Source: Singulisphaera sp. GP187 (GTDB taxonomy: Bacteria > Planctomycetota > Phycisphaerae > Phycisphaerales > SM1A02). Taken from it: a stretch of 64,000 nucleotides of DNA. Below the pieces are notes generated by a model, which saw only the letters and a program-made list of their open reading frames with translations, was not told the DNA's origin and searched no databases. Positions 1-64,000 of the stretch are shown piece by piece. The position numbers and the translations under genes were made by a program. Each line of letters starts with the position of its first letter. The first letter of the stretch is position 1. Where the stretch lies: contig CAMBWI010000004.1 in assembly GCA_945871445.1 (NCBI GenBank), forward strand, positions 1 to 64,000. Reading direction: 5' to 3'.

Positions 1-86
1 CTGCGCTCAAGCTTCTTGTTGTGGAGTTATCTGCGGAAAAGTTCAGCCTGAGTGCTGTACGATTTCTTGGGATGCATCGTGCGTGA
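1..86 (+). CDS. Possible C-terminal tail of an upstream gene (5' end outside window)
   Basis: The third forward frame is open from the window edge to a TGA at 84-86. It reads as a protein-like tail (ALKLLVVELSAEKF, then SLSAVRFLGMHRA), while the other two forward frames look less natural. It would be convergent with purA. Only about 27 residues are visible, so no family can be named, and it could be chance. Confidence 0.3.
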   Translation, partial: ALKLLVVELSAEKFSLSAVRFLGMHRA

Positions 87-105
87 AACTCGCACTGGTT
101 TTCTG
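79..105 (+). terminator. Possible hairpin terminator around the stop codon at 84-86
   Basis: GTGCG (79-83) can pair with CGCAC (91-95) around a 7-base loop that contains the TGA, followed by TGGTTTTC. The stem is short and the T-run is short, so this is a weak candidate for ending the upstream transcript. Confidence 0.3.
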
Positions 106-133
106 CTCGCAATAAAACGAAGTCTTTGGTCGT

Positions 134-1499
<1,366 letters not shown>

Positions 1500-1511
1500 A
1501 GTCGAGCGTGC

Positions 1512-1517
1512 TAGGCT
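1512..1517 (+). promoter_or_regulatory. -10 box of hemW (TAGGCT)
   Basis: TAGGCT ends six bases before the hemW ATG at 1524, again a leaderless arrangement without a Shine-Dalgarno sequence. Confidence 0.45.
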
Positions 1518-1523
1518 CTCGAT

Positions 1524-2819
1524 ATGTCCCAGCCCCTCTCAGTTCCCTTGACAGTTGCGGGAAGTCTTGCGCAGAGCGCAGGAAGTGGGGGAAGTGCGAC
1601 TTCTCAAGCAACTTTGAAATCGACAGTCAGCCCGACAGCCAACGCGACAGCCCACGCGACGGCCAAAGACGCGGGAGCGCTGGCGAAGGGGGCGTCTTTT
1701 CGGGGAGCATATTTTCATGTTCCATTTTGCCGTCATAAATGTCATTACTGCGATTTCTATTCGTTTGTGGATACCGAGGATCGTGCGTTGGCGTATGTGC
1801 AACGATTGGAAGAGGAACTGCAAGATGCACTCGAATTTCTGACCGTTCCAATCGAGACTGTCTTCGTCGGAGGAGGCACTCCCACGATGCTCGGTGCGGA
1901 CTTGCTTGCACGAATGCTTGCATCGATCCGGCGCACATTGCCGATCGCTACGAGCGCAGAGTGGTCGGTCGAGGCGAACCCCGAGACAGTCAATGAAGCG
2001 GTCGCTGATGCGCTTGCGCAAAGCGGAGTGCGCAGAGTTAGTCTTGGCGCACAGTCATTCAATCCGAAATTGCTCAAAGCTCTCGAGAGAGATCATGATC
2101 CTGCATCTGTAGATCGAGCGGTTGGACTTTTGCGAAAGGCTGGAATTCCACAGGTGAATCTTGATCTCATTTTCGCAATACCAGGCAGCACGATTGCGGA
2201 TTGGGAAGCGGATCTTCTTCGTGCGATTTCGATTGGTCCAGATCATTTGAGCGCATATGGTTTGGTGTATGAACCGAATACTCCACTGACTGTAAAGTTG
2301 CGAAAAGGTTCTGTCACTCGATTGCCAGAAGATGATGAAGCGGAGCAATATGAATTTGTTGTGGAGAAACTTGCGAAGTCGGGATATGAACGATACGAAA
2401 TCAGCAATTGGTCGCTGCCTAGTATGGCGTGCCGTCACAATATTCTGTACTGGGAGAATGCGGATTGGTGGGCGTTTGGCCCCAGTGCTGCAGGGCACGG
2501 GAATGGAGTTCGCTGGCGCAATATTCCCCGTCTGGCAACTTGGTTGGAGAATCGTCCATCTGCGCCAGTCGAAGAGATCGAATGCCTCGGCGCAGATGCG
2601 AATGCCGGCGAGTCGTTCATGTTGGGTTTGCGACTGATGAAGGGGATGCCTCTAGAACGAGTGGAGAGGCTGCTGAAATGCGGGGAGAATGCTCCGCGAC
2701 GTAGGAGGTCGATTGAGACATTCACCGTCGACGGCCTCTTAGAGCAAGTCGATGGGCATTTACGCTTGAGCGCTCGGGGATTTATGATCGCCGATACGGT
2801 GCTCTCGGCTTTGATCTGA
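1524..2819 (+). CDS. hemW: HemW-like radical SAM protein (coproporphyrinogen oxidase-like)
   Basis: A radical SAM protein of the HemN/HemW family. The 4Fe-4S motif CxxxCxxC is formed by Cys69, Cys73 and Cys76 (HVPFCRHKCHYCDFYSF), followed by VFVGGGTPTML and a HemN C-terminal region. Its length and lack of extra N-terminal HemN elements favour HemW, a heme-binding or heme-trafficking protein, over the oxygen-independent oxidase HemN. The first 60 or so residues are an unusual Ala/Ser/Thr-rich extension encoded in part by three 12-base repeats (1634-1669). A start nearer the conserved core cannot be excluded, but the ATG at 1524 has a well-placed -10 box. It is followed by ubiA 22 bases later. 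Confidence 0.88.
   Translation: MSQPLSVPLTVAGSLAQSAGSGGSATSQATLKSTVSPTANATAHATAKDAGALAKGASFRGAYFHVPFCRHKCHYCDFYSFVDTEDRALAYVQRLEEELQDALEFLTVPIETVFVGGGTPTMLGADLLARMLASIRRTLPIATSAEWSVEANPETVNEAVADALAQSGVRRVSLGAQSFNPKLLKALERDHDPASVDRAVGLLRKAGIPQVNLDLIFAIPGSTIADWEADLLRAISIGPDHLSAYGLVYEPNTPLTVKLRKGSVTRLPEDDEAEQYEFVVEKLAKSGYERYEISNWSLPSMACRHNILYWENADWWAFGPSAAGHGNGVRWRNIPRLATWLENRPSAPVEEIECLGADANAGESFMLGLRLMKGMPLERVERLLKCGENAPRRRRSIETFTVDGLLEQVDGHLRLSARGFMIADTVLSALI
1634..1669 (+). repeat. Three 12-base imperfect tandem repeats in the hemW 5' region
   Basis: Units GACAGCCAACGC, GACAGCCCACGC and GACGGCCAAAGA are consecutive and in frame. They encode part of the TANATAHATAK stretch of the hemW N-terminal extension. 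Confidence 0.6.
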
Positions 2820-2859
2820 AATCTGTCGATCAACGGGGCAATTGACCGATAAATCCAAC

Positions 2860-3795
2860 ATGCGACCCATCCTCCGCCTGCTTCGACCAGGCGACTGGAT
2901 CAAGAATGTATTCGTCCTCGTCCCGCTGATTTTCTGGCTGCCGGGCGCAGGTCGTGGTATTGCAACGACCGAAATCACCGCCAAGATGATGCTCGCAGCG
3001 ATTGCATTCGCAGCGTTCTGCTTGGCATCGAGTGGTTGGTATGCGATCAACGATGTCCTTGACACGAAAGAAGATCGGCTTCATCCTGTGAAACGAAATC
3101 GACCCGTTACATCAGGACGAATTCCTGCGTCGATGGCCATGATGATTGGAATCATTCTCGCCACGCTCTCGGTGGTGGTCGCGGGTCAAGCGAATCCGCA
3201 GACGATGTGGGTGGTTGTGGCGTACATCGCATTGCAGGGGGGATACAACCTTGGGCTGAAGCGGTTGATTTTTATCGACGCAGCGACAATCGCCAGCGGA
3301 TTTTGCTTGCGTGCAATTGCTGGCGCTGTCGCCATCGCCGCACCTGTATCTATTTGGTTGATCCTCTGCGTTTTCTTTTTGACTTTATATTTGGCATTCA
3401 TCAAGCGTCAGTGCGATCTTTCTTCTGCTTCGAGAATGCAAGGGACGCAGTGGAAAGCACGGGCAAAGTATGGAGATTTGGCCGAATTGAATTGGCTGTT
3501 GAGCGTCAGCGGCGGATTGACTGTATTGATGTTTCTGATGTACACGCTGAGCGCGCACGCCCAAGGAATCTTTGGTGGGCGTTCGTTTGGATTAGCACTC
3601 TTGACTCCAATCGTGTTGATTGTTGTCCACCGTTTTTATCGCAGAGCAATGCAGGGTTTGAGCGATTCGCCCCTTGATGCATTTCGATCAGACCCAATCG
3701 TTGCTGTTGCAATGACGATATTTATTGTTGGCGTGTACGCGATCTTGTATGTCGCAGGAGTCGAAGATTTTCTTCGACAAGCGTTGTTGATCTGA
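2860..3795 (+). CDS. UbiA-family prenyltransferase, decaprenyl-phosphate phosphoribosyltransferase-like
   Basis: An integral membrane prenyltransferase of the UbiA superfamily. The first Asp motif is NDVLDTKEDRLHP, followed by KRNRPVTSGRI. The opening RPGDWIKNVFVLVPLIF and the DRLHP/RNRP pattern resemble bacterial decaprenyl-phosphate 5-phosphoribosyltransferases (arabinogalactan-type precursor synthesis) more than quinone-pathway UbiA. About eight hydrophobic segments are visible. The open frame extends to a TTG at 2842, but I prefer the ATG at 2860, which begins the conserved region and has GATAAA six bases upstream. The exact acceptor cannot be told from sequence. It is convergent with the DUF1844 gene. 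Confidence 0.85.
   Translation: MRPILRLLRPGDWIKNVFVLVPLIFWLPGAGRGIATTEITAKMMLAAIAFAAFCLASSGWYAINDVLDTKEDRLHPVKRNRPVTSGRIPASMAMMIGIILATLSVVVAGQANPQTMWVVVAYIALQGGYNLGLKRLIFIDAATIASGFCLRAIAGAVAIAAPVSIWLILCVFFLTLYLAFIKRQCDLSSASRMQGTQWKARAKYGDLAELNWLLSVSGGLTVLMFLMYTLSAHAQGIFGGRSFGLALLTPIVLIVVHRFYRRAMQGLSDSPLDAFRSDPIVAVAMTIFIVGVYAILYVAGVEDFLRQALLI
3760..3778 (+). repeat. Perfect inverted repeat near the end of the UbiA gene
   Basis: GTCGAAGA-TTT-TCTTCGAC (8-base arms, 3-base loop) lies inside the last codons, 15 bases before the stop codon. It could form an RNA hairpin near the 3' end, but no T-run follows directly. Confidence 0.4.
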
Positions 3796-3840
3796 GATCG
3801 CAGTCGAGAGAAACCTTTTAAAAATCACTCGAAGATTTCG

Positions 3841-4335
3841 TCAACTGGGCAAAATAATCTTTGGCTTGTTTGATTCTGCTTTGCCAGCTGATTGAGATGA
3901 TCCTAATGCCGCATTCACTGCGGCTGGATTTCCTTGTGCCGCTTGTGCTGCCATCATTTGTGCGAAGTGCACAAACCGAGAACGGAGTTCTGCCAGAATT
4001 GCAGTGAGCTCTTTGTTCTCTTCGTCTGAAAGATTTCCTTTGGTTTTCTCTGCAAGGACGCCCAGAAGATCAATCGCAAACTGCGCAGCGGGAAGGTCAA
4101 CAACCACACGGCGAGTGTCAGGATCTCCGTATGCGCCAAGCCCGCCAAGAGCCTGAGTTGCCAAGAGCCCAACAATGCTGCGAAAATCTGCTGGAGGAAG
4201 TTTGTCCGCCGAATCATCCTGCGTGGTCGTTGCTCGCTGTGCATCAATCTTGCGGAGTTTTTCTCGTTCCGCCTCGGCTTGCGCCTTCCAATCGCTGTCA
4301 ATATGCAGTTTCGAATCATCAGGGTTGCTCGTCAT
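3841..4335 (-). CDS. DUF1844 domain protein
   Basis: A small 164-residue cytosolic protein with a DUF1844 core at about residues 50-120 (FRSIVGLLATQALGGLGAYG ... AKTKGNLSDEE). DUF1844 proteins are found in planctomycetes, acidobacteria and deltaproteobacteria and have no known function. The first 45 residues are charged and the C-terminus is Ala/Ser-rich. The ATG at 4335 has a good ribosome-binding site on the minus strand (GAGGAGACC, about six bases away) and a TATACT box further upstream. It is divergent from the SurA-like lipoprotein gene. Confidence 0.85.
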   Translation of the reverse strand: MTSNPDDSKLHIDSDWKAQAEAEREKLRKIDAQRATTTQDDSADKLPPADFRSIVGLLATQALGGLGAYGDPDTRRVVVDLPAAQFAIDLLGVLAEKTKGNLSDEENKELTAILAELRSRFVHFAQMMAAQAAQGNPAAVNAALGSSQSAGKAESNKPKIILPS

Positions 4336-4353
4336 TTGGTCTCCTCGGATTCA

Positions 4354-4359
4354 AGTATA
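4354..4359 (-). promoter_or_regulatory. -10 box of the DUF1844 gene (TATACT), leadered
   Basis: Minus-strand TATACT lies 18 bases before the ATG with a clear GAGGAG ribosome-binding site between them. This is a conventional leadered promoter, in contrast to the leaderless pattern across the divergent gap. Confidence 0.5.
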
Positions 4360-4371
4360 GGAAGCAAGCGG

Positions 4372-4377
4372 TAGAAT
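4372..4377 (+). promoter_or_regulatory. -10 box of the SurA-like lipoprotein gene (TAGAAT)
   Basis: TAGAAT ends six bases before the ATG at 4384. The upstream TTG at 4381 would lie at or before the predicted transcription start, so the promoter favours the ATG. Confidence 0.5.
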
Positions 4378-4383
4378 GAGTTG

Positions 4384-5688
4384 ATGACAATTTGGCAGAT
4401 TGTGGACATCAAAAGTTCTTTCGTTGCCGCTTCTGCATTTGGATTGGTTCTTTGCGGCTGTGAGACGATGGTCGATCGTCCGGAAACTGCGACCGAAGTT
4501 CTCGCTTATGACTTCAGTCATCGTTCCGATGCAAACTCGAATCTCGATATTGTTCAAGTTCCTCCATCAGTTTTTTCTCCAGAAGAGATCCGAATATCTG
4601 TGGAAACAGAAACGACTGCTGAAGGGGAAAAAATCACAACCCAAGAGTCGCGAGTTGAAAAAAACGCAGATGGAACTGAAAAAGTTATTGCGCTTGGACC
4701 TGCGACAGATGAGATTCGCTTGAAATTAGGGGATAAATGGACGATCGAAAGTCTGATTGGTCAGATCAATGGTCGGCCGGTTTACGCAGCAAAGTTCATG
4801 ACCTCTATTGAAGATCGTATTTTGCGAATTGTCGTCGAGCAGCCTCTCACGGCGCAACGCGAGATTGAAAAACTGATCACTGAACGTTTTCAGCAGTATG
4901 TCAATAACGAGTTGATTATTTCTGAAGCGGAAGGGATGCTTACTTCAGAACAGAAGGAAGGAATCTTTGCATGGATTCAAAGCCTTCAAGAGCAAACTGT
5001 TGCGGGTTATGGTGGAAATCGCACTTCTGCAACCCAATCGCTCGAAGATCAGTTTGGCATGAATATGGAGCAATATCTTCAGGAAAAGCGAGATGAAGCT
5101 CTTGCGATCGATCTTCTGCGTCGTCGGGTCGAACCTCGCACGATTGTCAGTTGGCGAGATGTGGAGCGTCAGTATTCAATGCTTGAAGCTGACTTCAACC
5201 CGAATCCTCAAATGAGCATCGGCAGAATTCGTCTTCCACTGACTGATGAATTGTTGATTCAAGATGTGCAGGGGCGTTTTATGGGTGGAGAAACATTTGC
5301 GCAGGTTGCAGCTGCGTTGAAACTTCCCGATGGTGGATTATGGGAAAAATATACTTTGCCCGAAAATGGAATCCAAGGCCTTGATTTTGCGGATGACATT
5401 AAGAAAGCACTCTTGGCTGTGGAGAGCGGTCAGGTGACTGCAGAATTGAATATAAAATCATGGAAAACTTGGTATTGCGTTCTCGATGTGCAAATGCAAG
5501 TAAGCCGTTCGATCTTTGAATCTGCCTTACAACGGTCAATTCGACGCGGACTGAAAGACCAACGAGCTGCTTACGAGCGAATGAGATTTCTCGCATCGCT
5601 TCGCGACCATTGGGTCACGAATGACATTGATCAAATGACGACGCGATTGATTGTGATTGCTTGGGAACGCTATTTGCCGAAAAAATAG
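4384..5688 (+). CDS. SurA/parvulin-like lipoprotein, putative periplasmic chaperone
   Basis: A 434-residue secreted protein. The N-terminus is a lipoprotein signal ending in GLVLCGC. Residues ~120-250 (IGQINGRPVYAAKFMTSIED ... a helical stretch) resemble the SurA N-terminal chaperone fold, where a short strand VNGxxI is followed by helices. Residues ~265-370 may be a divergent peptidyl-prolyl isomerase (parvulin) domain, but the usual parvulin motif is not evident. A role in folding envelope proteins is inference from this architecture. Start ATG 4384 is chosen over TTG 4381 because of the -10 box at 4372. It is convergent with yraN, 9 bases apart. Confidence 0.6.
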   Translation: MTIWQIVDIKSSFVAASAFGLVLCGCETMVDRPETATEVLAYDFSHRSDANSNLDIVQVPPSVFSPEEIRISVETETTAEGEKITTQESRVEKNADGTEKVIALGPATDEIRLKLGDKWTIESLIGQINGRPVYAAKFMTSIEDRILRIVVEQPLTAQREIEKLITERFQQYVNNELIISEAEGMLTSEQKEGIFAWIQSLQEQTVAGYGGNRTSATQSLEDQFGMNMEQYLQEKRDEALAIDLLRRRVEPRTIVSWRDVERQYSMLEADFNPNPQMSIGRIRLPLTDELLIQDVQGRFMGGETFAQVAAALKLPDGGLWEKYTLPENGIQGLDFADDIKKALLAVESGQVTAELNIKSWKTWYCVLDVQMQVSRSIFESALQRSIRRGLKDQRAAYERMRFLASLRDHWVTNDIDQMTTRLIVIAWERYLPKK

Positions 5689-5697
5689 GTCGAGCTT

Positions 5698-6072
5698 TTA
5701 GGTGCCCAGCACAGCGTTTTCAAACCATCGAATACATGGCGAAGAATGAGGGGGGAGATTGACCGAGATCACATCGATGCGCAGTGGTGAAGTCAGATTT
5801 CCTCTGCGAGCAAGGGCTCTCGCAAGGCGAATCAGACTGCGCTGCTTCGATGAATCAACACGTTCTTCCGGCCACGCATCGGCGCAAGAGCGCGTCTTGA
5901 CTTCGACAACAACCAAGATGCTTCCGTCTGGAGTTCGCATCACAAGATCGGCTTCGTCTGATCCGACCCGCAGATTTTGCGCGCAGAGTTCGTAGCCTTT
6001 GCTCTCAAGAAATACACGTGCAGCATTTTCTCCTTGTCGCGCAAGTTCTGCATATTGAGGTTCGCGTGCCAT
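5698..6072 (-). CDS. yraN: UPF0102/YraN family endonuclease-like protein
   Basis: A short protein of the UPF0102 family with the restriction-endonuclease-like core: GENAARVFLESKGY, then DEADLVMRTPDGSILVVVEVKTR containing the D...ExK nuclease motif, then a Lys/Arg-rich helix. The family is often next to rnhB or DNA-processing genes; its biological role is not settled. The frame stays open to a GTG at 6090 with an ATG at 6084; I chose the ATG at 6072 (MAREPQYAELARQGE) because homologues start close to this helix, but this is uncertain. Confidence 0.85.
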   Translation of the reverse strand: MAREPQYAELARQGENAARVFLESKGYELCAQNLRVGSDEADLVMRTPDGSILVVVEVKTRSCADAWPEERVDSSKQRSLIRLARALARRGNLTSPLRIDVISVNLPPHSSPCIRWFENAVLGT

Positions 6073-6148
6073 ACCCGCCAACATAACCACGAAATGAAGA
6101 GCTTCTACAAATCTTCCTATTTGGGATGACGCATTGGGTTCTTGAGGC

Positions 6149-6154
6149 TAAATT
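6149..6154 (+). promoter_or_regulatory. Possible -10 box (TAAATT) for the amidotransferase-like gene
   Basis: TAAATT ends seven bases before the internal ATG at 6162, which is the start preferred here for the downstream gene. Confidence 0.35.
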
Positions 6155-6161
6155 GGCTCGC

Positions 6162-6905
6162 ATGGCAATTTTATTTATCGATCACGGTGTTGTTGGCGGT
6201 ATGGGAAGTCTGGGAGTCGTACTTCGCGAATATGCGCAGCGCATCGTGAATCTTGAGGGAACGGACCTTACGAGTTCGAGAGAAGTCTCTCTCGAGGACA
6301 TCCATGGAGTCGTGGTTGGCGACGCCCTATGCTCAGTGCGTTTGACTGATGAGAGTCATCGAACATCTCTTGCGGTCGTTTCGGAAGCGCACGATTTAAA
6401 GATCCCGATCATTGGTTTGGGATTTGGTGCGCTTGTTGTTGCGAAGTCGCTTGGCAGCACAATTGATGACCTCAATCCAGCTGAAATCGGATGGACGAAT
6501 ATGACAACATCACCTATTTCTCGAGCAGATGCGCTATTGACTGGGGTTCCATGGACATTAACCGCTCCTCTTTGGAGTTGTCAGTCCATTGGGAATGCAG
6601 GTCCATCTATGAAAAATCCGGGAATGCGAAGTCTCGCGTCTACTCCTATGCAGAAATTTGCCATGTTTGCTTGTGGTGTTTCGACATATGGAATCACTGC
6701 GCATATCGAGTGGACTTCGGGCGCTCTGGATGCGGCTGTGCGAAGTTCAGGAACGGATGGAAATGCTGGAAATTGGCGCGAAGGGACAGCATTGAACAGC
6801 GCAACTTGCCAGCGCATAGCGAAAAAGATTTTTGAGTCAGTCACACTGACGCTGATGCCAGTTGACCGAGTGAATGTTGGTGTTGCTCGCGATTTGCATC
6901 ACTGA
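6162..6905 (+). CDS. Class I glutamine amidotransferase-like protein, catalytic Cys missing
   Basis: A 247-residue protein with the class I glutamine amidotransferase (GATase) layout: AILFIDHGVVGGMGSLG at the N-terminus, the nucleophile elbow at IIGLGFGALVVAKSLGS, EIGWTNM, and a C-terminal YGITAHIEWT. In active enzymes the elbow reads GxCxGHQ and supplies the Cys nucleophile; here the Cys position is Gly and the following His-Gln are Ala-Leu. The C-terminal His-x-Glu pair is kept. It is therefore probably not a glutaminase and may be a regulatory or structural relative. The frame also opens at ATG 6126; the start at 6162 begins the conserved fold and has a -10 box. It is not in an operon with a synthase. 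Confidence 0.6.
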   Translation: MAILFIDHGVVGGMGSLGVVLREYAQRIVNLEGTDLTSSREVSLEDIHGVVVGDALCSVRLTDESHRTSLAVVSEAHDLKIPIIGLGFGALVVAKSLGSTIDDLNPAEIGWTNMTTSPISRADALLTGVPWTLTAPLWSCQSIGNAGPSMKNPGMRSLASTPMQKFAMFACGVSTYGITAHIEWTSGALDAAVRSSGTDGNAGNWREGTALNSATCQRIAKKIFESVTLTLMPVDRVNVGVARDLHH

Positions 6906-6914
6906 TTTGCATCA
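6891..6914 (+). repeat. 11-base direct repeat across the stop codon
   Basis: GATTTGCATCA occurs at 6891-6901 and 6904-6914, overlapping the last codons and stop of the amidotransferase-like gene. It may be a small local duplication. Confidence 0.5.
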
Positions 6915-6924
6915 GTCATTGAAT

Positions 6925-6955
6925 GCGTTTTTGAATCACACGCGAATTCAAACGC
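6925..6955. terminator. Probable bidirectional terminator between convergent genes
   Basis: GCGTTT (6925-6930) pairs with AAACGC (6950-6955) and GAAT (6933-6936) with ATTC (6946-6949), leaving a two-base bulge and a 9-base loop. It sits exactly in the gap between the plus-strand amidotransferase-like gene and the minus-strand dxs gene. Confidence 0.4.
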
Positions 6956-8910
6956 TATTTCGCATTGACCACGGCAGGCGATGCTTCGGTAACCAATTGT
7001 CCTTCGAGAATTGCCCGAACAGTCCTCGCAATTGCAGCTCCATCAATACCAGCTTCGGCTAATTGTTCCTTGCGTTCACCTTGATAAATCCACTGATCTG
7101 GAAGTGCCATGCGTGTGACAAGTCGAGTGTCGAGTCCAAGTGCGTTGCAGGTCTCGAGCACGGCTGCGCCAAAACCGCCACGAATCGAATGATCTTCGAC
7201 GGTGATGATTGGAGTGCCAGCAGTGAGAAGTCTTCGCAGTAGTTCTTCATCGATTGGTTTTGCGAAGCGACCGTCATAGAGTTCGACTGCATATTCGCCG
7301 TCGAGTTTTGTCAAAGCCTCTGCAGCATCAATCGCACAGACTCCGAAAGTCAAAATCGCAGCGTCTGGATTCTTGTGCCCGACAAGTTGTCGCGCTTTCC
7401 CCAACTCAAATGGAGGACATGGGACGTTCTCAAAGCGGGGGCTGACATTGTCTCGGGGATATCGAACCGAAGAAATCCCTTCGCTGTAATCATTCATGAA
7501 ATTGATGCAAGCTTTCAGGCTTGATTCGTCCATTGCCGCCATAATGCACGCCTTTGGCAAGACAGAAAGCAGGGCAATGTCGCAGAATCCGTGATGGACT
7601 GCGCCGTCGCCTCCCACTAAACCAGATCGATCAAGACAGAGTCTGACTGGCAAACCTTGCAGCGCTGCTTCTTGGAATGCTTGATCGAATGCGCGTTGCA
7701 GAAATGTTGAATAGACAGCGAAGAAAGGCTTCCAGCCAGTCTTTGCTAATCCAGCCATCATGTCGAATGCGTGACTTTCGCAGATCCCGCTATCCCAAAC
7801 GCGCGTTGGGAATTTATCAATCACCTTATTGATTCCAGTGCCGTCGGGCATCGCAGCTGTGCAAGCGACAACCTTCGGATCGCGCTCCATCAGTGATGCG
7901 AGAATTTCTCCAAATGCGGCAGTAAACGAACGACCGCCTTTCTTCATCTCGACTTTGCATCCTTCGTTCTCCATCGTTTCAATCTTGAAAGCACTTGGAG
8001 AATGAAAGGCACACGCATCATTTTCAGCGAACTCGAATCCCTTGCCTTTAATGGTCTTGACATGCAGAACCATGGGATGATCAAAGTGCTTCGCTTCGTT
8101 GAGGAAGTCGATAAGCGTTGGGAGATCGTGCCCGTCGATTGGTCCAACGGTGACAAGTCCGAAATGTTCGAACCAATGATTTTCAGCGATGAAAGCTTTG
8201 GAAGATTCGCCCATGCGGTGATACAGATCCTTCAGCCTGTCACCGCCTGGCATATGTCGAGCCATTTCTTTTGCACGCTTCTTGAACTCGCCATATGTAT
8301 GCGACAGACGCAAGCGATCAAAATATGCAGAGACTGCTCCCTGTGGCTTGGCGATACTCATTCCATTGTCGTTGAGAATGACGAGGAACTGTCTCTTGAG
8401 AGTTCCAGCGTTGTTCAGTCCTTCCATTGCAACGCCGTTGACAATCGAAGCATCTCCAATAAGCGAGATCGTTCTGCGACCATTTGGATTGTCGACAGTC
8501 CACCCTTCGCCATTCAGTGAATCGCCTCGAGCCATTCCGACAGCAGTTGGGATTGCAGTACCAGCGTGGCCGACTGTAAAGAGATCGAAGTTGGACTCGC
8601 GTGGTTCTGGGAAGCCAGACATTCCGCCTCGTTGTCGAAGCCTTGGAAGAAGATGCTGTCGACCAGTCAAAAGTTTATGCGTATAGCACTGATGACCAAC
8701 ATCAAAGAGCAATCGGTCGTATGAAAAGTCGAAGACATAGTGCATCGCCACCGTGAGTTCGACGACGCCGAGATTCGGCGCCAAATGACCGCCACTTTTA
8801 GAAACTTGTTCGCAAATGGCGTGACGAATTTCTGCGCAAACCTGAACAAGGTCTGCTGGCGGAAGTGCCTTTAGATCGGCTGGAGAACGGATTGTTCCAA
8901 GGAGATTCAT
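6955..8910 (-). CDS. dxs: 1-deoxy-D-xylulose-5-phosphate synthase
   Basis: First enzyme of the MEP isoprenoid pathway: thiamine-diphosphate-dependent condensation of pyruvate and glyceraldehyde 3-phosphate. It is about 651 residues long, normal for DXS. Visible signatures are HLAPNLGVVELT and GHQCYTHKLLTGR, the ThDP/Mg motif GDASIVNGVAMEGLNNAG, and DRSGLVGGDGAVHHG with the transketolase-like C-terminal domain. The open frame extends to a TTG at 8952; I chose the ATG at 8910 because MNLLGTIRSPADLK is the usual beginning. A TATACT box at 8929-8934 gives a short leader. It lies about 98 bases downstream of ispA on the same strand, so the two may be partly co-transcribed. Confidence 0.97.
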   Translation of the reverse strand: MNLLGTIRSPADLKALPPADLVQVCAEIRHAICEQVSKSGGHLAPNLGVVELTVAMHYVFDFSYDRLLFDVGHQCYTHKLLTGRQHLLPRLRQRGGMSGFPEPRESNFDLFTVGHAGTAIPTAVGMARGDSLNGEGWTVDNPNGRRTISLIGDASIVNGVAMEGLNNAGTLKRQFLVILNDNGMSIAKPQGAVSAYFDRLRLSHTYGEFKKRAKEMARHMPGGDRLKDLYHRMGESSKAFIAENHWFEHFGLVTVGPIDGHDLPTLIDFLNEAKHFDHPMVLHVKTIKGKGFEFAENDACAFHSPSAFKIETMENEGCKVEMKKGGRSFTAAFGEILASLMERDPKVVACTAAMPDGTGINKVIDKFPTRVWDSGICESHAFDMMAGLAKTGWKPFFAVYSTFLQRAFDQAFQEAALQGLPVRLCLDRSGLVGGDGAVHHGFCDIALLSVLPKACIMAAMDESSLKACINFMNDYSEGISSVRYPRDNVSPRFENVPCPPFELGKARQLVGHKNPDAAILTFGVCAIDAAEALTKLDGEYAVELYDGRFAKPIDEELLRRLLTAGTPIITVEDHSIRGGFGAAVLETCNALGLDTRLVTRMALPDQWIYQGERKEQLAEAGIDGAAIARTVRAILEGQLVTEASPAVVNAK

Positions 8911-8928
8911 AGGTAATTCTTGCAAAGA

Positions 8929-8934
8929 AGTATA
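8929..8934 (-). promoter_or_regulatory. -10 box of dxs (TATACT)
   Basis: Minus-strand TATACT, five of six matches to TATAAT, lies 18 bases before the dxs ATG. It is an own promoter for dxs inside the ispA-dxs gap. Confidence 0.45.
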
Positions 8935-9008
8935 GCGACTTCTTGATCTCAAGTCGAAAAGAACTCTTTGTAAATCATTTGGGAACCCGTCTTGAGAAGT
9001 TCACGCAA

Positions 9009-9893
9009 TTATCGAGTTCGAGTGGCAAGATATTCGGTCACCAAGATGAGATGTTCTGCGGTTGATCCAAGCGGCTCTAGAGCTGCGAGAGATTCCTTGC
9101 GCAATCGCGAGATTTCTCGTCGTGTTTCGTCAATGCCATAGACAGCGGGATATGTCAGCTTTCCTGCTTCGTGATCCTTGCCAACGGCTTTGCCGACATG
9201 CTCTGCTGATTGTGTCACATCTAAAAGATCATCAACCGCTTGAAACATAAGCCCGATGAGATCGCCCCAATGGTCGATTGCAGCAAAGCTTTCAGCGCGC
9301 GCTCCACCGCAAATCGCACCGATTCTGCAAGAGCATCGAAGAAGTGCTCCCGTTTTATGATTGTGAATCTTGTGCAATTTGTCGTGTGGAGTCGTACTTT
9401 CGCTGAATCCACCAAGTGTGTCGTAGACCTGGCCAACGATCATCGCTGAAGTTGCGTTTGTCACTTCATGTGCGATGCGTCCTGAATCACGCGGGGTCGA
9501 GCATGCTGCGTGCATCGCAAGTGCAAGCAGTGCATCGCCAGCGAGAATTGCCATTGCTTCGCCGAATGCCACATGGACTGTTGGTCGACCTCGTCGCATG
9601 AGATCGTTATCGAGGGCTGGAAGATCATCATGAACAAGACTGAACGCATGCACCATTTCGACTGCAGCCGCAGCCTCGACCGCATCTTTCGTTGAAGCGC
9701 CGACGGCTTCACAGCATCGCAAAGTGAGCAGGGGTCGCAGGCGTTTTCCTCCACCAAGCAAAGCGTGTGCAATCGCATTACGCAAATTGATGGGATATCC
9801 AGCCTCATCAATAAATCGTTCAAGTCGCTGTTCGATCTCCCCAAGCAGTGCTGGGCAGAAGACCTCATTTTCAATCGTTGGTGCGGTACGCAT
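9009..9893 (-). CDS. ispA: Polyprenyl (farnesyl/geranylgeranyl) diphosphate synthase
   Basis: Chain-elongating trans-prenyl diphosphate synthase, joining IPP units onto allylic diphosphates. The first Asp-rich motif is HDDLPALDNDLMRRGRPT, which has the two-residue insertion of short-chain bacterial FPP/GGPP synthases; the second is QAVDDLLDVT. GGGKRLRPLL and GKLTYPAVYG complete the family pattern. Product chain length cannot be fixed from sequence. The frame runs upstream to 10151 into the ExbB-like gene, but the ATG at 9893 (MRTAPTIENEVF) is supported by a TACACT box eight bases before it. It lies upstream of dxs on the same strand. Confidence 0.93.
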   Translation of the reverse strand: MRTAPTIENEVFCPALLGEIEQRLERFIDEAGYPINLRNAIAHALLGGGKRLRPLLTLRCCEAVGASTKDAVEAAAAVEMVHAFSLVHDDLPALDNDLMRRGRPTVHVAFGEAMAILAGDALLALAMHAACSTPRDSGRIAHEVTNATSAMIVGQVYDTLGGFSESTTPHDKLHKIHNHKTGALLRCSCRIGAICGGARAESFAAIDHWGDLIGLMFQAVDDLLDVTQSAEHVGKAVGKDHEAGKLTYPAVYGIDETRREISRLRKESLAALEPLGSTAEHLILVTEYLATRTR

Positions 9894-9901
9894 CGGGATC
9901 A

Positions 9902-9907
9902 AGTGTA
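9902..9907 (-). promoter_or_regulatory. -10 box of ispA (TACACT)
   Basis: Minus-strand TACACT ends eight bases before the ATG at 9893. It argues for the short ispA start rather than the longer open frame. Confidence 0.45.
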
Positions 9908-9934
9908 GTAAATACCGCAGAATCGCCAACTTAC

Positions 9935-9940
9935 TATGAT
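9935..9940 (+). promoter_or_regulatory. -10 box of the ExbB-like gene (TATGAT)
   Basis: TATGAT ends eight bases before the ATG at 9949. Together with the ispA box, two divergent near-leaderless promoters share a 55-base gap. Confidence 0.45.
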
Positions 9941-9948
9941 CGCCCATT

Positions 9949-10641
9949 ATGAATTTCCTATGGAATGGATTGGCGCTTCTTATGGAGCGTGGTGGGCCAG
10001 TTATGTGGCCGTTGTTGATTCTCAGCCTCGTTTCCGTCACATTGACGGTTGAGCGAATTTGGTTTTGGCGCAAGATGGGATCGCGTGGCGCACGTGTTCG
10101 ATTGCGTGCCATGATCAACGCACTTCGAATGAACGACGCAGAGTCAGTCACCGCTTTGGCAGAGTCCGATGACAGTCCGTATGGAGCCGTCGCAAATGAT
10201 TTGGCTTGCGATGGACCTTCCGACGCAATTGCAATTGCAGCCGTCGAACGACAACGACCTCGATTGGAGCGGTTTCTGAATATTCAATCCACTATTGTGA
10301 CCGCAGCGCCGATGCTTGGAATTCTGGGGACAGTCTCTGGAATCATTCGCAGTTTTGAATTGCTTGGTGGCAAAGACACATTGAGTGATCCGAGACTTGT
10401 TTCTGCAGGAATTGCAGAAGCTCTCGTTGCGACCGCAAGTGGTCTGGTTGTTGCGCTTATATCGCTCTTTCCATATATGTATTTCCGTTCGCATGCGGAC
10501 AAAGCGATTGGCGTTATGGAAGGTCTTGTCGCAAGTGCCAAGTTGGGTGTAGAGCGTCACGGCGGTGATCCTGATTCATCTCTACGAACTGCATCAGTTT
10601 CTCTGCAAGAAGCGAAGCAGTACCCAGTGACCAACAGTTAG
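9949..10641 (+). CDS. MotA/TolQ/ExbB proton channel family protein
   Basis: A 230-residue inner-membrane protein with three hydrophobic segments (about residues 17-37, 112-135 and 155-180) and the family core APMLGILGTVSGIIRSFELLG followed by SAGIAEALVATASGLVVALISL. ExbB/TolQ/MotA subunits form pentameric proton channels with an ExbD/TolR/MotB partner that energise outer-membrane or flagellar work. No ExbD-like partner is next to it. Instead, an FHA-GAF-PP2C phosphatase starts five bases downstream, so the two are almost certainly co-transcribed. Confidence 0.85.
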   Translation: MNFLWNGLALLMERGGPVMWPLLILSLVSVTLTVERIWFWRKMGSRGARVRLRAMINALRMNDAESVTALAESDDSPYGAVANDLACDGPSDAIAIAAVERQRPRLERFLNIQSTIVTAAPMLGILGTVSGIIRSFELLGGKDTLSDPRLVSAGIAEALVATASGLVVALISLFPYMYFRSHADKAIGVMEGLVASAKLGVERHGGDPDSSLRTASVSLQEAKQYPVTNS

Positions 10642-10646
10642 GAAGT

Positions 10647-12296
10647 ATGTCAAACGAATCATGCACGATTGTTCCTCTTGGAGCGTGTCCAGCATCTGCT
10701 CTTCAATTGCAACCAGATGGAAAAACCTGCATCATTGGACGCTCCGCTGGTGCAAGTCTGCGACTTGATCACCAATCGATTTCGCGACAGCACGCTTCGT
10801 TGGTTTTTTCGAATGGCCGTTGGGCAGTGACAGACCTTGGAAGTCGTCACGGTACGACTTTGAATGGAGTTGCGCTTGAAGTGCGTCAGCCGATGCCGCT
10901 TCGAAGTGGCGATCGAATTGGATTGAATCCGTGGGTGCTCCGTTTCGATATGGGTCAGAACGAAGGTGCAACGATCGTTCAAGCTTCTTCTATGAATTCT
11001 GGCGGAACCGTTGTCGTTATGGCTCCGTCCAAGGAGAAAAGCCAAGCGCAAATTCAGCTCGATTTGCTGATTACTTCGTCTGTCTCTATTTATGCGGCAG
11101 CAACTGAGGTCGAGATGGTCACGGAAGTTGCGAAAGTCTGCGTTCAAGGGACGAAATGCGAGCGTGCTTTGATCGTTCGATTCTTGGACTCAGGTTCAGG
11201 AAGTCGACTTGAAGTCGTGGGTGAATGGCCCGCGGGTTCAATTGCCATTCGACCTGTGAGTCGAACATTGCTCAACGGCGCTTCGAAAGGAAAACCTGTT
11301 CGTTTGAGCGAAGATGATTCGTTCGGATCGGCACAAAGCATTATTGGAACTGGCGTCAATGGTGCGGCGTGTATTCCAATTATGATCGATTCGACCATCG
11401 AGGCGTATCTCTATCTCGATCAATTTGAAGGAAAAGTGAATTACGAAGATGTCCTGTCGTTCAGTCAGGCAATTGGTCGCTGGACTGGATTGTCGCTGAT
11501 GAGATTGCAGCGCTTTGAACTTGAATCTCGCCAACGAGAATTGCTCGAAGAATTGGCGGCAGCGCGCCAAGTGCAAGAGCGAATGATGGGGGCGACTTCT
11601 GGAAATAAAGGCGAAGTTTCGTGGGCGATGTGTTCGATTCCTGGCCAAGTTGTTGCAGGAGATATTTTTGGAGTGCACCGATCTCCAACGCAATTGGGTG
11701 CAACCGTTTTTCTTGGGGATGTGAGTGGAAAGGGACTTGGTCCTGGTTTGCTGATGGCTGCAATTACGGCACATCTTGAAGCTCAACTTTCTGCTGGAGT
11801 ACGCGCCGAAAAGGCGATCTGTGATCTTTCAAATTTCGTTTCGACTCGAGCTGTTGCTGGTCAATTTGCGACATTCACGATGGCGGAAGTGGACTGTGCA
11901 GCGCGAAAGATTCACTTCATTGATGCGGGGCATGGCTATTACTGCGTTGTCGATCGAAATGGAAATGCAAAGCCAGTGGATGTTGATGGTGGAATTCCAA
12001 TTGGAGTTGTGGAAGACTTTCTGTATGAGTCCAACGAGATTTCTCTGGCGAAAGGCGATCGACTCGTTCTTTATAGCGATGGACTTGCGGAGCAGCGCAA
12101 TGACGAAGGTGAGATGCTTGGTCCAGTGAGAGTCGCAGCTGCTCTGGTGGGGAGTTTGACCTGTGCAGATGATGTGAATCGACTGACGGAACTTTTGAAG
12201 GCGTTTGCCAAGAACCTGAAGTACGCAGACGATGTCACTATTGCAAGCTTGATGCTTGCGGCGGATGTGGAAAAAACACATGCCGAAGCAATTTAA
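10647..12296 (+). CDS. FHA-GAF-PP2C (SpoIIE/RsbU-type) phosphatase
   Basis: A 549-residue multi-domain signalling protein. Residues ~25-95 form an FHA phosphothreonine-binding domain (IIGRS, SISRQHASL, DLGSRHGTTLNG). Residues ~130-280 look like a GAF sensor domain, ~285-310 a helical linker, and ~320-545 a PP2C-type phosphatase as in RsbU/SpoIIE (VAGDIFGV, FLGDVSGKGLGPGLLMA, FATFTMAEVD, LYSDGLAEQRN), with the metal-binding Asp residues present. Such enzymes dephosphorylate anti-sigma antagonists or second partners; the target is not in the window. A ribosome-binding site AGGAAG lies just before the ATG. It forms an operon with the ExbB-like gene. Confidence 0.88.
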   Translation: MSNESCTIVPLGACPASALQLQPDGKTCIIGRSAGASLRLDHQSISRQHASLVFSNGRWAVTDLGSRHGTTLNGVALEVRQPMPLRSGDRIGLNPWVLRFDMGQNEGATIVQASSMNSGGTVVVMAPSKEKSQAQIQLDLLITSSVSIYAAATEVEMVTEVAKVCVQGTKCERALIVRFLDSGSGSRLEVVGEWPAGSIAIRPVSRTLLNGASKGKPVRLSEDDSFGSAQSIIGTGVNGAACIPIMIDSTIEAYLYLDQFEGKVNYEDVLSFSQAIGRWTGLSLMRLQRFELESRQRELLEELAAARQVQERMMGATSGNKGEVSWAMCSIPGQVVAGDIFGVHRSPTQLGATVFLGDVSGKGLGPGLLMAAITAHLEAQLSAGVRAEKAICDLSNFVSTRAVAGQFATFTMAEVDCAARKIHFIDAGHGYYCVVDRNGNAKPVDVDGGIPIGVVEDFLYESNEISLAKGDRLVLYSDGLAEQRNDEGEMLGPVRVAAALVGSLTCADDVNRLTELLKAFAKNLKYADDVTIASLMLAADVEKTHAEAI

Positions 12297-12350
12297 TCTT
12301 TTTTGGTTTTACTCCGCGAGTAGTCCGAGCAGAACCATTGCAGATTTATC

Positions 12351-13439
12351 TTATGGCCCGTGTATGAACTTCAGAGCCTCAGCACTTGGAACCCAAAGGC
12401 GCAAATCGTTCAGTTCTGTGATGCCTGTCGTCCTGCAACTGCCATCAGCGGAGCCGACTGCAACCTTCTTACCATGACGGGCGAATGGAACCGCTTGGCT
12501 TTGGTCAACAATGAGCCTTCCAATATCGCCTTGCATCCGAGGCGCAGGTACTGGAAGGAGGTATGCAAGTGCACGATCGGTTGGTGTGAGTGAAGTATCA
12601 GAGGCCACATCCGCCTCCTCTAAAACAACCCCGCCGAATCTCCAAATGACATCAATTCCCAAGCGATCTGGACAGACCCACGGGGCACCAGCTTCATATT
12701 CATTAAAATTCGAGTATGGCTCTGGTCTCTGATTTAGAAAAGTGCTTGTAGAAAAGACAATGATTTCCGAAGGTTTTGTGATGCCTCCAATTGTTCGAGC
12801 AACAATACGTCCGCGGGGACTAGTCGGGGTCAATACTCCATCCTGTGAACATCGGTCATTGCCAAATTTTAGTGTCGGTGTTCCCGAAACCATTTCCCAC
12901 CAACCGCCCAAATAATATGCGTTGTATCCAAAGGCCGGTTGAAGAGCCGCCCCAACCCCATCGGCAGCAGGACCAGCAGCAGCGACCAATGGCATGAGGC
13001 TTGCGGGATAATTGAGCGGATTGAATGGAGGATTGTAGGTTGAATTATCGAGTTTCTCTTGTCCGTCGGAGCGATAGCCCAAAATGGGATCGATGTTGTA
13101 GTCCAAGTATGGTGCAAGTCTCCATGTATATGTCTGGCAAAGTGCTGATGAGAGTTCGTCACCATTTTTTTTCCGATAGTGCAGCTGCCAAGCTTCTTGA
13201 ACCCCTGGTCCTCCAACGGGTTTTTCTAAAAAACCAGGTAAAAGTTGATCGTCATACTGTCCGGAGTACATCGTCCAGGCATATAGGACTTGCTTCAGTC
13301 GATTCATCTCCTTCGCATTTTTCCCATTCGCTATTGCGGAGTTGAGCCCCGCACTCATGAGCCCAATGAGAATAGCAATGATCGAAATCACGACGAGCAG
13401 TTCAATGAGTGTGAATCCGAATCGACGAGTGCTTTTCAT
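12351..13439 (-). CDS. Type II secretion/prepilin-like protein with H-X9-DG C-terminal motif
   Basis: A 362-residue prepilin-like protein. After MKSTRRF comes the prepilin processing site G/FTLIELLVV and one transmembrane helix. The C-terminal part contains H322 followed nine residues later by Asp-Gly (ARHGKKVAVGSADG), the H-X9-DG motif that marks a large planctomycete/lentisphaeral family. These are cleaved by a prepilin peptidase and are thought to be pseudopilin-like surface proteins; exact function is unknown. The frame opens far upstream to 13751, inside ispG, but ATG 13439 has an AAAGGA ribosome-binding site eight bases away. It follows ispG on the same strand after 19 bases. A candidate prepilin peptidase is at 62957. 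Confidence 0.88.
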   Translation of the reverse strand: MKSTRRFGFTLIELLVVISIIAILIGLMSAGLNSAIANGKNAKEMNRLKQVLYAWTMYSGQYDDQLLPGFLEKPVGGPGVQEAWQLHYRKKNGDELSSALCQTYTWRLAPYLDYNIDPILGYRSDGQEKLDNSTYNPPFNPLNYPASLMPLVAAAGPAADGVGAALQPAFGYNAYYLGGWWEMVSGTPTLKFGNDRCSQDGVLTPTSPRGRIVARTIGGITKPSEIIVFSTSTFLNQRPEPYSNFNEYEAGAPWVCPDRLGIDVIWRFGGVVLEEADVASDTSLTPTDRALAYLLPVPAPRMQGDIGRLIVDQSQAVPFARHGKKVAVGSADGSCRTTGITELNDLRLWVPSAEALKFIHGP

Positions 13440-13458
13440 TTTGAAATCCTTTGCAGAA

Positions 13459-14712
13459 TTATGTTTTACCAACCGTGACTTGTTCAACATGACCAGCGTT
13501 GATCTTGGCATACCCACTGCCAAGTTCGCCGATCGGATCTGGGGGGACGATGTCAACTTTCTTCTCGCCAAGTTTCGCATCGCCAGAGAGAACCCGTGCT
13601 TCAAATGTTTTGCATTCAAGCAGAAGTCGAGACATGATTTCTTCCTCTGGGACATTCGCAACTCGTGCACCTTGGACATAAATGATTCCACGGCGATCGC
13701 CTGCGAATACTGCAACATCGGCGCCTTCAGCTTCGCCTGGACCATTGACAATGCAACCCATCACAGCAACCTTGATCGGCAACTTGATTTCCGGCATCAG
13801 CACGCGCTCGACTTCTTTGACGAGTGTGAACAAGTCGACTTGGATGCGCCCGCAGGTTGGGCAAGCGATGAGGTCGATACCTTTGCGTTCGCGCTTCCCC
13901 AAGCAATACAACATCTCGAAGGCATCTTTGATTTCGTCGATGTGATCACTCGCATATGAAATGCGAACTGTGTCGCCAATTCCGTTGGCGATGAGCGAAC
14001 CAAGTGCAACGACGCTTCGAATCGCACCGGAATCTTTGGTGCCAGCGTGGGTCACGCCGAGATGCAGTGGATAGTCGAAGCGAGCTGCGATTTCGGTATA
14101 GATGTCGATAACGAGCGCGGCATCCATACTTTTCGCGCTAAGCACGACTTGATGAAAATCGCGTGCTGCGAAAATGTCGAGATATTCCTCGAGCTTGGTG
14201 ATCATCAATGCCAACAAATGTCCAGAGCGGTGATCTGCAAAGTATTTGCCAAGTTCTTCCATTCTGCGTTGCTTGTCTTTGCGCTCGATGATCGAGCCTT
14301 CGTTGACGCCAACACGAATTGGAATTCCACGCTCCTTGCATGCATCTATGACTGAGTTCACCTGATCACGATCGCTGATATTTCCAGGATTGAGTCGAAT
14401 CTTATGCACGCCAGCTTCGATCGCTTCAAGTGCGCGTTGGTAATGAAAATGGACATCTGCAACGATGGGAACTTTGACTTGTGGAATGATGGACTTCAGT
14501 GCTTCGGTGTCTTTGCGCTCCGGCACAGCCACGCGCACGAGTTCAGCACCAGCTGCGTGATAGCGATTGATTTCTGCAACGCAGGCATCGATGTCGTGGG
14601 TATATCCCGCGCACATCGTTTGAACTGCGATCGGTGCGCCACCACCAATTGCAATGCGTCCAGTTCGGTCATCTCCCACCAAAATCTGGCGAGTTTTTCG
14701 TCGAGGTTCCAT
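13459..14712 (-). CDS. ispG: 4-hydroxy-3-methylbut-2-en-1-yl diphosphate synthase (GcpE)
   Basis: Iron-sulfur enzyme converting MEcPP to HMBPP in the MEP pathway. It is 417 residues long from the chosen start, with RKTRQILVG at the N-terminus, the TIM-barrel pattern VPIVADVHFHYQRALEAIE and IRLNPGNI, and the C-terminal cluster ligands ACPTCGR plus MGCIVNGPGEAEGADV. The frame opens to 14793, but ATG 14712 has a TACAAT box six bases upstream and starts the conserved region. It is about 4 kb from dxs/ispA, so the pathway genes are close but not one operon. It is divergent from the nucleoside transporter. Confidence 0.96.
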   Translation of the reverse strand: MEPRRKTRQILVGDDRTGRIAIGGGAPIAVQTMCAGYTHDIDACVAEINRYHAAGAELVRVAVPERKDTEALKSIIPQVKVPIVADVHFHYQRALEAIEAGVHKIRLNPGNISDRDQVNSVIDACKERGIPIRVGVNEGSIIERKDKQRRMEELGKYFADHRSGHLLALMITKLEEYLDIFAARDFHQVVLSAKSMDAALVIDIYTEIAARFDYPLHLGVTHAGTKDSGAIRSVVALGSLIANGIGDTVRISYASDHIDEIKDAFEMLYCLGKRERKGIDLIACPTCGRIQVDLFTLVKEVERVLMPEIKLPIKVAVMGCIVNGPGEAEGADVAVFAGDRRGIIYVQGARVANVPEEEIMSRLLLECKTFEARVLSGDAKLGEKKVDIVPPDPIGELGSGYAKINAGHVEQVTVGKT

Positions 14713-14718
14713 AATGTG

Positions 14719-14724
14719 ATTGTA
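14719..14724 (-). promoter_or_regulatory. -10 box of ispG (TACAAT)
   Basis: Minus-strand TACAAT, five of six matches to consensus, ends six bases before the ATG at 14712. This is one of the clearest leaderless arrangements in the window. Confidence 0.55.
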
Positions 14725-14785
14725 CGCATATTGATCGACAGAATGGCGATGATTCCATACTCTTCGCACCCAAGGAGTTTTACTT

Positions 14786-16132
14786 ATGACCAATGCTGTT
14801 CTTTCTCAACAACCAGCCATTGCTTGGGTTCGAACTCGTTTCTCTTTGATGATGTTTCTGCAGTACGCAATTTGGGGAGCGTGGTTGCCGATCCTCTGGC
14901 CATATTTGGCCAATGTTCGCAAATTCACACCTGTAGAAATTGGATATGCATTCAGCGTCGGAGCCATTGGAGCCATCGTCGCTCCGTTTGTGGCTGGTCA
15001 ACTTGCTGATCGCTACTTCAACACAGAAAAATACCTTGGAATAAGCCATATTCTGGGCGGAATTCTCGTTTTTCAACTCGCGTCAATTGAAAGCTTCAGT
15101 GTTTTTCTGATTTTCAGTTTGATTTACAGCATCGTCTATTCGCCGACGCTCTCGCTGACGAACTCGATCACTCTCAGCCATGTGGACAGAGACAAAGACT
15201 TCGGAAAAGTTCGACTGTGGGGAACCGTCGGTTGGATTGTTGTTGGGATCACCATTGGGCAGGTGCTGCTCTATTTGCACACTCCAACGATTGGGACTCC
15301 AGAGGAAATAGCCTCGGCGCAATATGCTGGAATGGCAGGCGCATTTCGGATTTCTGGTTTCTTGGGGGTTCTGATGGGTATTTATTGCTTTACTTTGCCT
15401 TCGACTCCACCGACAAAGGGCAAGCAGAAAAACGCCACATTCGAGGCACTTTCTTCGGTCAAGTCTCAACCGCTCATCGTGCTCTTTTTATTGGCGGTTC
15501 CTCTTTCGTGTCTGCATCAGTTCTATTTTGTGCATACGTCTGGATTTGTCGGCGCTTATCAGGCTGCCGCTGGGGAGGATTCTTTCACGAAATTTGTGAA
15601 CCAGATCTTTGGAGTTGGTGGTGGTGGGTTGATGACCATTGGCCAAATGAGCGAAGTGTTTGTGCTCGCGTTGATCCCAATGTTGGCGATCAAGTTTTCT
15701 CGCAAGACTCTGCTTGCAGCGGGGGTGGTGGCATATGGACTCCGCATGTTTCTCTTTGCGTTTTCTGCAAAAATCGCAGCATCAATTGGAGTTTCTGAAG
15801 CAATAGTTATGATCGCTGGTATCGCTCTGCATGGACTTTGCTTTGGCTGCTTTATCTTCGTGAGTTATATGATTGTCGATGAGGAAACATCTGATGATGT
15901 TCGCGCAAGCGCGCAGAGTCTTTACAACACAGTTATTGTCGGATTTGGAATTATCGTCGGAAGTCTTGTTGCTGGAAGGGTTGCCGAGTGGGCGACCTTC
16001 GATGGCAAGATGGATTATCAAAGACTCTTTGGATTTCCGATGTATGTCGCAGTTGGCTGTTTGATTGCGCTACTTGTGTTCTATGACTCCAAGGCAGGAA
16101 AGCGCGCAGCACTGTTGGGTTCCAAGCGCTGA
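14786..16132 (+). CDS. MFS transporter, nucleoside:H+ symporter-like
   Basis: A 448-residue membrane protein with about twelve hydrophobic segments. The N-terminal pattern RFSLMMFLQYAIWGAWLPIL and the later GFSAVGAI-like and FGKVRLWGTVGWIV stretches fit the NupG-type nucleoside permease branch of the major facilitator superfamily, common in planctomycetes. Substrate is inferred only. A good ribosome-binding site (AAGGAG) lies ahead of ATG 14786. It stands alone between ispG and topA. Confidence 0.8.
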   Translation: MTNAVLSQQPAIAWVRTRFSLMMFLQYAIWGAWLPILWPYLANVRKFTPVEIGYAFSVGAIGAIVAPFVAGQLADRYFNTEKYLGISHILGGILVFQLASIESFSVFLIFSLIYSIVYSPTLSLTNSITLSHVDRDKDFGKVRLWGTVGWIVVGITIGQVLLYLHTPTIGTPEEIASAQYAGMAGAFRISGFLGVLMGIYCFTLPSTPPTKGKQKNATFEALSSVKSQPLIVLFLLAVPLSCLHQFYFVHTSGFVGAYQAAAGEDSFTKFVNQIFGVGGGGLMTIGQMSEVFVLALIPMLAIKFSRKTLLAAGVVAYGLRMFLFAFSAKIAASIGVSEAIVMIAGIALHGLCFGCFIFVSYMIVDEETSDDVRASAQSLYNTVIVGFGIIVGSLVAGRVAEWATFDGKMDYQRLFGFPMYVAVGCLIALLVFYDSKAGKRAALLGSKR

Positions 16133-16154
16133 TTCAACAAAGCAGGAAAGGAAA

Positions 16155-18947
16155 TCAACCCGCTTTGGCGATCAATGCTTGTTCTCGTTTGAACTCTAGG
16201 TGAATTGCAAGTTCCTGAACACCTCCAGGGAGCGCGAGCAATTCGATTGGAGTTCCTTCTGGAATCGGCGTTCCATCGTGACGAGTCACGACAACTTTCG
16301 TAAATCCTTGTAAGTGTTTGTCGAGCGCTGTTTGCAATTCTTTCTGTTTGTCTTCTGGAAGTTTGGCGAAACTTTCTCGCCCGCGGCACTTTGGAAATCT
16401 GCTGCATCCAAGCCACGCTCCACGTTTTCCGTCACGAAGATTCATAGGTGATGCACATTTCGGGCAGGGTAATTCAGTCAGAAATGCTGGAGCAGATGGC
16501 AATTTTAACCCACCTTTGCGGTCCACATTCAAAATGAATTGTGTTGGCTTTGCGGGCGCTTCGACAGGGGGCGCATCGACCGCAGTTGATTTCTTACTGC
16601 TCTTTTTCTTCTTTGCCTTCACAGGTTTTTCAGGCCGTGGTAAATCCTCGACGAGAAAATCTCCAAACTTTCCATGTCGCTTGACCATCGCGACACCATT
16701 GGGGGAAACAAGATCCAACTTTTCAGGGATGAGCGGCCTGCCTTGTCGATCAACGGCATTGGCGAATTTGCACTCGGGATAACTTGAGCAAGAGAGAAAG
16801 CGCCCACCTTTGCCGAGTCGATATTCGGTGCGGGATCCGCACGTTGGACAACTGTATGGAGCCGAGACTCGAATCGATTTCACGTGGTCGAGAAGCTTCG
16901 CGCTTTCGAGCAGGGGCTCGAGTGTTCGAGTCGTTCGCTTGAGCATCTTCTTCCAAGGTTCTTTCCCTTGCGCAATCTCATCGAGTTCTTCTTCGATGCG
17001 CCGGGTGTAATCAATTTCTACAAAGTTCGTTGGGAACGCATCAACCAAGAAGTCAGTGACCGCCATGCCAAGATCTGTGGCATAAAATCGTCGATCGACT
17101 TGCTCGACATATTCCCGCTCTTGGATCGTGCGAATGATGCTGGCGTATGTGGAAGGTCTTCCAATTCCAGCCTTTTCAAGTTCTTTGACAAGCGTCGCTT
17201 CGCTGAAACGCGGCGGGGGGCTGGAGAACTTCTGTTCTGGTTCAATCGAAAAGGGCGCAGAGAGATCGCCTTGCTTCACACTTGGCAAATTCTGTTCACT
17301 GTCAGAAGTTGGAACTCCAGAGGCTCGATAGCAACCATCGAACACTAAGACGCGTCCATTTGCCTTGAATGTTGCGCCTGTCTTCTTGTCGCTACGCACA
17401 AGTCTGATCGCAGTGGAATCCCACTCAGCCTCAACCATTTGGCATGCGACAAATCCGCGCCAGATCAATCCATAGAGTTTGAACTGGTCTTCGGTCAGAG
17501 AACGTGCAAGTGCATCTGGTGTTCGTGCAGGATCGGTTGGGCGAATTGCTTCGTGCGCTTCTTGGGCAGAAGCATTGCTGGTGGAATATTTGCGTGGAGA
17601 TTCTGGGAGATATCGCTCTCCATAACTTGATTTGATAAATGCACGAGCACGAGTGATCGCTTCACCAGAAAGGTTCGTGCTGTCTGTTCTCATATACGAG
17701 ATCAGACCAACGCGACCTTCGCGGGGAATGTCGATGCCTTCATATAACTGCTGCGCAATGCGCATCGTTCGATCGGTCGCAAATCCAAGTTTTCCAGATG
17801 CTGCTTGCTGAAGGGTGCTTGTCGTAAACGGGGGATATGGTTTTGATTTTGTTCGACTTGTTTCGATTGAATTGACCGCATATCGAGCTGCGGAATCGAG
17901 TCTTCCCACGATCGTGGCTTTGGTTTTCGCTCTTCCGCGAGCGTCAGAATCGGTGATGCGCTGAACTTTTACATCAAGAAGTCCAGCGGCTTCCGCAGCA
18001 CGAACAACATTTGGAGAAAGATCGTCTTTGGAATCTTTGTCTGCTTCAACCTGAAAAGGGATACCTGCAACTTCTACAAGTTCGCATTCGAGTCCTTGGT
18101 GATCTGCAAGCCACGCCATGCGATCACGAACAAATGGTCCTCGTCCACGTTCGTCCTTCTTCGAATTGAATTCAACCCATTTGGGAGCGAGGGTCATCGC
18201 CTTTGCGGGATCAAGTGCAAGGGTCGCCGTCATCGCCCACGATTCATCAGGGGTGAACGCAGCAATCTCTCGTTCGCGGTCAACAATTAAACGCGTTGCA
18301 GGACTTTGGACTCGGCCAGCACTCAATCCGCCTGCAACTTTTTTCCACAGAACAGGCGAGACAAGATATCCAACCACTCGGTCAAGAATTCTGCGAGCTT
18401 GTTGAGCATCGACGCGATTCATATCAATCGATCTTGGACGAGTGAATGCTTCAGCAACATCGGATTTGGTGACAGCGTCGAAGACAACGCGCTTCGCTTG
18501 GGTGGGAGAGATTCCAAGTATCTCGGCGAGATGCCATGCGATAGCTTCTCCTTCGCGATCAAGATCTGTTGCAAACCATATTGCGCTCGCAGACTTGGCG
18601 AGTTTCTTCAGTTCGTTGACGGTCTTCAATTTGGCATCATCGACAACATAAGTCGGTTCGAATGTCGCAAGGTCGACGCCAGGAACTGGTTGTTTGACAC
18701 CCTTGGCGGCACGCTTGGGTAGATCTCTTATATGTCCGATGCTTGCACGAACGATGAAGCCCTTGCCCAGGTATTTCTCGATGGTTTTCGCCTTTGCAGG
18801 GCTCTCCACGATCACCAATTGATAAGAGGCATCACCTGTTTTTCGCGCAGTTGTTTTGGCTTTTGACGACTTTGCAAGACCGGTTTTATCGGGTTTCTTG
18901 GTGGTTTTCGTCACGGACTTCTTTTTGTTTTCAGTTTTCTTAGGCAT
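16155..18947 (-). CDS. topA: DNA topoisomerase I
   Basis: Type IA topoisomerase that relaxes negative supercoils. The chosen product is 930 residues. A Lys-rich N-terminal tail (~40 residues) precedes the TOPRIM domain starting YQLVIVESPAKAKTIEKYLG and ATDLDREGEAIAWHL; the active-site Tyr is in GLISYMRTDSTNLS. Two C-terminal C4 zinc ribbons are visible (CPTCGSRTEY...CSSYPEC and CPKCASPM...CSRFPKC), separated by an Ala/Lys-rich linker. The frame begins at a GTG at 18971; ATG 18947 is preferred. Convergent with the nucleoside transporter gene. Confidence 0.97.
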   Translation of the reverse strand: MPKKTENKKKSVTKTTKKPDKTGLAKSSKAKTTARKTGDASYQLVIVESPAKAKTIEKYLGKGFIVRASIGHIRDLPKRAAKGVKQPVPGVDLATFEPTYVVDDAKLKTVNELKKLAKSASAIWFATDLDREGEAIAWHLAEILGISPTQAKRVVFDAVTKSDVAEAFTRPRSIDMNRVDAQQARRILDRVVGYLVSPVLWKKVAGGLSAGRVQSPATRLIVDREREIAAFTPDESWAMTATLALDPAKAMTLAPKWVEFNSKKDERGRGPFVRDRMAWLADHQGLECELVEVAGIPFQVEADKDSKDDLSPNVVRAAEAAGLLDVKVQRITDSDARGRAKTKATIVGRLDSAARYAVNSIETSRTKSKPYPPFTTSTLQQAASGKLGFATDRTMRIAQQLYEGIDIPREGRVGLISYMRTDSTNLSGEAITRARAFIKSSYGERYLPESPRKYSTSNASAQEAHEAIRPTDPARTPDALARSLTEDQFKLYGLIWRGFVACQMVEAEWDSTAIRLVRSDKKTGATFKANGRVLVFDGCYRASGVPTSDSEQNLPSVKQGDLSAPFSIEPEQKFSSPPPRFSEATLVKELEKAGIGRPSTYASIIRTIQEREYVEQVDRRFYATDLGMAVTDFLVDAFPTNFVEIDYTRRIEEELDEIAQGKEPWKKMLKRTTRTLEPLLESAKLLDHVKSIRVSAPYSCPTCGSRTEYRLGKGGRFLSCSSYPECKFANAVDRQGRPLIPEKLDLVSPNGVAMVKRHGKFGDFLVEDLPRPEKPVKAKKKKSSKKSTAVDAPPVEAPAKPTQFILNVDRKGGLKLPSAPAFLTELPCPKCASPMNLRDGKRGAWLGCSRFPKCRGRESFAKLPEDKQKELQTALDKHLQGFTKVVVTRHDGTPIPEGTPIELLALPGGVQELAIHLEFKREQALIAKAG

Positions 18948-19052
18948 CAACGGGGGAGATAATGGGGTCACTTTTCAAATTGTCAAGTCTCACGGCATCG
19001 GCATGATCATCCCATCGCCCCAAGTCTTCATTCAAATTTTTCAGTTATTTCG

Positions 19053-20039
19053 CTAAGAAGTGCGATTTGTGAGTCCGAGAACCTCTCGAAAAAATTCTTT
19101 CGTTTTTTCTTCGTTGCAGGGGTCAGTGGACCAAGTCGACCGTTCGATGTGCCGAAATCGCCTCAACCAAGTTCTCTGCTGACGAGCCAATTTGCGAGTG
19201 CGGATTTTGATTGCCTCAAATGCATCGTTCAAAGGCATCGTTCCTGCGATGTGTTCGGCAAGTTCGCGGTATCCAACTGCTTCGCCCGCTTGCCGCCCAA
19301 GCGGTGCAATCTGAAGAAGTCGCCGGACCTCATCGAGAAAACCACTCTCCATCATCTTCTTTACTCTTCGATTGATCGATGTTGAATTGGACTCTGGATC
19401 TGGCAGAAGTCCAAAGCACTGCCAACCCGCAGGCAATGTGGGGCCACGCGCATTCCACTGTGTTTGATGAGCACTCAGAGCAACTCCAGTGAGTGTTGTG
19501 ACTTCAATCGCACGGATCATTCTGCGTTGATCGTTGGGATGAATTCGATCGGCTGAAGGAGGATCGATCGCAATCAGTCGAGCGCGAAGTTCTGCAAGAG
19601 AAAGTTCGCGCAGAGTTGCACGCAATGTTTCATCCGCTGCAGGACCTTCGAAAAGTCCCGCAAGAAGTGCTTGAACGTATAAATTTGTCCCACCTACTAC
19701 GACGGCTGATTTGCCTCGTTGCTGAATGTTTTCAATTGCAGTATGCGCGCCTTCGAGCCAGCGTTCGACAGTAAATCCTTCCTCGTATGGATCCGCAACA
19801 TCGATGAGATGGTGTGGAATCTGCCCTTGCTCTGTGATCGAAGGCTTCGCTGTGCCAATATCCATTCCGCGATAAATCTGCATTGAATCTGCGCTGACAA
19901 TTTCGATTTGTCCTTTATAAAGTTCGGCAAGAGAAAATGCGAGCGCACTTTTTCCACTTGCGGTAGGACCAAGAATGAGAATGACGGGAGGAATTTCCAC
20001 AGGAACAAATGAGTTGTACCCTCTTGGAGATGAAGCCAC
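19053..20039 (-). CDS. miaA: tRNA dimethylallyltransferase
   Basis: Transfers a dimethylallyl group from DMAPP to A37 of tRNAs reading UNN codons. Length 328 is normal. The P-loop GPTASGKSALAFSLAE, then IVSADSMQIYRGMDIGTAKP, VGGTNLYVQALL and the C-terminal KIRTRKLARQQRTWLRRF are all characteristic. The start shown is a GTG at 20039; it overlaps the 5' end of the divergent pgk gene by 31 bases, so a later start is possible. It uses the prenyl donor made by the MEP genes nearby. Confidence 0.96.
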   Translation of the reverse strand: MASSPRGYNSFVPVEIPPVILILGPTASGKSALAFSLAELYKGQIEIVSADSMQIYRGMDIGTAKPSITEQGQIPHHLIDVADPYEEGFTVERWLEGAHTAIENIQQRGKSAVVVGGTNLYVQALLAGLFEGPAADETLRATLRELSLAELRARLIAIDPPSADRIHPNDQRRMIRAIEVTTLTGVALSAHQTQWNARGPTLPAGWQCFGLLPDPESNSTSINRRVKKMMESGFLDEVRRLLQIAPLGRQAGEAVGYRELAEHIAGTMPLNDAFEAIKIRTRKLARQQRTWLRRFRHIERSTWSTDPCNEEKTKEFFREVLGLTNRTS

Positions 20040-21250
20040 GAACGATTGACCAACTCGATGTTGCCGGGCGCAGAGTCTTTGTCCGCGCAGATTTTAATGT
20101 GCCACAAGATGATGCGGGAAGAATTACCGATGATCGGCGGATTCGGCTGACTCTTCCAACAATAGAATCGATCATCTCTCGCGGAGGAAGCGTGATTTTG
20201 GCGACGCATCTCGGTCGTCCAGAGGGTGTTGGCTATGAAGCGGAATTTAGCGTCGCGCCAGTTGCAGAGCGTTTGCGAGAACTTTCACCACTTTTGTGTG
20301 GATTGCGATTGATCGCAGGGCGTGCGACGGACGAAGCTGCCGCGCAAGCGGCGGCAGCGTTAAATCCAGGCGAATCATTGCTCTTAGAAAACTTACGATT
20401 TGAAAAGGGGGAGAAGAAAGGCGATGCTGCTCTCGCTGCAACGCTCGCGAAATACGCAGATGCATATTGCAATGATGCATTTGGCGCATCGCATCGAACG
20501 GATGCATCGATGCACGCATTGCCGATGGCGTTTCGAGCACAGGGAAAGCCATGTGTTGCCGGAAAGTTGCTCGAACGAGAAATTCGTTATCTCAAGGGAG
20601 TTGTTGATTCTCCAACGAAACCATTCGTCGCAATTGTTGGCGGTGCGAAGGTCTCGGACAAATTGATTGCACTTCGAAATCTCTGCGGTCGTGTTGACAC
20701 GATTCTCGTTGGGGGAGCGATGGCATACACATTCTTAAAGGCACTTGGTACGCCTGTCGGGCAAAGTTTGGTTCAAGACAAGATGCTTGATGAAGCGAGA
20801 GCAATTCTGCAATTCGCTGCTGAACGCTCGACCAAGATCGAATTGCCTGTTGACCATGTTTGTGGCGAAGGGCTTGTGGCTGGAACACCAACGCGCATCA
20901 TTGTTGGTGCAATCCCCGATGAACTTATGGGTTTGGATATCGGTCCAGCAACGGTCGAACGGTTTTCGACAATCTTGAAATCCGCAAAGACGATTGTGTG
21001 GAATGGTCCCGTTGGAGCGTTCGAAACAGCGCCATTTCACGAAGGAACCTTTCAGTTGGTCAAGGCCGTGGTGGAGTCCACAAGGCATGGCGCTACGAGC
21101 GTGGCAGGTGGTGGGGATACAGCGGCTGCGGTCGAAGCGGCGGGTGCTGCCGAGCACTTCAGCCATATTTCAACTGGTGGCGGAGCATCATTGGAGATGC
21201 TGGAAGGAAAAGCCTTTGTTTGTCTGAATGCTCTCGATCCAGCGCCTTGA
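20009..21250 (+). CDS. pgk: Phosphoglycerate kinase
   Basis: Glycolytic enzyme making ATP and 3-phosphoglycerate. It is 413 residues from ATG 20009, which has an AGGAA ribosome-binding site; a second ATG at 20030 begins the conserved MKPRTIDQLDVAGRRVFVRADFNVP. Other signatures are ILATHLGRPEG, ENLRFEKGE, VGGAKVSDKL, VWNGPVGAFE and SVAGGGDTAAAVE with the C-terminal HISTGGGASLEMLEG. It is divergent from and overlaps miaA at the 5' ends. Confidence 0.97.
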   Translation: MSCTLLEMKPRTIDQLDVAGRRVFVRADFNVPQDDAGRITDDRRIRLTLPTIESIISRGGSVILATHLGRPEGVGYEAEFSVAPVAERLRELSPLLCGLRLIAGRATDEAAAQAAAALNPGESLLLENLRFEKGEKKGDAALAATLAKYADAYCNDAFGASHRTDASMHALPMAFRAQGKPCVAGKLLEREIRYLKGVVDSPTKPFVAIVGGAKVSDKLIALRNLCGRVDTILVGGAMAYTFLKALGTPVGQSLVQDKMLDEARAILQFAAERSTKIELPVDHVCGEGLVAGTPTRIIVGAIPDELMGLDIGPATVERFSTILKSAKTIVWNGPVGAFETAPFHEGTFQLVKAVVESTRHGATSVAGGGDTAAAVEAAGAAEHFSHISTGGGASLEMLEGKAFVCLNALDPAP

Positions 21251-21286
21251 ATCGGATATAGTCAAGAATAGAAAGTAGAACCAACT

Positions 21287-22393
21287 ATGCGAAACATTCT
21301 CTTTACCTGCACTGCACTCACTCTTCTCGCGTTGGCTCCGATTCCACAAGATGCGCCAAAGTTGGCTGTTGGAGATCAGGCACCATCGGTTGATGGGCTG
21401 GAATTTGTTCAAGGAGAACTGGTTTCAGATTCCAAAGTTCGGGTTGTGGAATTCTGGGCAACTTGGTGTGGACCTTGCAAGACATCTATTCCTCACATTA
21501 ATGAACTTTATCAAGCACAAAGCGCCAATGGACTTGAAGTAATTGGCGTGACTACTGAAACACGCACAAAGGTCGAGCCGTTTGTCCGACAGCGGGGCAG
21601 TCAGATGTCTTACACAGTTGCGCTAGATCCAGAGAAGAAAATCAGCGCCGCATTTATGGAAGCCGCAGGCCAAAATGGAATTCCATGTGCTTTCGTCATT
21701 GGCCAGAACCGCAAGATTGTGTTCATTGGACACCCGATGGACCCAGAATTCACCAAGGCTGTAAAACTTTCGATGACCGGGCGCTATGACCCGAAACTCT
21801 TGAAGCAAGCCGCTCCCAGTTTGGAAGCCGCTCGCAATGCGATCAAGTCCAAGAATTTCAAGGATGCATATCGTCGATTTGACGAAGTGGTCGCACTGGA
21901 CCCTGTGATCTTTTCAGATATCTCAATCGAGAAATATCGAGTGATGTTAAATGACGAGAAAAATGAAACGGGTGCGAAAAACTATGCAGCAGAAATGGCA
22001 AAAGCGTTTGCTGATGCTGGAGATATTACAGCACTTCGTGACCTTGCTTTGACGCTCTCTTCTGACCCGCAAGTGAGTGTGTATGACAACGATCTCGCGC
22101 TCGTCGTTGCAGAAGCAATGGTCAAATCTGCTTCGAGCACTGATCCAAATGCCAATGCAACACTCGCTTCTGTTTATTACGCACGTGGTGAATTCGCCAA
22201 GGCTGTTTCAGCGCAAAAGAAAGCAATGCGTTTGGCAATTCCAAATGCAAAGGTTCTTTATAAGCCCACTCTTGATGCGTATGAATTGGCGGTGAAGCGA
22301 GGGACGAAGGTTGCAGTTCCCGTAGCCTCAGTGCCTCAAGAGCAAGCGAAACCAGACGCAGTTCCACAGACTGTTCCAGTTGGGACGCCATAA
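21287..22393 (+). CDS. TlpA/ResA-type thioredoxin with C-terminal helical repeats
   Basis: A 368-residue exported redox protein. A signal peptide (about residues 1-18) is followed by a TlpA-like thioredoxin fold with the active site WATWCGPCKTSIPH (Cys61, Cys64) and GIPCAFVIGQNRKIVFIGHP. Residues ~190-340 are helical and TPR-like (YRRFDEVVALDP, YYARGEFAKAVSAQKKAM). The tail is Pro/Val/Gln-rich. Likely a periplasmic disulfide reductase or peroxidase-like protein with a protein-binding half; the partner is unknown. rpe follows two bases after the stop codon. Confidence 0.85.
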   Translation: MRNILFTCTALTLLALAPIPQDAPKLAVGDQAPSVDGLEFVQGELVSDSKVRVVEFWATWCGPCKTSIPHINELYQAQSANGLEVIGVTTETRTKVEPFVRQRGSQMSYTVALDPEKKISAAFMEAAGQNGIPCAFVIGQNRKIVFIGHPMDPEFTKAVKLSMTGRYDPKLLKQAAPSLEAARNAIKSKNFKDAYRRFDEVVALDPVIFSDISIEKYRVMLNDEKNETGAKNYAAEMAKAFADAGDITALRDLALTLSSDPQVSVYDNDLALVVAEAMVKSASSTDPNANATLASVYYARGEFAKAVSAQKKAMRLAIPNAKVLYKPTLDAYELAVKRGTKVAVPVASVPQEQAKPDAVPQTVPVGTP

Positions 22394-22395
22394 GT

Positions 22396-23079
22396 TTGCC
22401 GCGAGAAAAGTCGTTGCTTTTTCGTAGACCAATCAATTCTCCATTGATCGGACCATCGATCCTCTCTGCAAATTTTGCGGAATTGGGGAAAGATGTTCGT
22501 TCGGTGCTGAAATCTGGAGCGGATTACATCCATGTTGATGTGATGGATGGACACTTTGTGCCAAATCTTTCGATGGGGCCTGCAGTCTGTGCGGCAGTTC
22601 GGCGTGCGGCTCCTCGAGCATGGATTGATGTGCATCTCATGATCATGAATCCCGCAGATTTCATAGACCCGTTTCTTGCCGCTGGTGCGAACAATTTGAC
22701 ATTCCATATTGAAACAGTCCAGAAGCCTGCTGCGCTCATTAGGACAATTCAATCAAAGGGTGCGACAGCTGGAATCGCAATCAAACCTGCGACACCGTGG
22801 ACTGCGATCAAGTCACTTTTGACTTTGGCAGATGTTTTTCTTGTGATGAGCGTTCACCCAGGATTCAGCGGGCAGAAATTTCTTCGATCTGCTCTGCCAA
22901 AGGTTCGGGCAATTCGAGAGCGCATCAGTGATACGCAGCGCGTCGAACTTGACGGCGGAGTGACTCCTCAGAATGCACAAATGTGCAGACGCGCTGGATG
23001 CGATGCGCTTGTCTCTGGTTCAGAAATCTTTCAAAGCAAGAATTTCGCACAAGTGATCACTGCGCTGCGCAGTGGCTGA
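22396..23079 (+). CDS. rpe: Ribulose-phosphate 3-epimerase
   Basis: Interconverts ribulose 5-phosphate and xylulose 5-phosphate in the pentose phosphate pathway. The metal-binding and catalytic signatures are present: SILSANFAELG, DYIHVDVMDGHFVPN, DVHLMI, MSVHPGFSGQKF and ELDGGVTPQN. At 227 residues the length is normal. The TTG at 22396 is the apparent start, two bases after the TlpA gene stop, so translation may be coupled. The accD gene follows immediately. Confidence 0.94.
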   Translation: MPREKSLLFRRPINSPLIGPSILSANFAELGKDVRSVLKSGADYIHVDVMDGHFVPNLSMGPAVCAAVRRAAPRAWIDVHLMIMNPADFIDPFLAAGANNLTFHIETVQKPAALIRTIQSKGATAGIAIKPATPWTAIKSLLTLADVFLVMSVHPGFSGQKFLRSALPKVRAIRERISDTQRVELDGGVTPQNAQMCRRAGCDALVSGSEIFQSKNFAQVITALRSG

Positions 23080-23098
23080 TTCGAGAGCGGGATATCGC

Positions 23099-23104
23099 TA
23101 GAAT
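23099..23104 (+). promoter_or_regulatory. -10 box of accD (TAGAAT)
   Basis: TAGAAT ends seven bases before the ATG at 23112. An alternative ATG at 23103 overlaps the box itself, so if this promoter is real the later ATG is used. Confidence 0.45.
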
Positions 23105-23111
23105 GTCACCG

Positions 23112-23948
23112 ATGGCAGATCCGACGTCGGAAATTGAAACACCACCCGCATCGAAGCGAGCAGTTCCAGATGGCTTATGGATGCAATGTCCTGCCTGTGG
23201 AGAAACACTCTTTCGCAAAGCGGTCGAACAGAATCTCAATGTCTGCCCGCGGTGTGATTATCACATGCGAATGAGCGGTCGACAGCGGGTGAATCAATTA
23301 CTCGATCCAGGATCTTTCGAACCGATGAATGCAAAGATGGCGCCTGCGGATCCGCTGAAATTTGTTGATCTCAAAGCCTATTCGGATCGGATTGTTCAGG
23401 CTCAAAAACAGACTGGCGAGAATGACGGCGCGCAAACTGGAACTGGATTTATCAAAGGTCGAAAAGTCGTCATCGCTGTTATGGATTTCACCTTTCTTGC
23501 CGGGTCGATGGGATCCGTGGTCGGTGAAAAGGTGACCTGCGCGATTGAACATGCGACTGAAAACGGCTTGCCATTCATTGCGGTCTGTTGCTCTGGTGGA
23601 GCGCGCATGCAGGAATCTGGATTTTCGTTGATGCAGATGGCAAAGACAAGCGCGGCACTCGGCAGACTTGATGATGTTGGAGGTTTGTTCATCTCTGTGC
23701 TGACTGACCCAACGACTGGTGGAGTGACTGCAAGCTTTGCAATGCTCGGCGATGTGATCTTCGCAGAACCCAAGGCGCTCATCGGTTTCGCAGGACCTCG
23801 AGTCATTCGACAAACGATTCGACAAGAGCTTCCAGAAGGTTTTCAAACAAGCGAATTTTTGCTTGATGCTGGCTTCTTGGATCGCATCGTGCACCGCGCG
23901 AATCTTCGCAGCGAAATCAGTCGAATCATCGACTATTCGGGCAACTAG
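23112..23948 (+). CDS. accD: Acetyl-CoA carboxylase carboxyltransferase subunit beta
   Basis: Beta half of the carboxyltransferase that makes malonyl-CoA for fatty acid synthesis. An N-terminal C4 zinc ribbon (MQCPACG ... CPRCDYHMR) precedes the crotonase-like domain (RKVVIAVMDFTFLAGSMGSV, CCSGGARMQESGFSLMQM, GGVTASFAMLGDV, GFAGPRVIRQT). The frame is open from 22983, overlapping rpe; ATG 23112 or ATG 23103 are the likely starts, with the promoter favouring 23112. The partner accA is not in the window. It overlaps the lnt start by one base. Confidence 0.95.
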   Translation: MADPTSEIETPPASKRAVPDGLWMQCPACGETLFRKAVEQNLNVCPRCDYHMRMSGRQRVNQLLDPGSFEPMNAKMAPADPLKFVDLKAYSDRIVQAQKQTGENDGAQTGTGFIKGRKVVIAVMDFTFLAGSMGSVVGEKVTCAIEHATENGLPFIAVCCSGGARMQESGFSLMQMAKTSAALGRLDDVGGLFISVLTDPTTGGVTASFAMLGDVIFAEPKALIGFAGPRVIRQTIRQELPEGFQTSEFLLDAGFLDRIVHRANLRSEISRIIDYSGN

Positions 23949-26941
23949 TGACAACAATCTCGACAGCGCCAACACAGAGGCCTACTGCACTTGATGCCCA
24001 TTTGCTTTCGGCGAAGGCTGTCTGGTTTTATGCAATGCTTTCTCCGATATGCATGGGGTTGGCATTTTCTTACTCTGATTTCTTTTGGCCTTTGGCATTT
24101 GTTGCCCCATTCGGATGGCTTGTTCTTGCTAGCAACTCTGTGCTTTCTCGCAAAGGGTGGATTGCTGTCACTCTCTGTGCATGGGTGATGTGGATGTGGC
24201 TTCAACTTTGGATGGTCGATGTGACTGCGCTTGGATATCCGATTTCGTGCGTCTATCTCGCACTCTATGCACCGCTTGGGATTTGGGTTTTCCACCGTGC
24301 ACGCAGGGGATTTGTCGGACGACATCTGCCATGCGCCGTGATTGCTCCGATCGTTGTTTGTGCAATCGAGTGGCTAAAAGATGCCGTGATTTTTGATGGG
24401 TATCCGTGGTACAGCGTTGGGCAACCTGTGATTGAATCAAGAATCATTTCCCAGTTTGCGGACATTTTTGGCGCAGTTTTTGCGACGTTTCTTGTTGTAT
24501 GTGTGGCTGGTGCGGCGATCGATCTTCGCGCTTGGATTTATGGTGCGCGGACACCAGAGCTTCGTCGCCGTGCGATCCTCGGTAGCTCGATCGCACTTCT
24601 CGTTTTGACATGTACGGTTGCGTATGGCGCTTGGAGAGTGCAAGAAACTCCCAGCGTCTTGATGGAAGGCCCACGCATTCTGGCGGTTCAAACAAACCTG
24701 ACAACGGACAACAAACTCGGTTGGCCTCGCGAACGACAAGAGAGCGATGTTCTTGATTTTGGTCGATTGACGATTTCGCTTGTTGACGCACAACAAGAGC
24801 AGGGAGAGCGAATCGATCTTGTCGTCTGGCCTGAAACGATGTTGCCTGGATTTGGATTGGAGCCAAAAACAATTCAGACTCTTGTCAGTGGCGGATTTTT
24901 TCCAGGGGATCAATTTTCCTCATTCGCAGCGATGCTTGCCAAGAGAGTGGATGCGCCGATGTTGATCGGAAGCCCTGCATTTCTTGGACTGCGCGCCGAG
25001 AATCAAATATGGGAGTGGGACCAACAATTCAACAGCGCATATCTGGTCGATGGCGATGCGCCATACCAAAGATATGACAAGGTTTTTTTGACTCCATTCG
25101 GCGAGACAATGCCTTACATATCCAAATGGACATGGTTGGAAGAACAACTCTTGGCGCTCGGAGCGCGCGGTATGACATTTGACTTGGATGCCTCGATGGA
25201 ATTTCGCCGGATTTCTTTCGAGTGGGGAGCGAAAAATGAGACACGCAAGGTGATGCAATGTGCAACCCCGATCTGTTTTGAAGACACAGTTCCAGGCGTC
25301 GTTCGAAAATTGATCTATGCGGATGGACAAAAAAAGTCGGCTCTGATCGTCAATCTTTCCAATGATGGATGGTTCGGTTTTAGCGATTGGGCTCGACGGC
25401 AACACGAGTTGATCGCGCGTTGGCGATGTATCGAGAATCGCACGCCGATGGTTCGAGTTGCAAATACAGGCATTTCGCGGGCATTCACCAGTGAAGGGGT
25501 GGCGATCAGTGGGGCGATGGTTCCTGCACGCACACTTGGCGGGTTTGCAGTCACGGTGCAACTCGATCAACGCGAGACAATCTTTGGACGGTGGGGAGAT
25601 GTACTCTCTCCGTCAATGGCATTTCTTGCATTCATCTTTGTCGCGCAAAGTTTTCGAATTCGATCATCTGCATCGGGGATGACCAAGGTCTTGCCTCTGT
25701 TTGTGTTTGGATTGCTTCTCTACGCAGCAATTGTCGGTTGCGCTTCGAATTCGAATTCGAATTCGTCAGGAGTTGCAGCGGGACCATCATGGAGTTCTCG
25801 TCCAGGGCAGAATGATTCGAATGCTCTCCAAGTCGATCAATCCGCATCGCAACCCAACCAAACTTCTTCAGCAATGGATCATTCAATACAAGCGCAACGC
25901 CTCGATTCTCGTGCGAAGGAAAATGCGATTTCTACTTCTGTCGTGCAGACTCCCCAGCAAGCGGCGGCGGTTGTTCGATTGGATGCGAATGCTCCGCCGG
26001 AGAAACTTGCGATTGATCTTTTGCTCGAAGCATCAGTAAGCCCCGATGCGATTTACCGCGCTCATTCACTTGAAGGGTTGCAATCCCGCATTGCTGTGCT
26101 TCAGCCGATCGCTTGCAGACTTCTTGCGGATCAGAATCCTGGAGTACGCTTTTCAGCCGCTGTGATGGTTGGTAAGAAGCGCATTACTGAGTGCTCGCAC
26201 ATCGTAGAACCACTTCGATTTGATCCAGATCCATCTGTTCGTGCTGCTGCGCTTTATGCCTTGGTTCGCTTGGGGCATGCCGTTGATCTCAATCCACTCA
26301 ACGAACTTGTTTCAAGTTCAAATCCAGAGATTCGTTCGAATACTTTTTTCGTTCTCGGTGAGTTGAAAAATCCTTCTGCGATTCCTTTGGTTGAAAGTGT
26401 TGTAGGTCGTCGACTTGTTGGAGCTGATCAGACTCGTATGAGAATCGTCGATCTGCAGGCAGCTGAAGCGTTGGCGAAGATGGGTGATTACCGTCAATAC
26501 GATCCGATTCGCGCTGCACTTTTCGCACCGAGTGAACAATCAGAAATTGTCGCACTTGCCTGCCAAATGGTTGGCGAGACGAATGATCGAGGCGCACGCG
26601 GTCACCTGATCGGACTGTGGAATTGTCGTGGCCCTTTGGAAAGGCCGATCGAAATTCGCCTCATCGCGGGAGCAGCCCTAGCACGAATTGGTGAGCCGAA
26701 TCTCGAGCCAATTCTGCAACTTTGCCAAGTTGCGGTCAAAGATTCTGCCCCGACGATTCGAGCTCAGGCAGCAGCAACATTGGGCTGGGTTGGTGGGCAG
26801 CGATCTCTCGACACCCTTGCTCCGCTCCTTCGAGATCCCTATGCCTTGGTGCGATTGTCGGCCGCATCGGCATATTTACGAGCATCTGCAGACTCGAGTC
26901 CGGCGGAAGTTTCGAGCATTTTCGATGCAAATGTTCGTTGA
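23948..26941 (+). CDS. lnt: Apolipoprotein N-acyltransferase fused in frame to a HEAT-repeat lipoprotein
   Basis: A single 997-codon frame. Residues 1-577 are a membrane N-acyltransferase: six or more N-terminal hydrophobic segments, then a nitrilase-like domain with the catalytic triad Glu in VVWPETMLPGFG, Lys in YDKVFLTPFGE and Cys in ATPICFEDTVPG, and a last membrane helix near 555-570. Residue 578 is a Met beginning MTKVLPLFVFGLLLYAAIVGC, a textbook lipoprotein signal with lipobox Cys598; after a Ser/Asn/Gln-rich linker come about seven HEAT-like repeats (~690-990, e.g. VRAAALYALVRLG, VRLSAASAYLRAS). No stop codon separates the halves. The start is GTG 23948. The ATG at 25679 could also start the second half alone. 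Confidence 0.85.
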   Translation: MTTISTAPTQRPTALDAHLLSAKAVWFYAMLSPICMGLAFSYSDFFWPLAFVAPFGWLVLASNSVLSRKGWIAVTLCAWVMWMWLQLWMVDVTALGYPISCVYLALYAPLGIWVFHRARRGFVGRHLPCAVIAPIVVCAIEWLKDAVIFDGYPWYSVGQPVIESRIISQFADIFGAVFATFLVVCVAGAAIDLRAWIYGARTPELRRRAILGSSIALLVLTCTVAYGAWRVQETPSVLMEGPRILAVQTNLTTDNKLGWPRERQESDVLDFGRLTISLVDAQQEQGERIDLVVWPETMLPGFGLEPKTIQTLVSGGFFPGDQFSSFAAMLAKRVDAPMLIGSPAFLGLRAENQIWEWDQQFNSAYLVDGDAPYQRYDKVFLTPFGETMPYISKWTWLEEQLLALGARGMTFDLDASMEFRRISFEWGAKNETRKVMQCATPICFEDTVPGVVRKLIYADGQKKSALIVNLSNDGWFGFSDWARRQHELIARWRCIENRTPMVRVANTGISRAFTSEGVAISGAMVPARTLGGFAVTVQLDQRETIFGRWGDVLSPSMAFLAFIFVAQSFRIRSSASGMTKVLPLFVFGLLLYAAIVGCASNSNSNSSGVAAGPSWSSRPGQNDSNALQVDQSASQPNQTSSAMDHSIQAQRLDSRAKENAISTSVVQTPQQAAAVVRLDANAPPEKLAIDLLLEASVSPDAIYRAHSLEGLQSRIAVLQPIACRLLADQNPGVRFSAAVMVGKKRITECSHIVEPLRFDPDPSVRAAALYALVRLGHAVDLNPLNELVSSSNPEIRSNTFFVLGELKNPSAIPLVESVVGRRLVGADQTRMRIVDLQAAEALAKMGDYRQYDPIRAALFAPSEQSEIVALACQMVGETNDRGARGHLIGLWNCRGPLERPIEIRLIAGAALARIGEPNLEPILQLCQVAVKDSAPTIRAQAAATLGWVGGQRSLDTLAPLLRDPYALVRLSAASAYLRASADSSPAEVSSIFDANVR
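25747..25764 (+). repeat. Three tandem GAATTC hexamers just after the lipobox
   Basis: Three consecutive GAATTC units encode alternating Asn-Ser right after the lipobox Cys. Gain or loss of units would keep the frame. Confidence 0.7.
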
Positions 26942-27000
26942 CATGGATGGGTTTGGGATGTAAAACATAGATCGTTATGAATGGGAGCATCAGTAGCTTC

Positions 27001-27020
27001 CTGAAATTCGACTGTTTCAG
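27001..27020 (+). terminator. Possible hairpin after the lnt-HEAT gene
   Basis: CTGAAA (27001-27006) can pair with TTTCAG (27015-27020) around an 8-base loop, with TTCTTT following. Weak terminator candidate before the cell-shape cluster. Confidence 0.25.
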
Positions 27021-27052
27021 TTCTTTATCACAAAATTAGCAAGGTCATCCAA

Positions 27053-27946
27053 GTGCATATTCTTACGAAAGTCTTTGTTGTCCTCGTTTCACTTCTCGCA
27101 ATTGCATTAGTTCCGCTTGCAGCCGTTCAGGCAAGTAATCAAGCAGCCCTTCGCCAGCAGATCAAGGACAAGGATGTTCAAGTGACTGCAGCTCGCAGTG
27201 AATTGGATACCGAGCGTGCGCTTCGTGCAAAGGCAGAGAATGACACTGCGCTACAAATTAAGGATCTCGATGCAGAGAAAAATCGATTGCAGAGCGATTT
27301 GGCTCAGAATGGTTTGAGAGTGCGAAGTCTTGAGTCTGATATCGCTCAGTCAAAGATTCGTTTGGCAAGTCTTGAACAAACGATCGCTGTCACAATGGAT
27401 GTCGATCGAGCGAAGACGGAGTTGACAAAAACGCTTAGTGAAGAATTGGATAATCAACGAACAATGCTGACTGATTGCGAGCGAATCCGAATTGATGTCG
27501 AGCAGAAACTTGGAAAGACAGACAGCGATTTGCGTGTGGCCCAGGAGGCGTTGGGAGATCTCAAAGAGCAGATCGCTTCCTTGACAAACGAAAAGGTGAA
27601 ATCCGATCAAGTTGTCCAAAGTTTTACTGCGAAGTTTGGGTCGGCAGAAACTGATTCTGGATCGTCAGCAGAGGTCGTTCAGATCGCAGATCGAAATGTT
27701 ACAGCTTCAATCGTCAATGTTCGCCGAACCGACAATCAGGTCTATGCTGAAATCGATGCTGGAAGTCGTGATGGAGTAAAAGTTGGCTGGACAATGACTA
27801 TCGGAGATGGTTCAAGATTTATTGGAAAACTTTTGATCACTTCTGTGGATGTCAACAAGTCGGTGGGAACAGTTGAACTTGAGGACATTGCCTCACGAGG
27901 TGCTGTACGCGCAGGGCAAAAAGTAACCATCCGAAAGGGGCAGTGA
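27053..27946 (+). CDS. MreC-like coiled-coil membrane protein, unknown function
   Basis: A 297-residue protein with one N-terminal membrane helix (residues ~4-25), a long coiled coil (~30-195) and a C-terminal beta-rich domain (~205-295, with AEIDAGSRDGVKVGWTMTIG and GTVELEDIASRGAVRAGQKV). This order is the same as in MreC, but it is not the mreC of the cluster, which lies at 29521. It sits at the head of the cell-shape genes, three bases before the next gene. A role as scaffold or MreB partner is inference. The start is GTG 27053 with AAGG upstream. Confidence 0.55.
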   Translation: MHILTKVFVVLVSLLAIALVPLAAVQASNQAALRQQIKDKDVQVTAARSELDTERALRAKAENDTALQIKDLDAEKNRLQSDLAQNGLRVRSLESDIAQSKIRLASLEQTIAVTMDVDRAKTELTKTLSEELDNQRTMLTDCERIRIDVEQKLGKTDSDLRVAQEALGDLKEQIASLTNEKVKSDQVVQSFTAKFGSAETDSGSSAEVVQIADRNVTASIVNVRRTDNQVYAEIDAGSRDGVKVGWTMTIGDGSRFIGKLLITSVDVNKSVGTVELEDIASRGAVRAGQKVTIRKGQ

Positions 27947-27949
27947 AGT

Positions 27950-28336
27950 ATGGCTTTCTTTGGAATTGGCAAGAAGAGTCCAAAGGCTGGACCAAAGGCT
28001 GGTAAAGAAGCCCCCTCAGTTGCGACAGAAGATGGCGCAATGGAGTTTGGCGAAGCAGTTCCAGTCGCAGTGACTTCAGGCAAGAAAGGTCGATTTGGAT
28101 TCGGCGGCGGTAAAGGACCGAAAGCTCAGAAGGTGGCGAAGACAAAATCGCCTGCGAATGCTGCCAATCCAAAGGGGAGAACTTCCAGTGGAGAACCAAA
28201 TATTTATACAGGCATCTTGGCTGCGGCAGTCGTTGTTCTCGCTGCTGGATGCGTGTTTGTTGCTATTGATAATCTGTCCGGAGTTGCAGGTACGAATGAT
28301 GAAGGAAATCCGTTAGCAGTGATCTCTTCGCGCTGA
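27950..28336 (+). CDS. Small basic membrane protein, unknown function
   Basis: A 128-residue protein. The first 85 residues are Gly/Lys/Pro/Ala-rich and probably disordered and cytoplasmic, followed by one membrane helix (GILAAAVVVLAAGCVFVAID) and a short tail. No family recognised. It starts three bases after the MreC-like coiled-coil gene and is followed 40 bases later by mreB, so it is likely part of the cell-shape operon. Confidence 0.55.
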   Translation: MAFFGIGKKSPKAGPKAGKEAPSVATEDGAMEFGEAVPVAVTSGKKGRFGFGGGKGPKAQKVAKTKSPANAANPKGRTSSGEPNIYTGILAAAVVVLAAGCVFVAIDNLSGVAGTNDEGNPLAVISSR

Positions 28337-28360
28337 AGAACACTGAAAAACACTTAGCCC

Positions 28361-28367
28361 AAGGAGG
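28361..28367 (+). promoter_or_regulatory. Strong ribosome-binding site of mreB (AAGGAGG)
   Basis: AAGGAGG lies eight bases before the mreB ATG at 28376. It is one of the few near-perfect Shine-Dalgarno sequences in the window and contrasts with the leaderless pattern elsewhere. Confidence 0.7.
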
Positions 28368-28375
28368 GGCTTTAT

Positions 28376-29443
28376 ATGAGTCTAGATAAAATGATGGGTT
28401 GGTTTAGCGTGGATATGGGTATCGACCTTGGTACTTGCAACACGCTTGTATGCGTTCGCGGAGAGGGAATCGTGCTGAACGAACCTTCTGTCGTTGCAGT
28501 GCGCAAGGGAACAAATCAGGTGTTGATGAATGGGACGGCGGTCGGGTTCGCTGCGAAAGAAATGCTTGGTCGCACGCCTGGATCGATCCAAGCCATTCGC
28601 CCTTTGAAGGACGGCGTGATTTCTGATTTCGAAATCACGGAGGCGATGTTGAAATATTTCATCCAAAAGGTCATGGGCCGAAGCAGGATTTTCGGACCAC
28701 GCGTTGTGATCGCGATTCCGTCTGGAATCACTGCAGTCGAAAAACGAGCAGTCTTGGATAGCGCAGAGCGAGCCGGCGCAAGAAAAGTTTATTTGCTCGA
28801 AGAGCCTATGGCTGCTGCGATGGGCGCTAAATTGCCATTTGATGATGCGGTCGCCAGTATGGTCGTGGATATTGGCGGTGGAACGAGTGAAATTGCGATT
28901 CTGAGTTTGGCTGATATCGCTAAAGCATCCAGTCTGCGAGTTGCAGGCGACGACTTTGATGAAGCGATTATCCAATATCTTGAAGAAAAGCGCGGAATTC
29001 GAGTTGGTGAGCAAACTGCGGAACAGATCAAGATCCGAATCGGCAGTGCTTGGCCTTTGCAGGAAGAACTTGCAATGAAAGTTCGTGGCCGAGATGTCGC
29101 GACTGGACTCCCTCGTCAGATCGAAGTCAATTCTGTTGAAGTGCGCGATGCACTCGCAGACCCCCTGAAGAAAATTGCAGATGAAGTTGTGAAGACACTT
29201 CGCGAAGCAGATCCTGAACTTGCTGCAGATCTTTGCAACCCCGAACTTGAGCATAATGGAATCACTGTCGCAGGCGGCGGTGCACTCTTGCGCGGGATTG
29301 ATCAGATGTTGGCAAGTCGAACGGGACTCACAGTAAATATCGCTGATGATCCATTGACGTGCGTCGCCCGTGGAACAGCTGATTATCTCGAGAATCTCGA
29401 ACAGTACAAGTCGATTCTCGAGTCCAATGTCGAGGAACTTTGA
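28376..29443 (+). CDS. mreB: Rod-shape-determining protein MreB
   Basis: Bacterial actin homologue that forms membrane-bound filaments guiding peptidoglycan synthesis. The ATPase motifs are present: DMGIDLGTCNTLV (phosphate 1), VVDIGGGTSEIAILSL (phosphate 2) and ITVAGGGALLRGIDQML (adenosine). Length 355 is slightly above the usual 345. It has the strongest ribosome-binding site of the cluster and is followed by mreC after 77 bases. Confidence 0.97.
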   Translation: MSLDKMMGWFSVDMGIDLGTCNTLVCVRGEGIVLNEPSVVAVRKGTNQVLMNGTAVGFAAKEMLGRTPGSIQAIRPLKDGVISDFEITEAMLKYFIQKVMGRSRIFGPRVVIAIPSGITAVEKRAVLDSAERAGARKVYLLEEPMAAAMGAKLPFDDAVASMVVDIGGGTSEIAILSLADIAKASSLRVAGDDFDEAIIQYLEEKRGIRVGEQTAEQIKIRIGSAWPLQEELAMKVRGRDVATGLPRQIEVNSVEVRDALADPLKKIADEVVKTLREADPELAADLCNPELEHNGITVAGGGALLRGIDQMLASRTGLTVNIADDPLTCVARGTADYLENLEQYKSILESNVEEL

Positions 29444-29457
29444 GTTTGTCGGAAATC

Positions 29458-29515
29458 CTCGCAGGCTACTAAGCCCGCGAGTTTGCAAACGAGGTTTCCT
29501 CATTCGAGGATTTTT
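29458..29515 (+). terminator. Hairpin array between mreB and mreC, possible attenuator
   Basis: A first hairpin pairs CTCGC-GGC (29458-29466) with GCC-GCGAG (29473-29481). Downstream, TCCTC (29497-29501) pairs with GAGGA (29506-29510) and is followed by TTTTT (29511-29515), like a short intrinsic terminator. The same CCTC can instead pair with GAGG at 29491-29494, so two structures are mutually exclusive. Confidence 0.35.
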
Positions 29516-29520
29516 CTAGC

Positions 29521-30366
29521 GTGCGCCGCATTCCTCCGATCGCATTGGTTGTTGCATTTGTGGTGATGCTGGGACTTTTACCAACTCGCTGGATTGCGCC
29601 ACTGACTGGAGACCTCTCTTCAATTCTTTGGGTTCCATTATCGCCGATTGCTCATGGGGCGACTGCGATGAGATTGTGGCTTCGTCCTCCAAAGGTCACA
29701 ACCACCGAAGGCGATGGTTCAATCTCGGCAGATCGGGATTACTACCGCGGACTTTGGCACGCAGAGCAGATTCGGGTTCAAGAATTAGAGAAAAAATTGA
29801 GCGCATATGAAGTGATATCTGGTGCTTCAAAGCGCGCTGGAGCAGTCAGACTTGCTGCTGCTAACGTTCTTTCCAGAACGACAGGTGCCGGAGGTGCTGC
29901 GCTGAAGTTGAATGTTGGAACTCAGCAGGGGATTTCTGCTGGCGATGTTGCCATTGTCGATGGAGATGCGATTGTTGGCCGAATTGCGGCAGAAGTTGGA
30001 GCTGTATCTAGCACCGTGATTTCAATCGCAAATCGTTCAATTGGTCGGATCGATGGATACATCGTTCCTGCGGATCAGGAAAAATCGAAGAGACCACAAT
30101 CAATCGTTGTGCAATTGATGCCAGATGCAAAGGGAAATCTTCGTGGCGACATTGATCTTGGATCTGCTGCGCGGCCTGGAGATGTTGTGCGAGTGAAAGA
30201 TCCAGGGTGGCCTGATGGCGCTCAAGGTATGCGCCTTGGGGTCGTTATGGAAATCAAGCGCAAGGACGAGCAACCGCTTCGAGGAGAAATTGTCGTGCGT
30301 CCTGCGGTTGATCCAAATATGGTTGGTGAACTTGTGGTGAAACTTTCTCAGAGTTCGCAGCCATGA
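29521..30366 (+). CDS. mreC: Rod-shape-determining protein MreC
   Basis: Periplasmic scaffold of the elongasome. An N-terminal membrane helix (residues ~6-22) is followed by a helical segment (~75-100, EQIRVQELEKKLSAYEVI) and the beta-barrel domain (LKLNVGTQQGISAGDVAIVDGDAIVGRIAAEVG). Length 281 fits. The start is GTG 29521 just after the hairpin array. mreD overlaps its end by four bases (ATGA). Confidence 0.88.
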   Translation: MRRIPPIALVVAFVVMLGLLPTRWIAPLTGDLSSILWVPLSPIAHGATAMRLWLRPPKVTTTEGDGSISADRDYYRGLWHAEQIRVQELEKKLSAYEVISGASKRAGAVRLAAANVLSRTTGAGGAALKLNVGTQQGISAGDVAIVDGDAIVGRIAAEVGAVSSTVISIANRSIGRIDGYIVPADQEKSKRPQSIVVQLMPDAKGNLRGDIDLGSAARPGDVVRVKDPGWPDGAQGMRLGVVMEIKRKDEQPLRGEIVVRPAVDPNMVGELVVKLSQSSQP

Positions 30367-30953
30367 AATGGATTGTCGCAATTCCAATTTTGTTCGTCGC
30401 CTTGGTCTTGGATGTTTCATTTATGCCAATCTTCGATTTGGGGGGAATCACACCTCGATTGGTCGTTATCGTTGTTGCTTTCGCAGCGATGCATGTTGAT
30501 GGTTCGATTGTGCGCTGGTTTGCTTTGCTGACTGGATTTCTTATGGATCTTTCGGAGCCATCGTTGTCTGGACCTCGTGCGCCGCTCTATCTCATCGGAC
30601 CATCGACTCTTGGAATGCTCTTTGGTGTTGAAGTGTTGCTTTCTATTCGAGGAATGTTGATTCGCAAGAACCCACTCTCTGTTGGATTTGTGTCTCTTCT
30701 ACTGAGTCTGACAAACGGACTCTTTTGGACTGCGTGGTGGGCGCTGCGATCGTGGTATCCAGATTCTCCACCGCCTTGGGGTGATGGATCGGCGCTTCGT
30801 GCATTTGGGATGCAATTTCTGGCATCAATTTCAACTGGAATTTGCGGTATTCCCGTCGGTTTTTTCTTGCTTCGTTTTTCAGGTGCGTGGGGATTTCCAT
30901 CAGTTCTGGCTCGTGCCCGAACGCAGGGTGGGCAGGCTCGGATCATTCGCTAG
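30363..30953 (+). CDS. mreD: MreD-like membrane protein
   Basis: A 196-residue protein with about five hydrophobic segments, in the mreD position directly after and overlapping mreC. MreD is poorly conserved in sequence; the call rests on size, membrane topology and place. The GlmU-like gene follows 12 bases after its stop codon. Confidence 0.75.
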   Translation: MKWIVAIPILFVALVLDVSFMPIFDLGGITPRLVVIVVAFAAMHVDGSIVRWFALLTGFLMDLSEPSLSGPRAPLYLIGPSTLGMLFGVEVLLSIRGMLIRKNPLSVGFVSLLLSLTNGLFWTAWWALRSWYPDSPPPWGDGSALRAFGMQFLASISTGICGIPVGFFLLRFSGAWGFPSVLARARTQGGQARIIR

Positions 30954-30965
30954 TAAAGTGTGCCT

Positions 30966-32216
30966 ATGAAATCGTCAGGGACAATTGTGGTGCTTTTCGA
31001 TGACGGACTATCGCGGTTTGGTCCTCTCGCAGATCTGCGCGCAACATTCGAACAGCGGTTGGGAGTATTGACATGCATCGAGCGAACAATGCTTGTGCTC
31101 GGCCGAGTCGATGCACTCTATCCACCGAGTTACCTCTCGGCAGTCGTGACAGAGCGGTTGATGTCAAGTAAAACTTTGGTGGGCAGATTGCCGCCGCATG
31201 CGCAGGAAGTGCTGGTGATCAACGGATCACTGGATTCTCTTGATGACGCTGCGACTCTCACTCTTGGAGAAGCGGTTGTTACTTCGGATAATCGTGTTGC
31301 GATGGCTCGATTTTTGGTCAAGGATGCGGAGCGTTTCTTGGAAGCTCCTGGTGATGCCAGTCGACTTTTGCGAACCATTGTGCGCAGGAATCTTTCACAA
31401 GGAACAACCATTCGCGCTCCGTGGGATCTTCTTGGACGGTTAGAGCAAAGCATTCCAGCTGATATTGCGCTTATGAATCGAACAGGTGAATTGAATGATC
31501 GAAGTACTGCGGGAGTGATTCGTTTTGGTCATCATGCACTGCTGATGGATCCAACAGCGCGCGTTCTTCCAGGGGCAATCATCGATACAACGGAGGGTCC
31601 AGTTCTGTTGGCTCACGGTGCAATCATTCGCCCCGGCGCGGTGGTGAGTGGTCCTGTGGCACTGCTGGAAAATTCAACCATCGTCGATCGCGCACAAATC
31701 AAAGCAAGAACGGTCATCGGACCAGATTGCAAAGTTGGAGGTGAAGTCGGTTCGAGTGTGTTTTACGGTCATTCAAATAAAGCCCATGAGGGTCACTTGG
31801 GAGATGCGCTCGTGGGAGAGTGGGTGAATTTCGGAGCCGGCACGTGCAGTTCAAATTTGCTCAATACGTATGGTGAAGTCACCAGTCGACTTGATGCAGC
31901 AGGGACGAATGAAATGACGGGGCGAACATTTTATGGGGGAGTCATTGGTGATCACGCAAAGACCGCAATCTTGGTCGCATTGAATACTGGATCGACGATT
32001 GGAACTGGAGCGATGATCGCTGTCGCGCGACCTCCGACATTTGTTGATCGTTTTGCTTGGTTGACCCCCGAGAGATCTCAGTCCTATCGTTTCAATCGAT
32101 TTGAAACGACGGTTCGTGCAGTGATGGCTCGACGAGATCTTGCCCCAGGCGATGCGTATTTTGCTCGATTGCGTGCGCTGCACGATGCACATGCAAGTCG
32201 TGCGGGCATAGAATGA
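30966..32216 (+). CDS. GlmU-like sugar nucleotidyltransferase/left-handed beta-helix protein
   Basis: A ~416-residue protein resembling the putative sugar nucleotidyltransferase family with a C-terminal hexapeptide-repeat acyltransferase domain (GAIIDTTEGPVLLAHGAIIR, VIGPDCKVGGEVGSSVFYG, VNFGAGTCSSNLLNTYGEV). The N-terminal half lacks the classical LAAGxGTRM pyrophosphorylase motif of GlmU and matches the divergent family seen in planctomycetes and Bacteroidetes. It may make UDP-GlcNAc or another sugar nucleotide for the envelope. The frame opens with GTG 30960; ATG 30966 is preferred. Placement after mreD fits cell-wall precursor supply. Confidence 0.75.
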   Translation: MKSSGTIVVLFDDGLSRFGPLADLRATFEQRLGVLTCIERTMLVLGRVDALYPPSYLSAVVTERLMSSKTLVGRLPPHAQEVLVINGSLDSLDDAATLTLGEAVVTSDNRVAMARFLVKDAERFLEAPGDASRLLRTIVRRNLSQGTTIRAPWDLLGRLEQSIPADIALMNRTGELNDRSTAGVIRFGHHALLMDPTARVLPGAIIDTTEGPVLLAHGAIIRPGAVVSGPVALLENSTIVDRAQIKARTVIGPDCKVGGEVGSSVFYGHSNKAHEGHLGDALVGEWVNFGAGTCSSNLLNTYGEVTSRLDAAGTNEMTGRTFYGGVIGDHAKTAILVALNTGSTIGTGAMIAVARPPTFVDRFAWLTPERSQSYRFNRFETTVRAVMARRDLAPGDAYFARLRALHDAHASRAGIE

Positions 32217-32229
32217 TTCGCCAAATTTA

Positions 32230-35200
32230 TTGGCAGGCCATCTCTTGACACAGACAAATGATATTCATCTTGACGTTCTCAAAAATGGCGCCTTGCAGAT
32301 TGACTCTTCAGAAGCAACTCGCAAATCAATTGCAGATCAACTTGCAGGCGTGGTCAATGGCGAAATTCGATTTGATCAACACGATCGAATGCTCTATTCG
32401 ACTGATGCGAGTTTGTATCAAGTCGAACCAATCGGAGTTGTAGTCCCTCTGAATGTCGCAGACGGTATCGAGGCGATTCGGGTTTGTGAAAAATTGGGAG
32501 TTCCCATTCTTGCTCGTGGCGGCGGTACTGCGCTTGCAGGGCAAACAGTCAATCATGCGGTGGTGATTGATTTCAGCGCCAATTGCCGAAGTATTTTGGA
32601 GATTGACCCAGTCGCTCGACGCGTGCGAGTCGAACCGGGTGTCGTTCTCGATCAGTTGAACGATGCGCTCTTGCCACACGGATTGATGTTTGGCGTGGAT
32701 GTGGCAACAGGTTCGCATGCGACGCTGGGAGGAATGATTGGCAATAATTCGGCGGGGGCAAATTCGATTTTGTATGGTCGTACTGTCGAACACCTTGTTT
32801 CAATTGATGTCGTACTCGCGGATGGAACGCGAATGCGATTCGCAGAGGGATCGAGCGAGAGGGATCCGAGAGTAAAGGAATTGACTCGCCGTTTGGCAGA
32901 GATTGTTTTTCCTATTGCTGATGAAATTGATAAGCGAATTCCAAAAATTCTTCGGCATGTCGATGGGTACAACCTTGACATTCTGCTTGCACAACTTCGT
33001 GCGTCAACACCTGGAACATTTGATCGAGTCAATCTTGCGCATCTGTTCTGCGGATCTGAAGGAACTCTCGGCGTCACGGTCGAGGCGGAACTTTCGCTGG
33101 TTGAACGCCCGAAAGTGCGTGGACTTGCAATACTGGGATTCGATGACGTGCCAGACGCACTTCGTCCGCTTCAGGCGATGCTTTCAACACGCCCAAGCGC
33201 GGTCGAATTGGTGGATGACATTGTCATCGAGATGGCAAAGAAAAACGCTTTGTACAGCCAAGATGTGCGTGTGATGCCTACGCCAAAGTCTGGCAAATTG
33301 GGTGCTGTGATGTATGTTCAATACTTTGGAAACTCTCTTCAAGAGATTGAATCCAAGATGGACCAACTTGCACAATGTGTTGCTGATGCGCCAATGGTTC
33401 GGCATTTCACTGCATCGGCGATGGAAGCTGCGTGGCGGCTTCGAAAGGCTGGAGAACCGCTTTTGCACGGCGTTCCAGGCGAGAAAAAACCATTGACTTT
33501 TGTTGAAGACACCGCAGTCGATCCCGCTCGACTTGCAGAATTTGTTGACGAGTTTCGTGCGATCGTTGCTCGTCATGGAACGACCGCCGCGTACTACGCG
33601 CACGCTTCGGTTGGATGTCTGCATATTCGACCTTTGGTCGCGATCTCGAATCCGGAGGGTCTTGCGACGCTTCGATCAATTGCTGTCGATGTTGCCGATC
33701 TTGTGGTGAAGTATGGCGGTGCGCTCAGTGGAGAACATGGTGATGGACGTGTACGAAGTCCGCTATTGACCCGAGTGCTTGGTCCTTCCATTGCACAGGC
33801 GATCAGAGACATCAAATCCGTTTTCGATCCACGCGCTCTTCTGAATCCCGGAAATCTTGTTCGCAACGATGATCCATCATTGATCACTTCGCAGTTGCGT
33901 GCGCGCCCAGATGATTCTCACTTTGTCCACGCCCCAGATGTTCCAACTTTTTTTCGATATGAAAGGGAAGAAGGATTTTCGCACGCACTTGAACAGTGCA
34001 ACGGAGCAGGTCTCTGCCGTCGCATGACATCTGGTGGCACGATGTGTCCTTCGTATCGAGTTCTGAAAGATGAACGACATTCGACGCGTGGGCGTGCGAA
34101 TGCGCTGCGTTTGGCTGTCACTGGACAACTTGGAAATGGTGGGGCTATCGCTGCAAACACCCCCGCGTGGAATGATCCTCAAACCAAAGCGACACTCGAT
34201 CTCTGTCTATCTTGCAAAGCGTGCAAGACAGAATGCCCAAGCAATGTTGACATTTCGAAACTAAAGGCCGAATTTACTGCTCAGCAATTTTGGCAGCGGG
34301 GAGGCGTTCCTTGGCGCATCGAAATCATGGGCAGAATTCGTACTTTGAACCGAATTGGAAGCGCTCTGTGGCCAATTTCGAATTGGGCGATCAAGATTGC
34401 TCCAATTCGAAGGGCGATTGCCGGGCTGATGCATTTTTCGCCTCGTCGGTCATTGCCGCCATTTGGACAGTCTTTGCGATCGTGGATGATTCGTCGAAGT
34501 GAACGCAGTGTGCGAATTCATGGTCCCGAATCTCTTCAAGATCGACCGACCGTTTTGCTGATGCCAGATTGTTTCAGCCAATGGTCACAGCCGGATGTTG
34601 GGCGCGCTGCAGTCGAAGTTCTCAACGCATTCGGATATCGAGTCATTCTGCCCAATGCTGGATGTTGCGGTCGAGCAGCGATTTCAAATGGAATGTTGGC
34701 GGAAGCTGCGCGTATGAGTTGTGAGACTGCGATTGCGTTGTCGGATGCAGTGCGGCGCGAGGGCGCGGTTGCTCTTTTGGGACTCGAGCCATCATGTGTT
34801 TCTGCAATCAAAGACGATTGGTTGGACTTGAAGATGTCAGTCGATCGAAAATGTCTTGTCGAACTTGCGGCGAAGACTTGGATGATCGAGGAATGGTTGG
34901 ATTGCAATTGGGATTCACATCCCAAGCGCCCAGAATTTGCCAAGACTTCCGAAAGTGTCGTGCTGCACGCGCACTGTCATCAAAAAGCACTCTGGGGTGC
35001 GGGGACATCGTTTGGATTGCTGTATCGTATTTTCGGTGACTCTGCGAAAACACTTGCAACAGGTTGCTGTGGTATGGCTGGTGGATTTGGATTTCACGAA
35101 GCCAACTTCGATCTCTCGATGCGCATTGGTGAACAGGATTTGTTTGCGAAACTGAACGAGCATCCTGATGCCATTGTTTGCGCTCCAGGTACGAGTTGCC

Positions 35201-35277
35201 GTCATCAGATCGCAGATGGTGTTGATCGAGACGCACTGCATCCGATCGAATTGGTGGCACGCGCTATCGCCGACTAA
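32230..35277 (+). CDS. ydiJ: FAD- and Fe-S-binding 2-hydroxyacid dehydrogenase, YdiJ-like
   Basis: A 1015-residue fusion of a GlcD-type FAD oxidase and a GlpC-like iron-sulfur subunit. Residues ~45-250 are the FAD-binding domain (ARGGGTALAGQTVNHAVVID, GNNSAGANSILYGRTVEHL), ~280-540 the FAD-linked oxidase C-terminal domain, ~585-680 a ferredoxin-like part with CLSCKACKTECPSN, and ~770-1000 Cys-rich CCG repeats (NAGCCGRAA, ATGCCGMAGGFGF). E. coli YdiJ (1018 aa) has the same layout and oxidises D-2-hydroxyacids; the substrate here is inferred. The start is TTG 32230. Confidence 0.88.
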   Translation: MAGHLLTQTNDIHLDVLKNGALQIDSSEATRKSIADQLAGVVNGEIRFDQHDRMLYSTDASLYQVEPIGVVVPLNVADGIEAIRVCEKLGVPILARGGGTALAGQTVNHAVVIDFSANCRSILEIDPVARRVRVEPGVVLDQLNDALLPHGLMFGVDVATGSHATLGGMIGNNSAGANSILYGRTVEHLVSIDVVLADGTRMRFAEGSSERDPRVKELTRRLAEIVFPIADEIDKRIPKILRHVDGYNLDILLAQLRASTPGTFDRVNLAHLFCGSEGTLGVTVEAELSLVERPKVRGLAILGFDDVPDALRPLQAMLSTRPSAVELVDDIVIEMAKKNALYSQDVRVMPTPKSGKLGAVMYVQYFGNSLQEIESKMDQLAQCVADAPMVRHFTASAMEAAWRLRKAGEPLLHGVPGEKKPLTFVEDTAVDPARLAEFVDEFRAIVARHGTTAAYYAHASVGCLHIRPLVAISNPEGLATLRSIAVDVADLVVKYGGALSGEHGDGRVRSPLLTRVLGPSIAQAIRDIKSVFDPRALLNPGNLVRNDDPSLITSQLRARPDDSHFVHAPDVPTFFRYEREEGFSHALEQCNGAGLCRRMTSGGTMCPSYRVLKDERHSTRGRANALRLAVTGQLGNGGAIAANTPAWNDPQTKATLDLCLSCKACKTECPSNVDISKLKAEFTAQQFWQRGGVPWRIEIMGRIRTLNRIGSALWPISNWAIKIAPIRRAIAGLMHFSPRRSLPPFGQSLRSWMIRRSERSVRIHGPESLQDRPTVLLMPDCFSQWSQPDVGRAAVEVLNAFGYRVILPNAGCCGRAAISNGMLAEAARMSCETAIALSDAVRREGAVALLGLEPSCVSAIKDDWLDLKMSVDRKCLVELAAKTWMIEEWLDCNWDSHPKRPEFAKTSESVVLHAHCHQKALWGAGTSFGLLYRIFGDSAKTLATGCCGMAGGFGFHEANFDLSMRIGEQDLFAKLNEHPDAIVCAPGTSCRHQIADGVDRDALHPIELVARAIAD

Positions 35278-35339
35278 AACGATGAATTGAGAGTTTGGAA
35301 TCAGCCGTGGGCGATTCGCTTGGGCAGGCTGGTATGCCG

Positions 35340-35345
35340 TAAGAT
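35340..35345 (+). promoter_or_regulatory. -10 box of the response regulator (TAAGAT)
   Basis: TAAGAT ends six bases before the ATG at 35352, the leaderless spacing seen throughout the window. Confidence 0.45.
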
Positions 35346-35351
35346 GCAACT

Positions 35352-35834
35352 ATGAACACCCACACTGGTGCACAAGTTGATGCGGCTTCGCAAGCCGAAT
35401 CTCAGATCAACCTCGCCGAAGGGAAGGTTCTGATTGTGGACGATAACGAACAGAATCTCGAGTTGATTCAGGCATATCTCGAAAGTCTCCCGTGCAAGAT
35501 GATTGTTGCCCAGGATGGTGTTGAGGCGATGGCGAAGATCGAAGCGGAGCGCCCCGATCTCATTTTGCTTGATGTGATGATGCCAAAGATGTCTGGTTTC
35601 GAAGTCTGCCAACGTGTGAAGGCAAATCCTTTGATGCGTGAAACTATCGTCGTCATGGTGACGGCACTGCACGAACTTGGCGATATGGAACGCGCGGTTG
35701 AATCTGGTTGCGACGATTTCGTTTCAAAGCCAGTCAATAAAGTTGAATTGCTGACTCGAGTGCGCGGCCTGCTTGGACTGCGCCTACTGAAGAAGAAAAT
35801 AGCATCGTTCCTCACCGACATCGACCGCTCTTGA
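35352..35834 (+). CDS. Single-domain response regulator
   Basis: A 160-residue CheY-like receiver with no output domain. After a ~24-residue polar N-terminal extension come the acidic pair Asp30/Asp31 (VLIVDDNEQ), phospho-acceptor Asp74 (ILLDVMMPKMSG), Thr104 and Lys126 (FVSKPVNK). A short helical tail ends the protein. It probably acts through protein binding in a phosphorelay; no histidine kinase is adjacent. Confidence 0.9.
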   Translation: MNTHTGAQVDAASQAESQINLAEGKVLIVDDNEQNLELIQAYLESLPCKMIVAQDGVEAMAKIEAERPDLILLDVMMPKMSGFEVCQRVKANPLMRETIVVMVTALHELGDMERAVESGCDDFVSKPVNKVELLTRVRGLLGLRLLKKKIASFLTDIDRS

Positions 35835-35871
35835 GCGGTTCGCAATCTGGTCAATAGATCAATTGATTTTT
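35824..35871. terminator. Probable terminator region between convergent genes
   Basis: ACCGCT-CTTG-AGCGGT (35824-35839) forms a 6-base stem around the response-regulator stop codon. A second stem TCAAT (35851-35855)/ATTGA (35862-35866) is followed by TTTTT (35867-35871). It sits in the 49-base gap between the response regulator and a minus-strand small gene. Confidence 0.45.
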
Positions 35872-35883
35872 GAAAGAGTCCGC

Positions 35884-36102
35884 TTATGCCGCTGTTCGCG
35901 AAACGATGGCGGGGGTGTCGCCAAGCCGTTCCCAAGGCGTGGAATCTGCGCGTGGTTCGAGAGCGCTTTCGAGATGTTGCAGATAGCGATTCAGGTCATA
36001 GGCATCGAAGGTGACGAGCCATTCACGGTCCGCTCCTGGATTAAGTGCGACGATTGATTCAACAAGGTGGTCGACAGTTCCAGTTGCTCGGTCGTTTGTC
36101 AT
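35884..36102 (-). CDS. Small conserved-looking protein, 72 aa, unknown
   Basis: The 72-residue product has a protein-like composition, with FDAYDLNRYLQHLESALEP in the middle and WERLGDTPAIVSR near the end. I have a loose memory of similar short proteins in planctomycetes but no named family. It is convergent with the response regulator. Function unknown. Confidence 0.5.
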   Translation of the reverse strand: MTNDRATGTVDHLVESIVALNPGADREWLVTFDAYDLNRYLQHLESALEPRADSTPWERLGDTPAIVSRTAA

Positions 36103-36356
36103 AGTGCCTATTCATCGGTCTTCAAAGGGTCTTTCCTGACCTGAAAATGGCGAAGCACTCCGGTTTCTAACTCAACTTTCGCTCAAGAAGAGAGGCCAAA
36201 CCACGACTTCTTGTGGTCAAGGTTGCTTCGAGCCACGATCTATAGTTTCTTGAGTGGAAATATTTTTCGAGAAATTTGGCTGTGGAATGTTGGCAAAGTG
36301 TCACAAAACTCCTCCGTCGTACACTTCGCAAGTTTCACGATCTCGATCGGACTCAT
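36103..36356. other. Intergenic stretch, 254 bases
   Basis: No convincing gene. A short ACCAC/GTGGT inverted repeat (36200-36217) and a TATAGT box at 36241-36246 are the only features noticed. It separates the divergent 72-aa gene and NUDIX gene and may hold both promoters. Confidence 0.4.
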
Positions 36357-37034
36357 ATGAACCTGCAACCATCATTTCCAACTACGAATCGAGTGATTTG
36401 GTTGCGACGACCCGCGCGCTTGGTCGAGAGTGATGTTGCGATAGTTGCGAAGGCGCTGAAGGCGGATATTGACGCGGCATGGAATCAGATGGTTCGCGAG
36501 AATCCACATCTGACAGATGGTCCATGTTGGCATGTTCTTGGCGTTGGGCGAGATGGCCACGGTGGGGCGACGATCCATGTCACACGAACGACATATCGAA
36601 TGGGCGCTGTGCGCGGTCTCGGTGTCGCAACGGGATTTGCTGGACTTGGAACAAAGGCAATCGCACATTGGCAGGGGCAATGCTTGATTGGAAAACGAGC
36701 AGATACTTGTGCGACCTATCCGTCGCACTGGGAATTTGCACCAGGTGGTGCAGTCGAACCTGATGAAGATCCAATTGAAGGAATTGAGCGTGAGTTGATG
36801 GAAGAGTGTGGGGCGAGAGCCAAGATGCGTCCAAAGCCAGTTGCTCTGCTCTTTGATCAGGGCGCTGGAAACTGGGAAATCATCCATGACATCGAAATCG
36901 AATCGCCACCAGATACTCCGCCAAATTGGGAATATTCCGATATAAAAATGATGGAAGGATTCCACTTCCCAAATCCTGTCTCGCCTTGTTCAATGTTGAT
37001 GATCAAGGTTGCGCGACGCCTTGTGGCGGTGTGA
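36357..37034 (+). CDS. NUDIX hydrolase
   Basis: A ~225-residue protein with a full Nudix box (GAVEPDEDPIEGIERELMEE followed by CGARA), so it should hydrolyse a nucleoside diphosphate linked to another moiety; the substrate is not predictable. A long N-terminal region (~110 residues) of unknown fold precedes the Nudix domain. The frame extends upstream to a TTG at 36276; ATG 36357 is preferred. Convergent with a lipoprotein gene. Confidence 0.8.
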   Translation: MNLQPSFPTTNRVIWLRRPARLVESDVAIVAKALKADIDAAWNQMVRENPHLTDGPCWHVLGVGRDGHGGATIHVTRTTYRMGAVRGLGVATGFAGLGTKAIAHWQGQCLIGKRADTCATYPSHWEFAPGGAVEPDEDPIEGIERELMEECGARAKMRPKPVALLFDQGAGNWEIIHDIEIESPPDTPPNWEYSDIKMMEGFHFPNPVSPCSMLMIKVARRLVAV

Positions 37035-37039
37035 TTTCA

Positions 37040-37750
37040 TCAACGCAAAACGAAATCTGCGTTGTCCATTTCATCACCATTCGTTGAAGCTTGCTTCTGC
37101 AGTTCACTTGCGCGCGGCCCGACCCACTGGACACGTTTGAGAGCATTCGTCACAATCTGGCTTGCAGCTCTACGAATTTGTTTGTTCTGCGCCTCATCCA
37201 ATTTGCTTCGCAATCGACCAGTGAGTTGCGCGGGGCTTAGTAAATCTTTGAAGCCGTTTGTTGCGGCGAGAAGCGTCGCATTCGAACCAACAATGTCGAC
37301 ACCATATTCTTTGTCGCCAGGTTCTCCTTTTGGCCAAGCGAATCCACCACCGCCATACAGTCCGACTTCGTGTCCAGAGAAGACAATGAGTCGAATGCTG
37401 ATGTTTGTCGCCTCGGGATCTACCGCAGTCTTGCCGGCTAAGGGGATCCACAACAACTCGACATGCAAGACATAGCCGTAAAGTTCCGCAGAATCTCCGG
37501 TTGGATTCAGAAGTTGCTCAGGAGTCAGATCGCTTGAAATGAATGATGTGTTTGCAAGTTGCAGCGAATAGGTGGAGTTTCCAAGGGCAGTGGGAAAAGT
37601 TCGAGGAGTATCTCCAAGCGAAGTGAATTCCAGACGCTCTGGGGCACTCACGCCACAACCGCTCAAGCACAAAATCAATAGAAAAGCAGCGAATTTGAAA
37701 GAGCTTTTTCTTTCAAGCTTGGGCGGAAATTTGGAAGGATGGCTTCGCAT
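37040..37750 (-). CDS. Lipoprotein of unknown function
   Basis: A 236-residue exported protein. After a basic start (MRSHPSKFPPKLERKSS) the signal peptide ends in the lipobox CLSGC. The mature part has no family I recognise; it contains a Gly-rich segment (GLYGGGGFAWPKGEPGDKEYG) and a helical C-terminus. The frame opens to a TTG at 37774, but ATG 37750 is the natural start. It follows the degenerate amidohydrolase gene on the same strand and may be co-transcribed. Confidence 0.65.
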   Translation of the reverse strand: MRSHPSKFPPKLERKSSFKFAAFLLILCLSGCGVSAPERLEFTSLGDTPRTFPTALGNSTYSLQLANTSFISSDLTPEQLLNPTGDSAELYGYVLHVELLWIPLAGKTAVDPEATNISIRLIVFSGHEVGLYGGGGFAWPKGEPGDKEYGVDIVGSNATLLAATNGFKDLLSPAQLTGRLRSKLDEAQNKQIRRAASQIVTNALKRVQWVGPRASELQKQASTNGDEMDNADFVLR

Positions 37751-37774
37751 CTGCGTCGCCGTCAAGTTTAGCAA

Positions 37775-38734
37775 TCACCGTCGAAAGGATGATGACGAAG
37801 CGCGGAAATCTGACCGATCTGCTGAAGTGGGCGTGGCGGGGCTGTTCGCAGCAGTATCGTTTCCGCCGCCGCTTTGAATGCCTATGAGCAGAGGCGCCTT
37901 CATCCCCAAAGTCAAAATTGGATTTCGTTCGACGATCAGGCGAAGTGCAGCGCGTGGAATCGACGGCAAATTTGTTCCAAGTGCATAGGAGTTCAGTGAG
38001 TAGATCGCTTCGACGGCAGCCGCAGGCGAGCCGAATGGAAATCCAGAACCAAAGAAAATCTTTTCGAGCACGCCAGCTTCGTGCGCCTGCAAAAGCGATG
38101 TGTACAGCCGCCAAGATTGTGAAGCGATTGCGCTCGTGTCGGCATAGATTCCAGGATGCTTCGCCAAGAGTGCAATTGTCTCGTCGATCCAAGGCGAGCC
38201 GATTTCAGAAAGAACAATCTTGAGAGCGGGGAATGATCGTGCGACTTCATCCCACGGCGCTGGTCGGTCGTATTCCAAGATCATCGCAGGCGTGAAAATT
38301 CCAGGACGAGCAACAAAGATCGGCAAACTCTCTTTTTCGCATCGATCATAAAAGCGCATTGCTGTGGAATGGGTTGGATGAAATCCTTGGGCAGATGGAG
38401 AAATATTTACTCCGACAAGTCCAAGTTTTTTCGCATGATCAAGATCTTCTGACCAAGAAGGCGACATCGGGTCGATCCCAGCAATGCCAGCCAATCGTTG
38501 AGGCTGTCGCCCAACAATGTCAGCCACGAATTCGTGAGGGATGACAGCAGAAAGTGCTTGGGACTTAAAACCATGGACGAGTGCGCATCCGATGCAGTCA
38601 ATTGCGCGAGTATGCGATCCGACGGTTCCATCGATACCACCGGGTCGTCGCGCTCCGCTGCGTATTCCTTCCGCCAACTCGAATCCGAGTTGTTCGGGGG
38701 AATGCCAAGCGCGTGTCAGAACGTCAAAAATCAT
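37775..38734 (-). CDS. Amidohydrolase-2-like TIM-barrel protein with metal ligands missing
   Basis: A 319-residue protein related to the amidohydrolase-2 family. The usual N-terminal HxH metal motif is absent (the corresponding start is MIFDVLTRAW), the central His is Glu in VLSEIGSPWIDE, and the Asp of the GSDYP motif is Gly (FFGSGFPFG). It is therefore probably not a normal metal hydrolase; it could be a structural relative. The C-terminal ~32 residues are Ser/Thr/Ala-rich. A TATACT box (38745-38750) precedes the ATG by 10 bases. Downstream is a lipoprotein gene. Confidence 0.55.
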   Translation of the reverse strand: MIFDVLTRAWHSPEQLGFELAEGIRSGARRPGGIDGTVGSHTRAIDCIGCALVHGFKSQALSAVIPHEFVADIVGRQPQRLAGIAGIDPMSPSWSEDLDHAKKLGLVGVNISPSAQGFHPTHSTAMRFYDRCEKESLPIFVARPGIFTPAMILEYDRPAPWDEVARSFPALKIVLSEIGSPWIDETIALLAKHPGIYADTSAIASQSWRLYTSLLQAHEAGVLEKIFFGSGFPFGSPAAAVEAIYSLNSYALGTNLPSIPRAALRLIVERNPILTLGMKAPLLIGIQSGGGNDTAANSPATPTSADRSDFRASSSSFRR

Positions 38735-38744
38735 GGTCTTTCAG

Positions 38745-38750
38745 AGTATA
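38745..38750 (-). promoter_or_regulatory. -10 box of the amidohydrolase-like gene (TATACT)
   Basis: Minus-strand TATACT ends 10 bases before the ATG, with GAAAGA as a weak ribosome-binding site in between. Confidence 0.4.
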
Positions 38751-38761
38751 CACAGTTTGAG

Positions 38762-39589
38762 TCAAATTGCGACCTGTCCGATGGAAATCACACAAGTACC
38801 CATCGTCAACTCTTGCTGCAAAACTTTGGAAAAACCCACTGAAATCAGTTGGTCAGAAATTTGCTTGGGATCAAGAAAAGTTTCGACGGATCGAGGGAGA
38901 TATCGATAAGCGCCAGAGCCATCTCGTGCGAGGATCGTTGCGGTCCACGGCATGATGTGATTGGTGTAAAGATTGTGGAAAAAACGCACAAAACCTGATC
39001 GTGGCTGAGCGAATTCCAGAATGACCAGACGGCCGCCTGGGCGCAGAACGCGCCGGAATTCTCGGATTGCCTTGGAAGGATCTGCAACGTTGCGAATTCC
39101 AAAGGCTATTGAAACGATGTCGAATGTTTGGTCTGGATATGGCAACGATTGAGCATCTCCATCAACGTATTGAATCTCGGCAATGCGTCCGCCAATGCGT
39201 GCGGCTTTGCTGCGTGCGTAATTCAACATCGCAGGTGTGTAGTCGAGCCCAATGACCTTGCCCGCTCCGGCCAATACGAAAGCTTGGGCGAGATCGCCTG
39301 TGCCGCACGCGACATCAAGTACGGTCGCGCCGCGAACTGGATCAGCCATACGAACTGCTCGCCTGCGCCACGACTGATCGAGCCAGAAGGAATGCACGCG
39401 GTTGTTGATGTCGTATGCGTGAGCGATCGCAGTGAACATTTCTCGAATGCGCTCAGCCTTATCAGTTCGCCCGTGAGGATTTCCTTTGAGTGCATTTGCA
39501 TCCCATCTAGAATTTTTCGTGTCGGGTGCGCTTGCTGGGGTTGTTTCGTTCTGCGCAATCGTCGGTGGGATATCGCTCAAAGGGGCCAT
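38762..39589 (-). CDS. ubiE: Demethylmenaquinone/2-polyprenyl-benzoquinol methyltransferase (MenG/UbiE)
   Basis: SAM-dependent C-methylation of the quinone ring, the last step of menaquinone (or a step of ubiquinone) synthesis. The Rossmann SAM motif is VLDVACGTGDLAQAFVLAGA; DINNRVHSFWLDQSWRRRAV, FDIVSIAFGIRNVADPSKAI, RPGGRLVILEFAQPRSGFVR and GAYRYLPRSVETF are family hallmarks. The first ~45 residues are extra. ATG 39589 has a TAGGAT box six bases upstream. Whether the organism uses menaquinone cannot be told here. Confidence 0.93.
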   Translation of the reverse strand: MAPLSDIPPTIAQNETTPASAPDTKNSRWDANALKGNPHGRTDKAERIREMFTAIAHAYDINNRVHSFWLDQSWRRRAVRMADPVRGATVLDVACGTGDLAQAFVLAGAGKVIGLDYTPAMLNYARSKAARIGGRIAEIQYVDGDAQSLPYPDQTFDIVSIAFGIRNVADPSKAIREFRRVLRPGGRLVILEFAQPRSGFVRFFHNLYTNHIMPWTATILARDGSGAYRYLPRSVETFLDPKQISDQLISVGFSKVLQQELTMGTCVISIGQVAI

Positions 39590-39595
39590 TTCATG

Positions 39596-39601
39596 ATCCT
39601 A
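39596..39601 (-). promoter_or_regulatory. -10 box of ubiE/menG (TAGGAT)
   Basis: Minus-strand TAGGAT ends six bases before the ATG at 39589. Confidence 0.45.
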
Positions 39602-39710
39602 GCCACAGAAAGTGTGCCTGATAAATCATCTCCAAGGAGTGGATAACGCTTTGGGAAGTGATTTTTTGCCCAATACTTGCGGATGTTGCAAGGGGTCCGA
39701 TGAACTGTGC

Positions 39711-40451
39711 ATGACAAAATCAACTCAGACCGTGAAAATGAATGTGGAACTTGCTCTTGAGAGACTTCTTCAACTCTCTGTTTCAGGAGACCGAGTTGCG
39801 ACAAGAACATTCATAGAGCAAGTGCAATTGCACGGATATTCGGCGATACAACTGTCGAATGAATTGTATTGGCCAACAATGCAAACAATCTTTCGAATGT
39901 GGCGTCAAGATCAACTGACCATGCTTGCGCATCACTATTCGACGCGAATTCTGCGGATGTTGGTTGATCAAGCGCAAGCTGGATATGAGCAAGCGCCGCG
40001 CAATGGTCGAACAATTCTTTGTGTTTGCGGCGGAAACGAATCGGAAGACCTTGCCGGACAATTATGTAGTGATCTTCTGGAAGCAAACGGTTATGAAATT
40101 TTCTTCGCAGCAGGTGGCGTTGCCAATGATGAGCTCTTATTCGAAATAGGACAGCGTCGACCTGATGCAGTCGTGGTCTTTGCAGCATCCGCATCGGATG
40201 CTCCAAAAATCAGAGGGCTCATTGATACTGTTCGAAATATGCAAGTCAATCCGGGAATGCCGATCATTTGTGGGGGTGGGGTCTTTGCTCGAGCGCCTGG
40301 GCTTGCTGAAGAAATTGGCGCTGATGCGACGGCAGATGATCCATTCGCAGTTGAAAGAATGGTTCGCTGCGCACTTGCTTCGCCCCAAACAAGGGCTGCT
40401 ACAGTTAAAGTTCCAGCAGTTTCGCTTCGACGCCGTTCAGCCGTAGCATGA
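39711..40451 (+). CDS. B12-binding-domain-like sensor protein
   Basis: A ~246-residue protein with a helical N-terminal part like the B12-binding-2 cap (WPTMQTIFRMWRQDQLTMLAHHYS) and a Rossmann-like C-terminal part (ILCVCGGNESEDLAGQLCSD ... GMPIICGGGVFA). The cobalamin-ligating DxHxxG motif is not present at the expected place (CGGNESED), so binding of base-off cobalamin is doubtful. It may be a signalling module as in MerR-type or photoreceptor B12 proteins. The frame opens at TTG/ATG upstream; ATG 39711 is chosen. It overlaps tilS by four bases (ATGA). Confidence 0.6.
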   Translation: MTKSTQTVKMNVELALERLLQLSVSGDRVATRTFIEQVQLHGYSAIQLSNELYWPTMQTIFRMWRQDQLTMLAHHYSTRILRMLVDQAQAGYEQAPRNGRTILCVCGGNESEDLAGQLCSDLLEANGYEIFFAAGGVANDELLFEIGQRRPDAVVVFAASASDAPKIRGLIDTVRNMQVNPGMPIICGGGVFARAPGLAEEIGADATADDPFAVERMVRCALASPQTRAATVKVPAVSLRRRSAVA

Positions 40452-41467
40452 TGGAAGTGAAGTCAACTCCTTTCGATTCGATTGTTCTGCGTGCTCGTCG
40501 GCATGGACTTTGCGCAGAATTTGGCAGAAATCTGCAGGAGCGGTGTGGATGGCGAGCGGGGGAAAAGCTTCTCATTGGATTGAGTGGCGGTGCGGATTCA
40601 ACCGCGCTTTTGTTACTTGCTGCGGTTGTGGTGCGGCGCAATAAAAATCCCCAGGAAATCTCTGCGGTGTATGTGCACCATCATTTGCGAGCCGAGGCAG
40701 ATTCTGAAGTGAGGCACTGCGCTCAACTTTGTGTTCAATTGGGAATCGATTTTTCTGCGGTTGATGTTCATCCGACGCGCGGGAAAAGTGGACTCGCAGC
40801 CGATGCGCGTCGATTGCGTCATGCAGCGCTTTCGGATTGCGCGCTGAAGAGTGAATCCAAATGGATCTTGTTCGCTCATCACAGTGACGATGTCCTGGAA
40901 ACTCTTTTGATGCGCGTTGGTCGAGGGACTGGCAATCGTGGGCTATCGACTATTCCTTGGGTAAGGCGAACTACGCCAAAGAGCCAAGTCCGAATTGCAC
41001 GGCCAATGCTTTCGTTCAGTCGCGTACAGATCGAGGAGTTCTGTCGGCACTGCAAAGTTTCTTGGTGCGATGACGCAAGCAATTCCAATGTCAAGTCAGC
41101 ACGCGGGCTTTTGCGGGATCAGGTTGTTCCAATATTGCGTAAACGGTGGCCAGGTATTGCGAGCCACGCTCTTCACGCATCCGAGTCTGCGCGCAGTGGT
41201 GAGTGGGCTTTGAAGCAAATCGCTTTGATCGAAGGCTGGACCAATGACGAAATCCCAAGAAAACTGCTGAGGTCTCGCGGTCCAGAGATTTCTGCATCTC
41301 TCTTGGCAACTGCTCTGCGACAGAGGTCAATTTCAATTTCGCTGCGGATGATTCGGCAAGTTGTGGAAGCTGCATGCGATCGAACTTTGCGACCTCGCCA
41401 TTTTCAAGAAGAGGGAATTGTCATTTCGCTCAATGCACGAGTGTTGAACATTTCAACTATTGAATAA
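40448..41467 (+). CDS. tilS: tRNA(Ile)-lysidine synthase
   Basis: ATP-dependent attachment of lysine to C34 of tRNA-Ile2 (CAU). The PP-loop is SGGADS (residues 46-51); AVYVHHHLRAEAD, ARRLRHAAL and FAHHSDDVLETLLMRVGRGTG follow. 339 residues. Start ATG 40448 overlaps the B12-domain gene stop by four bases, so translation is coupled. Confidence 0.93.
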   Translation: MMEVKSTPFDSIVLRARRHGLCAEFGRNLQERCGWRAGEKLLIGLSGGADSTALLLLAAVVVRRNKNPQEISAVYVHHHLRAEADSEVRHCAQLCVQLGIDFSAVDVHPTRGKSGLAADARRLRHAALSDCALKSESKWILFAHHSDDVLETLLMRVGRGTGNRGLSTIPWVRRTTPKSQVRIARPMLSFSRVQIEEFCRHCKVSWCDDASNSNVKSARGLLRDQVVPILRKRWPGIASHALHASESARSGEWALKQIALIEGWTNDEIPRKLLRSRGPEISASLLATALRQRSISISLRMIRQVVEAACDRTLRPRHFQEEGIVISLNARVLNISTIE

Positions 41468-41479
41468 GCAAACGAGTGA

Positions 41480-41500
41480 GGCATTCCCCAGCGGAGTGCT
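41480..41500 (+). terminator. Possible terminator hairpin between convergent tilS and a membrane gene
   Basis: GGCATTCC (41480-41487) pairs with GGAGTGCT (41493-41500), eight pairs including two wobbles around a 5-base loop. No T-run follows on either strand, so it is a modest candidate. Confidence 0.3.
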
Positions 41501-41528
41501 CAAAATAATTGCCAGATTTATGCCCAGA

Positions 41529-42485
41529 TTATTTTTCAGATGCTGGTGGAGTTGCCGCAACTATGGGATCCCCCAAGCAGGCTTTCCAATCGCTGTCCGT
41601 TGAACAGGTGACTCGTCCTTCTTCGAGAACTAAAACTGTAGGCGGTTTTACGATATAAAACTTTCCATCAGGCAACTTCAGGCGCTCGCATCCTGCGCAA
41701 GGGACTGCTCCGAGATTGTCACCAATGAGTGCAGTTGTTCCAGGAGAGGGTGGGATTTCAACGGCGATTACTTTGACATCAGGGCGTGCGACGGCAAAAT
41801 ATTTTTCAAAGAGTTCTCGGCAGTGACTGCATTCAGGGCTGTATAAAATGATGATGGACCGGCCTTCGATTGTGAGTGCGGTCAACATTGGCAGGAGTCT
41901 GGACAGTCCCGTGTCGGGCAGAGTTCGTCCTTGCCACTGCGCATAATCAAGCACGACACTGTCATTTCCCAGCGGTGTCTGATTTGGTTTCGCTGTGATT
42001 TCAACTGGAATTCGCAAAGAAATTCCGATGGACAAAACCCAGAGAGCGAAGATTCCAGCCCCGATCCAGAACGCGCTTCGTGATGGAGCGACTGCGGATG
42101 ATTTCGATCGATCAACAATCAAGTAGAGCGAGAGCGAGATTGCGAAGCCAATCGCAGGATAGAGAAGCGGTGCGAGTCCGACGTCAGCTTGGGTTGATGC
42201 CATCACCGATGCAAGTGTTGCGACGCAGCAAAATGCGTAAGTTACTAATCCAAATCGCGAAAAGAAGGAACCGATCTTCGACCGACTTCCAAAAAACAAG
42301 AGCGAACCTGCTACTGCAAAGAGAACGCCGATCACCAACTGAATCGTTTCGATTTCAGTCAGGCCAATTCGCTTTGCGATGTTGCCGAACCAAGATGGCA
42401 CCCATCCAGTTCCGCCCATGATCCAACCGATGGAGGTCGCAATGAAAAGAAGCGGTGTGAGAATTCGAATTGTGAATTGTTGCAT
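41529..42485 (-). CDS. Membrane protein with thioredoxin-like domain (paralogue 2)
   Basis: A 318-residue protein with four or more N-terminal membrane segments and a soluble C-terminal part that looks thioredoxin-like: a CxxC site in YSPECSHCRELFEKYF and a second Cys pair in VPCAGCERLKLPDGKFY. It is the shorter relative of the gene just upstream, with matching Cys pairs and C-terminal layout, so the two arose by tandem duplication. Its membrane part lacks the CGCFG loop. Probably a cell-envelope thiol-redox protein; substrate unknown. 30 bases from its neighbour, same strand. Confidence 0.6.
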   Translation of the reverse strand: MQQFTIRILTPLLFIATSIGWIMGGTGWVPSWFGNIAKRIGLTEIETIQLVIGVLFAVAGSLLFFGSRSKIGSFFSRFGLVTYAFCCVATLASVMASTQADVGLAPLLYPAIGFAISLSLYLIVDRSKSSAVAPSRSAFWIGAGIFALWVLSIGISLRIPVEITAKPNQTPLGNDSVVLDYAQWQGRTLPDTGLSRLLPMLTALTIEGRSIIILYSPECSHCRELFEKYFAVARPDVKVIAVEIPPSPGTTALIGDNLGAVPCAGCERLKLPDGKFYIVKPPTVLVLEEGRVTCSTDSDWKACLGDPIVAATPPASEK

Positions 42486-42515
42486 CGGTGTGAAAGTTTG
42501 AGAGTCTAGAAACTT

Positions 42516-43619
42516 TTATGGTGCAAGGCACCGTTCAACTGAGGCGCGGTCCTGAGAATCCGTTACGACTATTGTGACAACACCATCTACGACTTTCAAT
42601 AAAACAGGAGTCGTCAAGACATAGTCCGGTCCTTTGAAGAGCTTTCGGTCTTGGCATTCTGAACAGGGCATTTCCATTGAAGCAGCAGGATCTGTATCTG
42701 GAATTGCAATGGTCAGAGTTGGTGTTTTGAGCGGCCCAGAAAAATGTGTTTGGAGAAGTTCGTGACAATGTTCGCAGTCTTCTCTATAGAACATGACAAA
42801 CCATGTACCAGTATTAATAGATGCGGGTGGGGCTGGAGTGATCAATCGAGCCATTTCTTGCGAATCGAATCGAGTCCCAACCCACTTTGCAAACTCGGGC
42901 ACGTAATACGGAGCCGCTTGCTTTGGAAAGCCGGGCCACGGAATTGGAGAGTTTGATGTTGCGACGTTGGTTGTCGCTGAAGGAGCGGCTGGCGTCACAC
43001 TTGAATCAGTTGGGGGCGAAAGAACAGTAGCGATTGAATTTGCTTGTTCACTTTCTGTAGGCATCACAATCTCTGCGCGATTGGGAACAAGGATGACAAT
43101 GCACAATGAAATCACGAACAGCATCGCGCCAGAGGGCAAACCAAATTTGATTGAAACCTCTGGCGACTTCATTGTCCGCTTTGACAAAAGAGCAAGCACG
43201 AGAAGTGTCGCATCGATGCCAAGCATTACGACTGGGTTGGGACCACTCGCTCCAAAGCATCCGCATGAACCCTTCATTGCTTGAGCAAATCCGCCTTTCT
43301 GAAATTCAGGAACAATCATCAAGAGCAAGATGAGGCAGAAAAGCGAGAGCACGGCAATTGCGGTTGTGCGAGCGATTCGTGGCATACACAACATTGCTGA
43401 AACAAGTGCAAATTCAGCCAAAATGATCAAACGGATTGCAGTATCGAGCCAGGTAGTTCCTGTCATCCATAAAAAACCATCCATACTTTGCACAACAGAG
43501 AAGACTGGTGGCGGAAGTAACTTCGGATTGCGTTCGATCAGTTTATAAATTGCACCTGCCAACAACCAAAGTGGAACTGCGAGTCGGCAGATATAAAAGT
43601 AGAAGAGATGTCGGCTCAT
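42516..43619 (-). CDS. MauE/DoxX-like redox membrane protein with thioredoxin-like domain (paralogue 1)
   Basis: A 367-residue protein. The N-terminal half has four membrane segments with the MauE-type Cys motif CGCFG between them; MauE-like proteins move reducing power to periplasmic disulfides. After a Ser/Thr/Pro-rich linker comes a thioredoxin-like C-terminal part with CxxC (YREDCEHCHELLQ) and a second pair (PCSECQDRKLF). The operon mate downstream is a paralogue. The combination could form a two-protein redox system in the envelope. Function is inferred from motifs only. Confidence 0.65.
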   Translation of the reverse strand: MSRHLFYFYICRLAVPLWLLAGAIYKLIERNPKLLPPPVFSVVQSMDGFLWMTGTTWLDTAIRLIILAEFALVSAMLCMPRIARTTAIAVLSLFCLILLLMIVPEFQKGGFAQAMKGSCGCFGASGPNPVVMLGIDATLLVLALLSKRTMKSPEVSIKFGLPSGAMLFVISLCIVILVPNRAEIVMPTESEQANSIATVLSPPTDSSVTPAAPSATTNVATSNSPIPWPGFPKQAAPYYVPEFAKWVGTRFDSQEMARLITPAPPASINTGTWFVMFYREDCEHCHELLQTHFSGPLKTPTLTIAIPDTDPAASMEMPCSECQDRKLFKGPDYVLTTPVLLKVVDGVVTIVVTDSQDRASVERCLAP

Positions 43620-43704
43620 ATTCGAGGGTTTCTATGCTTTCTTCGTAGGAAGTTTGCGCTTTGCTCGGAGGAATGTTCAATTGTTTCGCATTGGATGACC
43701 GACT

Positions 43705-44283
43705 TCAAGAAGGTTCAAGAGTTTCACAAAGAATGTGAATAATCATTTGATGTATTTCTTGGACGGCTGATCCATCGACTCCAGTAACAACGAGTGAAAG
43801 GTCGCAGAGGGTGCGGGCCTTTCCGCCGTCCGCACCCAAGAGTCCGATCGTTCCAGTTCCGCGGGACTTCGCAGCTTCAAGCGCACGAAGAATATTTGGA
43901 CTGTTTCCAGAAGTGGACAGAACGATAAGGAGGTCGCCCTTTGAAGCGAGCGCTTCGACTTGACGGGAGTAGACGTGATCGAATCCAAAGTCATTGCCAA
44001 TGCAAGTGAGCGCAGTGGTGTCGGCGCACAAGCAGATGGATTTCAGTGGAGCTCGTGAGGAGCGATATCGACCGATGAGTTCTTCAGAAAGATGGAGCGC
44101 CTCTGCGGCGCTACCGCCATTTCCACAAGTCAAGATCATCTTGCCATCGGCAAGCGCGTGTCGTACCAGTGTGATGAGAGCATTCAGTTCGGGCTGCATT
44201 GCAGCAAGTTTTTGAATACCAACTTTTGCTTGATCAAGTCGGTGTTGAATGCAGACTTCGGCGGTCCGTGCGGAAGGTGACAT
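43705..44283 (-). CDS. gmhA: Phosphoheptose isomerase (SIS domain)
   Basis: Converts sedoheptulose 7-phosphate to D-glycero-D-manno-heptose 7-phosphate, the first step of heptose synthesis for lipopolysaccharide or S-layer sugars. The SIS-domain motifs are CGNGGSAAEALHLSEELIGRY, VLSTSGNSPNILRALEAAK and the C-terminal QEIHQMIIHILCETLE. 192 residues, normal length. ATG 44283 has a TAGACT box six bases upstream. No other heptose gene is in the window. Confidence 0.92.
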   Translation of the reverse strand: MSPSARTAEVCIQHRLDQAKVGIQKLAAMQPELNALITLVRHALADGKMILTCGNGGSAAEALHLSEELIGRYRSSRAPLKSICLCADTTALTCIGNDFGFDHVYSRQVEALASKGDLLIVLSTSGNSPNILRALEAAKSRGTGTIGLLGADGGKARTLCDLSLVVTGVDGSAVQEIHQMIIHILCETLEPS

Positions 44284-44289
44284 AATTGC

Positions 44290-44295
44290 AGTCTA
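44290..44295 (-). promoter_or_regulatory. -10 box of gmhA (TAGACT)
   Basis: Minus-strand TAGACT ends six bases before the ATG at 44283. Confidence 0.5.
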
Positions 44296-44428
44296 GTGTG
44301 AATGGGCCTCTTCATCGCGTTTAGAAAAAATATCCTGGCATGACAAGTCTTGCGTTGAGAGATGGGCTAGGCTTCTGTCCCCAATTGGAGTTCAGATCGC
44401 ACGCCATACTTTTCAACATCAATCTTCA

Positions 44429-45775
44429 ATGCCTGCATCGCGAACTGCGCTTGCGGCATGGCATTTTTCGCCTAGAGCGATTGATCGGCTGCTCCCACCG
44501 TGGCAGGATGTGCGAATCGAGCAAAACGAGCCGCTGCGTGATGGTTCACGGACGGTTCTTGGACTGAAGGTTGGGCCGGTGCGGATTCGGTGGGTCGCAG
44601 TGCATGAGCAAGTCAAGCCAGGGGAACAATTTGTTGATCGTTCACTTCAAGGTCCTTTCAAGCATTGGGTTCATGAGCATTCATTCTTAGACAAGGGTGC
44701 ATTGCAGAGCGATCTGCGGGACAGTGTGGAGTACCAATTACCGTTCTCTGCGATTTCGGACATTTTCATAGGTTGGAAAATCCGAAGTGATCTTGCGCAA
44801 ATGTTTGCATTTCGACATCGGCGAACGAGAGACGATCTCGCTCGGCATTCGTATTATTCCGATCGTCCTCGCAGAACGATTGCAGTGACAGGTGCGACAG
44901 GAGCAGTTGGCCGCGCGCTTTGCGCATTTCTTTCCACTGGTGGTCATCGAGTTCTTCGACTCGTTCGAGGTGGATCGCCTCTTGGCGCAGATGAAATTCG
45001 ATGGAATCCAACAGGAGATTGGGATGCAACAAAACTTGAAGGCGTCGATGCAGTTGTCCATCTCGCTGGAGCAAACATCGCACAAGGAAGATGGACTGCT
45101 GCACGCAAAAAAGTGATTATGGAAAGTCGAGAGTTGGGCACTCGAAACTTGAGCGAAGCAATCGCAAAGCTGAATCGCCCGCCATCGGTCATGGTCAGCG
45201 CTTCTGCAGTTGGATTTTATGGCAATCGCCACGATGGTTTGATTGATGAGAGTGCGCAGCGTGGGAATGGTTTTCTCGCCGAAGTGACGCAGGCGTGGGA
45301 GTCCGCATTGCAACCTGTCGAGTCTCGTGGAATTCGTGTTGTTCGAATGCGAATTGGGGTCGTGGTCAATGCGCGAAGTGGTGTGGTCGCGGCGCTGCGA
45401 CTTCCGTTTCTCGTTGGAGCTGGAGGGCGAGTTGGCAGTGGCCGTCAAGGAATGAGTTGGATTCATCTGGACGATCTTGTTGCTGCAATTCAATTCGCAA
45501 TCGAAGAAAAAACAATTTCAGGCGCAGTGAATGCAGTTTCGCCACAACCTGTCGCGCAAATTGATTTCGCACGCGCCCTTGCACGAGTCCTTCGCAGACC
45601 ATGCATCGCACCACTTCCCTCGCCAATCGTTCGATTTCTCTTTGGAGAAATGGGCAAAGAACTTTTGCTTTCAGGTCAATTCGTTCATCCCAAAATATTG
45701 CTTGAAAGTGGTTTTCGATTTGGCTGTTCAACAATTGAAGACGCGCTCAACTTTGAATTTGGGAAATTCAAATGA
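44429..45775 (+). CDS. TIGR01777-family epimerase with N-terminal SRPBCC-like domain
   Basis: A 448-residue two-domain protein. Residues ~1-145 look like an SRPBCC/START-type ligand-binding fold (GPFKHWVHEHSFL region). Residues ~150-448 are an SDR-type NAD(P)-binding domain (IAVTGATGAVGRALCAFLS, VVHLAGANIAQGRWT, VMVSASAVGFYGNR) with the DUF1731 C-terminus, as in E. coli YfcH and plant SulA homologues. The substrate is unknown. The photolyase gene starts about 20 bases after its stop codon. Confidence 0.82.
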   Translation: MPASRTALAAWHFSPRAIDRLLPPWQDVRIEQNEPLRDGSRTVLGLKVGPVRIRWVAVHEQVKPGEQFVDRSLQGPFKHWVHEHSFLDKGALQSDLRDSVEYQLPFSAISDIFIGWKIRSDLAQMFAFRHRRTRDDLARHSYYSDRPRRTIAVTGATGAVGRALCAFLSTGGHRVLRLVRGGSPLGADEIRWNPTGDWDATKLEGVDAVVHLAGANIAQGRWTAARKKVIMESRELGTRNLSEAIAKLNRPPSVMVSASAVGFYGNRHDGLIDESAQRGNGFLAEVTQAWESALQPVESRGIRVVRMRIGVVVNARSGVVAALRLPFLVGAGGRVGSGRQGMSWIHLDDLVAAIQFAIEEKTISGAVNAVSPQPVAQIDFARALARVLRRPCIAPLPSPIVRFLFGEMGKELLLSGQFVHPKILLESGFRFGCSTIEDALNFEFGKFK

Positions 45776-45797
45776 AAGCAGCGAAGTGGTGGAAACG

Positions 45798-47249
45798 GTG
45801 AAGCAGAAAAGCAACGAGACAAATCGACCAGTCATCGTTTGGTTTCGCCAAGATTTGCGCACAGATGACCACCCCGCACTTCATGCAGCGTCGCAAGGAG
45901 GACGCGTGGTGATTCCAGTGTTTATCTGGGACCAAATGGGCGAAGGTTCATGGCTCGTCGGGGCGGCATCGAAGTGGTGGCTTCACAGTTCGCTTGCTGC
46001 TCTTGGAAAGACGCTTTCGACTTTGGGTTCGCCGCTGATTCTCCGGCAGGGCACTGCAGAGAAAGTGCTCGTTGAAATTGCCAAATCCACTGGTGCCGGC
46101 GGAGTCCACTGTTCAATGCGCTACGAACCGAGTGCCAAATCACAAGAAGTGCGAGTCAGAAAGGAATTGCTCGCATCTGGCCTTTCATTCGAAGCACACC
46201 CAGGAACTTTGCTACATGATCCTGCAGTGATTCGCACTGGTTCGGGTATGCCATACAAGGTCTATACGCCATTTGCAAAGGCGTATCGCAACACGATGAG
46301 TAGTGAATCGCCTCTGTCTCCCCCCAAATTTTTGAAAGCGCCTGAAGAGAAAATTCATAGCGCATCCTTGGATGAATTGAAACTACTTCCTGCCATCGAT
46401 TGGGCGAAGACGATGCGTGAATGGTGGCAACCTGGAGAAGCAGGTGCGCGAAAGCGTTTGTCGAAGTTCACAATTCAGTCTGCGAAGGCGTATGGTGAGA
46501 ATCGCGATTTCCCCGCTGAAGATGGTTCGTCTCGATTGAGTGCGCATCTGCACTGGGGCGAGATTTCACCTCGTCGCATTTGGAATGAAGTGTCGAAATC
46601 ACCGGCTGCTGCAAGTGTTGGCGCGCAAAAATATCTGGCGGAGATTCTTTGGCGAGACTTTGCATATCACGTCATGTCAAATTTCCCGCGCACGGCAGAG
46701 AGTCCGCTGCGTCCAGAGTTTGAGCGCTTTCCGTGGGAGCCTTCTGCCGAAAAATTAAAGGCGTGGAAGCAAGGCAAAACGGGATATCCAATTGTCGATG
46801 CAGGGATGCGGCAACTCTGGGCAACGGGCTGGATGCATAATCGAGTTCGAATGATCGTTGCAAGTTTTCTTGTGAAGCATTTGCTTCAAGATTGGCACCA
46901 TGGCGCGAAATGGTTTTGGGAGACGCTTGTTGACGCAGATCTTTCGAGTAATTCTCTTGGATGGCAGTGGAGTGCGGGATGCGGTGCTGACGCTGCGCCA
47001 TACTTTCGAATCTTTAATCCGATTTTGCAGGGTGAGAAGTTTGACTCGCAGGGGACGTATGTGCGAGAGTGGATTCCAGAATTAGCGCACCTTCCAAGCG
47101 AATTCATCCATCAACCTTGGAATGCCCCGCCTTTGGTATTGCTTCAATCGGGAGTGGAGCTTGGTGGAAATTATCCTGCTCCAATTGTTGATCACGTGAC
47201 GGCGCGTAACCGAGCCTTGGCTGCATTGAGTTTCTTTGGCAAGCAATAA
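45798..47249 (+). CDS. phrB: Deoxyribodipyrimidine photo-lyase
   Basis: Light-driven repair of cyclobutane pyrimidine dimers. The N-terminal antenna domain begins VIVWFRQDLRTDDHPAL; the FAD-binding domain shows RLSAHLHWGEISPRRIW, AEILWRDFAYHVM, GYPIVDAGMRQLWATGWMHN and WQWSAGCGADAAPYFRIFNP. The start is a GTG. I chose 45798, which has GGTGG a few bases before it; GTGs at 45786 and 45789 are also possible, and the frame continues upstream into the epimerase gene. Likely co-transcribed with that gene. Confidence 0.93.
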   Translation: MKQKSNETNRPVIVWFRQDLRTDDHPALHAASQGGRVVIPVFIWDQMGEGSWLVGAASKWWLHSSLAALGKTLSTLGSPLILRQGTAEKVLVEIAKSTGAGGVHCSMRYEPSAKSQEVRVRKELLASGLSFEAHPGTLLHDPAVIRTGSGMPYKVYTPFAKAYRNTMSSESPLSPPKFLKAPEEKIHSASLDELKLLPAIDWAKTMREWWQPGEAGARKRLSKFTIQSAKAYGENRDFPAEDGSSRLSAHLHWGEISPRRIWNEVSKSPAAASVGAQKYLAEILWRDFAYHVMSNFPRTAESPLRPEFERFPWEPSAEKLKAWKQGKTGYPIVDAGMRQLWATGWMHNRVRMIVASFLVKHLLQDWHHGAKWFWETLVDADLSSNSLGWQWSAGCGADAAPYFRIFNPILQGEKFDSQGTYVREWIPELAHLPSEFIHQPWNAPPLVLLQSGVELGGNYPAPIVDHVTARNRALAALSFFGKQ

Positions 47250-47337
47250 AAGTCAGCCGTATTTTGTGCGGGCATTCTGGGACAAAGCTGCGGACACATC
47301 TGTTTCAGTCGCACTTCATAAAACCGCGTGAGCCGCT

Positions 47338-47399
47338 GGAAAGTTCTGAACTTTTCGTGGCTGTATCAAACTGCTTTCCGATTCTTCGGCCGCAGAATC
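47338..47399. other. Inverted repeats in the gap between photolyase and MFS genes
   Basis: AAAGTTC-T-GAACTTT near 47340-47354 and GATTCT (47380-47385)/AGAATC (47394-47399) around CGGCCG. They lie between convergent genes and may act as a bidirectional terminator, although no clear T-run follows. Confidence 0.35.
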
Positions 47400-47425
47400 A
47401 GCTGAAAAAGTGATCGAAGTTCATT

Positions 47426-48691
47426 TCAATTTGTATTCGAAGAGACCAATTTTTGTTTTTGTCTCCACGAATTCAAATATGGCAGAACTGCTGGAATTGC
47501 AGCGATTGCGAGCAGTCCCCACACGATTGCTACAGTCCATCCGCCGCCGCCCAGTAGATATCCGCAAAGTCCAGCTGCAGGTCCAACCACATATCCAAGT
47601 CCGATGAGTGCTTCGTGTATTCCGCCCGCCTCAATTCCTGCGCTTCCAACGCGCAGTGCGTAATAGAGAGCCGCGTAATAAATGATTCCGTGTCCCGCAC
47701 CGAAGAGTACTAATCCAATGACGATAAACGGTACAGATGGAATCGTCACAACGATTGCAAATCCACCAGCAAGCAGAGCAGATCCTGCAAGCAACGTGCT
47801 CCATCGACCATGCCAAAAAGTAATGTGAGCCATCAATGCGACAATCACAACGCGTGTGCTCAACCACACCGCAGTCAATGGTGTCTCGCTTGTCGATTCA
47901 AGTTTTAATCTATCAAGCAGATACGGCATCAAAGGGCTCAATGCGCCGACGAGCAAATACGAAGTTGGTAAAAGAAATCGAGCACTTTTCAGATGTGACT
48001 TGTAATCAGCGGGCGCGTCTTCTGGTTGCGCGTGATGATGCCCTGGATGCGAAGGAACAAACCACAGGCATGCCATCGAAAGCAAACTCATTGGCAGAAT
48101 TGCAAACAGTGCAAGTCGAGGATTCATCCAACCTTCGTTTTGTTGAAGTGGCGCCATCAAAAACAGCGCTACAGAAACGGAAGTCATCCACACAATGCAC
48201 CATTGTCCGATTGCCTTTCGCGTTTGCTGTGCGTTTCGACCCGCGGCGACATACGACTCGATGATTGGCCAAAGGCAAGCGCCAGTAAAACTTGTGACAA
48301 TTGCAAGAATGATTAACCCAATGCTTGATGATCCAACATAAATCAGAGGAGCAACCAAGACCTGAATCAGGAACAAGATCATCATTACTTTGCGGGCATT
48401 CACCCTCCGTTCGAATCGACGAACGAGTCTTCCGCAGTACAACGCGGAGAATGCATAGACGACACCAGTGACGATGTACAGCGTGTATGTTTGCGAGGCG
48501 GAATATTGAAATTCTCTTGCGGTAATAAAGCCAAGTCCATTCCATAGCACGCCTGTTGCAAGGGAATTGAGAAATGTAATACCCAGGATCCCTAGGCTGC
48601 CTCTGTGGGTGATTCGATCCACGATTTGATGTCTGTCTTGGATTCCACCGGGCAATGAATTCGTATCTTTTTGTAACAAATCATTCGACAT
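47426..48691 (-). CDS. MFS transporter
   Basis: A 421-residue membrane protein with about twelve hydrophobic segments and the MFS loop motif after helix 2 (GRLVRRFERRVNARKVM). The family is clear, but the substrate is not. Its 5' end is close to tRNA-Arg on the other strand. A TAGCCT-like box lies nine bases before the ATG. Confidence 0.82.
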   Translation of the reverse strand: MSNDLLQKDTNSLPGGIQDRHQIVDRITHRGSLGILGITFLNSLATGVLWNGLGFITAREFQYSASQTYTLYIVTGVVYAFSALYCGRLVRRFERRVNARKVMMILFLIQVLVAPLIYVGSSSIGLIILAIVTSFTGACLWPIIESYVAAGRNAQQTRKAIGQWCIVWMTSVSVALFLMAPLQQNEGWMNPRLALFAILPMSLLSMACLWFVPSHPGHHHAQPEDAPADYKSHLKSARFLLPTSYLLVGALSPLMPYLLDRLKLESTSETPLTAVWLSTRVVIVALMAHITFWHGRWSTLLAGSALLAGGFAIVVTIPSVPFIVIGLVLFGAGHGIIYYAALYYALRVGSAGIEAGGIHEALIGLGYVVGPAAGLCGYLLGGGGWTVAIVWGLLAIAAIPAVLPYLNSWRQKQKLVSSNTN

Positions 48692-48712
48692 GAATTGATC
48701 AGGCTATACCCC

Positions 48713-48739
48713 TTGCGAGGGTTATGGTGAGGTTAGAAT
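48713..48739 (+). promoter_or_regulatory. Probable promoter of tRNA-Arg
   Basis: TTGCGA (48713-48718), a 15-base spacer and TAGAAT (48734-48739). Transcription would start about 10 bases before the tRNA, a usual distance. Confidence 0.45.
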
Positions 48740-48748
48740 TGCTGAACA

Positions 48749-48822
48749 GTCCTCGTAGCTCAATTGGATAGAGCGTTGCCCTCCGAAGGCAAAGGCTGTG
48801 CGTTCAAGTCGCACCGAGGACG
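48749..48822 (+). tRNA. tRNA-Arg (anticodon CCG)
   Basis: A cloverleaf folds by eye: acceptor GTCCTCG (48749-48755) with CGAGGAC (48815-48821) plus discriminator G, D-arm, anticodon stem TTGCC/GGCAA with loop CTCCGAA giving anticodon CCG, and a T-arm with GTTCAAGTC. The CCA tail is not encoded. It reads CGG codons. Confidence 0.95.
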
Positions 48823-48859
48823 TTTTCAGGCGTATTTGGAAGAGATTCAATGGGAATCG

Positions 48860-48892
48860 TCAAGAATTGTGTAATTCTTGAGGGGTTTTTTT
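48860..48892 (+). terminator. Intrinsic terminator after tRNA-Arg
   Basis: A perfect 9-base stem TCAAGAATT (48860-48868)/AATTCTTGA (48873-48881) with loop GTGT, followed by GGGG and seven Ts (48886-48892). Confidence 0.8.
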
Positions 48893-48918
48893 GCGGTTGG
48901 TTCTGGCATCCGTATAAT
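48891..48918 (+). promoter_or_regulatory. Promoter of the FG-GAP/dockerin gene
   Basis: TTGCGG (48891-48896), a 16-base spacer and a perfect TATAAT (48913-48918), right after the tRNA terminator. The gene start at 48965 is about 40 bases downstream, so this transcript is leadered. Confidence 0.6.
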
Positions 48919-48964
48919 TGGTGTAAGGATTTCGTTTTTACTCAAACTAGAGAGCTAGAACATA

Positions 48965-50599
48965 ATGAAAGAGCATTCAATCTACGGTCAGAGTCAAATG
49001 AACCAGCAAACAGGATTGCGTTTATTGCTGATTGGGCTGGCTATTTCTACATCCTTTCATTTTTTAGAGAAGGCCGACGCACGACTTCCACAAACCCTTC
49101 TCGACACATTTTTGCCTTTCCCTCAAGGTGCTGTTGGCGATAGTTTCGGGAGTGCAATTGCAGTGAGTGGGGAAAATGTTGCTGTAGGCATACCTGGATT
49201 TGATTCAGGGAATATCCAAGATGTAGGTGCTGTTCAAGTTTATATTGGAACTCTAATACCAGGTTTTTATAATTGTTCTCAAACCCTTAAAACCACAGGA
49301 GCGCTTGTTTCTGTGGCAGCTTCGGATGGCTGCGGGTCTTCTGTAGCAATTTCGCCAAACTGGATTGCGGCAGGTGCTCCGAATTGGGATACATCTGTAC
49401 TGCCAATAAAGTATAATTGTGGAGCTGTTTTTGTTTGGAACAGAGAACCTCTCCCACCAAATAGTTGGAACGCAGTTCCAATTACAGTGCTGCATCAAAA
49501 TCCATTTGAACAGGATAGATTTGGAACTAGTGTTACATTGCATGAAGACGTAAATGGTGTAATTCTGGCCGTTGGTACACCAACAGATGGTTTGGGTAAT
49601 GGCAATACGTCAGGTGCCTACGTCAATCGTGGGTCAGTCAGTTTATATAAATATAACAATCAGACCCTTGAGTGGGAGCAAAATGGTTTTATTCCTGCAT
49701 TCCCAATTTCTCAACAGACAAATCTAAATATGGCGAATGGATTTTTCGGAGTTTCCATAGCAATATTTGGTGACTATATGGTGATAGGAGCTCACAGGCA
49801 GTCTGTGACAAAGTCGAGGCAAGGAACCGCTTTTGTGTTCAAGCGTGGTGGTGTATTTGTTCCTCAGAATCCAGACAATCAAAACCAACTTTGGGGAGAG
49901 TGGAAGTTTGTTCAGAGACTCGTTTCACAAAATCCGAAAATTGACGATCAGTTCGGTTGGGTCGTGGGTATTACTCCATGGAACATTATTGTTGGAGCGC
50001 CAGCTGGGATTGCTCCTGAGTCAATAAACGAAATCGGTTCTGCATCGATTTGGCGACTTGACCCTTTGGATCTAATCGAACCCGCAAAGGATCCGTCGAC
50101 ATTTTCTGATGGGTTTCCTGGTGACCAGTTTGGTTATTCGGTTCTCATTGAGTCGGCAACAGTTCAAATAGGCGCAGTGGGATTTGATACACCTTCTAAC
50201 CAAAACACAGGATGTGTCTATCAATTCAAGAGGTTCAGCACAGCATGCAGTTTATGGACCCAAGAAACTCCAATTTTGCCTCCACCAAGTGCAAACATTG
50301 CAAATTCTCGCTTTGGAACTTCACTTGCACTTGCTACTAATTGTATTCTTGTTTCATCTTTGCATGGCGCAAATCAAGTTCCTGACCAAGGAGTGGTTTT
50401 CTCCTTTATGATTCCTCAACCACCAGAACCGTGCGAAACCGATTTTAACGGGGATGGTGGAACTGATGGCGAAGACCTCTTGTTATTGCTATCGCATTGG
50501 GGTGGGCCTGGCGGCGATGTGAATGGTGATGGAACCACGAATGGTGCTGATTTGACATATGCCTTTCACATATGGGGACCCTGCGTCTGCGGTGATTGA
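48965..50599 (+). CDS. FG-GAP beta-propeller protein with dockerin-like C-terminus
   Basis: A 544-residue exported protein. A signal peptide (~residues 13-35, LLLIGLAISTSFHFLEKADA) is followed by about seven FG-GAP repeats (for example DSFGSAIAVSGENVAVGIPG, DRFGTSVTL, DQFGWVVGITPWNIIVGAPAG, DQFGYSVLI), consistent with a seven-bladed propeller. The C-terminus has two dockerin-type calcium loops, DFNGDGGTDGED and DVNGDGTTNGAD. Codon use is AT-richer than its neighbours. ATG 48965 or ATG 49001 could start it. Probably a secreted or surface-bound protein; binding target unknown. Confidence 0.8.
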   Translation: MKEHSIYGQSQMNQQTGLRLLLIGLAISTSFHFLEKADARLPQTLLDTFLPFPQGAVGDSFGSAIAVSGENVAVGIPGFDSGNIQDVGAVQVYIGTLIPGFYNCSQTLKTTGALVSVAASDGCGSSVAISPNWIAAGAPNWDTSVLPIKYNCGAVFVWNREPLPPNSWNAVPITVLHQNPFEQDRFGTSVTLHEDVNGVILAVGTPTDGLGNGNTSGAYVNRGSVSLYKYNNQTLEWEQNGFIPAFPISQQTNLNMANGFFGVSIAIFGDYMVIGAHRQSVTKSRQGTAFVFKRGGVFVPQNPDNQNQLWGEWKFVQRLVSQNPKIDDQFGWVVGITPWNIIVGAPAGIAPESINEIGSASIWRLDPLDLIEPAKDPSTFSDGFPGDQFGYSVLIESATVQIGAVGFDTPSNQNTGCVYQFKRFSTACSLWTQETPILPPPSANIANSRFGTSLALATNCILVSSLHGANQVPDQGVVFSFMIPQPPEPCETDFNGDGGTDGEDLLLLLSHWGGPGGDVNGDGTTNGADLTYAFHIWGPCVCGD

Positions 50600-50629
50600 A
50601 GTGCAAAGATTCAAGATCATTTTGCGGGG

Positions 50630-50635
50630 TAAACT
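50630..50635 (+). promoter_or_regulatory. -10 box of the MazG-like gene (TAAACT)
   Basis: TAAACT ends six bases before the ATG at 50642. Confidence 0.45.
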
Positions 50636-50641
50636 CCCTGA

Positions 50642-50926
50642 ATGCAAATCTCTGAATTTCAAACATTCATTCGATCTCGCTATGACGAGACTGATCGTGC
50701 GAGAGGACCTTCCAAAACATTTGTGTGGCTTGCTGAGGAATTTGGCGAACTAGCACACGCAATTGGCAAGCACGATCGAGGCGATGGGGATCCTGCCAAT
50801 TTGCGCGAAGAATTTGCTGATTGCTTGGCTTGGATGTGCACGCTTGCAAACATTTGCGATGTCGACCTCGAACAAGCGATTCGTGAAAAATATATAAAAG
50901 ATGGCGGGCCGAAAGGGACGAAATGA
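50642..50926 (+). CDS. MazG-like nucleotide pyrophosphohydrolase
   Basis: A 94-residue all-alpha NTP pyrophosphatase. The metal-binding pattern EExxE (Glu32, Glu33, Glu36 in LAEEFGELAHAI) and ExxD (Glu57, Asp60 in REEFADCLAW) is complete. It probably cleans up non-canonical nucleotides; the substrate is unknown. It overlaps the HIT gene by four bases. Confidence 0.85.
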   Translation: MQISEFQTFIRSRYDETDRARGPSKTFVWLAEEFGELAHAIGKHDRGDGDPANLREEFADCLAWMCTLANICDVDLEQAIREKYIKDGGPKGTK

Positions 50927-51381
50927 CTTCTACCTGCGGCGTATGCAAAATCCACACAAGCGAATTGCTCGATGAACTTGTCGCATGGGAAAGTGATCGT
51001 TGGATTCTTCGGCATCACCCTACGCCAGCTCCATTGGTTGGTTGGTTTCTACTGGACACGAGACGACACGTTGCCAGTGCCGCGGACTTTGATGCACTTG
51101 AAGAAGCGGAATTTGCGCAAATTCTTGGTTCCGCGATGCGTGCGATTCGCAGTGTGATTGCTGTGCCTCGTGTCTATATAATTCTCTTCGGCGAAGGTGC
51201 GCAGCATGTTCATGCGCATCTCATTCCGCGTGATCCTTCGCATACGGGGACTTCAGCGTGGGAAATTGCAGATTGGTACAGAGCAGTTGAATCTGGAAAG
51301 CGCCCCGCAGCGCAACCCGTAGAAATCGCGGAGGCAGTGCAACGAGTTCGGGAAGAAATGCGAAGAACGGTCAAGATCTGA
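50923..51381 (+). CDS. HIT-family nucleotide hydrolase/transferase
   Basis: A 152-residue protein with the HxHxH catalytic motif (His95, His97, His99 in EGAQHVHAHLIPRDP). HIT enzymes cleave or transfer nucleotide phosphates. Cys5 and Cys8 near the N-terminus may bind zinc. Paired by ATGA overlap with the MazG-like gene, which suggests joint nucleotide housekeeping. Convergent with the HI0933 gene, overlapping its 3' end by 11 bases. Confidence 0.82.
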   Translation: MTSTCGVCKIHTSELLDELVAWESDRWILRHHPTPAPLVGWFLLDTRRHVASAADFDALEEAEFAQILGSAMRAIRSVIAVPRVYIILFGEGAQHVHAHLIPRDPSHTGTSAWEIADWYRAVESGKRPAAQPVEIAEAVQRVREEMRRTVKI

Positions 51382-52684
51382 TAGCAGAGTCTGCGTTTGC
51401 AGTGTGAGCTGCTGCAGTCCCTGCAACAAATCCGCTTGCCCAAGCCCACTGAAAACTGAATCCTCCGATTCGTCCGTCGACATCGAGCATCTCGCCACAA
51501 AGAAAAAGTCCTGGACATTTCAGGCTCTCAAGTCGGTCGATATTCAGTTCTGCAAGAGGCACTCCGCCTGCAGTGGTTTCTGCGGCAGTGAAGCCACGCG
51601 TCCCATTTGGAATGACTTCGCACGCGGTCAAAATTTGCACGAGCGAACTTCGTCGTTCACGGGTTAATTGTTGCACTCCGCTTGCTGGATCGACTGTGGC
51701 TTGCAGACACGCTGCGCGCAGAAATCTTTCGGGAAGTTTTCCTTTCAGAAAAGACAAAACGCTTTGACCTTTCGTCTGCACAAATTCCTGCTCGAGAGAT
51801 TCGCTTCGCAATCCTGGCATCCAATTGATTCGCAGACGTGCGTTGGGATCCACATCCAAAAGATGAAGCCAGTGTCGACTGACATCGAGAACTGCTGGTC
51901 CAGAGAGACCGAAATGTGCGCAGAGCACGGCTCCACAAACTGGAGGAATTGGCTTTCCTGCACTACTTCGGGCTTGAGCGCCATCAGCACGAATCGCTGT
52001 CAATTCTGCAGGAAGCGCAAGTCCGCTGAGTGTTGTCAACCAATGGTCGCTTGGCAGTGTGAGCGGCACGAGCGCAGGGACGATGAGTTGCGTGACAGAA
52101 TGACCAAGCGAACGAGCAATTGTAAATCCGTGACCATCCGAACCAGATTTCGGAAGGCTCATACCTCCCATGCAAAGTATGACAGTTCGTGCGTGCATGC
52201 ACTCTTCGCCGAAGTGAATCTCAAACCCGTTTTCAACTTGTGCAATACTTTCAACTCGCAGAGGGTGAAGGATAGTTACGCCGGCCGAATGTGCGGCAGA
52301 GACGAGCGCATCGAGCACACTTCGGGCCTTATCAGTTGTTGGAAAAAGTTTTCCAGTTTCTTCGCGCTTGAGTTGAACTCCACATTCTGCGAAGAATTCG
52401 ATTGTTGATTCGACTGGATATCTTCGCAGAATTCTGCGGATCAACTCTGGTGAGCCACCTGAATAGTCCCGTTCATCAACTGCGTGATGGGTGACATTGC
52501 ATCTGCCTCCACCAGCAACAAGAATCTTCGCGCCGAGTGTACGAGCGCTGTCGATTGCAACAACTTTGAGTGCGGGCCCTTCACGCGCTGCCCAAATTGC
52601 AGCGAAAAGCCCCGCCGCACCTGCGCCAATGATTGCAATGTCTGCGGAGGGGTGAGTGGGAATGTCAGGGCTCGAATTGTTCAC
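51371..52684 (-). CDS. HI0933-family flavoprotein (NAD(P)/FAD-dependent oxidoreductase)
   Basis: A 437-residue flavoprotein. The dinucleotide-binding motif is IAIIGAGAAGLFAAIWAARE, then ILVAGGGRCNVTH and EETGKLFPTTDKA, all typical of the HI0933/YhiN family (also BaiN). The reaction is uncertain. Last gene of the recG-ABC-M14 unit; its 5' end overlaps the M14 gene by four bases. Confidence 0.85.
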   Translation of the reverse strand: MNNSSPDIPTHPSADIAIIGAGAAGLFAAIWAAREGPALKVVAIDSARTLGAKILVAGGGRCNVTHHAVDERDYSGGSPELIRRILRRYPVESTIEFFAECGVQLKREETGKLFPTTDKARSVLDALVSAAHSAGVTILHPLRVESIAQVENGFEIHFGEECMHARTVILCMGGMSLPKSGSDGHGFTIARSLGHSVTQLIVPALVPLTLPSDHWLTTLSGLALPAELTAIRADGAQARSSAGKPIPPVCGAVLCAHFGLSGPAVLDVSRHWLHLLDVDPNARLRINWMPGLRSESLEQEFVQTKGQSVLSFLKGKLPERFLRAACLQATVDPASGVQQLTRERRSSLVQILTACEVIPNGTRGFTAAETTAGGVPLAELNIDRLESLKCPGLFLCGEMLDVDGRIGGFSFQWAWASGFVAGTAAAHTANADSAIRS

Positions 52685-54435
52685 GGCTTCGCAGAAAGAG
52701 TGAAGCTCTCCTCGATGTCACGGAATTTTTCGCCGCTGTACTTCACGCGCAATGAAGCGCCGGTTATTCCTTTTACGATGAATCGAAATTTTGCCGTTGA
52801 TAATCCAGCGATTCCTTCATCGACTTGAAGTTCTTGAGGATTGAATCGGACAGCTTCGAAGGTGGTTCCAAGTCGTTGTGGCATTGGGCCAGCAGAGACA
52901 ACAGTGATGTTTGCGCCGTCGAGAGTCAATCGATCTGGCATTCCGATCTGATTCTTGATCGCTCGCAAAGTGCGAGTTGGAATACGCCGATCGTTGGCGA
53001 TTTCGATTGTGATCATCCAAAGACCGTCGCTCATCTGTTGAATGAGCATCGGGTGGAAATGCAGGAGTGGCATTTGCTCTGCATGAAAAGCAGTAAAGGC
53101 GAAGTTGCGATGCGCTTCTTCTTCCAGCATAAATGGCGGAGGAATCCTACTTGACCATTTATTCCCACCACCGACCAAGACCGTTCCATACTCTGGATGT
53201 TTCAATTCTTTCCAGTCAGTTGTTGTTTGCCCAAAGAGCAATCGATCACGCCAACGCGTCATCTGTTCTGGAGAAGGATCGGATCCATTTTGCAGAATTC
53301 TTTTGTCTGACCAGAGTTCATTGGTGAAGGTGATCACGCCAAGCGATTCAGCAAGCCAATTCACAAAGCCACCATGGACGGTGTAGAGATCCTGATAAAT
53401 GACCATTGAACGATAGAAGGGGAGCATCTCTACTCCGGCATTCGCAATCGCGTCATATGTCGCACGATCAGAGCCGACATATTCCCCTTCGCGATAATTC
53501 GCGCCTGGTCCGCGCAGAATCATTCCGCCAGCATTGTGATAACTCTGACCTGCAGCGATATTGGGATGATTGAGAATCCACTGCGCAATAGCCTTTGTTT
53601 CAGGGAAACAAAGTGGAAAATCGCCTGCGCCGCCTTGCACATGTTCTGGCTGCCAGTCCGCTGGCCAATTCCGATTCATGTCATAGCCGCCGGGTCCATC
53701 TTCATTGACTCGGCCGTCTCCATCGTTGTCTATACCTTCGCTTCCAGCCATCGACCAATCGCCATATTCCATCGTTCCGTCGGGACGGAGTTCTGTCGAT
53801 ACTCGTTCGAGAATGCGCGGGTCGCGAGCATTGCGACGATGCGAACCTTTGGAATCTATGCGCCACATCTGTCCGATGGAACCGTCGCCGTCAAGATCAT
53901 CCGGTCCATCTTCATCGCAGACTCCATCGCGATCATCATCCGTGGGTTGCATTCCTGTTCGCGACGAGTGCGAACTATTTTGTTGATTGAACCAGTTCGC
54001 ACGTCCATCGGGATTGACTGATGGAACAAAATAGAAAGCGCATCGATCGACGAGTTTGGTCAAAGCTGGGACTTTTCCAAATGCTTTGCAGAGGTATTCA
54101 ATCGAATACATGACTGTTTCTGTCGATTGGACTTCATTTCCATGGATGTTGCCATCGATCCACATCGCAGGCTTGGATGTGTCAGGTCCAGTCGCAGGAT
54201 TATTGAGCGTGATGATCATTAGTGGTCGATTCTGCGATGATCTGCCAATTTCCTTCATTGTGAGCAAATTTGGATAGGCCAACACCAAATCATTCGCCAT
54301 TTTTAAAACATCTGGATAGTCATAAAAACGATTCCAAGCGATATCAACTTTGCTAGGCAATTGCTGTTGACTCCATGTGGCAGAAGTCGGAATCACCAAT
54401 GCAAGAATTGTCAAGAGCAATCTCGTTCGATTCAT
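52681..54435 (-). CDS. M14-family metallocarboxypeptidase, active-site complete
   Basis: A 584-residue exported zinc peptidase. A signal peptide (~1-22) is followed by the M14 domain: zinc ligands His and Glu in WIDGNIHGNEVQSTE, the third ligand His in AAGQSYHNAGG, and the catalytic Glu in ITFTNELWSD. Asp-rich calcium-like inserts (DDDRDGVCDEDGPDD, DGDGRVNEDGPGG) interrupt the domain. The C-terminal ~150 residues are probably beta-sandwich. Likely cleaves peptides or peptidoglycan-type substrates outside the cytoplasm. Overlaps its paralogue by four bases. Confidence 0.85.
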   Translation of the reverse strand: MNRTRLLLTILALVIPTSATWSQQQLPSKVDIAWNRFYDYPDVLKMANDLVLAYPNLLTMKEIGRSSQNRPLMIITLNNPATGPDTSKPAMWIDGNIHGNEVQSTETVMYSIEYLCKAFGKVPALTKLVDRCAFYFVPSVNPDGRANWFNQQNSSHSSRTGMQPTDDDRDGVCDEDGPDDLDGDGSIGQMWRIDSKGSHRRNARDPRILERVSTELRPDGTMEYGDWSMAGSEGIDNDGDGRVNEDGPGGYDMNRNWPADWQPEHVQGGAGDFPLCFPETKAIAQWILNHPNIAAGQSYHNAGGMILRGPGANYREGEYVGSDRATYDAIANAGVEMLPFYRSMVIYQDLYTVHGGFVNWLAESLGVITFTNELWSDKRILQNGSDPSPEQMTRWRDRLLFGQTTTDWKELKHPEYGTVLVGGGNKWSSRIPPPFMLEEEAHRNFAFTAFHAEQMPLLHFHPMLIQQMSDGLWMITIEIANDRRIPTRTLRAIKNQIGMPDRLTLDGANITVVSAGPMPQRLGTTFEAVRFNPQELQVDEGIAGLSTAKFRFIVKGITGASLRVKYSGEKFRDIEESFTLSAKP

Positions 54436-56237
54436 GGGATGACCTCCGTTGGTAGCGTGACTTTTTCACCAGTGATTGATGCTCGATAGGTTCCGTTTGG
54501 TTTCCATGTCGCATCAAGAATAATTGGATCATCTGATGGAGACTGAACAAGCCAACGAAACGATTTTCGACCGCCTACTCCTGTCAGTCCATCGATAATG
54601 GTCACGCGTTGGCCAGAGAGGATTCGATCCTTTGGTGTCGAAAGTCCAAGGATGATTGGTTCTGGCTGACGATTTGTTTTGCCCATTGCTGTCGTTGTTG
54701 GAAGCCAGCCATCATTCACAAGTTCCATTTCGATTTCATAAATTCCAGGTGCAACCATTTTTGAAGTCAGGTTGCGAATCGAAATTTTTGCTTGGCGCTT
54801 CGCAAGTTCGCTCAGAAATCCAGCAACAGCATCTGCGAGCTTCGGGATTTCGCTCGGCGGCGGATCCGTTCGAAAACGACTACGAAAGCCTCCAATTTCG
54901 ACTGGTCCAAGAGTTGGATGATTGAAAGGTGTCCACGCAATAAATCCGCGTCCTGCTTGATCGCGGTCGTTCCAAGCAAGCCATCCAGCAGATTCTTCGT
55001 CGGCAGGTTTCTCTGGAGATTTGGTGGGAGGTGCATCGCTAACTGGTGCGTCGGCAACTGGCGCAGCTGCAACTGGCGCAGCTGCAACTGGCGCCGTGAC
55101 AACTGGCGTCGTGACAACTGGCGCCGTGACAACTGGCGTCGTGACAACTGGCGTCGTGACAACTGGCGCAGCTGCAACTGGCGATGCATCTGGTCGTCCC
55201 CAGGCTTGCGTTGCAAATGTCGGAATGCCTCGATGCGCATAAAGCCACAGCGCAAATGATCCAGATGGATCGCATTCAGTAGTGCGCGCTTGTCCAGAAA
55301 GTTCGCGCCACTTGCTTCCCATTTCTTCCCAAGTTGCGCTGTCGCCAGAATCCAACGCAAGTGGAGTTTTGCCAGTGATATCTTTTGCCTTTGAATCTGG
55401 AGTCTTGACCAAATTATCCCAGCGTCCAATCACAAGTGCGCCGACTATTCGTGGATGTTCAAATACGAATTTAACGAGTGCCTGCGATTCGGGTTCGCTC
55501 AATTGAAAATTGCCTGCATTGGGCGAAAATTCTGGCCAACGGTGCGGAAAATTGCGGTCGATATCAACGCCTCCAATGTCATCTTCCGCAACAAGCCCGT
55601 CGCGATCTGAGTCCAATCCTTCTGTGTACAGCGTGTAAATAGCTCGCTGATCTTTCGTGGCGTCTGGAGTTCGCAAAAGTCGAGGATCGCTTGGATCTGC
55701 AAGATGCGTCGGAGGATCATTCGCCGGCAGCTGAAGCCTGCGCATCATTGTGATTGCTCCATCACCGTTTATATCTTTGGCAGGATCTTCATCAATGCGT
55801 CCATCACGATCTTCGTCAACGGGTCTTGTGTTGCGATTTGCTCTTCCATCTGCGTTCATAAACGTCTCGAGATATGAATCCGGATTGGCGCAGGGGATGA
55901 CATAAAAAGTATTCTTCTGGAGAATCTCAGGTGTTTCAAGCAGTTTTTTGACTGCTGCAACTGCGATTGCGACCGAACTTGGTCTGCTGCCATCAAGACC
56001 GCTGACAAGCAAGATGGCTGGTTTCTTTTCTGCATCCGCAATACTGTCGCTGAGTTTGATCACTTCTATTGACTGGCCAGACCATGATTTTCCGATAGTG
56101 GTGATCGATGCACGAGCGCGGTTGTTGTCGACAATCGTTCGCACTTGCGCGATGGCATCACGCGGGGTGATGGACGATGCGATAGGAGGGTCTGCGACAA
56201 GTCCAAGCAAAAGAATTGCGAGCGGAATGATCGTCAT
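54432..56237 (-). CDS. M14-like pseudo-peptidase lacking zinc ligands
   Basis: A 601-residue exported paralogue of the downstream M14 enzyme, with the same Asp-rich inserts (DEDRDGRIDEDP, DRDGLVAEDD). Every catalytic residue seems lost: the HxxE position is GLDGSRPSS, the third His is in IGRWDNL, and the catalytic Glu is Gln (TQAWGRP). Residues ~350-399 are a Val-Thr-Pro/Ala-Pro repeat linker encoded by ten 15-base repeats. A C-terminal domain (~430-601) follows. It may act as a regulator or binding partner of the active enzyme; that is inference. Confidence 0.75.
   Translation of the reverse strand: MTIIPLAILLLGLVADPPIASSITPRDAIAQVRTIVDNNRARASITTIGKSWSGQSIEVIKLSDSIADAEKKPAILLVSGLDGSRPSSVAIAVAAVKKLLETPEILQKNTFYVIPCANPDSYLETFMNADGRANRNTRPVDEDRDGRIDEDPAKDINGDGAITMMRRLQLPANDPPTHLADPSDPRLLRTPDATKDQRAIYTLYTEGLDSDRDGLVAEDDIGGVDIDRNFPHRWPEFSPNAGNFQLSEPESQALVKFVFEHPRIVGALVIGRWDNLVKTPDSKAKDITGKTPLALDSGDSATWEEMGSKWRELSGQARTTECDPSGSFALWLYAHRGIPTFATQAWGRPDASPVAAAPVVTTPVVTTPVVTAPVVTTPVVTAPVAAAPVAAAPVADAPVSDAPPTKSPEKPADEESAGWLAWNDRDQAGRGFIAWTPFNHPTLGPVEIGGFRSRFRTDPPPSEIPKLADAVAGFLSELAKRQAKISIRNLTSKMVAPGIYEIEMELVNDGWLPTTTAMGKTNRQPEPIILGLSTPKDRILSGQRVTIIDGLTGVGGRKSFRWLVQSPSDDPIILDATWKPNGTYRASITGEKVTLPTEVIP
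55041..55190 (-). repeat. Ten 15-base tandem repeats in the pseudo-peptidase gene
   Basis: Ten consecutive units of pattern AACTGGCG(C/T)NG(C/T)... on the plus strand (55041-55190) encode five-residue units such as VVTTP, VVTAP and VAAAP on the minus strand. Copy number may vary between strains. Confidence 0.85.
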
Positions 56238-56240
56238 GAA

Positions 56241-56975
56241 TTACATCTCCGTTGAGAGCGTTGCGTTATCCATTGTGTACAAGCCAACGAGCCATTTTTC
56301 GACAACATATGGATCGATATGAAAAACACCTTCAAGTGTTCCAACACGAATAACATGCCGTTTCGAATTGTCCGCTGGCGTCGCAAGCTTCACCTCGATC
56401 GCGTCATATGGAGAAGGCGGAACTCCGATGCAGCAACCATCCCACTGATTCAGCATGACGAGGCATTCACTTGATTCTGTCACAATGAGAGGAAATGCTA
56501 TGTATCCAGAGATTCTGACATATCTGCCATTGAGCATTGCAATGCGTTGCGGAATCTCTTTCTCTCCAAGACGAGGGATGTATGTGTCCGATGCGCTCAT
56601 CAGCAATTCCCATGTCACTTCGTATGGACTTTCTTTTGTCCCTTTGCCTTGTATGACAAACTTTCCGTCTGCGATAATCGCCCCATCTTTTTCGACAAGT
56701 CTTCCTGGCCGAACCTTTGCATCTTTAATTATTTGGTCGAGTCCATTTGTAAAACTTCCAGGCGTTGGAGCTGTCGCAGGTCTGGATGCAGACAAAGGCA
56801 AAGTCAATTGATCAACCGGTGTGAGGGTTGGCGCAGTGACTGTTGCAACAGCAGGTGCGGAATTTGTAGAAATTGCAACTACTGGTGTCGGCGCGATCTC
56901 TTGCGATGGGATTAGAAAAAATGCAGCCAACCCTGCGCCAACAAGAATCAGAATTGTGATCCAAAATAATCTCAT
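56241..56975 (-). CDS. DUF3299 membrane-anchored protein
   Basis: A 244-residue protein with an N-terminal membrane helix, a Thr/Pro/Ala-rich linker (~30-75) and a DUF3299 domain (~140-235; YVRISGYIAFPLIV, WDGCCIGVPPSPYDAIEV). DUF3299 proteins commonly accompany MacB/YbbP-type ABC transporters; I recall such a set under zinc control in Vibrio, which should be checked. Four bases from the pseudo-peptidase and 26 from the permease on the same strand. Function unknown. Confidence 0.75.
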   Translation of the reverse strand: MRLFWITILILVGAGLAAFFLIPSQEIAPTPVVAISTNSAPAVATVTAPTLTPVDQLTLPLSASRPATAPTPGSFTNGLDQIIKDAKVRPGRLVEKDGAIIADGKFVIQGKGTKESPYEVTWELLMSASDTYIPRLGEKEIPQRIAMLNGRYVRISGYIAFPLIVTESSECLVMLNQWDGCCIGVPPSPYDAIEVKLATPADNSKRHVIRVGTLEGVFHIDPYVVEKWLVGLYTMDNATLSTEM

Positions 56976-57001
56976 AATTCATTTTTCGCAGGATGGGATG
57001 T

Positions 57002-58315
57002 TTATGCAATCGGTTTCAAATGTCGAGCAACAGGAGTGCGATACGACTTCACTGCGGGAATGATTCCTGCAAGAGCGGCGAGCACAATTGCGCTCGCCAT
57101 CACAACCGCCGCAGAGCGTAGATCGATTGTTCCCGCAACGGTAATTCCAATGCGTTGTGCCAGAATTGTGCTTGCGAGCGCACTTCCGCCGAAGGCAAGA
57201 ATTGCTCCCAGTATCGCACCAATCAAGCCAATCAGTGTGCTTTCTGTGATGGCAAGTGCAAAGACTCGCCACGCACTTGCGCCAAGAACTCGCAAGACAG
57301 CAACTTGACGGCGACGAAGTTCCATAGATGCAACCATCGCAAGCATGATGCTGATCGCACTCGAAACTAATACGACGACCGCCATTGCAAGGAAGAGCCA
57401 ATCAATATCGCCAACGATGGCCATCAAGCGTCCGATCTGCTGCGCGGGTTGGGCAACGGTGATCGCCATATCGCGCCGCAATCGGTCAAATTGCGCTGCG
57501 ATAGAGGCTGATGCGTCGCTTCCTGGTCGCGTTGGCAGTCGCAGGAGAATTCCAGTCACAAGTTTGTCCGCATCGGTCAGATCTTCGGGATTGACATGTT
57601 CGTGCTCATGTGCATGATCGTGATCGTGGTCGTGATCTTCTTCCTCTTCAGAGTGTGCACTTGCAAGTCGATCTTCCGCATGAATGATCCAAGTGCTTTG
57701 GAGATTTGTGAAGAGCGCTCGATCATGTGCGGAGCCGGTTGGTTTCAAAATGCCAACTACTTCGTATGGATGATCTGCATGCTCGTGTCCGCCTTCTCGG
57801 CTTGCACCAGTTCCGTGCGTAAACACGATCTTCTGTCCGACGCTCAGTCCATGTTCACTTGCCGCTTTTGATCCAGCGACGACTTGAAAATCCTCGGCAA
57901 ATCCTTGACCAAATGCATATTGAAATGGTTGTCCGCTGACGGGCTCGAAGTTGCTTAAAAACTCGGGAGTTGTCGCCATCACTGGGCTGCCGCGGAAAGA
58001 ATCGCCGAGTTGAGTTGGGATTGCCCAGAGCCAAGGAAAACTATTCTTGATCTCTTGGTACTTGGCCCACGCAATTGGATTTGCAGGGGCGTTGGCATAA
58101 AACAGTCCGTTGAGAACACTGACGAGGGGACTGGCATCAGCGCTGATTTGGAGATGAATATTTCCAGTGCCACGCCTGAAGGCTTGTGATGCAGCTTCGC
58201 GCAGAGACATCAACACCAACAGTAACGCCACCGCAATCGCAACCATGGCGACTGTGACCGAACTGGCCAGAAATCGCACGCGAAGGCTTCGAAGAACAAT
58301 GTTTATGTCGTTCAT
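57002..58315 (-). CDS. ABC transporter permease (FtsX/MacB type) with His-rich periplasmic loop
   Basis: A 437-residue permease with one N-terminal membrane helix (~15-37), a large periplasmic part (~40-300) and three C-terminal helices (~305-430), the FtsX/MacB layout. The periplasmic part has two His clusters, GGHEHADHP (residues 176-183) and a strong one at 221-240 (HSEEEEDHDHDHDHAHEHEH), so metal binding (zinc, nickel or copper) is plausible. It works with the ATPase whose 3' end overlaps by four bases. Confidence 0.82.
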   Translation of the reverse strand: MNDINIVLRSLRVRFLASSVTVAMVAIAVALLLVLMSLREAASQAFRRGTGNIHLQISADASPLVSVLNGLFYANAPANPIAWAKYQEIKNSFPWLWAIPTQLGDSFRGSPVMATTPEFLSNFEPVSGQPFQYAFGQGFAEDFQVVAGSKAASEHGLSVGQKIVFTHGTGASREGGHEHADHPYEVVGILKPTGSAHDRALFTNLQSTWIIHAEDRLASAHSEEEEDHDHDHDHAHEHEHVNPEDLTDADKLVTGILLRLPTRPGSDASASIAAQFDRLRRDMAITVAQPAQQIGRLMAIVGDIDWLFLAMAVVVLVSSAISIMLAMVASMELRRRQVAVLRVLGASAWRVFALAITESTLIGLIGAILGAILAFGGSALASTILAQRIGITVAGTIDLRSAAVVMASAIVLAALAGIIPAVKSYRTPVARHLKPIA

Positions 58316-59010
58316 CGGACTGCCTCCGTTTGCGCAAATTGCGAAACTTCGACAATTCTTGTGAACACTTCGCGCAGAGAAGGGTCGTGGCTTGTCACGA
58401 TGAGCGCACTGCCAGCAGCACGCGCAGCTTCCTGAATCAGATCAATCGCCACGCGTGCGTTGGCAGGATCGAGACTCGCAGTTGGTTCGTCAGCAAGCAC
58501 AACGCATGGTTCGCCCGCGACAGCACGCGCGACGGCGACGCGCTGTTGTTGTCCAACTGAAAGCATTTCGATCGGGGAATGTGGATCCGAGATTGCAAGT
58601 TTGTTGAGTGCGGATTCGGCTCGCTCACGCTGCTGCAGTGGCGTATATCCCGTCAACATCAACGCCATCATGACATTTTCCAAGGCTGTAAATCCTTGCA
58701 GCAAATGAAATGTTTGAAAGATCATCCCGATATTTTTCCCACGAAACAAATCGCGTTGTCCCCCTTGAAGTGCCAAAATATTTGTGCCGCGAATTCTGAT
58801 TTCTCCTGAAGAAGCATTTTCGATTCCTGCGATCAGGTGGAGCAATGTCGATTTGCCAGATCCAGATGACCCTGCAAGCAAAACTTGTTCTCCAGTTGCG
58901 ACTTGGAATGATGGAATGGAAAGTTGAAAGCCTCTGCGATAAGCAAACTGCAATCCAGAAATTTGGATTCCAGGATGTTCATCGCGATTTGGTGGGGATG
59001 CCTTTGACAT
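58312..59010 (-). CDS. ABC transporter ATP-binding protein
   Basis: A 232-residue ATPase of the LolD/MacB group. Walker A is AGSSGSGKSTLLHLIAG, the signature is MLSVGQQQRVAVARAV and Walker B is VVLADEPTASLDPAN. It is the partner of the His-rich permease and follows recG after 22 bases on the same strand. Confidence 0.93.
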   Translation of the reverse strand: MSKASPPNRDEHPGIQISGLQFAYRRGFQLSIPSFQVATGEQVLLAGSSGSGKSTLLHLIAGIENASSGEIRIRGTNILALQGGQRDLFRGKNIGMIFQTFHLLQGFTALENVMMALMLTGYTPLQQRERAESALNKLAISDPHSPIEMLSVGQQQRVAVARAVAGEPCVVLADEPTASLDPANARVAIDLIQEAARAAGSALIVTSHDPSLREVFTRIVEVSQFAQTEAVR

Positions 59011-59032
59011 TTTTCAAGTCTAACCCATCCGA

Positions 59033-61156
59033 TCACGCAATGTCGCTCAATCCAAGAGCTGAACCATAGAGTTGAAGAACTCGACATCGAAGCGCGAGAT
59101 CGCGCGTTTCAGTCAAGTCCCCACTTTGACCGATCCACGCTTCTGCATCGGACTTCGCATCTGTGAGCAACGAAAAATCTCGCGTCAAATCGGCAATGTG
59201 GAGCGGGGGAAGTCCCGATTGTCGTGCACCAAAGAATTCGCCGGGACCACGCAATTTCAAGTCCAGTTCTGCAATCTCAAATCCATCGGTGCTCTTTGCA
59301 ATCGCATCAAATCGGCCTTGGGCGATGTCGCTGGGAGGGTCGCCGATCAGCACGCAATACCCGGGCTTCCCGCCGCGACCGACTCGCCCCCGTAATTGAT
59401 GCAGTTGCGCAAGTCCAAACCGTTCTGCGTGTTCGATGACCATGACAGTTGCGTTTGGAACATCAACTCCGACTTCGATGATGATCGTCGAGACCAACAC
59501 ATCGATTCGTCCTTCTCGAAAGTCATCCATCACTTGATCACACTCGGCACTTTTCATTTGGCCGTGCAGTTGGCCAATGCGAGCCCCGCGCAATGGACCG
59601 TCCGCAAGACTTTTCGCATGTGATGCAACATCTTTCAGTCCAAGATCACTCTCTTGAATTGCGGGAACGACGACGAATGCCTGCTCGCCACGCTTGATGC
59701 GTGTGTTGAGCCATACATACACCTCAGGCGCACGGAGGTTTGGCATCACTCTGGTTGTTGGAGCAGTACGACCTGGCAGGAGTCCACGCAACGAACTGAC
59801 ATCAAGATCACCAAAGAAGGAAAGCGCGAGCGTTCGTGGAATTGGTGTGGCAGTCATCACAAGGGTGTGTGGAACGAGATTTGGAGTTGCACCCTTTGCA
59901 CGCAGTGCGGCACGTTGTTCAACTCCAAAGCGATGCTGCTCGTCGATGATCGTAATGGCCAAACTCTTGAATCGAATGTCATCTCCAAGTAACGCGTGTG
60001 TGCCGACGGCAAGATCGAAATCTCCAGATGCAAGTCCATTGACCACAATCGCGCGATCGGCGGTGCGCAAACTGCCAGTCAAACCAGCAACTCGAACTCG
60101 ACTGCCTTTGAGCATCTCTTCAACAGTCCTCAAGTGTTGTTCGGCAAGTATTTCCGTTGGTGCAAGCAGAACTGCTTGATGCCCATGAGCAATCGCAGTC
60201 AACATTGCATGCACGGCGACGGCGGTCTTGCCCGATCCAACATCGCCTTGCAGTAGTCGATTCATTGGAATCGTCTTCGCAAGGTCGGCAGAGATTTCTT
60301 TACACACTTGCCGCTGTGCATCGGTCAGCGCAAATGGAATACGTGCAAGGATTTTTTCCTCAATAGCGCCAGTCAGCGCAAGCGGCGGAGCTTTCATTGA
60401 ATAGCGCACCTGCCAGCGACGCATCGCCATCGCAAGTTGCAAACAGAGAAGTTCGTCGTATGCCAATCGCATTCTTCCCTGTTGCGCTTCGACCGCATCA
60501 TTTGGAGCGTGAACCATCCGATACGCATCGCGCAGCGACACAAGTCCACGACGAGCGATGATCTCTGGGCGAATCAGATCAACAACGGATTCGAGCGCAG
60601 GTTGTAAAACAGCGGTAAGAACTTTTTCGATTCTCGCTGTTGCTAATTCTTCAGTTGCCGAATAGATCGGACGCAATCGTCCCGCACGGACGGGGATTTG
60701 ATCATCTTCGCCAACAGGTTCCCAAAGTGGATTGACCATCTCTAAATATCCGCCGCGGACTTTCGCGCGACCTTTGGCAATCCCTTTTTGCCCTGGATGA
60801 ATCTTCCTCATCAACCAGGGAGCGTTGAACCAAACAAGTCGAATCGTGCCACTCTCGTCTGAGAGAATCGCTTCGATTCTTGGACGGCGTGATGGAACTT
60901 GACGCACCTTTTGGATTTCTCCGCGAACGGTGCGAGTCACGGATGCTTCAGCAAGTTCTGTTGCCTCTTTGGCCTCGGTGACAGCAGCCTCTGCAGCTTC
61001 GATTTCATATCGAATTGGAAGATGATTCAGCAAATCGCCAACGGTTCGCAAACCCAGATATGCGAATCGTGCGCCTATCTGAGATCCAACTCCCGCAAGC
61101 TGGACGATGGGAGCATCGAGAGCAATCTTTGTGGTTGGTTCTGCATCTAGACTCAC
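59033..61156 (-). CDS. recG: ATP-dependent DNA helicase RecG
   Basis: Branch-migrating helicase for replication-fork and recombination intermediates. 707 residues. A wedge-type OB domain is at ~60-160; Walker A is QGDVGSGKTAVAV, the DEAH-type box is IIDEQHRFGVEQ, and TATPIPRTLALSFFGDLDVS and ERFGLAQLHQLRGRVGRGG are family hallmarks. The start is GTG 61156 with a TATCGT box seven bases upstream that overlaps the xseA box. First gene of a long minus-strand unit. Confidence 0.95.
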   Translation of the reverse strand: MSLDAEPTTKIALDAPIVQLAGVGSQIGARFAYLGLRTVGDLLNHLPIRYEIEAAEAAVTEAKEATELAEASVTRTVRGEIQKVRQVPSRRPRIEAILSDESGTIRLVWFNAPWLMRKIHPGQKGIAKGRAKVRGGYLEMVNPLWEPVGEDDQIPVRAGRLRPIYSATEELATARIEKVLTAVLQPALESVVDLIRPEIIARRGLVSLRDAYRMVHAPNDAVEAQQGRMRLAYDELLCLQLAMAMRRWQVRYSMKAPPLALTGAIEEKILARIPFALTDAQRQVCKEISADLAKTIPMNRLLQGDVGSGKTAVAVHAMLTAIAHGHQAVLLAPTEILAEQHLRTVEEMLKGSRVRVAGLTGSLRTADRAIVVNGLASGDFDLAVGTHALLGDDIRFKSLAITIIDEQHRFGVEQRAALRAKGATPNLVPHTLVMTATPIPRTLALSFFGDLDVSSLRGLLPGRTAPTTRVMPNLRAPEVYVWLNTRIKRGEQAFVVVPAIQESDLGLKDVASHAKSLADGPLRGARIGQLHGQMKSAECDQVMDDFREGRIDVLVSTIIIEVGVDVPNATVMVIEHAERFGLAQLHQLRGRVGRGGKPGYCVLIGDPPSDIAQGRFDAIAKSTDGFEIAELDLKLRGPGEFFGARQSGLPPLHIADLTRDFSLLTDAKSDAEAWIGQSGDLTETRDLALRCRVLQLYGSALGLSDIA

Positions 61157-61162
61157 GCTTCA

Positions 61163-61169
61163 TACGATA
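61163..61169. promoter_or_regulatory. Overlapping divergent -10 boxes of recG and xseA
   Basis: Plus-strand TACGAT (61163-61168) ends six bases before the xseA ATG; minus-strand TATCGT (61164-61169) ends seven bases before the recG GTG. Only 18 bases separate the two start codons. Confidence 0.5.
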
Positions 61170-61174
61170 GACGC

Positions 61175-62662
61175 ATGACCCGCAAACCCTTTGATCCTTC
61201 ACTTGCAGCTGGTGGATTATTCGACAAGGCTGCATCTCCCGCGCAGTCGAAAGAAGAACCGAATGTTCCGGCTGCTGTTGGTGTCTCGGCACTTTCGCTG
61301 CTCATTCGAAATGCGCTTGAAGGAGGTGTTGGCACCGTTCGCGTCATTGGAGAGATGTCAAACTTTCGCGCCGTGCAAGGGCACTGGTATTTCTCACTCA
61401 AGGATGCGAATGCACGAATCGATTGCATGATGTTTCGTTCTGCGGCGGATCGAAGCGCTTGCAAACCGACAGATGGAATCGAGGTGATTATCACGGGGCA
61501 GGTGACCCACTATCCACCTCAAGGTCGGACACAAATCCAGTGTGCGAAAGTGGAATTATCTGGAGCGGGGGATCTGGATGCGCAATTTCAGAAACTCTGT
61601 TTGGAACTTCGTGGGATGGGATATTTTGACGAATCCGCAAAGGTCGACATTCCAGCGATGCCAATGTGTATCGCACTCTTAACCAGCGCGGGCAGTGCGG
61701 CGGAAGCAGATTGCCTCGATGCTGCGCGCCAAACTTTTCCATCAACAAAAATTGTCGCTGTCGACATTCGTGTGCAAGGGGCTCAAGCTGCTCAAGGAAT
61801 TGCCAATGCGATTGCCACTGTTGATGCTTCTGCGAAAAGGCTTGGAATCGAAGTCATTCTGCTTGTTCGCGGCGGCGGAAGTCGCGAAGATCTGTGGGCG
61901 TTCAACGAACGGGTCGTGGCAGATGCGATTCACAACTGCGTCACGCCAATCGTGACTGGAATCGGTCACGAGAGCGATACAACGATTGCAGATTTGGTCG
62001 CTGATTTTCGTGCGGCAACTCCATCGCGTGCAGTCACTGAGATTCTTCCCAAGCGCGAAATCCTTCACGAACAACTCGCCGCACTCAGCCGACGGTTGTC
62101 GCGTGCTATGACCATGCATTATGAGCGCGCTCGAGGACGAGTCGATTTGCTTGCGCGTTCGCGCGGTTTGATTGATCCTCTGACTGGTCTCAGCATTCAT
62201 CACAATCGTTTGATGCGTAGCGCGACGACACTCGTTCATGCCATGCGACAGAGATCGAATCGGCGAGAGCAACTTTTTGCAGGTTCGATCGCGCGGCTTG
62301 CGAAAGTTCATCCGGTGAGCCGTCTGCGAACAGCAGATGCCAAAATCTCCGCGGCAACTGCAACCCTTCGTCGCACTGGTCAAAATCTCATTGATGCCGC
62401 ACATCGACGCATCGAATCGCTCTCCCGCACGCTCGAGGCAGTCGGTCCAATGGCAGTCCTCAATCGGGGGTATTCGCTGACGCTGAATTCCGCCGGCAAG
62501 CCAGTTCGCGCTGCTGATTCGCTTCGTGTTGGCGAGAGTATCGAGACAGTTCTGGCTGATGGGCAAGTTCGAAGCGTGGTTGATCGCATCGCGCCGTCAA
62601 AGTCCACGAGTGCAATACCAACAATGCCATCTGATGGCGGATCACTAGACTCCACACTATGA
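61175..62662 (+). CDS. xseA: Exodeoxyribonuclease VII large subunit
   Basis: Large subunit of the ssDNA exonuclease ExoVII. An N-terminal OB domain (VIGEMSNFRAVQGHWYFSLK) precedes the nuclease domain (LLVRGGGSREDLWAFNERVV, VTGIGHESDTTIADLVAD). The C-terminal half is helical. 495 residues. The tail after ~470 is Ser/Thr/Pro-rich. It overlaps xseB by four bases. Confidence 0.96.
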   Translation: MTRKPFDPSLAAGGLFDKAASPAQSKEEPNVPAAVGVSALSLLIRNALEGGVGTVRVIGEMSNFRAVQGHWYFSLKDANARIDCMMFRSAADRSACKPTDGIEVIITGQVTHYPPQGRTQIQCAKVELSGAGDLDAQFQKLCLELRGMGYFDESAKVDIPAMPMCIALLTSAGSAAEADCLDAARQTFPSTKIVAVDIRVQGAQAAQGIANAIATVDASAKRLGIEVILLVRGGGSREDLWAFNERVVADAIHNCVTPIVTGIGHESDTTIADLVADFRAATPSRAVTEILPKREILHEQLAALSRRLSRAMTMHYERARGRVDLLARSRGLIDPLTGLSIHHNRLMRSATTLVHAMRQRSNRREQLFAGSIARLAKVHPVSRLRTADAKISAATATLRRTGQNLIDAAHRRIESLSRTLEAVGPMAVLNRGYSLTLNSAGKPVRAADSLRVGESIETVLADGQVRSVVDRIAPSKSTSAIPTMPSDGGSLDSTL

Positions 62663-62937
62663 GCGAAGCGAAATCCAATCGTGCTGGGAGCAAGACTCCG
62701 GTGGTTGTTGACGAGGATCTTTCGGGCGTCACATACGAAGTTGCGCTCGCAGAACTGGAATCGATCATCGCTCGCATCGAATCTGGTGATGTTGCACTCG
62801 AAGAAAGTTTGCGTCAATATCGCAGAGGCGCAGCGCTTGTTCGAAGATGTCGAGAAGTGCTTGATGGTGCGCGTGCTGAAATTGAACGTATCGCAGCAGC
62901 TGATCTGGTTGCCAAAGCCGACTCGACAGGCGCTTGA
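62659..62937 (+). CDS. xseB: Exodeoxyribonuclease VII small subunit
   Basis: A 92-residue helical partner of XseA. The core YEVALAELESIIARIESGDV and ALEESLRQYRRGAALVRRC is characteristic. Overlap ATGA with xseA; a TAGACT box also lies seven bases upstream of its ATG, inside xseA, which may be chance. Confidence 0.93.
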   Translation: MSEAKSNRAGSKTPVVVDEDLSGVTYEVALAELESIIARIESGDVALEESLRQYRRGAALVRRCREVLDGARAEIERIAAADLVAKADSTGA

Positions 62938-62956
62938 TGCGCAGCAAACGATCACG

Positions 62957-64000
62957 ATGAACGACACGCTCTTGATCTGGATCCCTCATCTCTTGGGTTT
63001 GGGGTTTGTCTTTGCATTTGGGACATGCGTTGGAAGTTTCATCAATGTTGTTTCACTGAGAATTCCAGACGGAATGAGCGTCATTTCGCCTCCAAGTCGA
63101 TGCTCAATTTGCGGTCGCAGATTAACTTGGTACGAAAATCTTCCTGTGTTTGGTTGGTTGATTATTCGTGGAAGATGTTGGTCGTGCAAGACGCGCGTTT
63201 CGTTGCGATACCCTGCAGTCGAGCTCATCACTGGCGGACTTTTTGCTGCGTATTACGCTGCGGTCTTTGTTGCTGATCCGCATGGTTGGTGGGGACGATC
63301 GGGCGGAGCATGGTTTCAGAATCAGGGTTTCATGGCGTCGATTCCTGCACTCGCAGCGATCTTGGGATTGCTCGCCGCATTGTTGGCTGCGACTTTGATC
63401 GATTTGCGCACATTTTCGATTCCGCTTTCAATCACTTTGACTCCAACAATCCTTGGACTTTTTGCTTGGACAATGCAAGGTTTCGTCACCGATCAAATTC
63501 GTCCCAGTCCCTGGCCGATTCCGCTGGCAGAAAGTTGGCCCGTTTGCGCAGCTGTCATCGGGGGAGGTTGCGGTACGGCAATCTCGATTTTGCTACTGGC
63601 GAAGGGAACGTTGCACCGTTCATTCAACGACTATCACGAATATGTCAAAGAAGGTGAATTGCTTGCTGATTACCCGCACGCTCGCCGAGAAATGAGGCGG
63701 GAATTGGTGTTCTTGTTGCCAATTGTCGCACTTGCCGTGGGCGGTTTCTTCGTTGGAAAAGCTATGGATGGCGCACCTCCGCAAGTCTTGCAAAGCCTTG
63801 GAGGAGCAGGGCTTGGATATTTTTCTGGTGCTGGAATTATGTGGTTTGTTCGCATCGTTGCGTCATATATGAAAGGCGTCGAAGCGATGGGCATGGGCGA
63901 TGTGCATTTGATGGGCGCAGCAGGTGCGACGCTCGGTTGGATCGACCCCATCGTCGCATTCTTTATCGCGCCGTTTTCGGGGCTTGCATGGATCGCAGTC
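62957..64000 (+). CDS. Prepilin peptidase (A24 family), 3' end outside the window
   Basis: Open from ATG 62957 to the window edge without a stop codon (348 residues). The type IV prepilin peptidase layout is clear: an N-terminal helix with GTCVGSFINVVSLRIP, a zinc-type Cys quartet (CSICG and CWSCK), the first catalytic Asp in AATLIDLRTFSIP and the second in GMGDVHLMGAAGA. It would cleave and methylate prepilins such as the H-X9-DG protein at 12351. It starts 19 bases after xseB on the same strand. Confidence 0.88.
   Translation, partial: MNDTLLIWIPHLLGLGFVFAFGTCVGSFINVVSLRIPDGMSVISPPSRCSICGRRLTWYENLPVFGWLIIRGRCWSCKTRVSLRYPAVELITGGLFAAYYAAVFVADPHGWWGRSGGAWFQNQGFMASIPALAAILGLLAALLAATLIDLRTFSIPLSITLTPTILGLFAWTMQGFVTDQIRPSPWPIPLAESWPVCAAVIGGGCGTAISILLLAKGTLHRSFNDYHEYVKEGELLADYPHARREMRRELVFLLPIVALAVGGFFVGKAMDGAPPQVLQSLGGAGLGYFSGAGIMWFVRIVASYMKGVEAMGMGDVHLMGAAGATLGWIDPIVAFFIAPFSGLAWIAV

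Follow-up and report, generated by a model that had tools for sequence, protein, structure and literature searches.

Tandem genes for a predicted inactive and an active-type M14 carboxypeptidase beside a Zrg-like ABC core in a planctomycete operon

Genes of the operon and its ABC core

The window, by which we mean the whole 64-kb stretch of DNA that was analysed, carries six closely packed genes on its minus strand. They follow recG (59033..61156, minus strand, assigned with Pfam), an upstream neighbour outside the conserved unit, which in the window ends 22 bp upstream of the ATPase start; in the window's genus this distance stays within about 60 bp. From 5' to 3', and all on the minus strand, the six encode an ABC ATPase of LolD/MacB/FtsE-like type that resembles ZrgC and PA4064 (58312..59010; Pfam ABC_tran, 113.6 bits), a MacB/FtsX-type permease resembling ZrgB and PA4065 (57002..58315; Pfam FtsX, 57.8 bits, and MacB_PCD, 46.8 bits), a DUF3299 protein resembling ZrgE and PA4066 (56241..56975; PF11736, 23.1 bits against a cut-off of 22), a secreted, predicted catalytically dead M14 homolog, here termed pM14 (54432..56237; Pfam Peptidase_M14, 64.9 bits), a secreted metallocarboxypeptidase of active type, here termed M14 (52681..54435; Peptidase_M14, 153.5 bits), and an HI0933-like flavoprotein (51371..52684; HI0933_like, 241 bits; TIGR00275, 374 bits with a cut-off of 183.8). 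The spacings, in that order, are -4, 26, 3, -4, and -4 bases. The initial annotation had described six tightly spaced genes after recG on one strand, which is what is present, and its family assignments are upheld by the Pfam and NCBIfam scores. Promoter and terminator scans of the operon returned matches at chance level only, and the search for Rfam elements near the operon found none, its sole match being a tRNA outside the operon. The operon is modular, comprising an ABC/DUF3299 core, an M14 pair, and an HI0933 passenger.

The order ATPase, permease, DUF3299 is the same as in the zrgABCDE system of Vibrio and PA4063-PA4066 of P. aeruginosa, and it is shared with a Phaeobacter counterpart locus, which a Fur-family regulator adjoins. 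Homology of the permease extends over its full length (E 7e-42 across 412 columns for the hhalign profile match to the P. aeruginosa permease); its PDB matches are LolF/YtrF/LolC/MacB, and it scores under cut-off with both FtsX models (42.3 vs 250 and 20.2 vs 225 bits). The best NCBIfam model for the ATPase is LolD, at 172 bits, under its cut-off of 307.75. The permease had been described as His-rich, and the stretch is indeed present here (HDHDHDHAHEHEH), but the loop varies among homologs and is short or absent in several; what the homolog alignment does conserve are periplasmic H167, D198, and H212, together with HxH at 177/179.

The DUF3299 protein has the fold of PA4066 but, unlike its counterparts, is membrane-anchored at its N-terminus and carries the motif WDGCCIGVPPxPYDAIEV, its WDGCCIG standing in place of the xGACIH type. 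Its AF2 model is of middling confidence (pLDDT 64). A Foldseek search with this model gave 4hsp, which is PA4066, as the sole significant match; VIA gave Z 5.2 against 4hsp, and because other OB-fold-like chains score similarly (Z about 5), PA4066 is singled out only by the Foldseek E-value and the sequence motif. A PDB profile search with the planctomycete DUF3299 found no match, so the likeness to PA4066 was found only by fold, and a DUF3299 sequence search in plasmids found none.

Both the P. aeruginosa and Phaeobacter loci include DUF2796 (ZrgA, PF10986), which is absent from the operon here and gave nothing above cut-off when 61 genomes were searched. For that reason the trio is filed as a Zrg-like core and not as a Zrg system: by homology, it is a metal-linked ABC core of Zrg/PA4064-66 type without ZrgA. 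A further difference is that the trio here is followed by the M14 pair.

Zrg and PA4063-66 are under Zur control and linked to zinc or cobalt (PMC9817125; PMC9820375; PMC11481552), the latter being a proposed exporter of a cobalt-pyochelin complex and not a device for enzyme metallation (PMC11481552). Since the ABC and DUF3299 genes are homologous to these, a metal link is reasonable, and metal responsiveness of the operon is plausible by homology. The hint of a metal function drawn earlier from ABC plus DUF3299 is thus strengthened as to homology, but no sign of metal-responsive regulation was seen. The Zur site looked for upstream was not found, the palindromes tried being of E. coli and B. 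subtilis type, which may not be those of the host. The E. coli-type palindrome has 0 matches in the 64-kb window, and the B. subtilis type has 3, a chance-level number that includes one within the permease gene. Of 19 genomes from the genus, 16 encode a Fur-family protein; a regulator of that family and an ordinary ZnuABC are encoded away from the operon, and the ABC core is therefore not the main zinc importer. A 5-kb contig of one genome (G002) holds genes for an ABC ATPase, for ZnuA, and for a cobW-family protein, as well as a broken classical DUF3299; it may be misbinned and is therefore given no weight.

The pair of M14 proteins

M14 bears a signal peptide, matches carboxypeptidases A/T/D, and retains equivalents of H69, E72, H196, E270, R127, N144, R145, and Y248; its residues H98, E101, R159, N254, R255, H300, Y351, and E373 are invariant in 103/103 homologs, and the specificity position is hydrophobic (V/L) in most of them. 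Judged by its sequence, it is a live carboxypeptidase with the full carboxypeptidase-A catalytic set. In pM14, D/R/G/Q stand where H69/E72/H196/E270 would be, and in the 89 pM14 sequences neither the zinc ligands nor the catalytic Glu survive. An inactive M14-like protein followed by an active one, as originally proposed, is accordingly what the residues indicate: the first has lost every zinc ligand as well as the catalytic Glu, and the second keeps them all. The AF2 model of pM14 (pLDDT 87) aligns with carboxypeptidase T at Z 27.8 over 284 residues, and pM14 is thus modelled as keeping a confident carboxypeptidase fold though catalytically dead. Confidence falls to pLDDT about 45-60 in its Pro/Val/Thr-rich linker, which is encoded by a 15-bp tandem repeat (55055..55183, minus strand; TRF, 8.6 copies). 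The pair differs from carboxypeptidases T/A/D, whose fold both proteins share, in having Ca-type DxDxDG inserts between substrate-binding residues, seen in pM14 itself and with the Asp residues of the Ca-type loops invariant in both proteins, and in the strict tandem of M14 with a dead paralog.

That tandem occurs in at least three phyla, Planctomycetota, Bacteroidota, and Gemmatimonadota. Where the sequence reaches far enough upstream, pM14 lies directly upstream of M14 in 105 of 107 distinct M14 loci; one exception (L172) is an ORF-boundary artefact and the other (L148) a broken contig, and the two genes are strictly adjacent and co-inherited. Their stop and start codons overlap (ATGA/GTGA type) in most planctomycete loci, and there is one natural fusion (G033, L126), a single 1235-aa ORF with a dead half and a live half. 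In the tree, pM14 and M14 are reciprocally monophyletic with support of 100 and have similar internal branching. The tandem may predate the divergence of the examined phyla, or it may have spread as a unit. That three phyla or more have kept the two genes adjacent suggests that pM14 and M14 work as one enzyme.

Paired active and inactive paralogs are familiar from M16B heterodimers (MPP alpha/beta, SPH2681/SPH2682, TTHA1264/TTHA1265), the bacterial cases of which are adjacent genes and in which the inactive paralog is required for activity; these differ in their unrelated fold and family from the present pair, a putative heteromer. Dead M14 domains under selection are found in AEBP1, CPXM1/2, CPD domain III, and Ecm14, and in CPD, as in the G033 fusion, a single chain combines live and dead M14 domains, but these pseudopeptidases are eukaryotic, with no bacterial case of separate tandem genes among them. 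In the searchable literature, active/inactive M14 pairs are described only inside eukaryotic proteins; the pair here is a bacterial, two-gene version.

Joining of the trio and the pair

Most Planctomycetota having the pair, as well as Cyclobacteriaceae and Gemmatimonadota, have it without the transporter. In Bacteroidota it is flanked by genes for a Na/H exchanger, a universal stress protein, a ferrochelatase, and, on the other strand, an MFS transporter, flanks that probably reflect lineage synteny and offer no functional clue. By genus, 20 hold both trio and pair, 5 the trio only, 11 the pair only, and 9 neither, a co-presence that is not significant (Fisher p 0.07). Trio and pair are adjacent in 12 of the 20 genera holding both, all in one Phycisphaerales family. 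The family is one of freshwater planctomycetes.

Gene order is invariant in all 12 linked genera, and the join has outlasted the loss of recG, xseA, and the 3' neighbour; recG is not beside the block in g7, g17, g44, g51, g56, and g62, and five linked genera show a new upstream context. The join persists despite changed recG and other flanks, and at least 12 genera, not all with the block in the same genomic surroundings, share the gene order; the block is therefore no chance grouping. The neighbourhood survey proposed as a test of chance thus found neighbours fixed within much of the family, but free variation outside it. The idea of a single integrated unit fares less well: the grouping is non-accidental within the family, but it is weakened by the pair without a transporter in many taxa and the trio without the pair in five genera.

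The HI0933 flavoprotein, which we take to be of RdsA/YhiN type, closes the block in most linked genera and is absent beside the pair in g7. It scores above its curated cut-off, only the operon context being unusual, and is probably a housekeeping passenger.

Proposed roles and alternatives

We tentatively favor, at rather less than an even chance, a two-part explanation: M14 and pM14 would assemble into a heteromeric Zn-carboxypeptidase of the periplasm, and an ABC core that handles metal, expressed together with them, would help to keep this enzyme metallated. Of the two parts, only the heteromeric carboxypeptidase is well supported. The operon would then join two older machines and one passenger, the flavoprotein being co-transcribed and outside the mechanism. 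Together, M14 and pM14 would trim hydrophobic residues from C-termini, and pM14 would serve for structure, for gripping the substrate, or for gating, like the inactive alpha subunit of M16B peptidases. More speculatively, the ABC core and DUF3299 might transport or pass on a transition metal, or a molecule that binds metal, driven by ATP-powered motion of the permease's periplasmic domain, and co-expression might ensure that the exported Zn enzyme, or the compartment around it, stays metallated.

Somewhat less probable, if still a serious contender, is that only a promoter is shared, the pair having been inserted once between the trio and the flavoprotein in the family ancestor so that the modules are co-transcribed with no mutual action. 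The linked M14s do form one clade (1 change on the tree); g6 lacks the pair, yet has recG, trio, flavoprotein, and 3' neighbour intact; trio and pair are each common alone; and the pair's neighbours vary freely in other taxa. Against this stand the invariant gene order and the join kept in 12 genera despite the loss of other neighbours, five of them with new upstream context. We consider it unlikely that the substrate of a MacB-type core is a peptide or a peptide-like metallophore, trimmed in the periplasm by the carboxypeptidase pair: MacB-type pumps export peptides and siderophores, PA4063-66 is a proposed metallophore exporter (PMC11481552), and the M14 catalytic set is of exopeptidase type, but the operon has no precursor peptide gene and no MacA or TolC partner, and the pair works without the ABC core in most taxa. 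An FtsEX-like arrangement, the core gating the pair and the pair cleaving peptidoglycan peptides, is very improbable, because M14 resembles carboxypeptidases A/T/D with their Arg127, Asn144, Arg145, and Tyr248 equivalents, and the permease matches LolF/YtrF/LolC/MacB and falls under the FtsX cut-offs. The FtsX-like permease fold with an ATPase is in its favor, as is the fact that some M14 enzymes act on peptidoglycan. That pM14 is a functionless, decaying duplicate, as loss of its zinc ligands and catalytic Glu might imply, is refuted by conservation: it is open and full length across three phyla, keeps invariant Asp loops, many other invariant residues, and a confident carboxypeptidase fold, and stands beside M14 in essentially every locus.

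A bolder version of the metallation reading has pM14/M14 as a new, obligate heteromeric class of bacterial carboxypeptidase of multi-phylum age, with the family's ZrgA-less type VII (MacB-like) ABC core acting directly on the pair. We think this improbable, though less so than the peptide route. If it were true, the core would load zinc or gate the pair via the permease's periplasmic metal site and DUF3299, and an exported metalloenzyme would thereby be metallated or gated by an ABC-driven device. With its two separate genes and its conservation across three phyla, the M14 pair offers a clean example, open to test, of a pseudoenzyme retained to partner an enzyme. The ABC core joined to it extends the Zrg/PA4063-66 family to a ZrgA-less setting and, the mechanism of that family being disputed (importer or exporter), bears on the permease and DUF3299 acting alone.

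Layout of the operon

The coordinates and the Pfam and NCBIfam assignments bear out the tight six-gene operon, and its families, given in the initial annotation: positions 51371-59010 (-) hold six ORFs at intergenic distances of -4, 26, 3, -4 and -4 bases, encoding an ABC ATPase, an FtsX/MacB permease, a DUF3299 protein, two Peptidase_M14 proteins and a TIGR00275 flavoprotein. The block begins 22 bp downstream of recG, which points away from xseA, 18 bp distant. The HI0933-like flavoprotein is likely to be a passenger; its family would include RdsA. In E. coli, RdsA is the 23S rRNA dihydrouridine synthase (PMC12501074). A conserved 152-aa ORF (50923-51381, +), with an HxHxH motif and HIT-like by eye but without a Pfam match, lies tail to tail with the flavoprotein gene (11 bp overlap), a position kept in several genera. 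Proteins resembling the secreted FG-GAP repeat protein at 48965-50599 (+), which has DxNxDG motifs close to its C-terminus, are found again near the operon in relatives. The genome carrying the window is 82% complete, and its closest named relatives are MAGs, many lake-derived and several labelled Phycisphaerales or Planctomycetota.

The dead and live M14 proteins

Among the 103 homologs of the live M14 (52681-54435) in our residue alignment, H98, E101, H300, E373, R159, N254, R255 and Y351 are invariant; by our motif-based assignment, these equal H69, E72, H196, E270, R127, N144, R145 and Y248 of carboxypeptidase A. In 89 homologs of the dead member (54432-56237), D/E, H/R and G/S nearly always occupy the zinc-ligand positions, while P or Q mostly stands in place of the catalytic Glu. 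The DxDxDG inserts have invariant Asp residues in live and dead members alike. Because live position 358 (carboxypeptidase A residue 255) is mostly V or L, the sequence suggests a preference for hydrophobic C-terminal residues. The predicted structure of the dead member (pLDDT 87) has a carboxypeptidase fold and matches carboxypeptidase T at Z 27.8 across 284 residues. Within its gene, a 15-bp tandem repeat (55055-55183, 8.6 copies) codes for a Pro/Val/Thr-rich linker whose length differs between relatives, and is possibly a slippage-prone site.

At 105 of the 107 distinct loci whose upstream sequence is long enough, the dead gene immediately precedes the live one, and in one genome (G033, L126:9004-12711) a natural fusion forms a single 1235-aa reading frame, the first half dead and the second live. 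Besides Phycisphaerales, the pair is spread across Planctomycetota (a match in 47 of the 157 genera sampled), and it is also present in Cyclobacteriaceae and Gemmatimonadota; its gene neighbours vary outside the window's family. In a joint tree, dead and live members fall on opposite sides with full support and branch similarly, which points to a single duplication followed by co-inheritance.

Conservation of the join to the ABC genes

Tallying adjacency from coordinates in 151 genomes of the family, we found that, of 20 genera holding both DUF3299 and the pair, 12 have them side by side (g1, g2, g7, g16, g17, g18, g43, g44, g51, g56, g60 and g62). Five of these (g17, g44, g51, g56 and g62) keep the block from ATPase to flavoprotein with no recG alongside, and g7 keeps the trio (ATPase, permease and DUF3299) and the pair without recG or flavoprotein; the trio-pair junction is thus kept where the equally tight recG junction is absent, providing an internal control for the join. 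Genus g6 has recG, the trio, the flavoprotein and the 3' neighbour, and the pair is missing. Linked live M14s form one clade (one change on the tree); on the permease tree, linkage changes four times, consistent with a single gain and subsequent losses, or with gain on two occasions. Window-type DUF3299 is rare in the phylum outside the family, where no linkage to the pair was seen among the genomes listed. In g51, a heavy-metal P-type ATPase gene (HMA plus E1-E2; L178:14381-16639) lies convergent, directly after the six-gene block.

The Zrg-like core and a proposed metal link

The trio has matches with the same gene order in plasmid loci of P. aeruginosa and Phaeobacter, one in each; both loci also carry the DUF2796 protein ZrgA, and the Phaeobacter one adjoins a Fur-family gene. 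The permease matches its P. aeruginosa counterpart across 412 columns (E 7e-42); H167, D198 and H212 are common to all eight sequences compared, and HxH at 177/179 to every planctomycete aligned. The sole significant Foldseek match of the DUF3299 model is 4hsp, PA4066. Vibrio zrg is zinc-linked and under Zur control (PMC9817125, PMC9820375); the MacB-like PA4063-66, a proposed cobalt-pyochelin exporter, is also under Zur control (PMC11481552). Because ZrgA, part of Zrg, is missing here, we class the window's trio as a Zrg-like core rather than as a Zrg system. Many genomes hold a second DUF3299 paralog without ABC genes (L193, L194, L195, L196, L197), followed at L195 by an S9 peptidase gene. 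On a 5.4-kb contig (L160, G002:C75), a broken classical DUF3299 gene lies together with znuA and with genes for an ABC ATPase and a cobW-family protein; the contig is either a zinc neighbourhood of DUF3299 or misbinned.

By homology, the core would handle a transition metal; it is not the genus's only zinc route, because ZnuABC and a Fur-family regulator are encoded elsewhere. At L223:7506-9101, a single ORF combines a ZnuB-type permease (ABC-3) and the C-terminal domain of an iron-dependent repressor. What the data show are the homologies, the dead and live sites, an old and strict pairing of the M14 genes and the conserved join. The metal-responsive peptidase unit proposed initially is supported in part, and its weakest step is that the core might serve the metal of the M14 enzyme. 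Active and inactive M16B partners act as one enzyme (PMC12731061), and by analogy the dead and live M14 proteins may form one periplasmic enzyme. The most valuable result is this conserved dead/live M14 tandem, not the metal idea.
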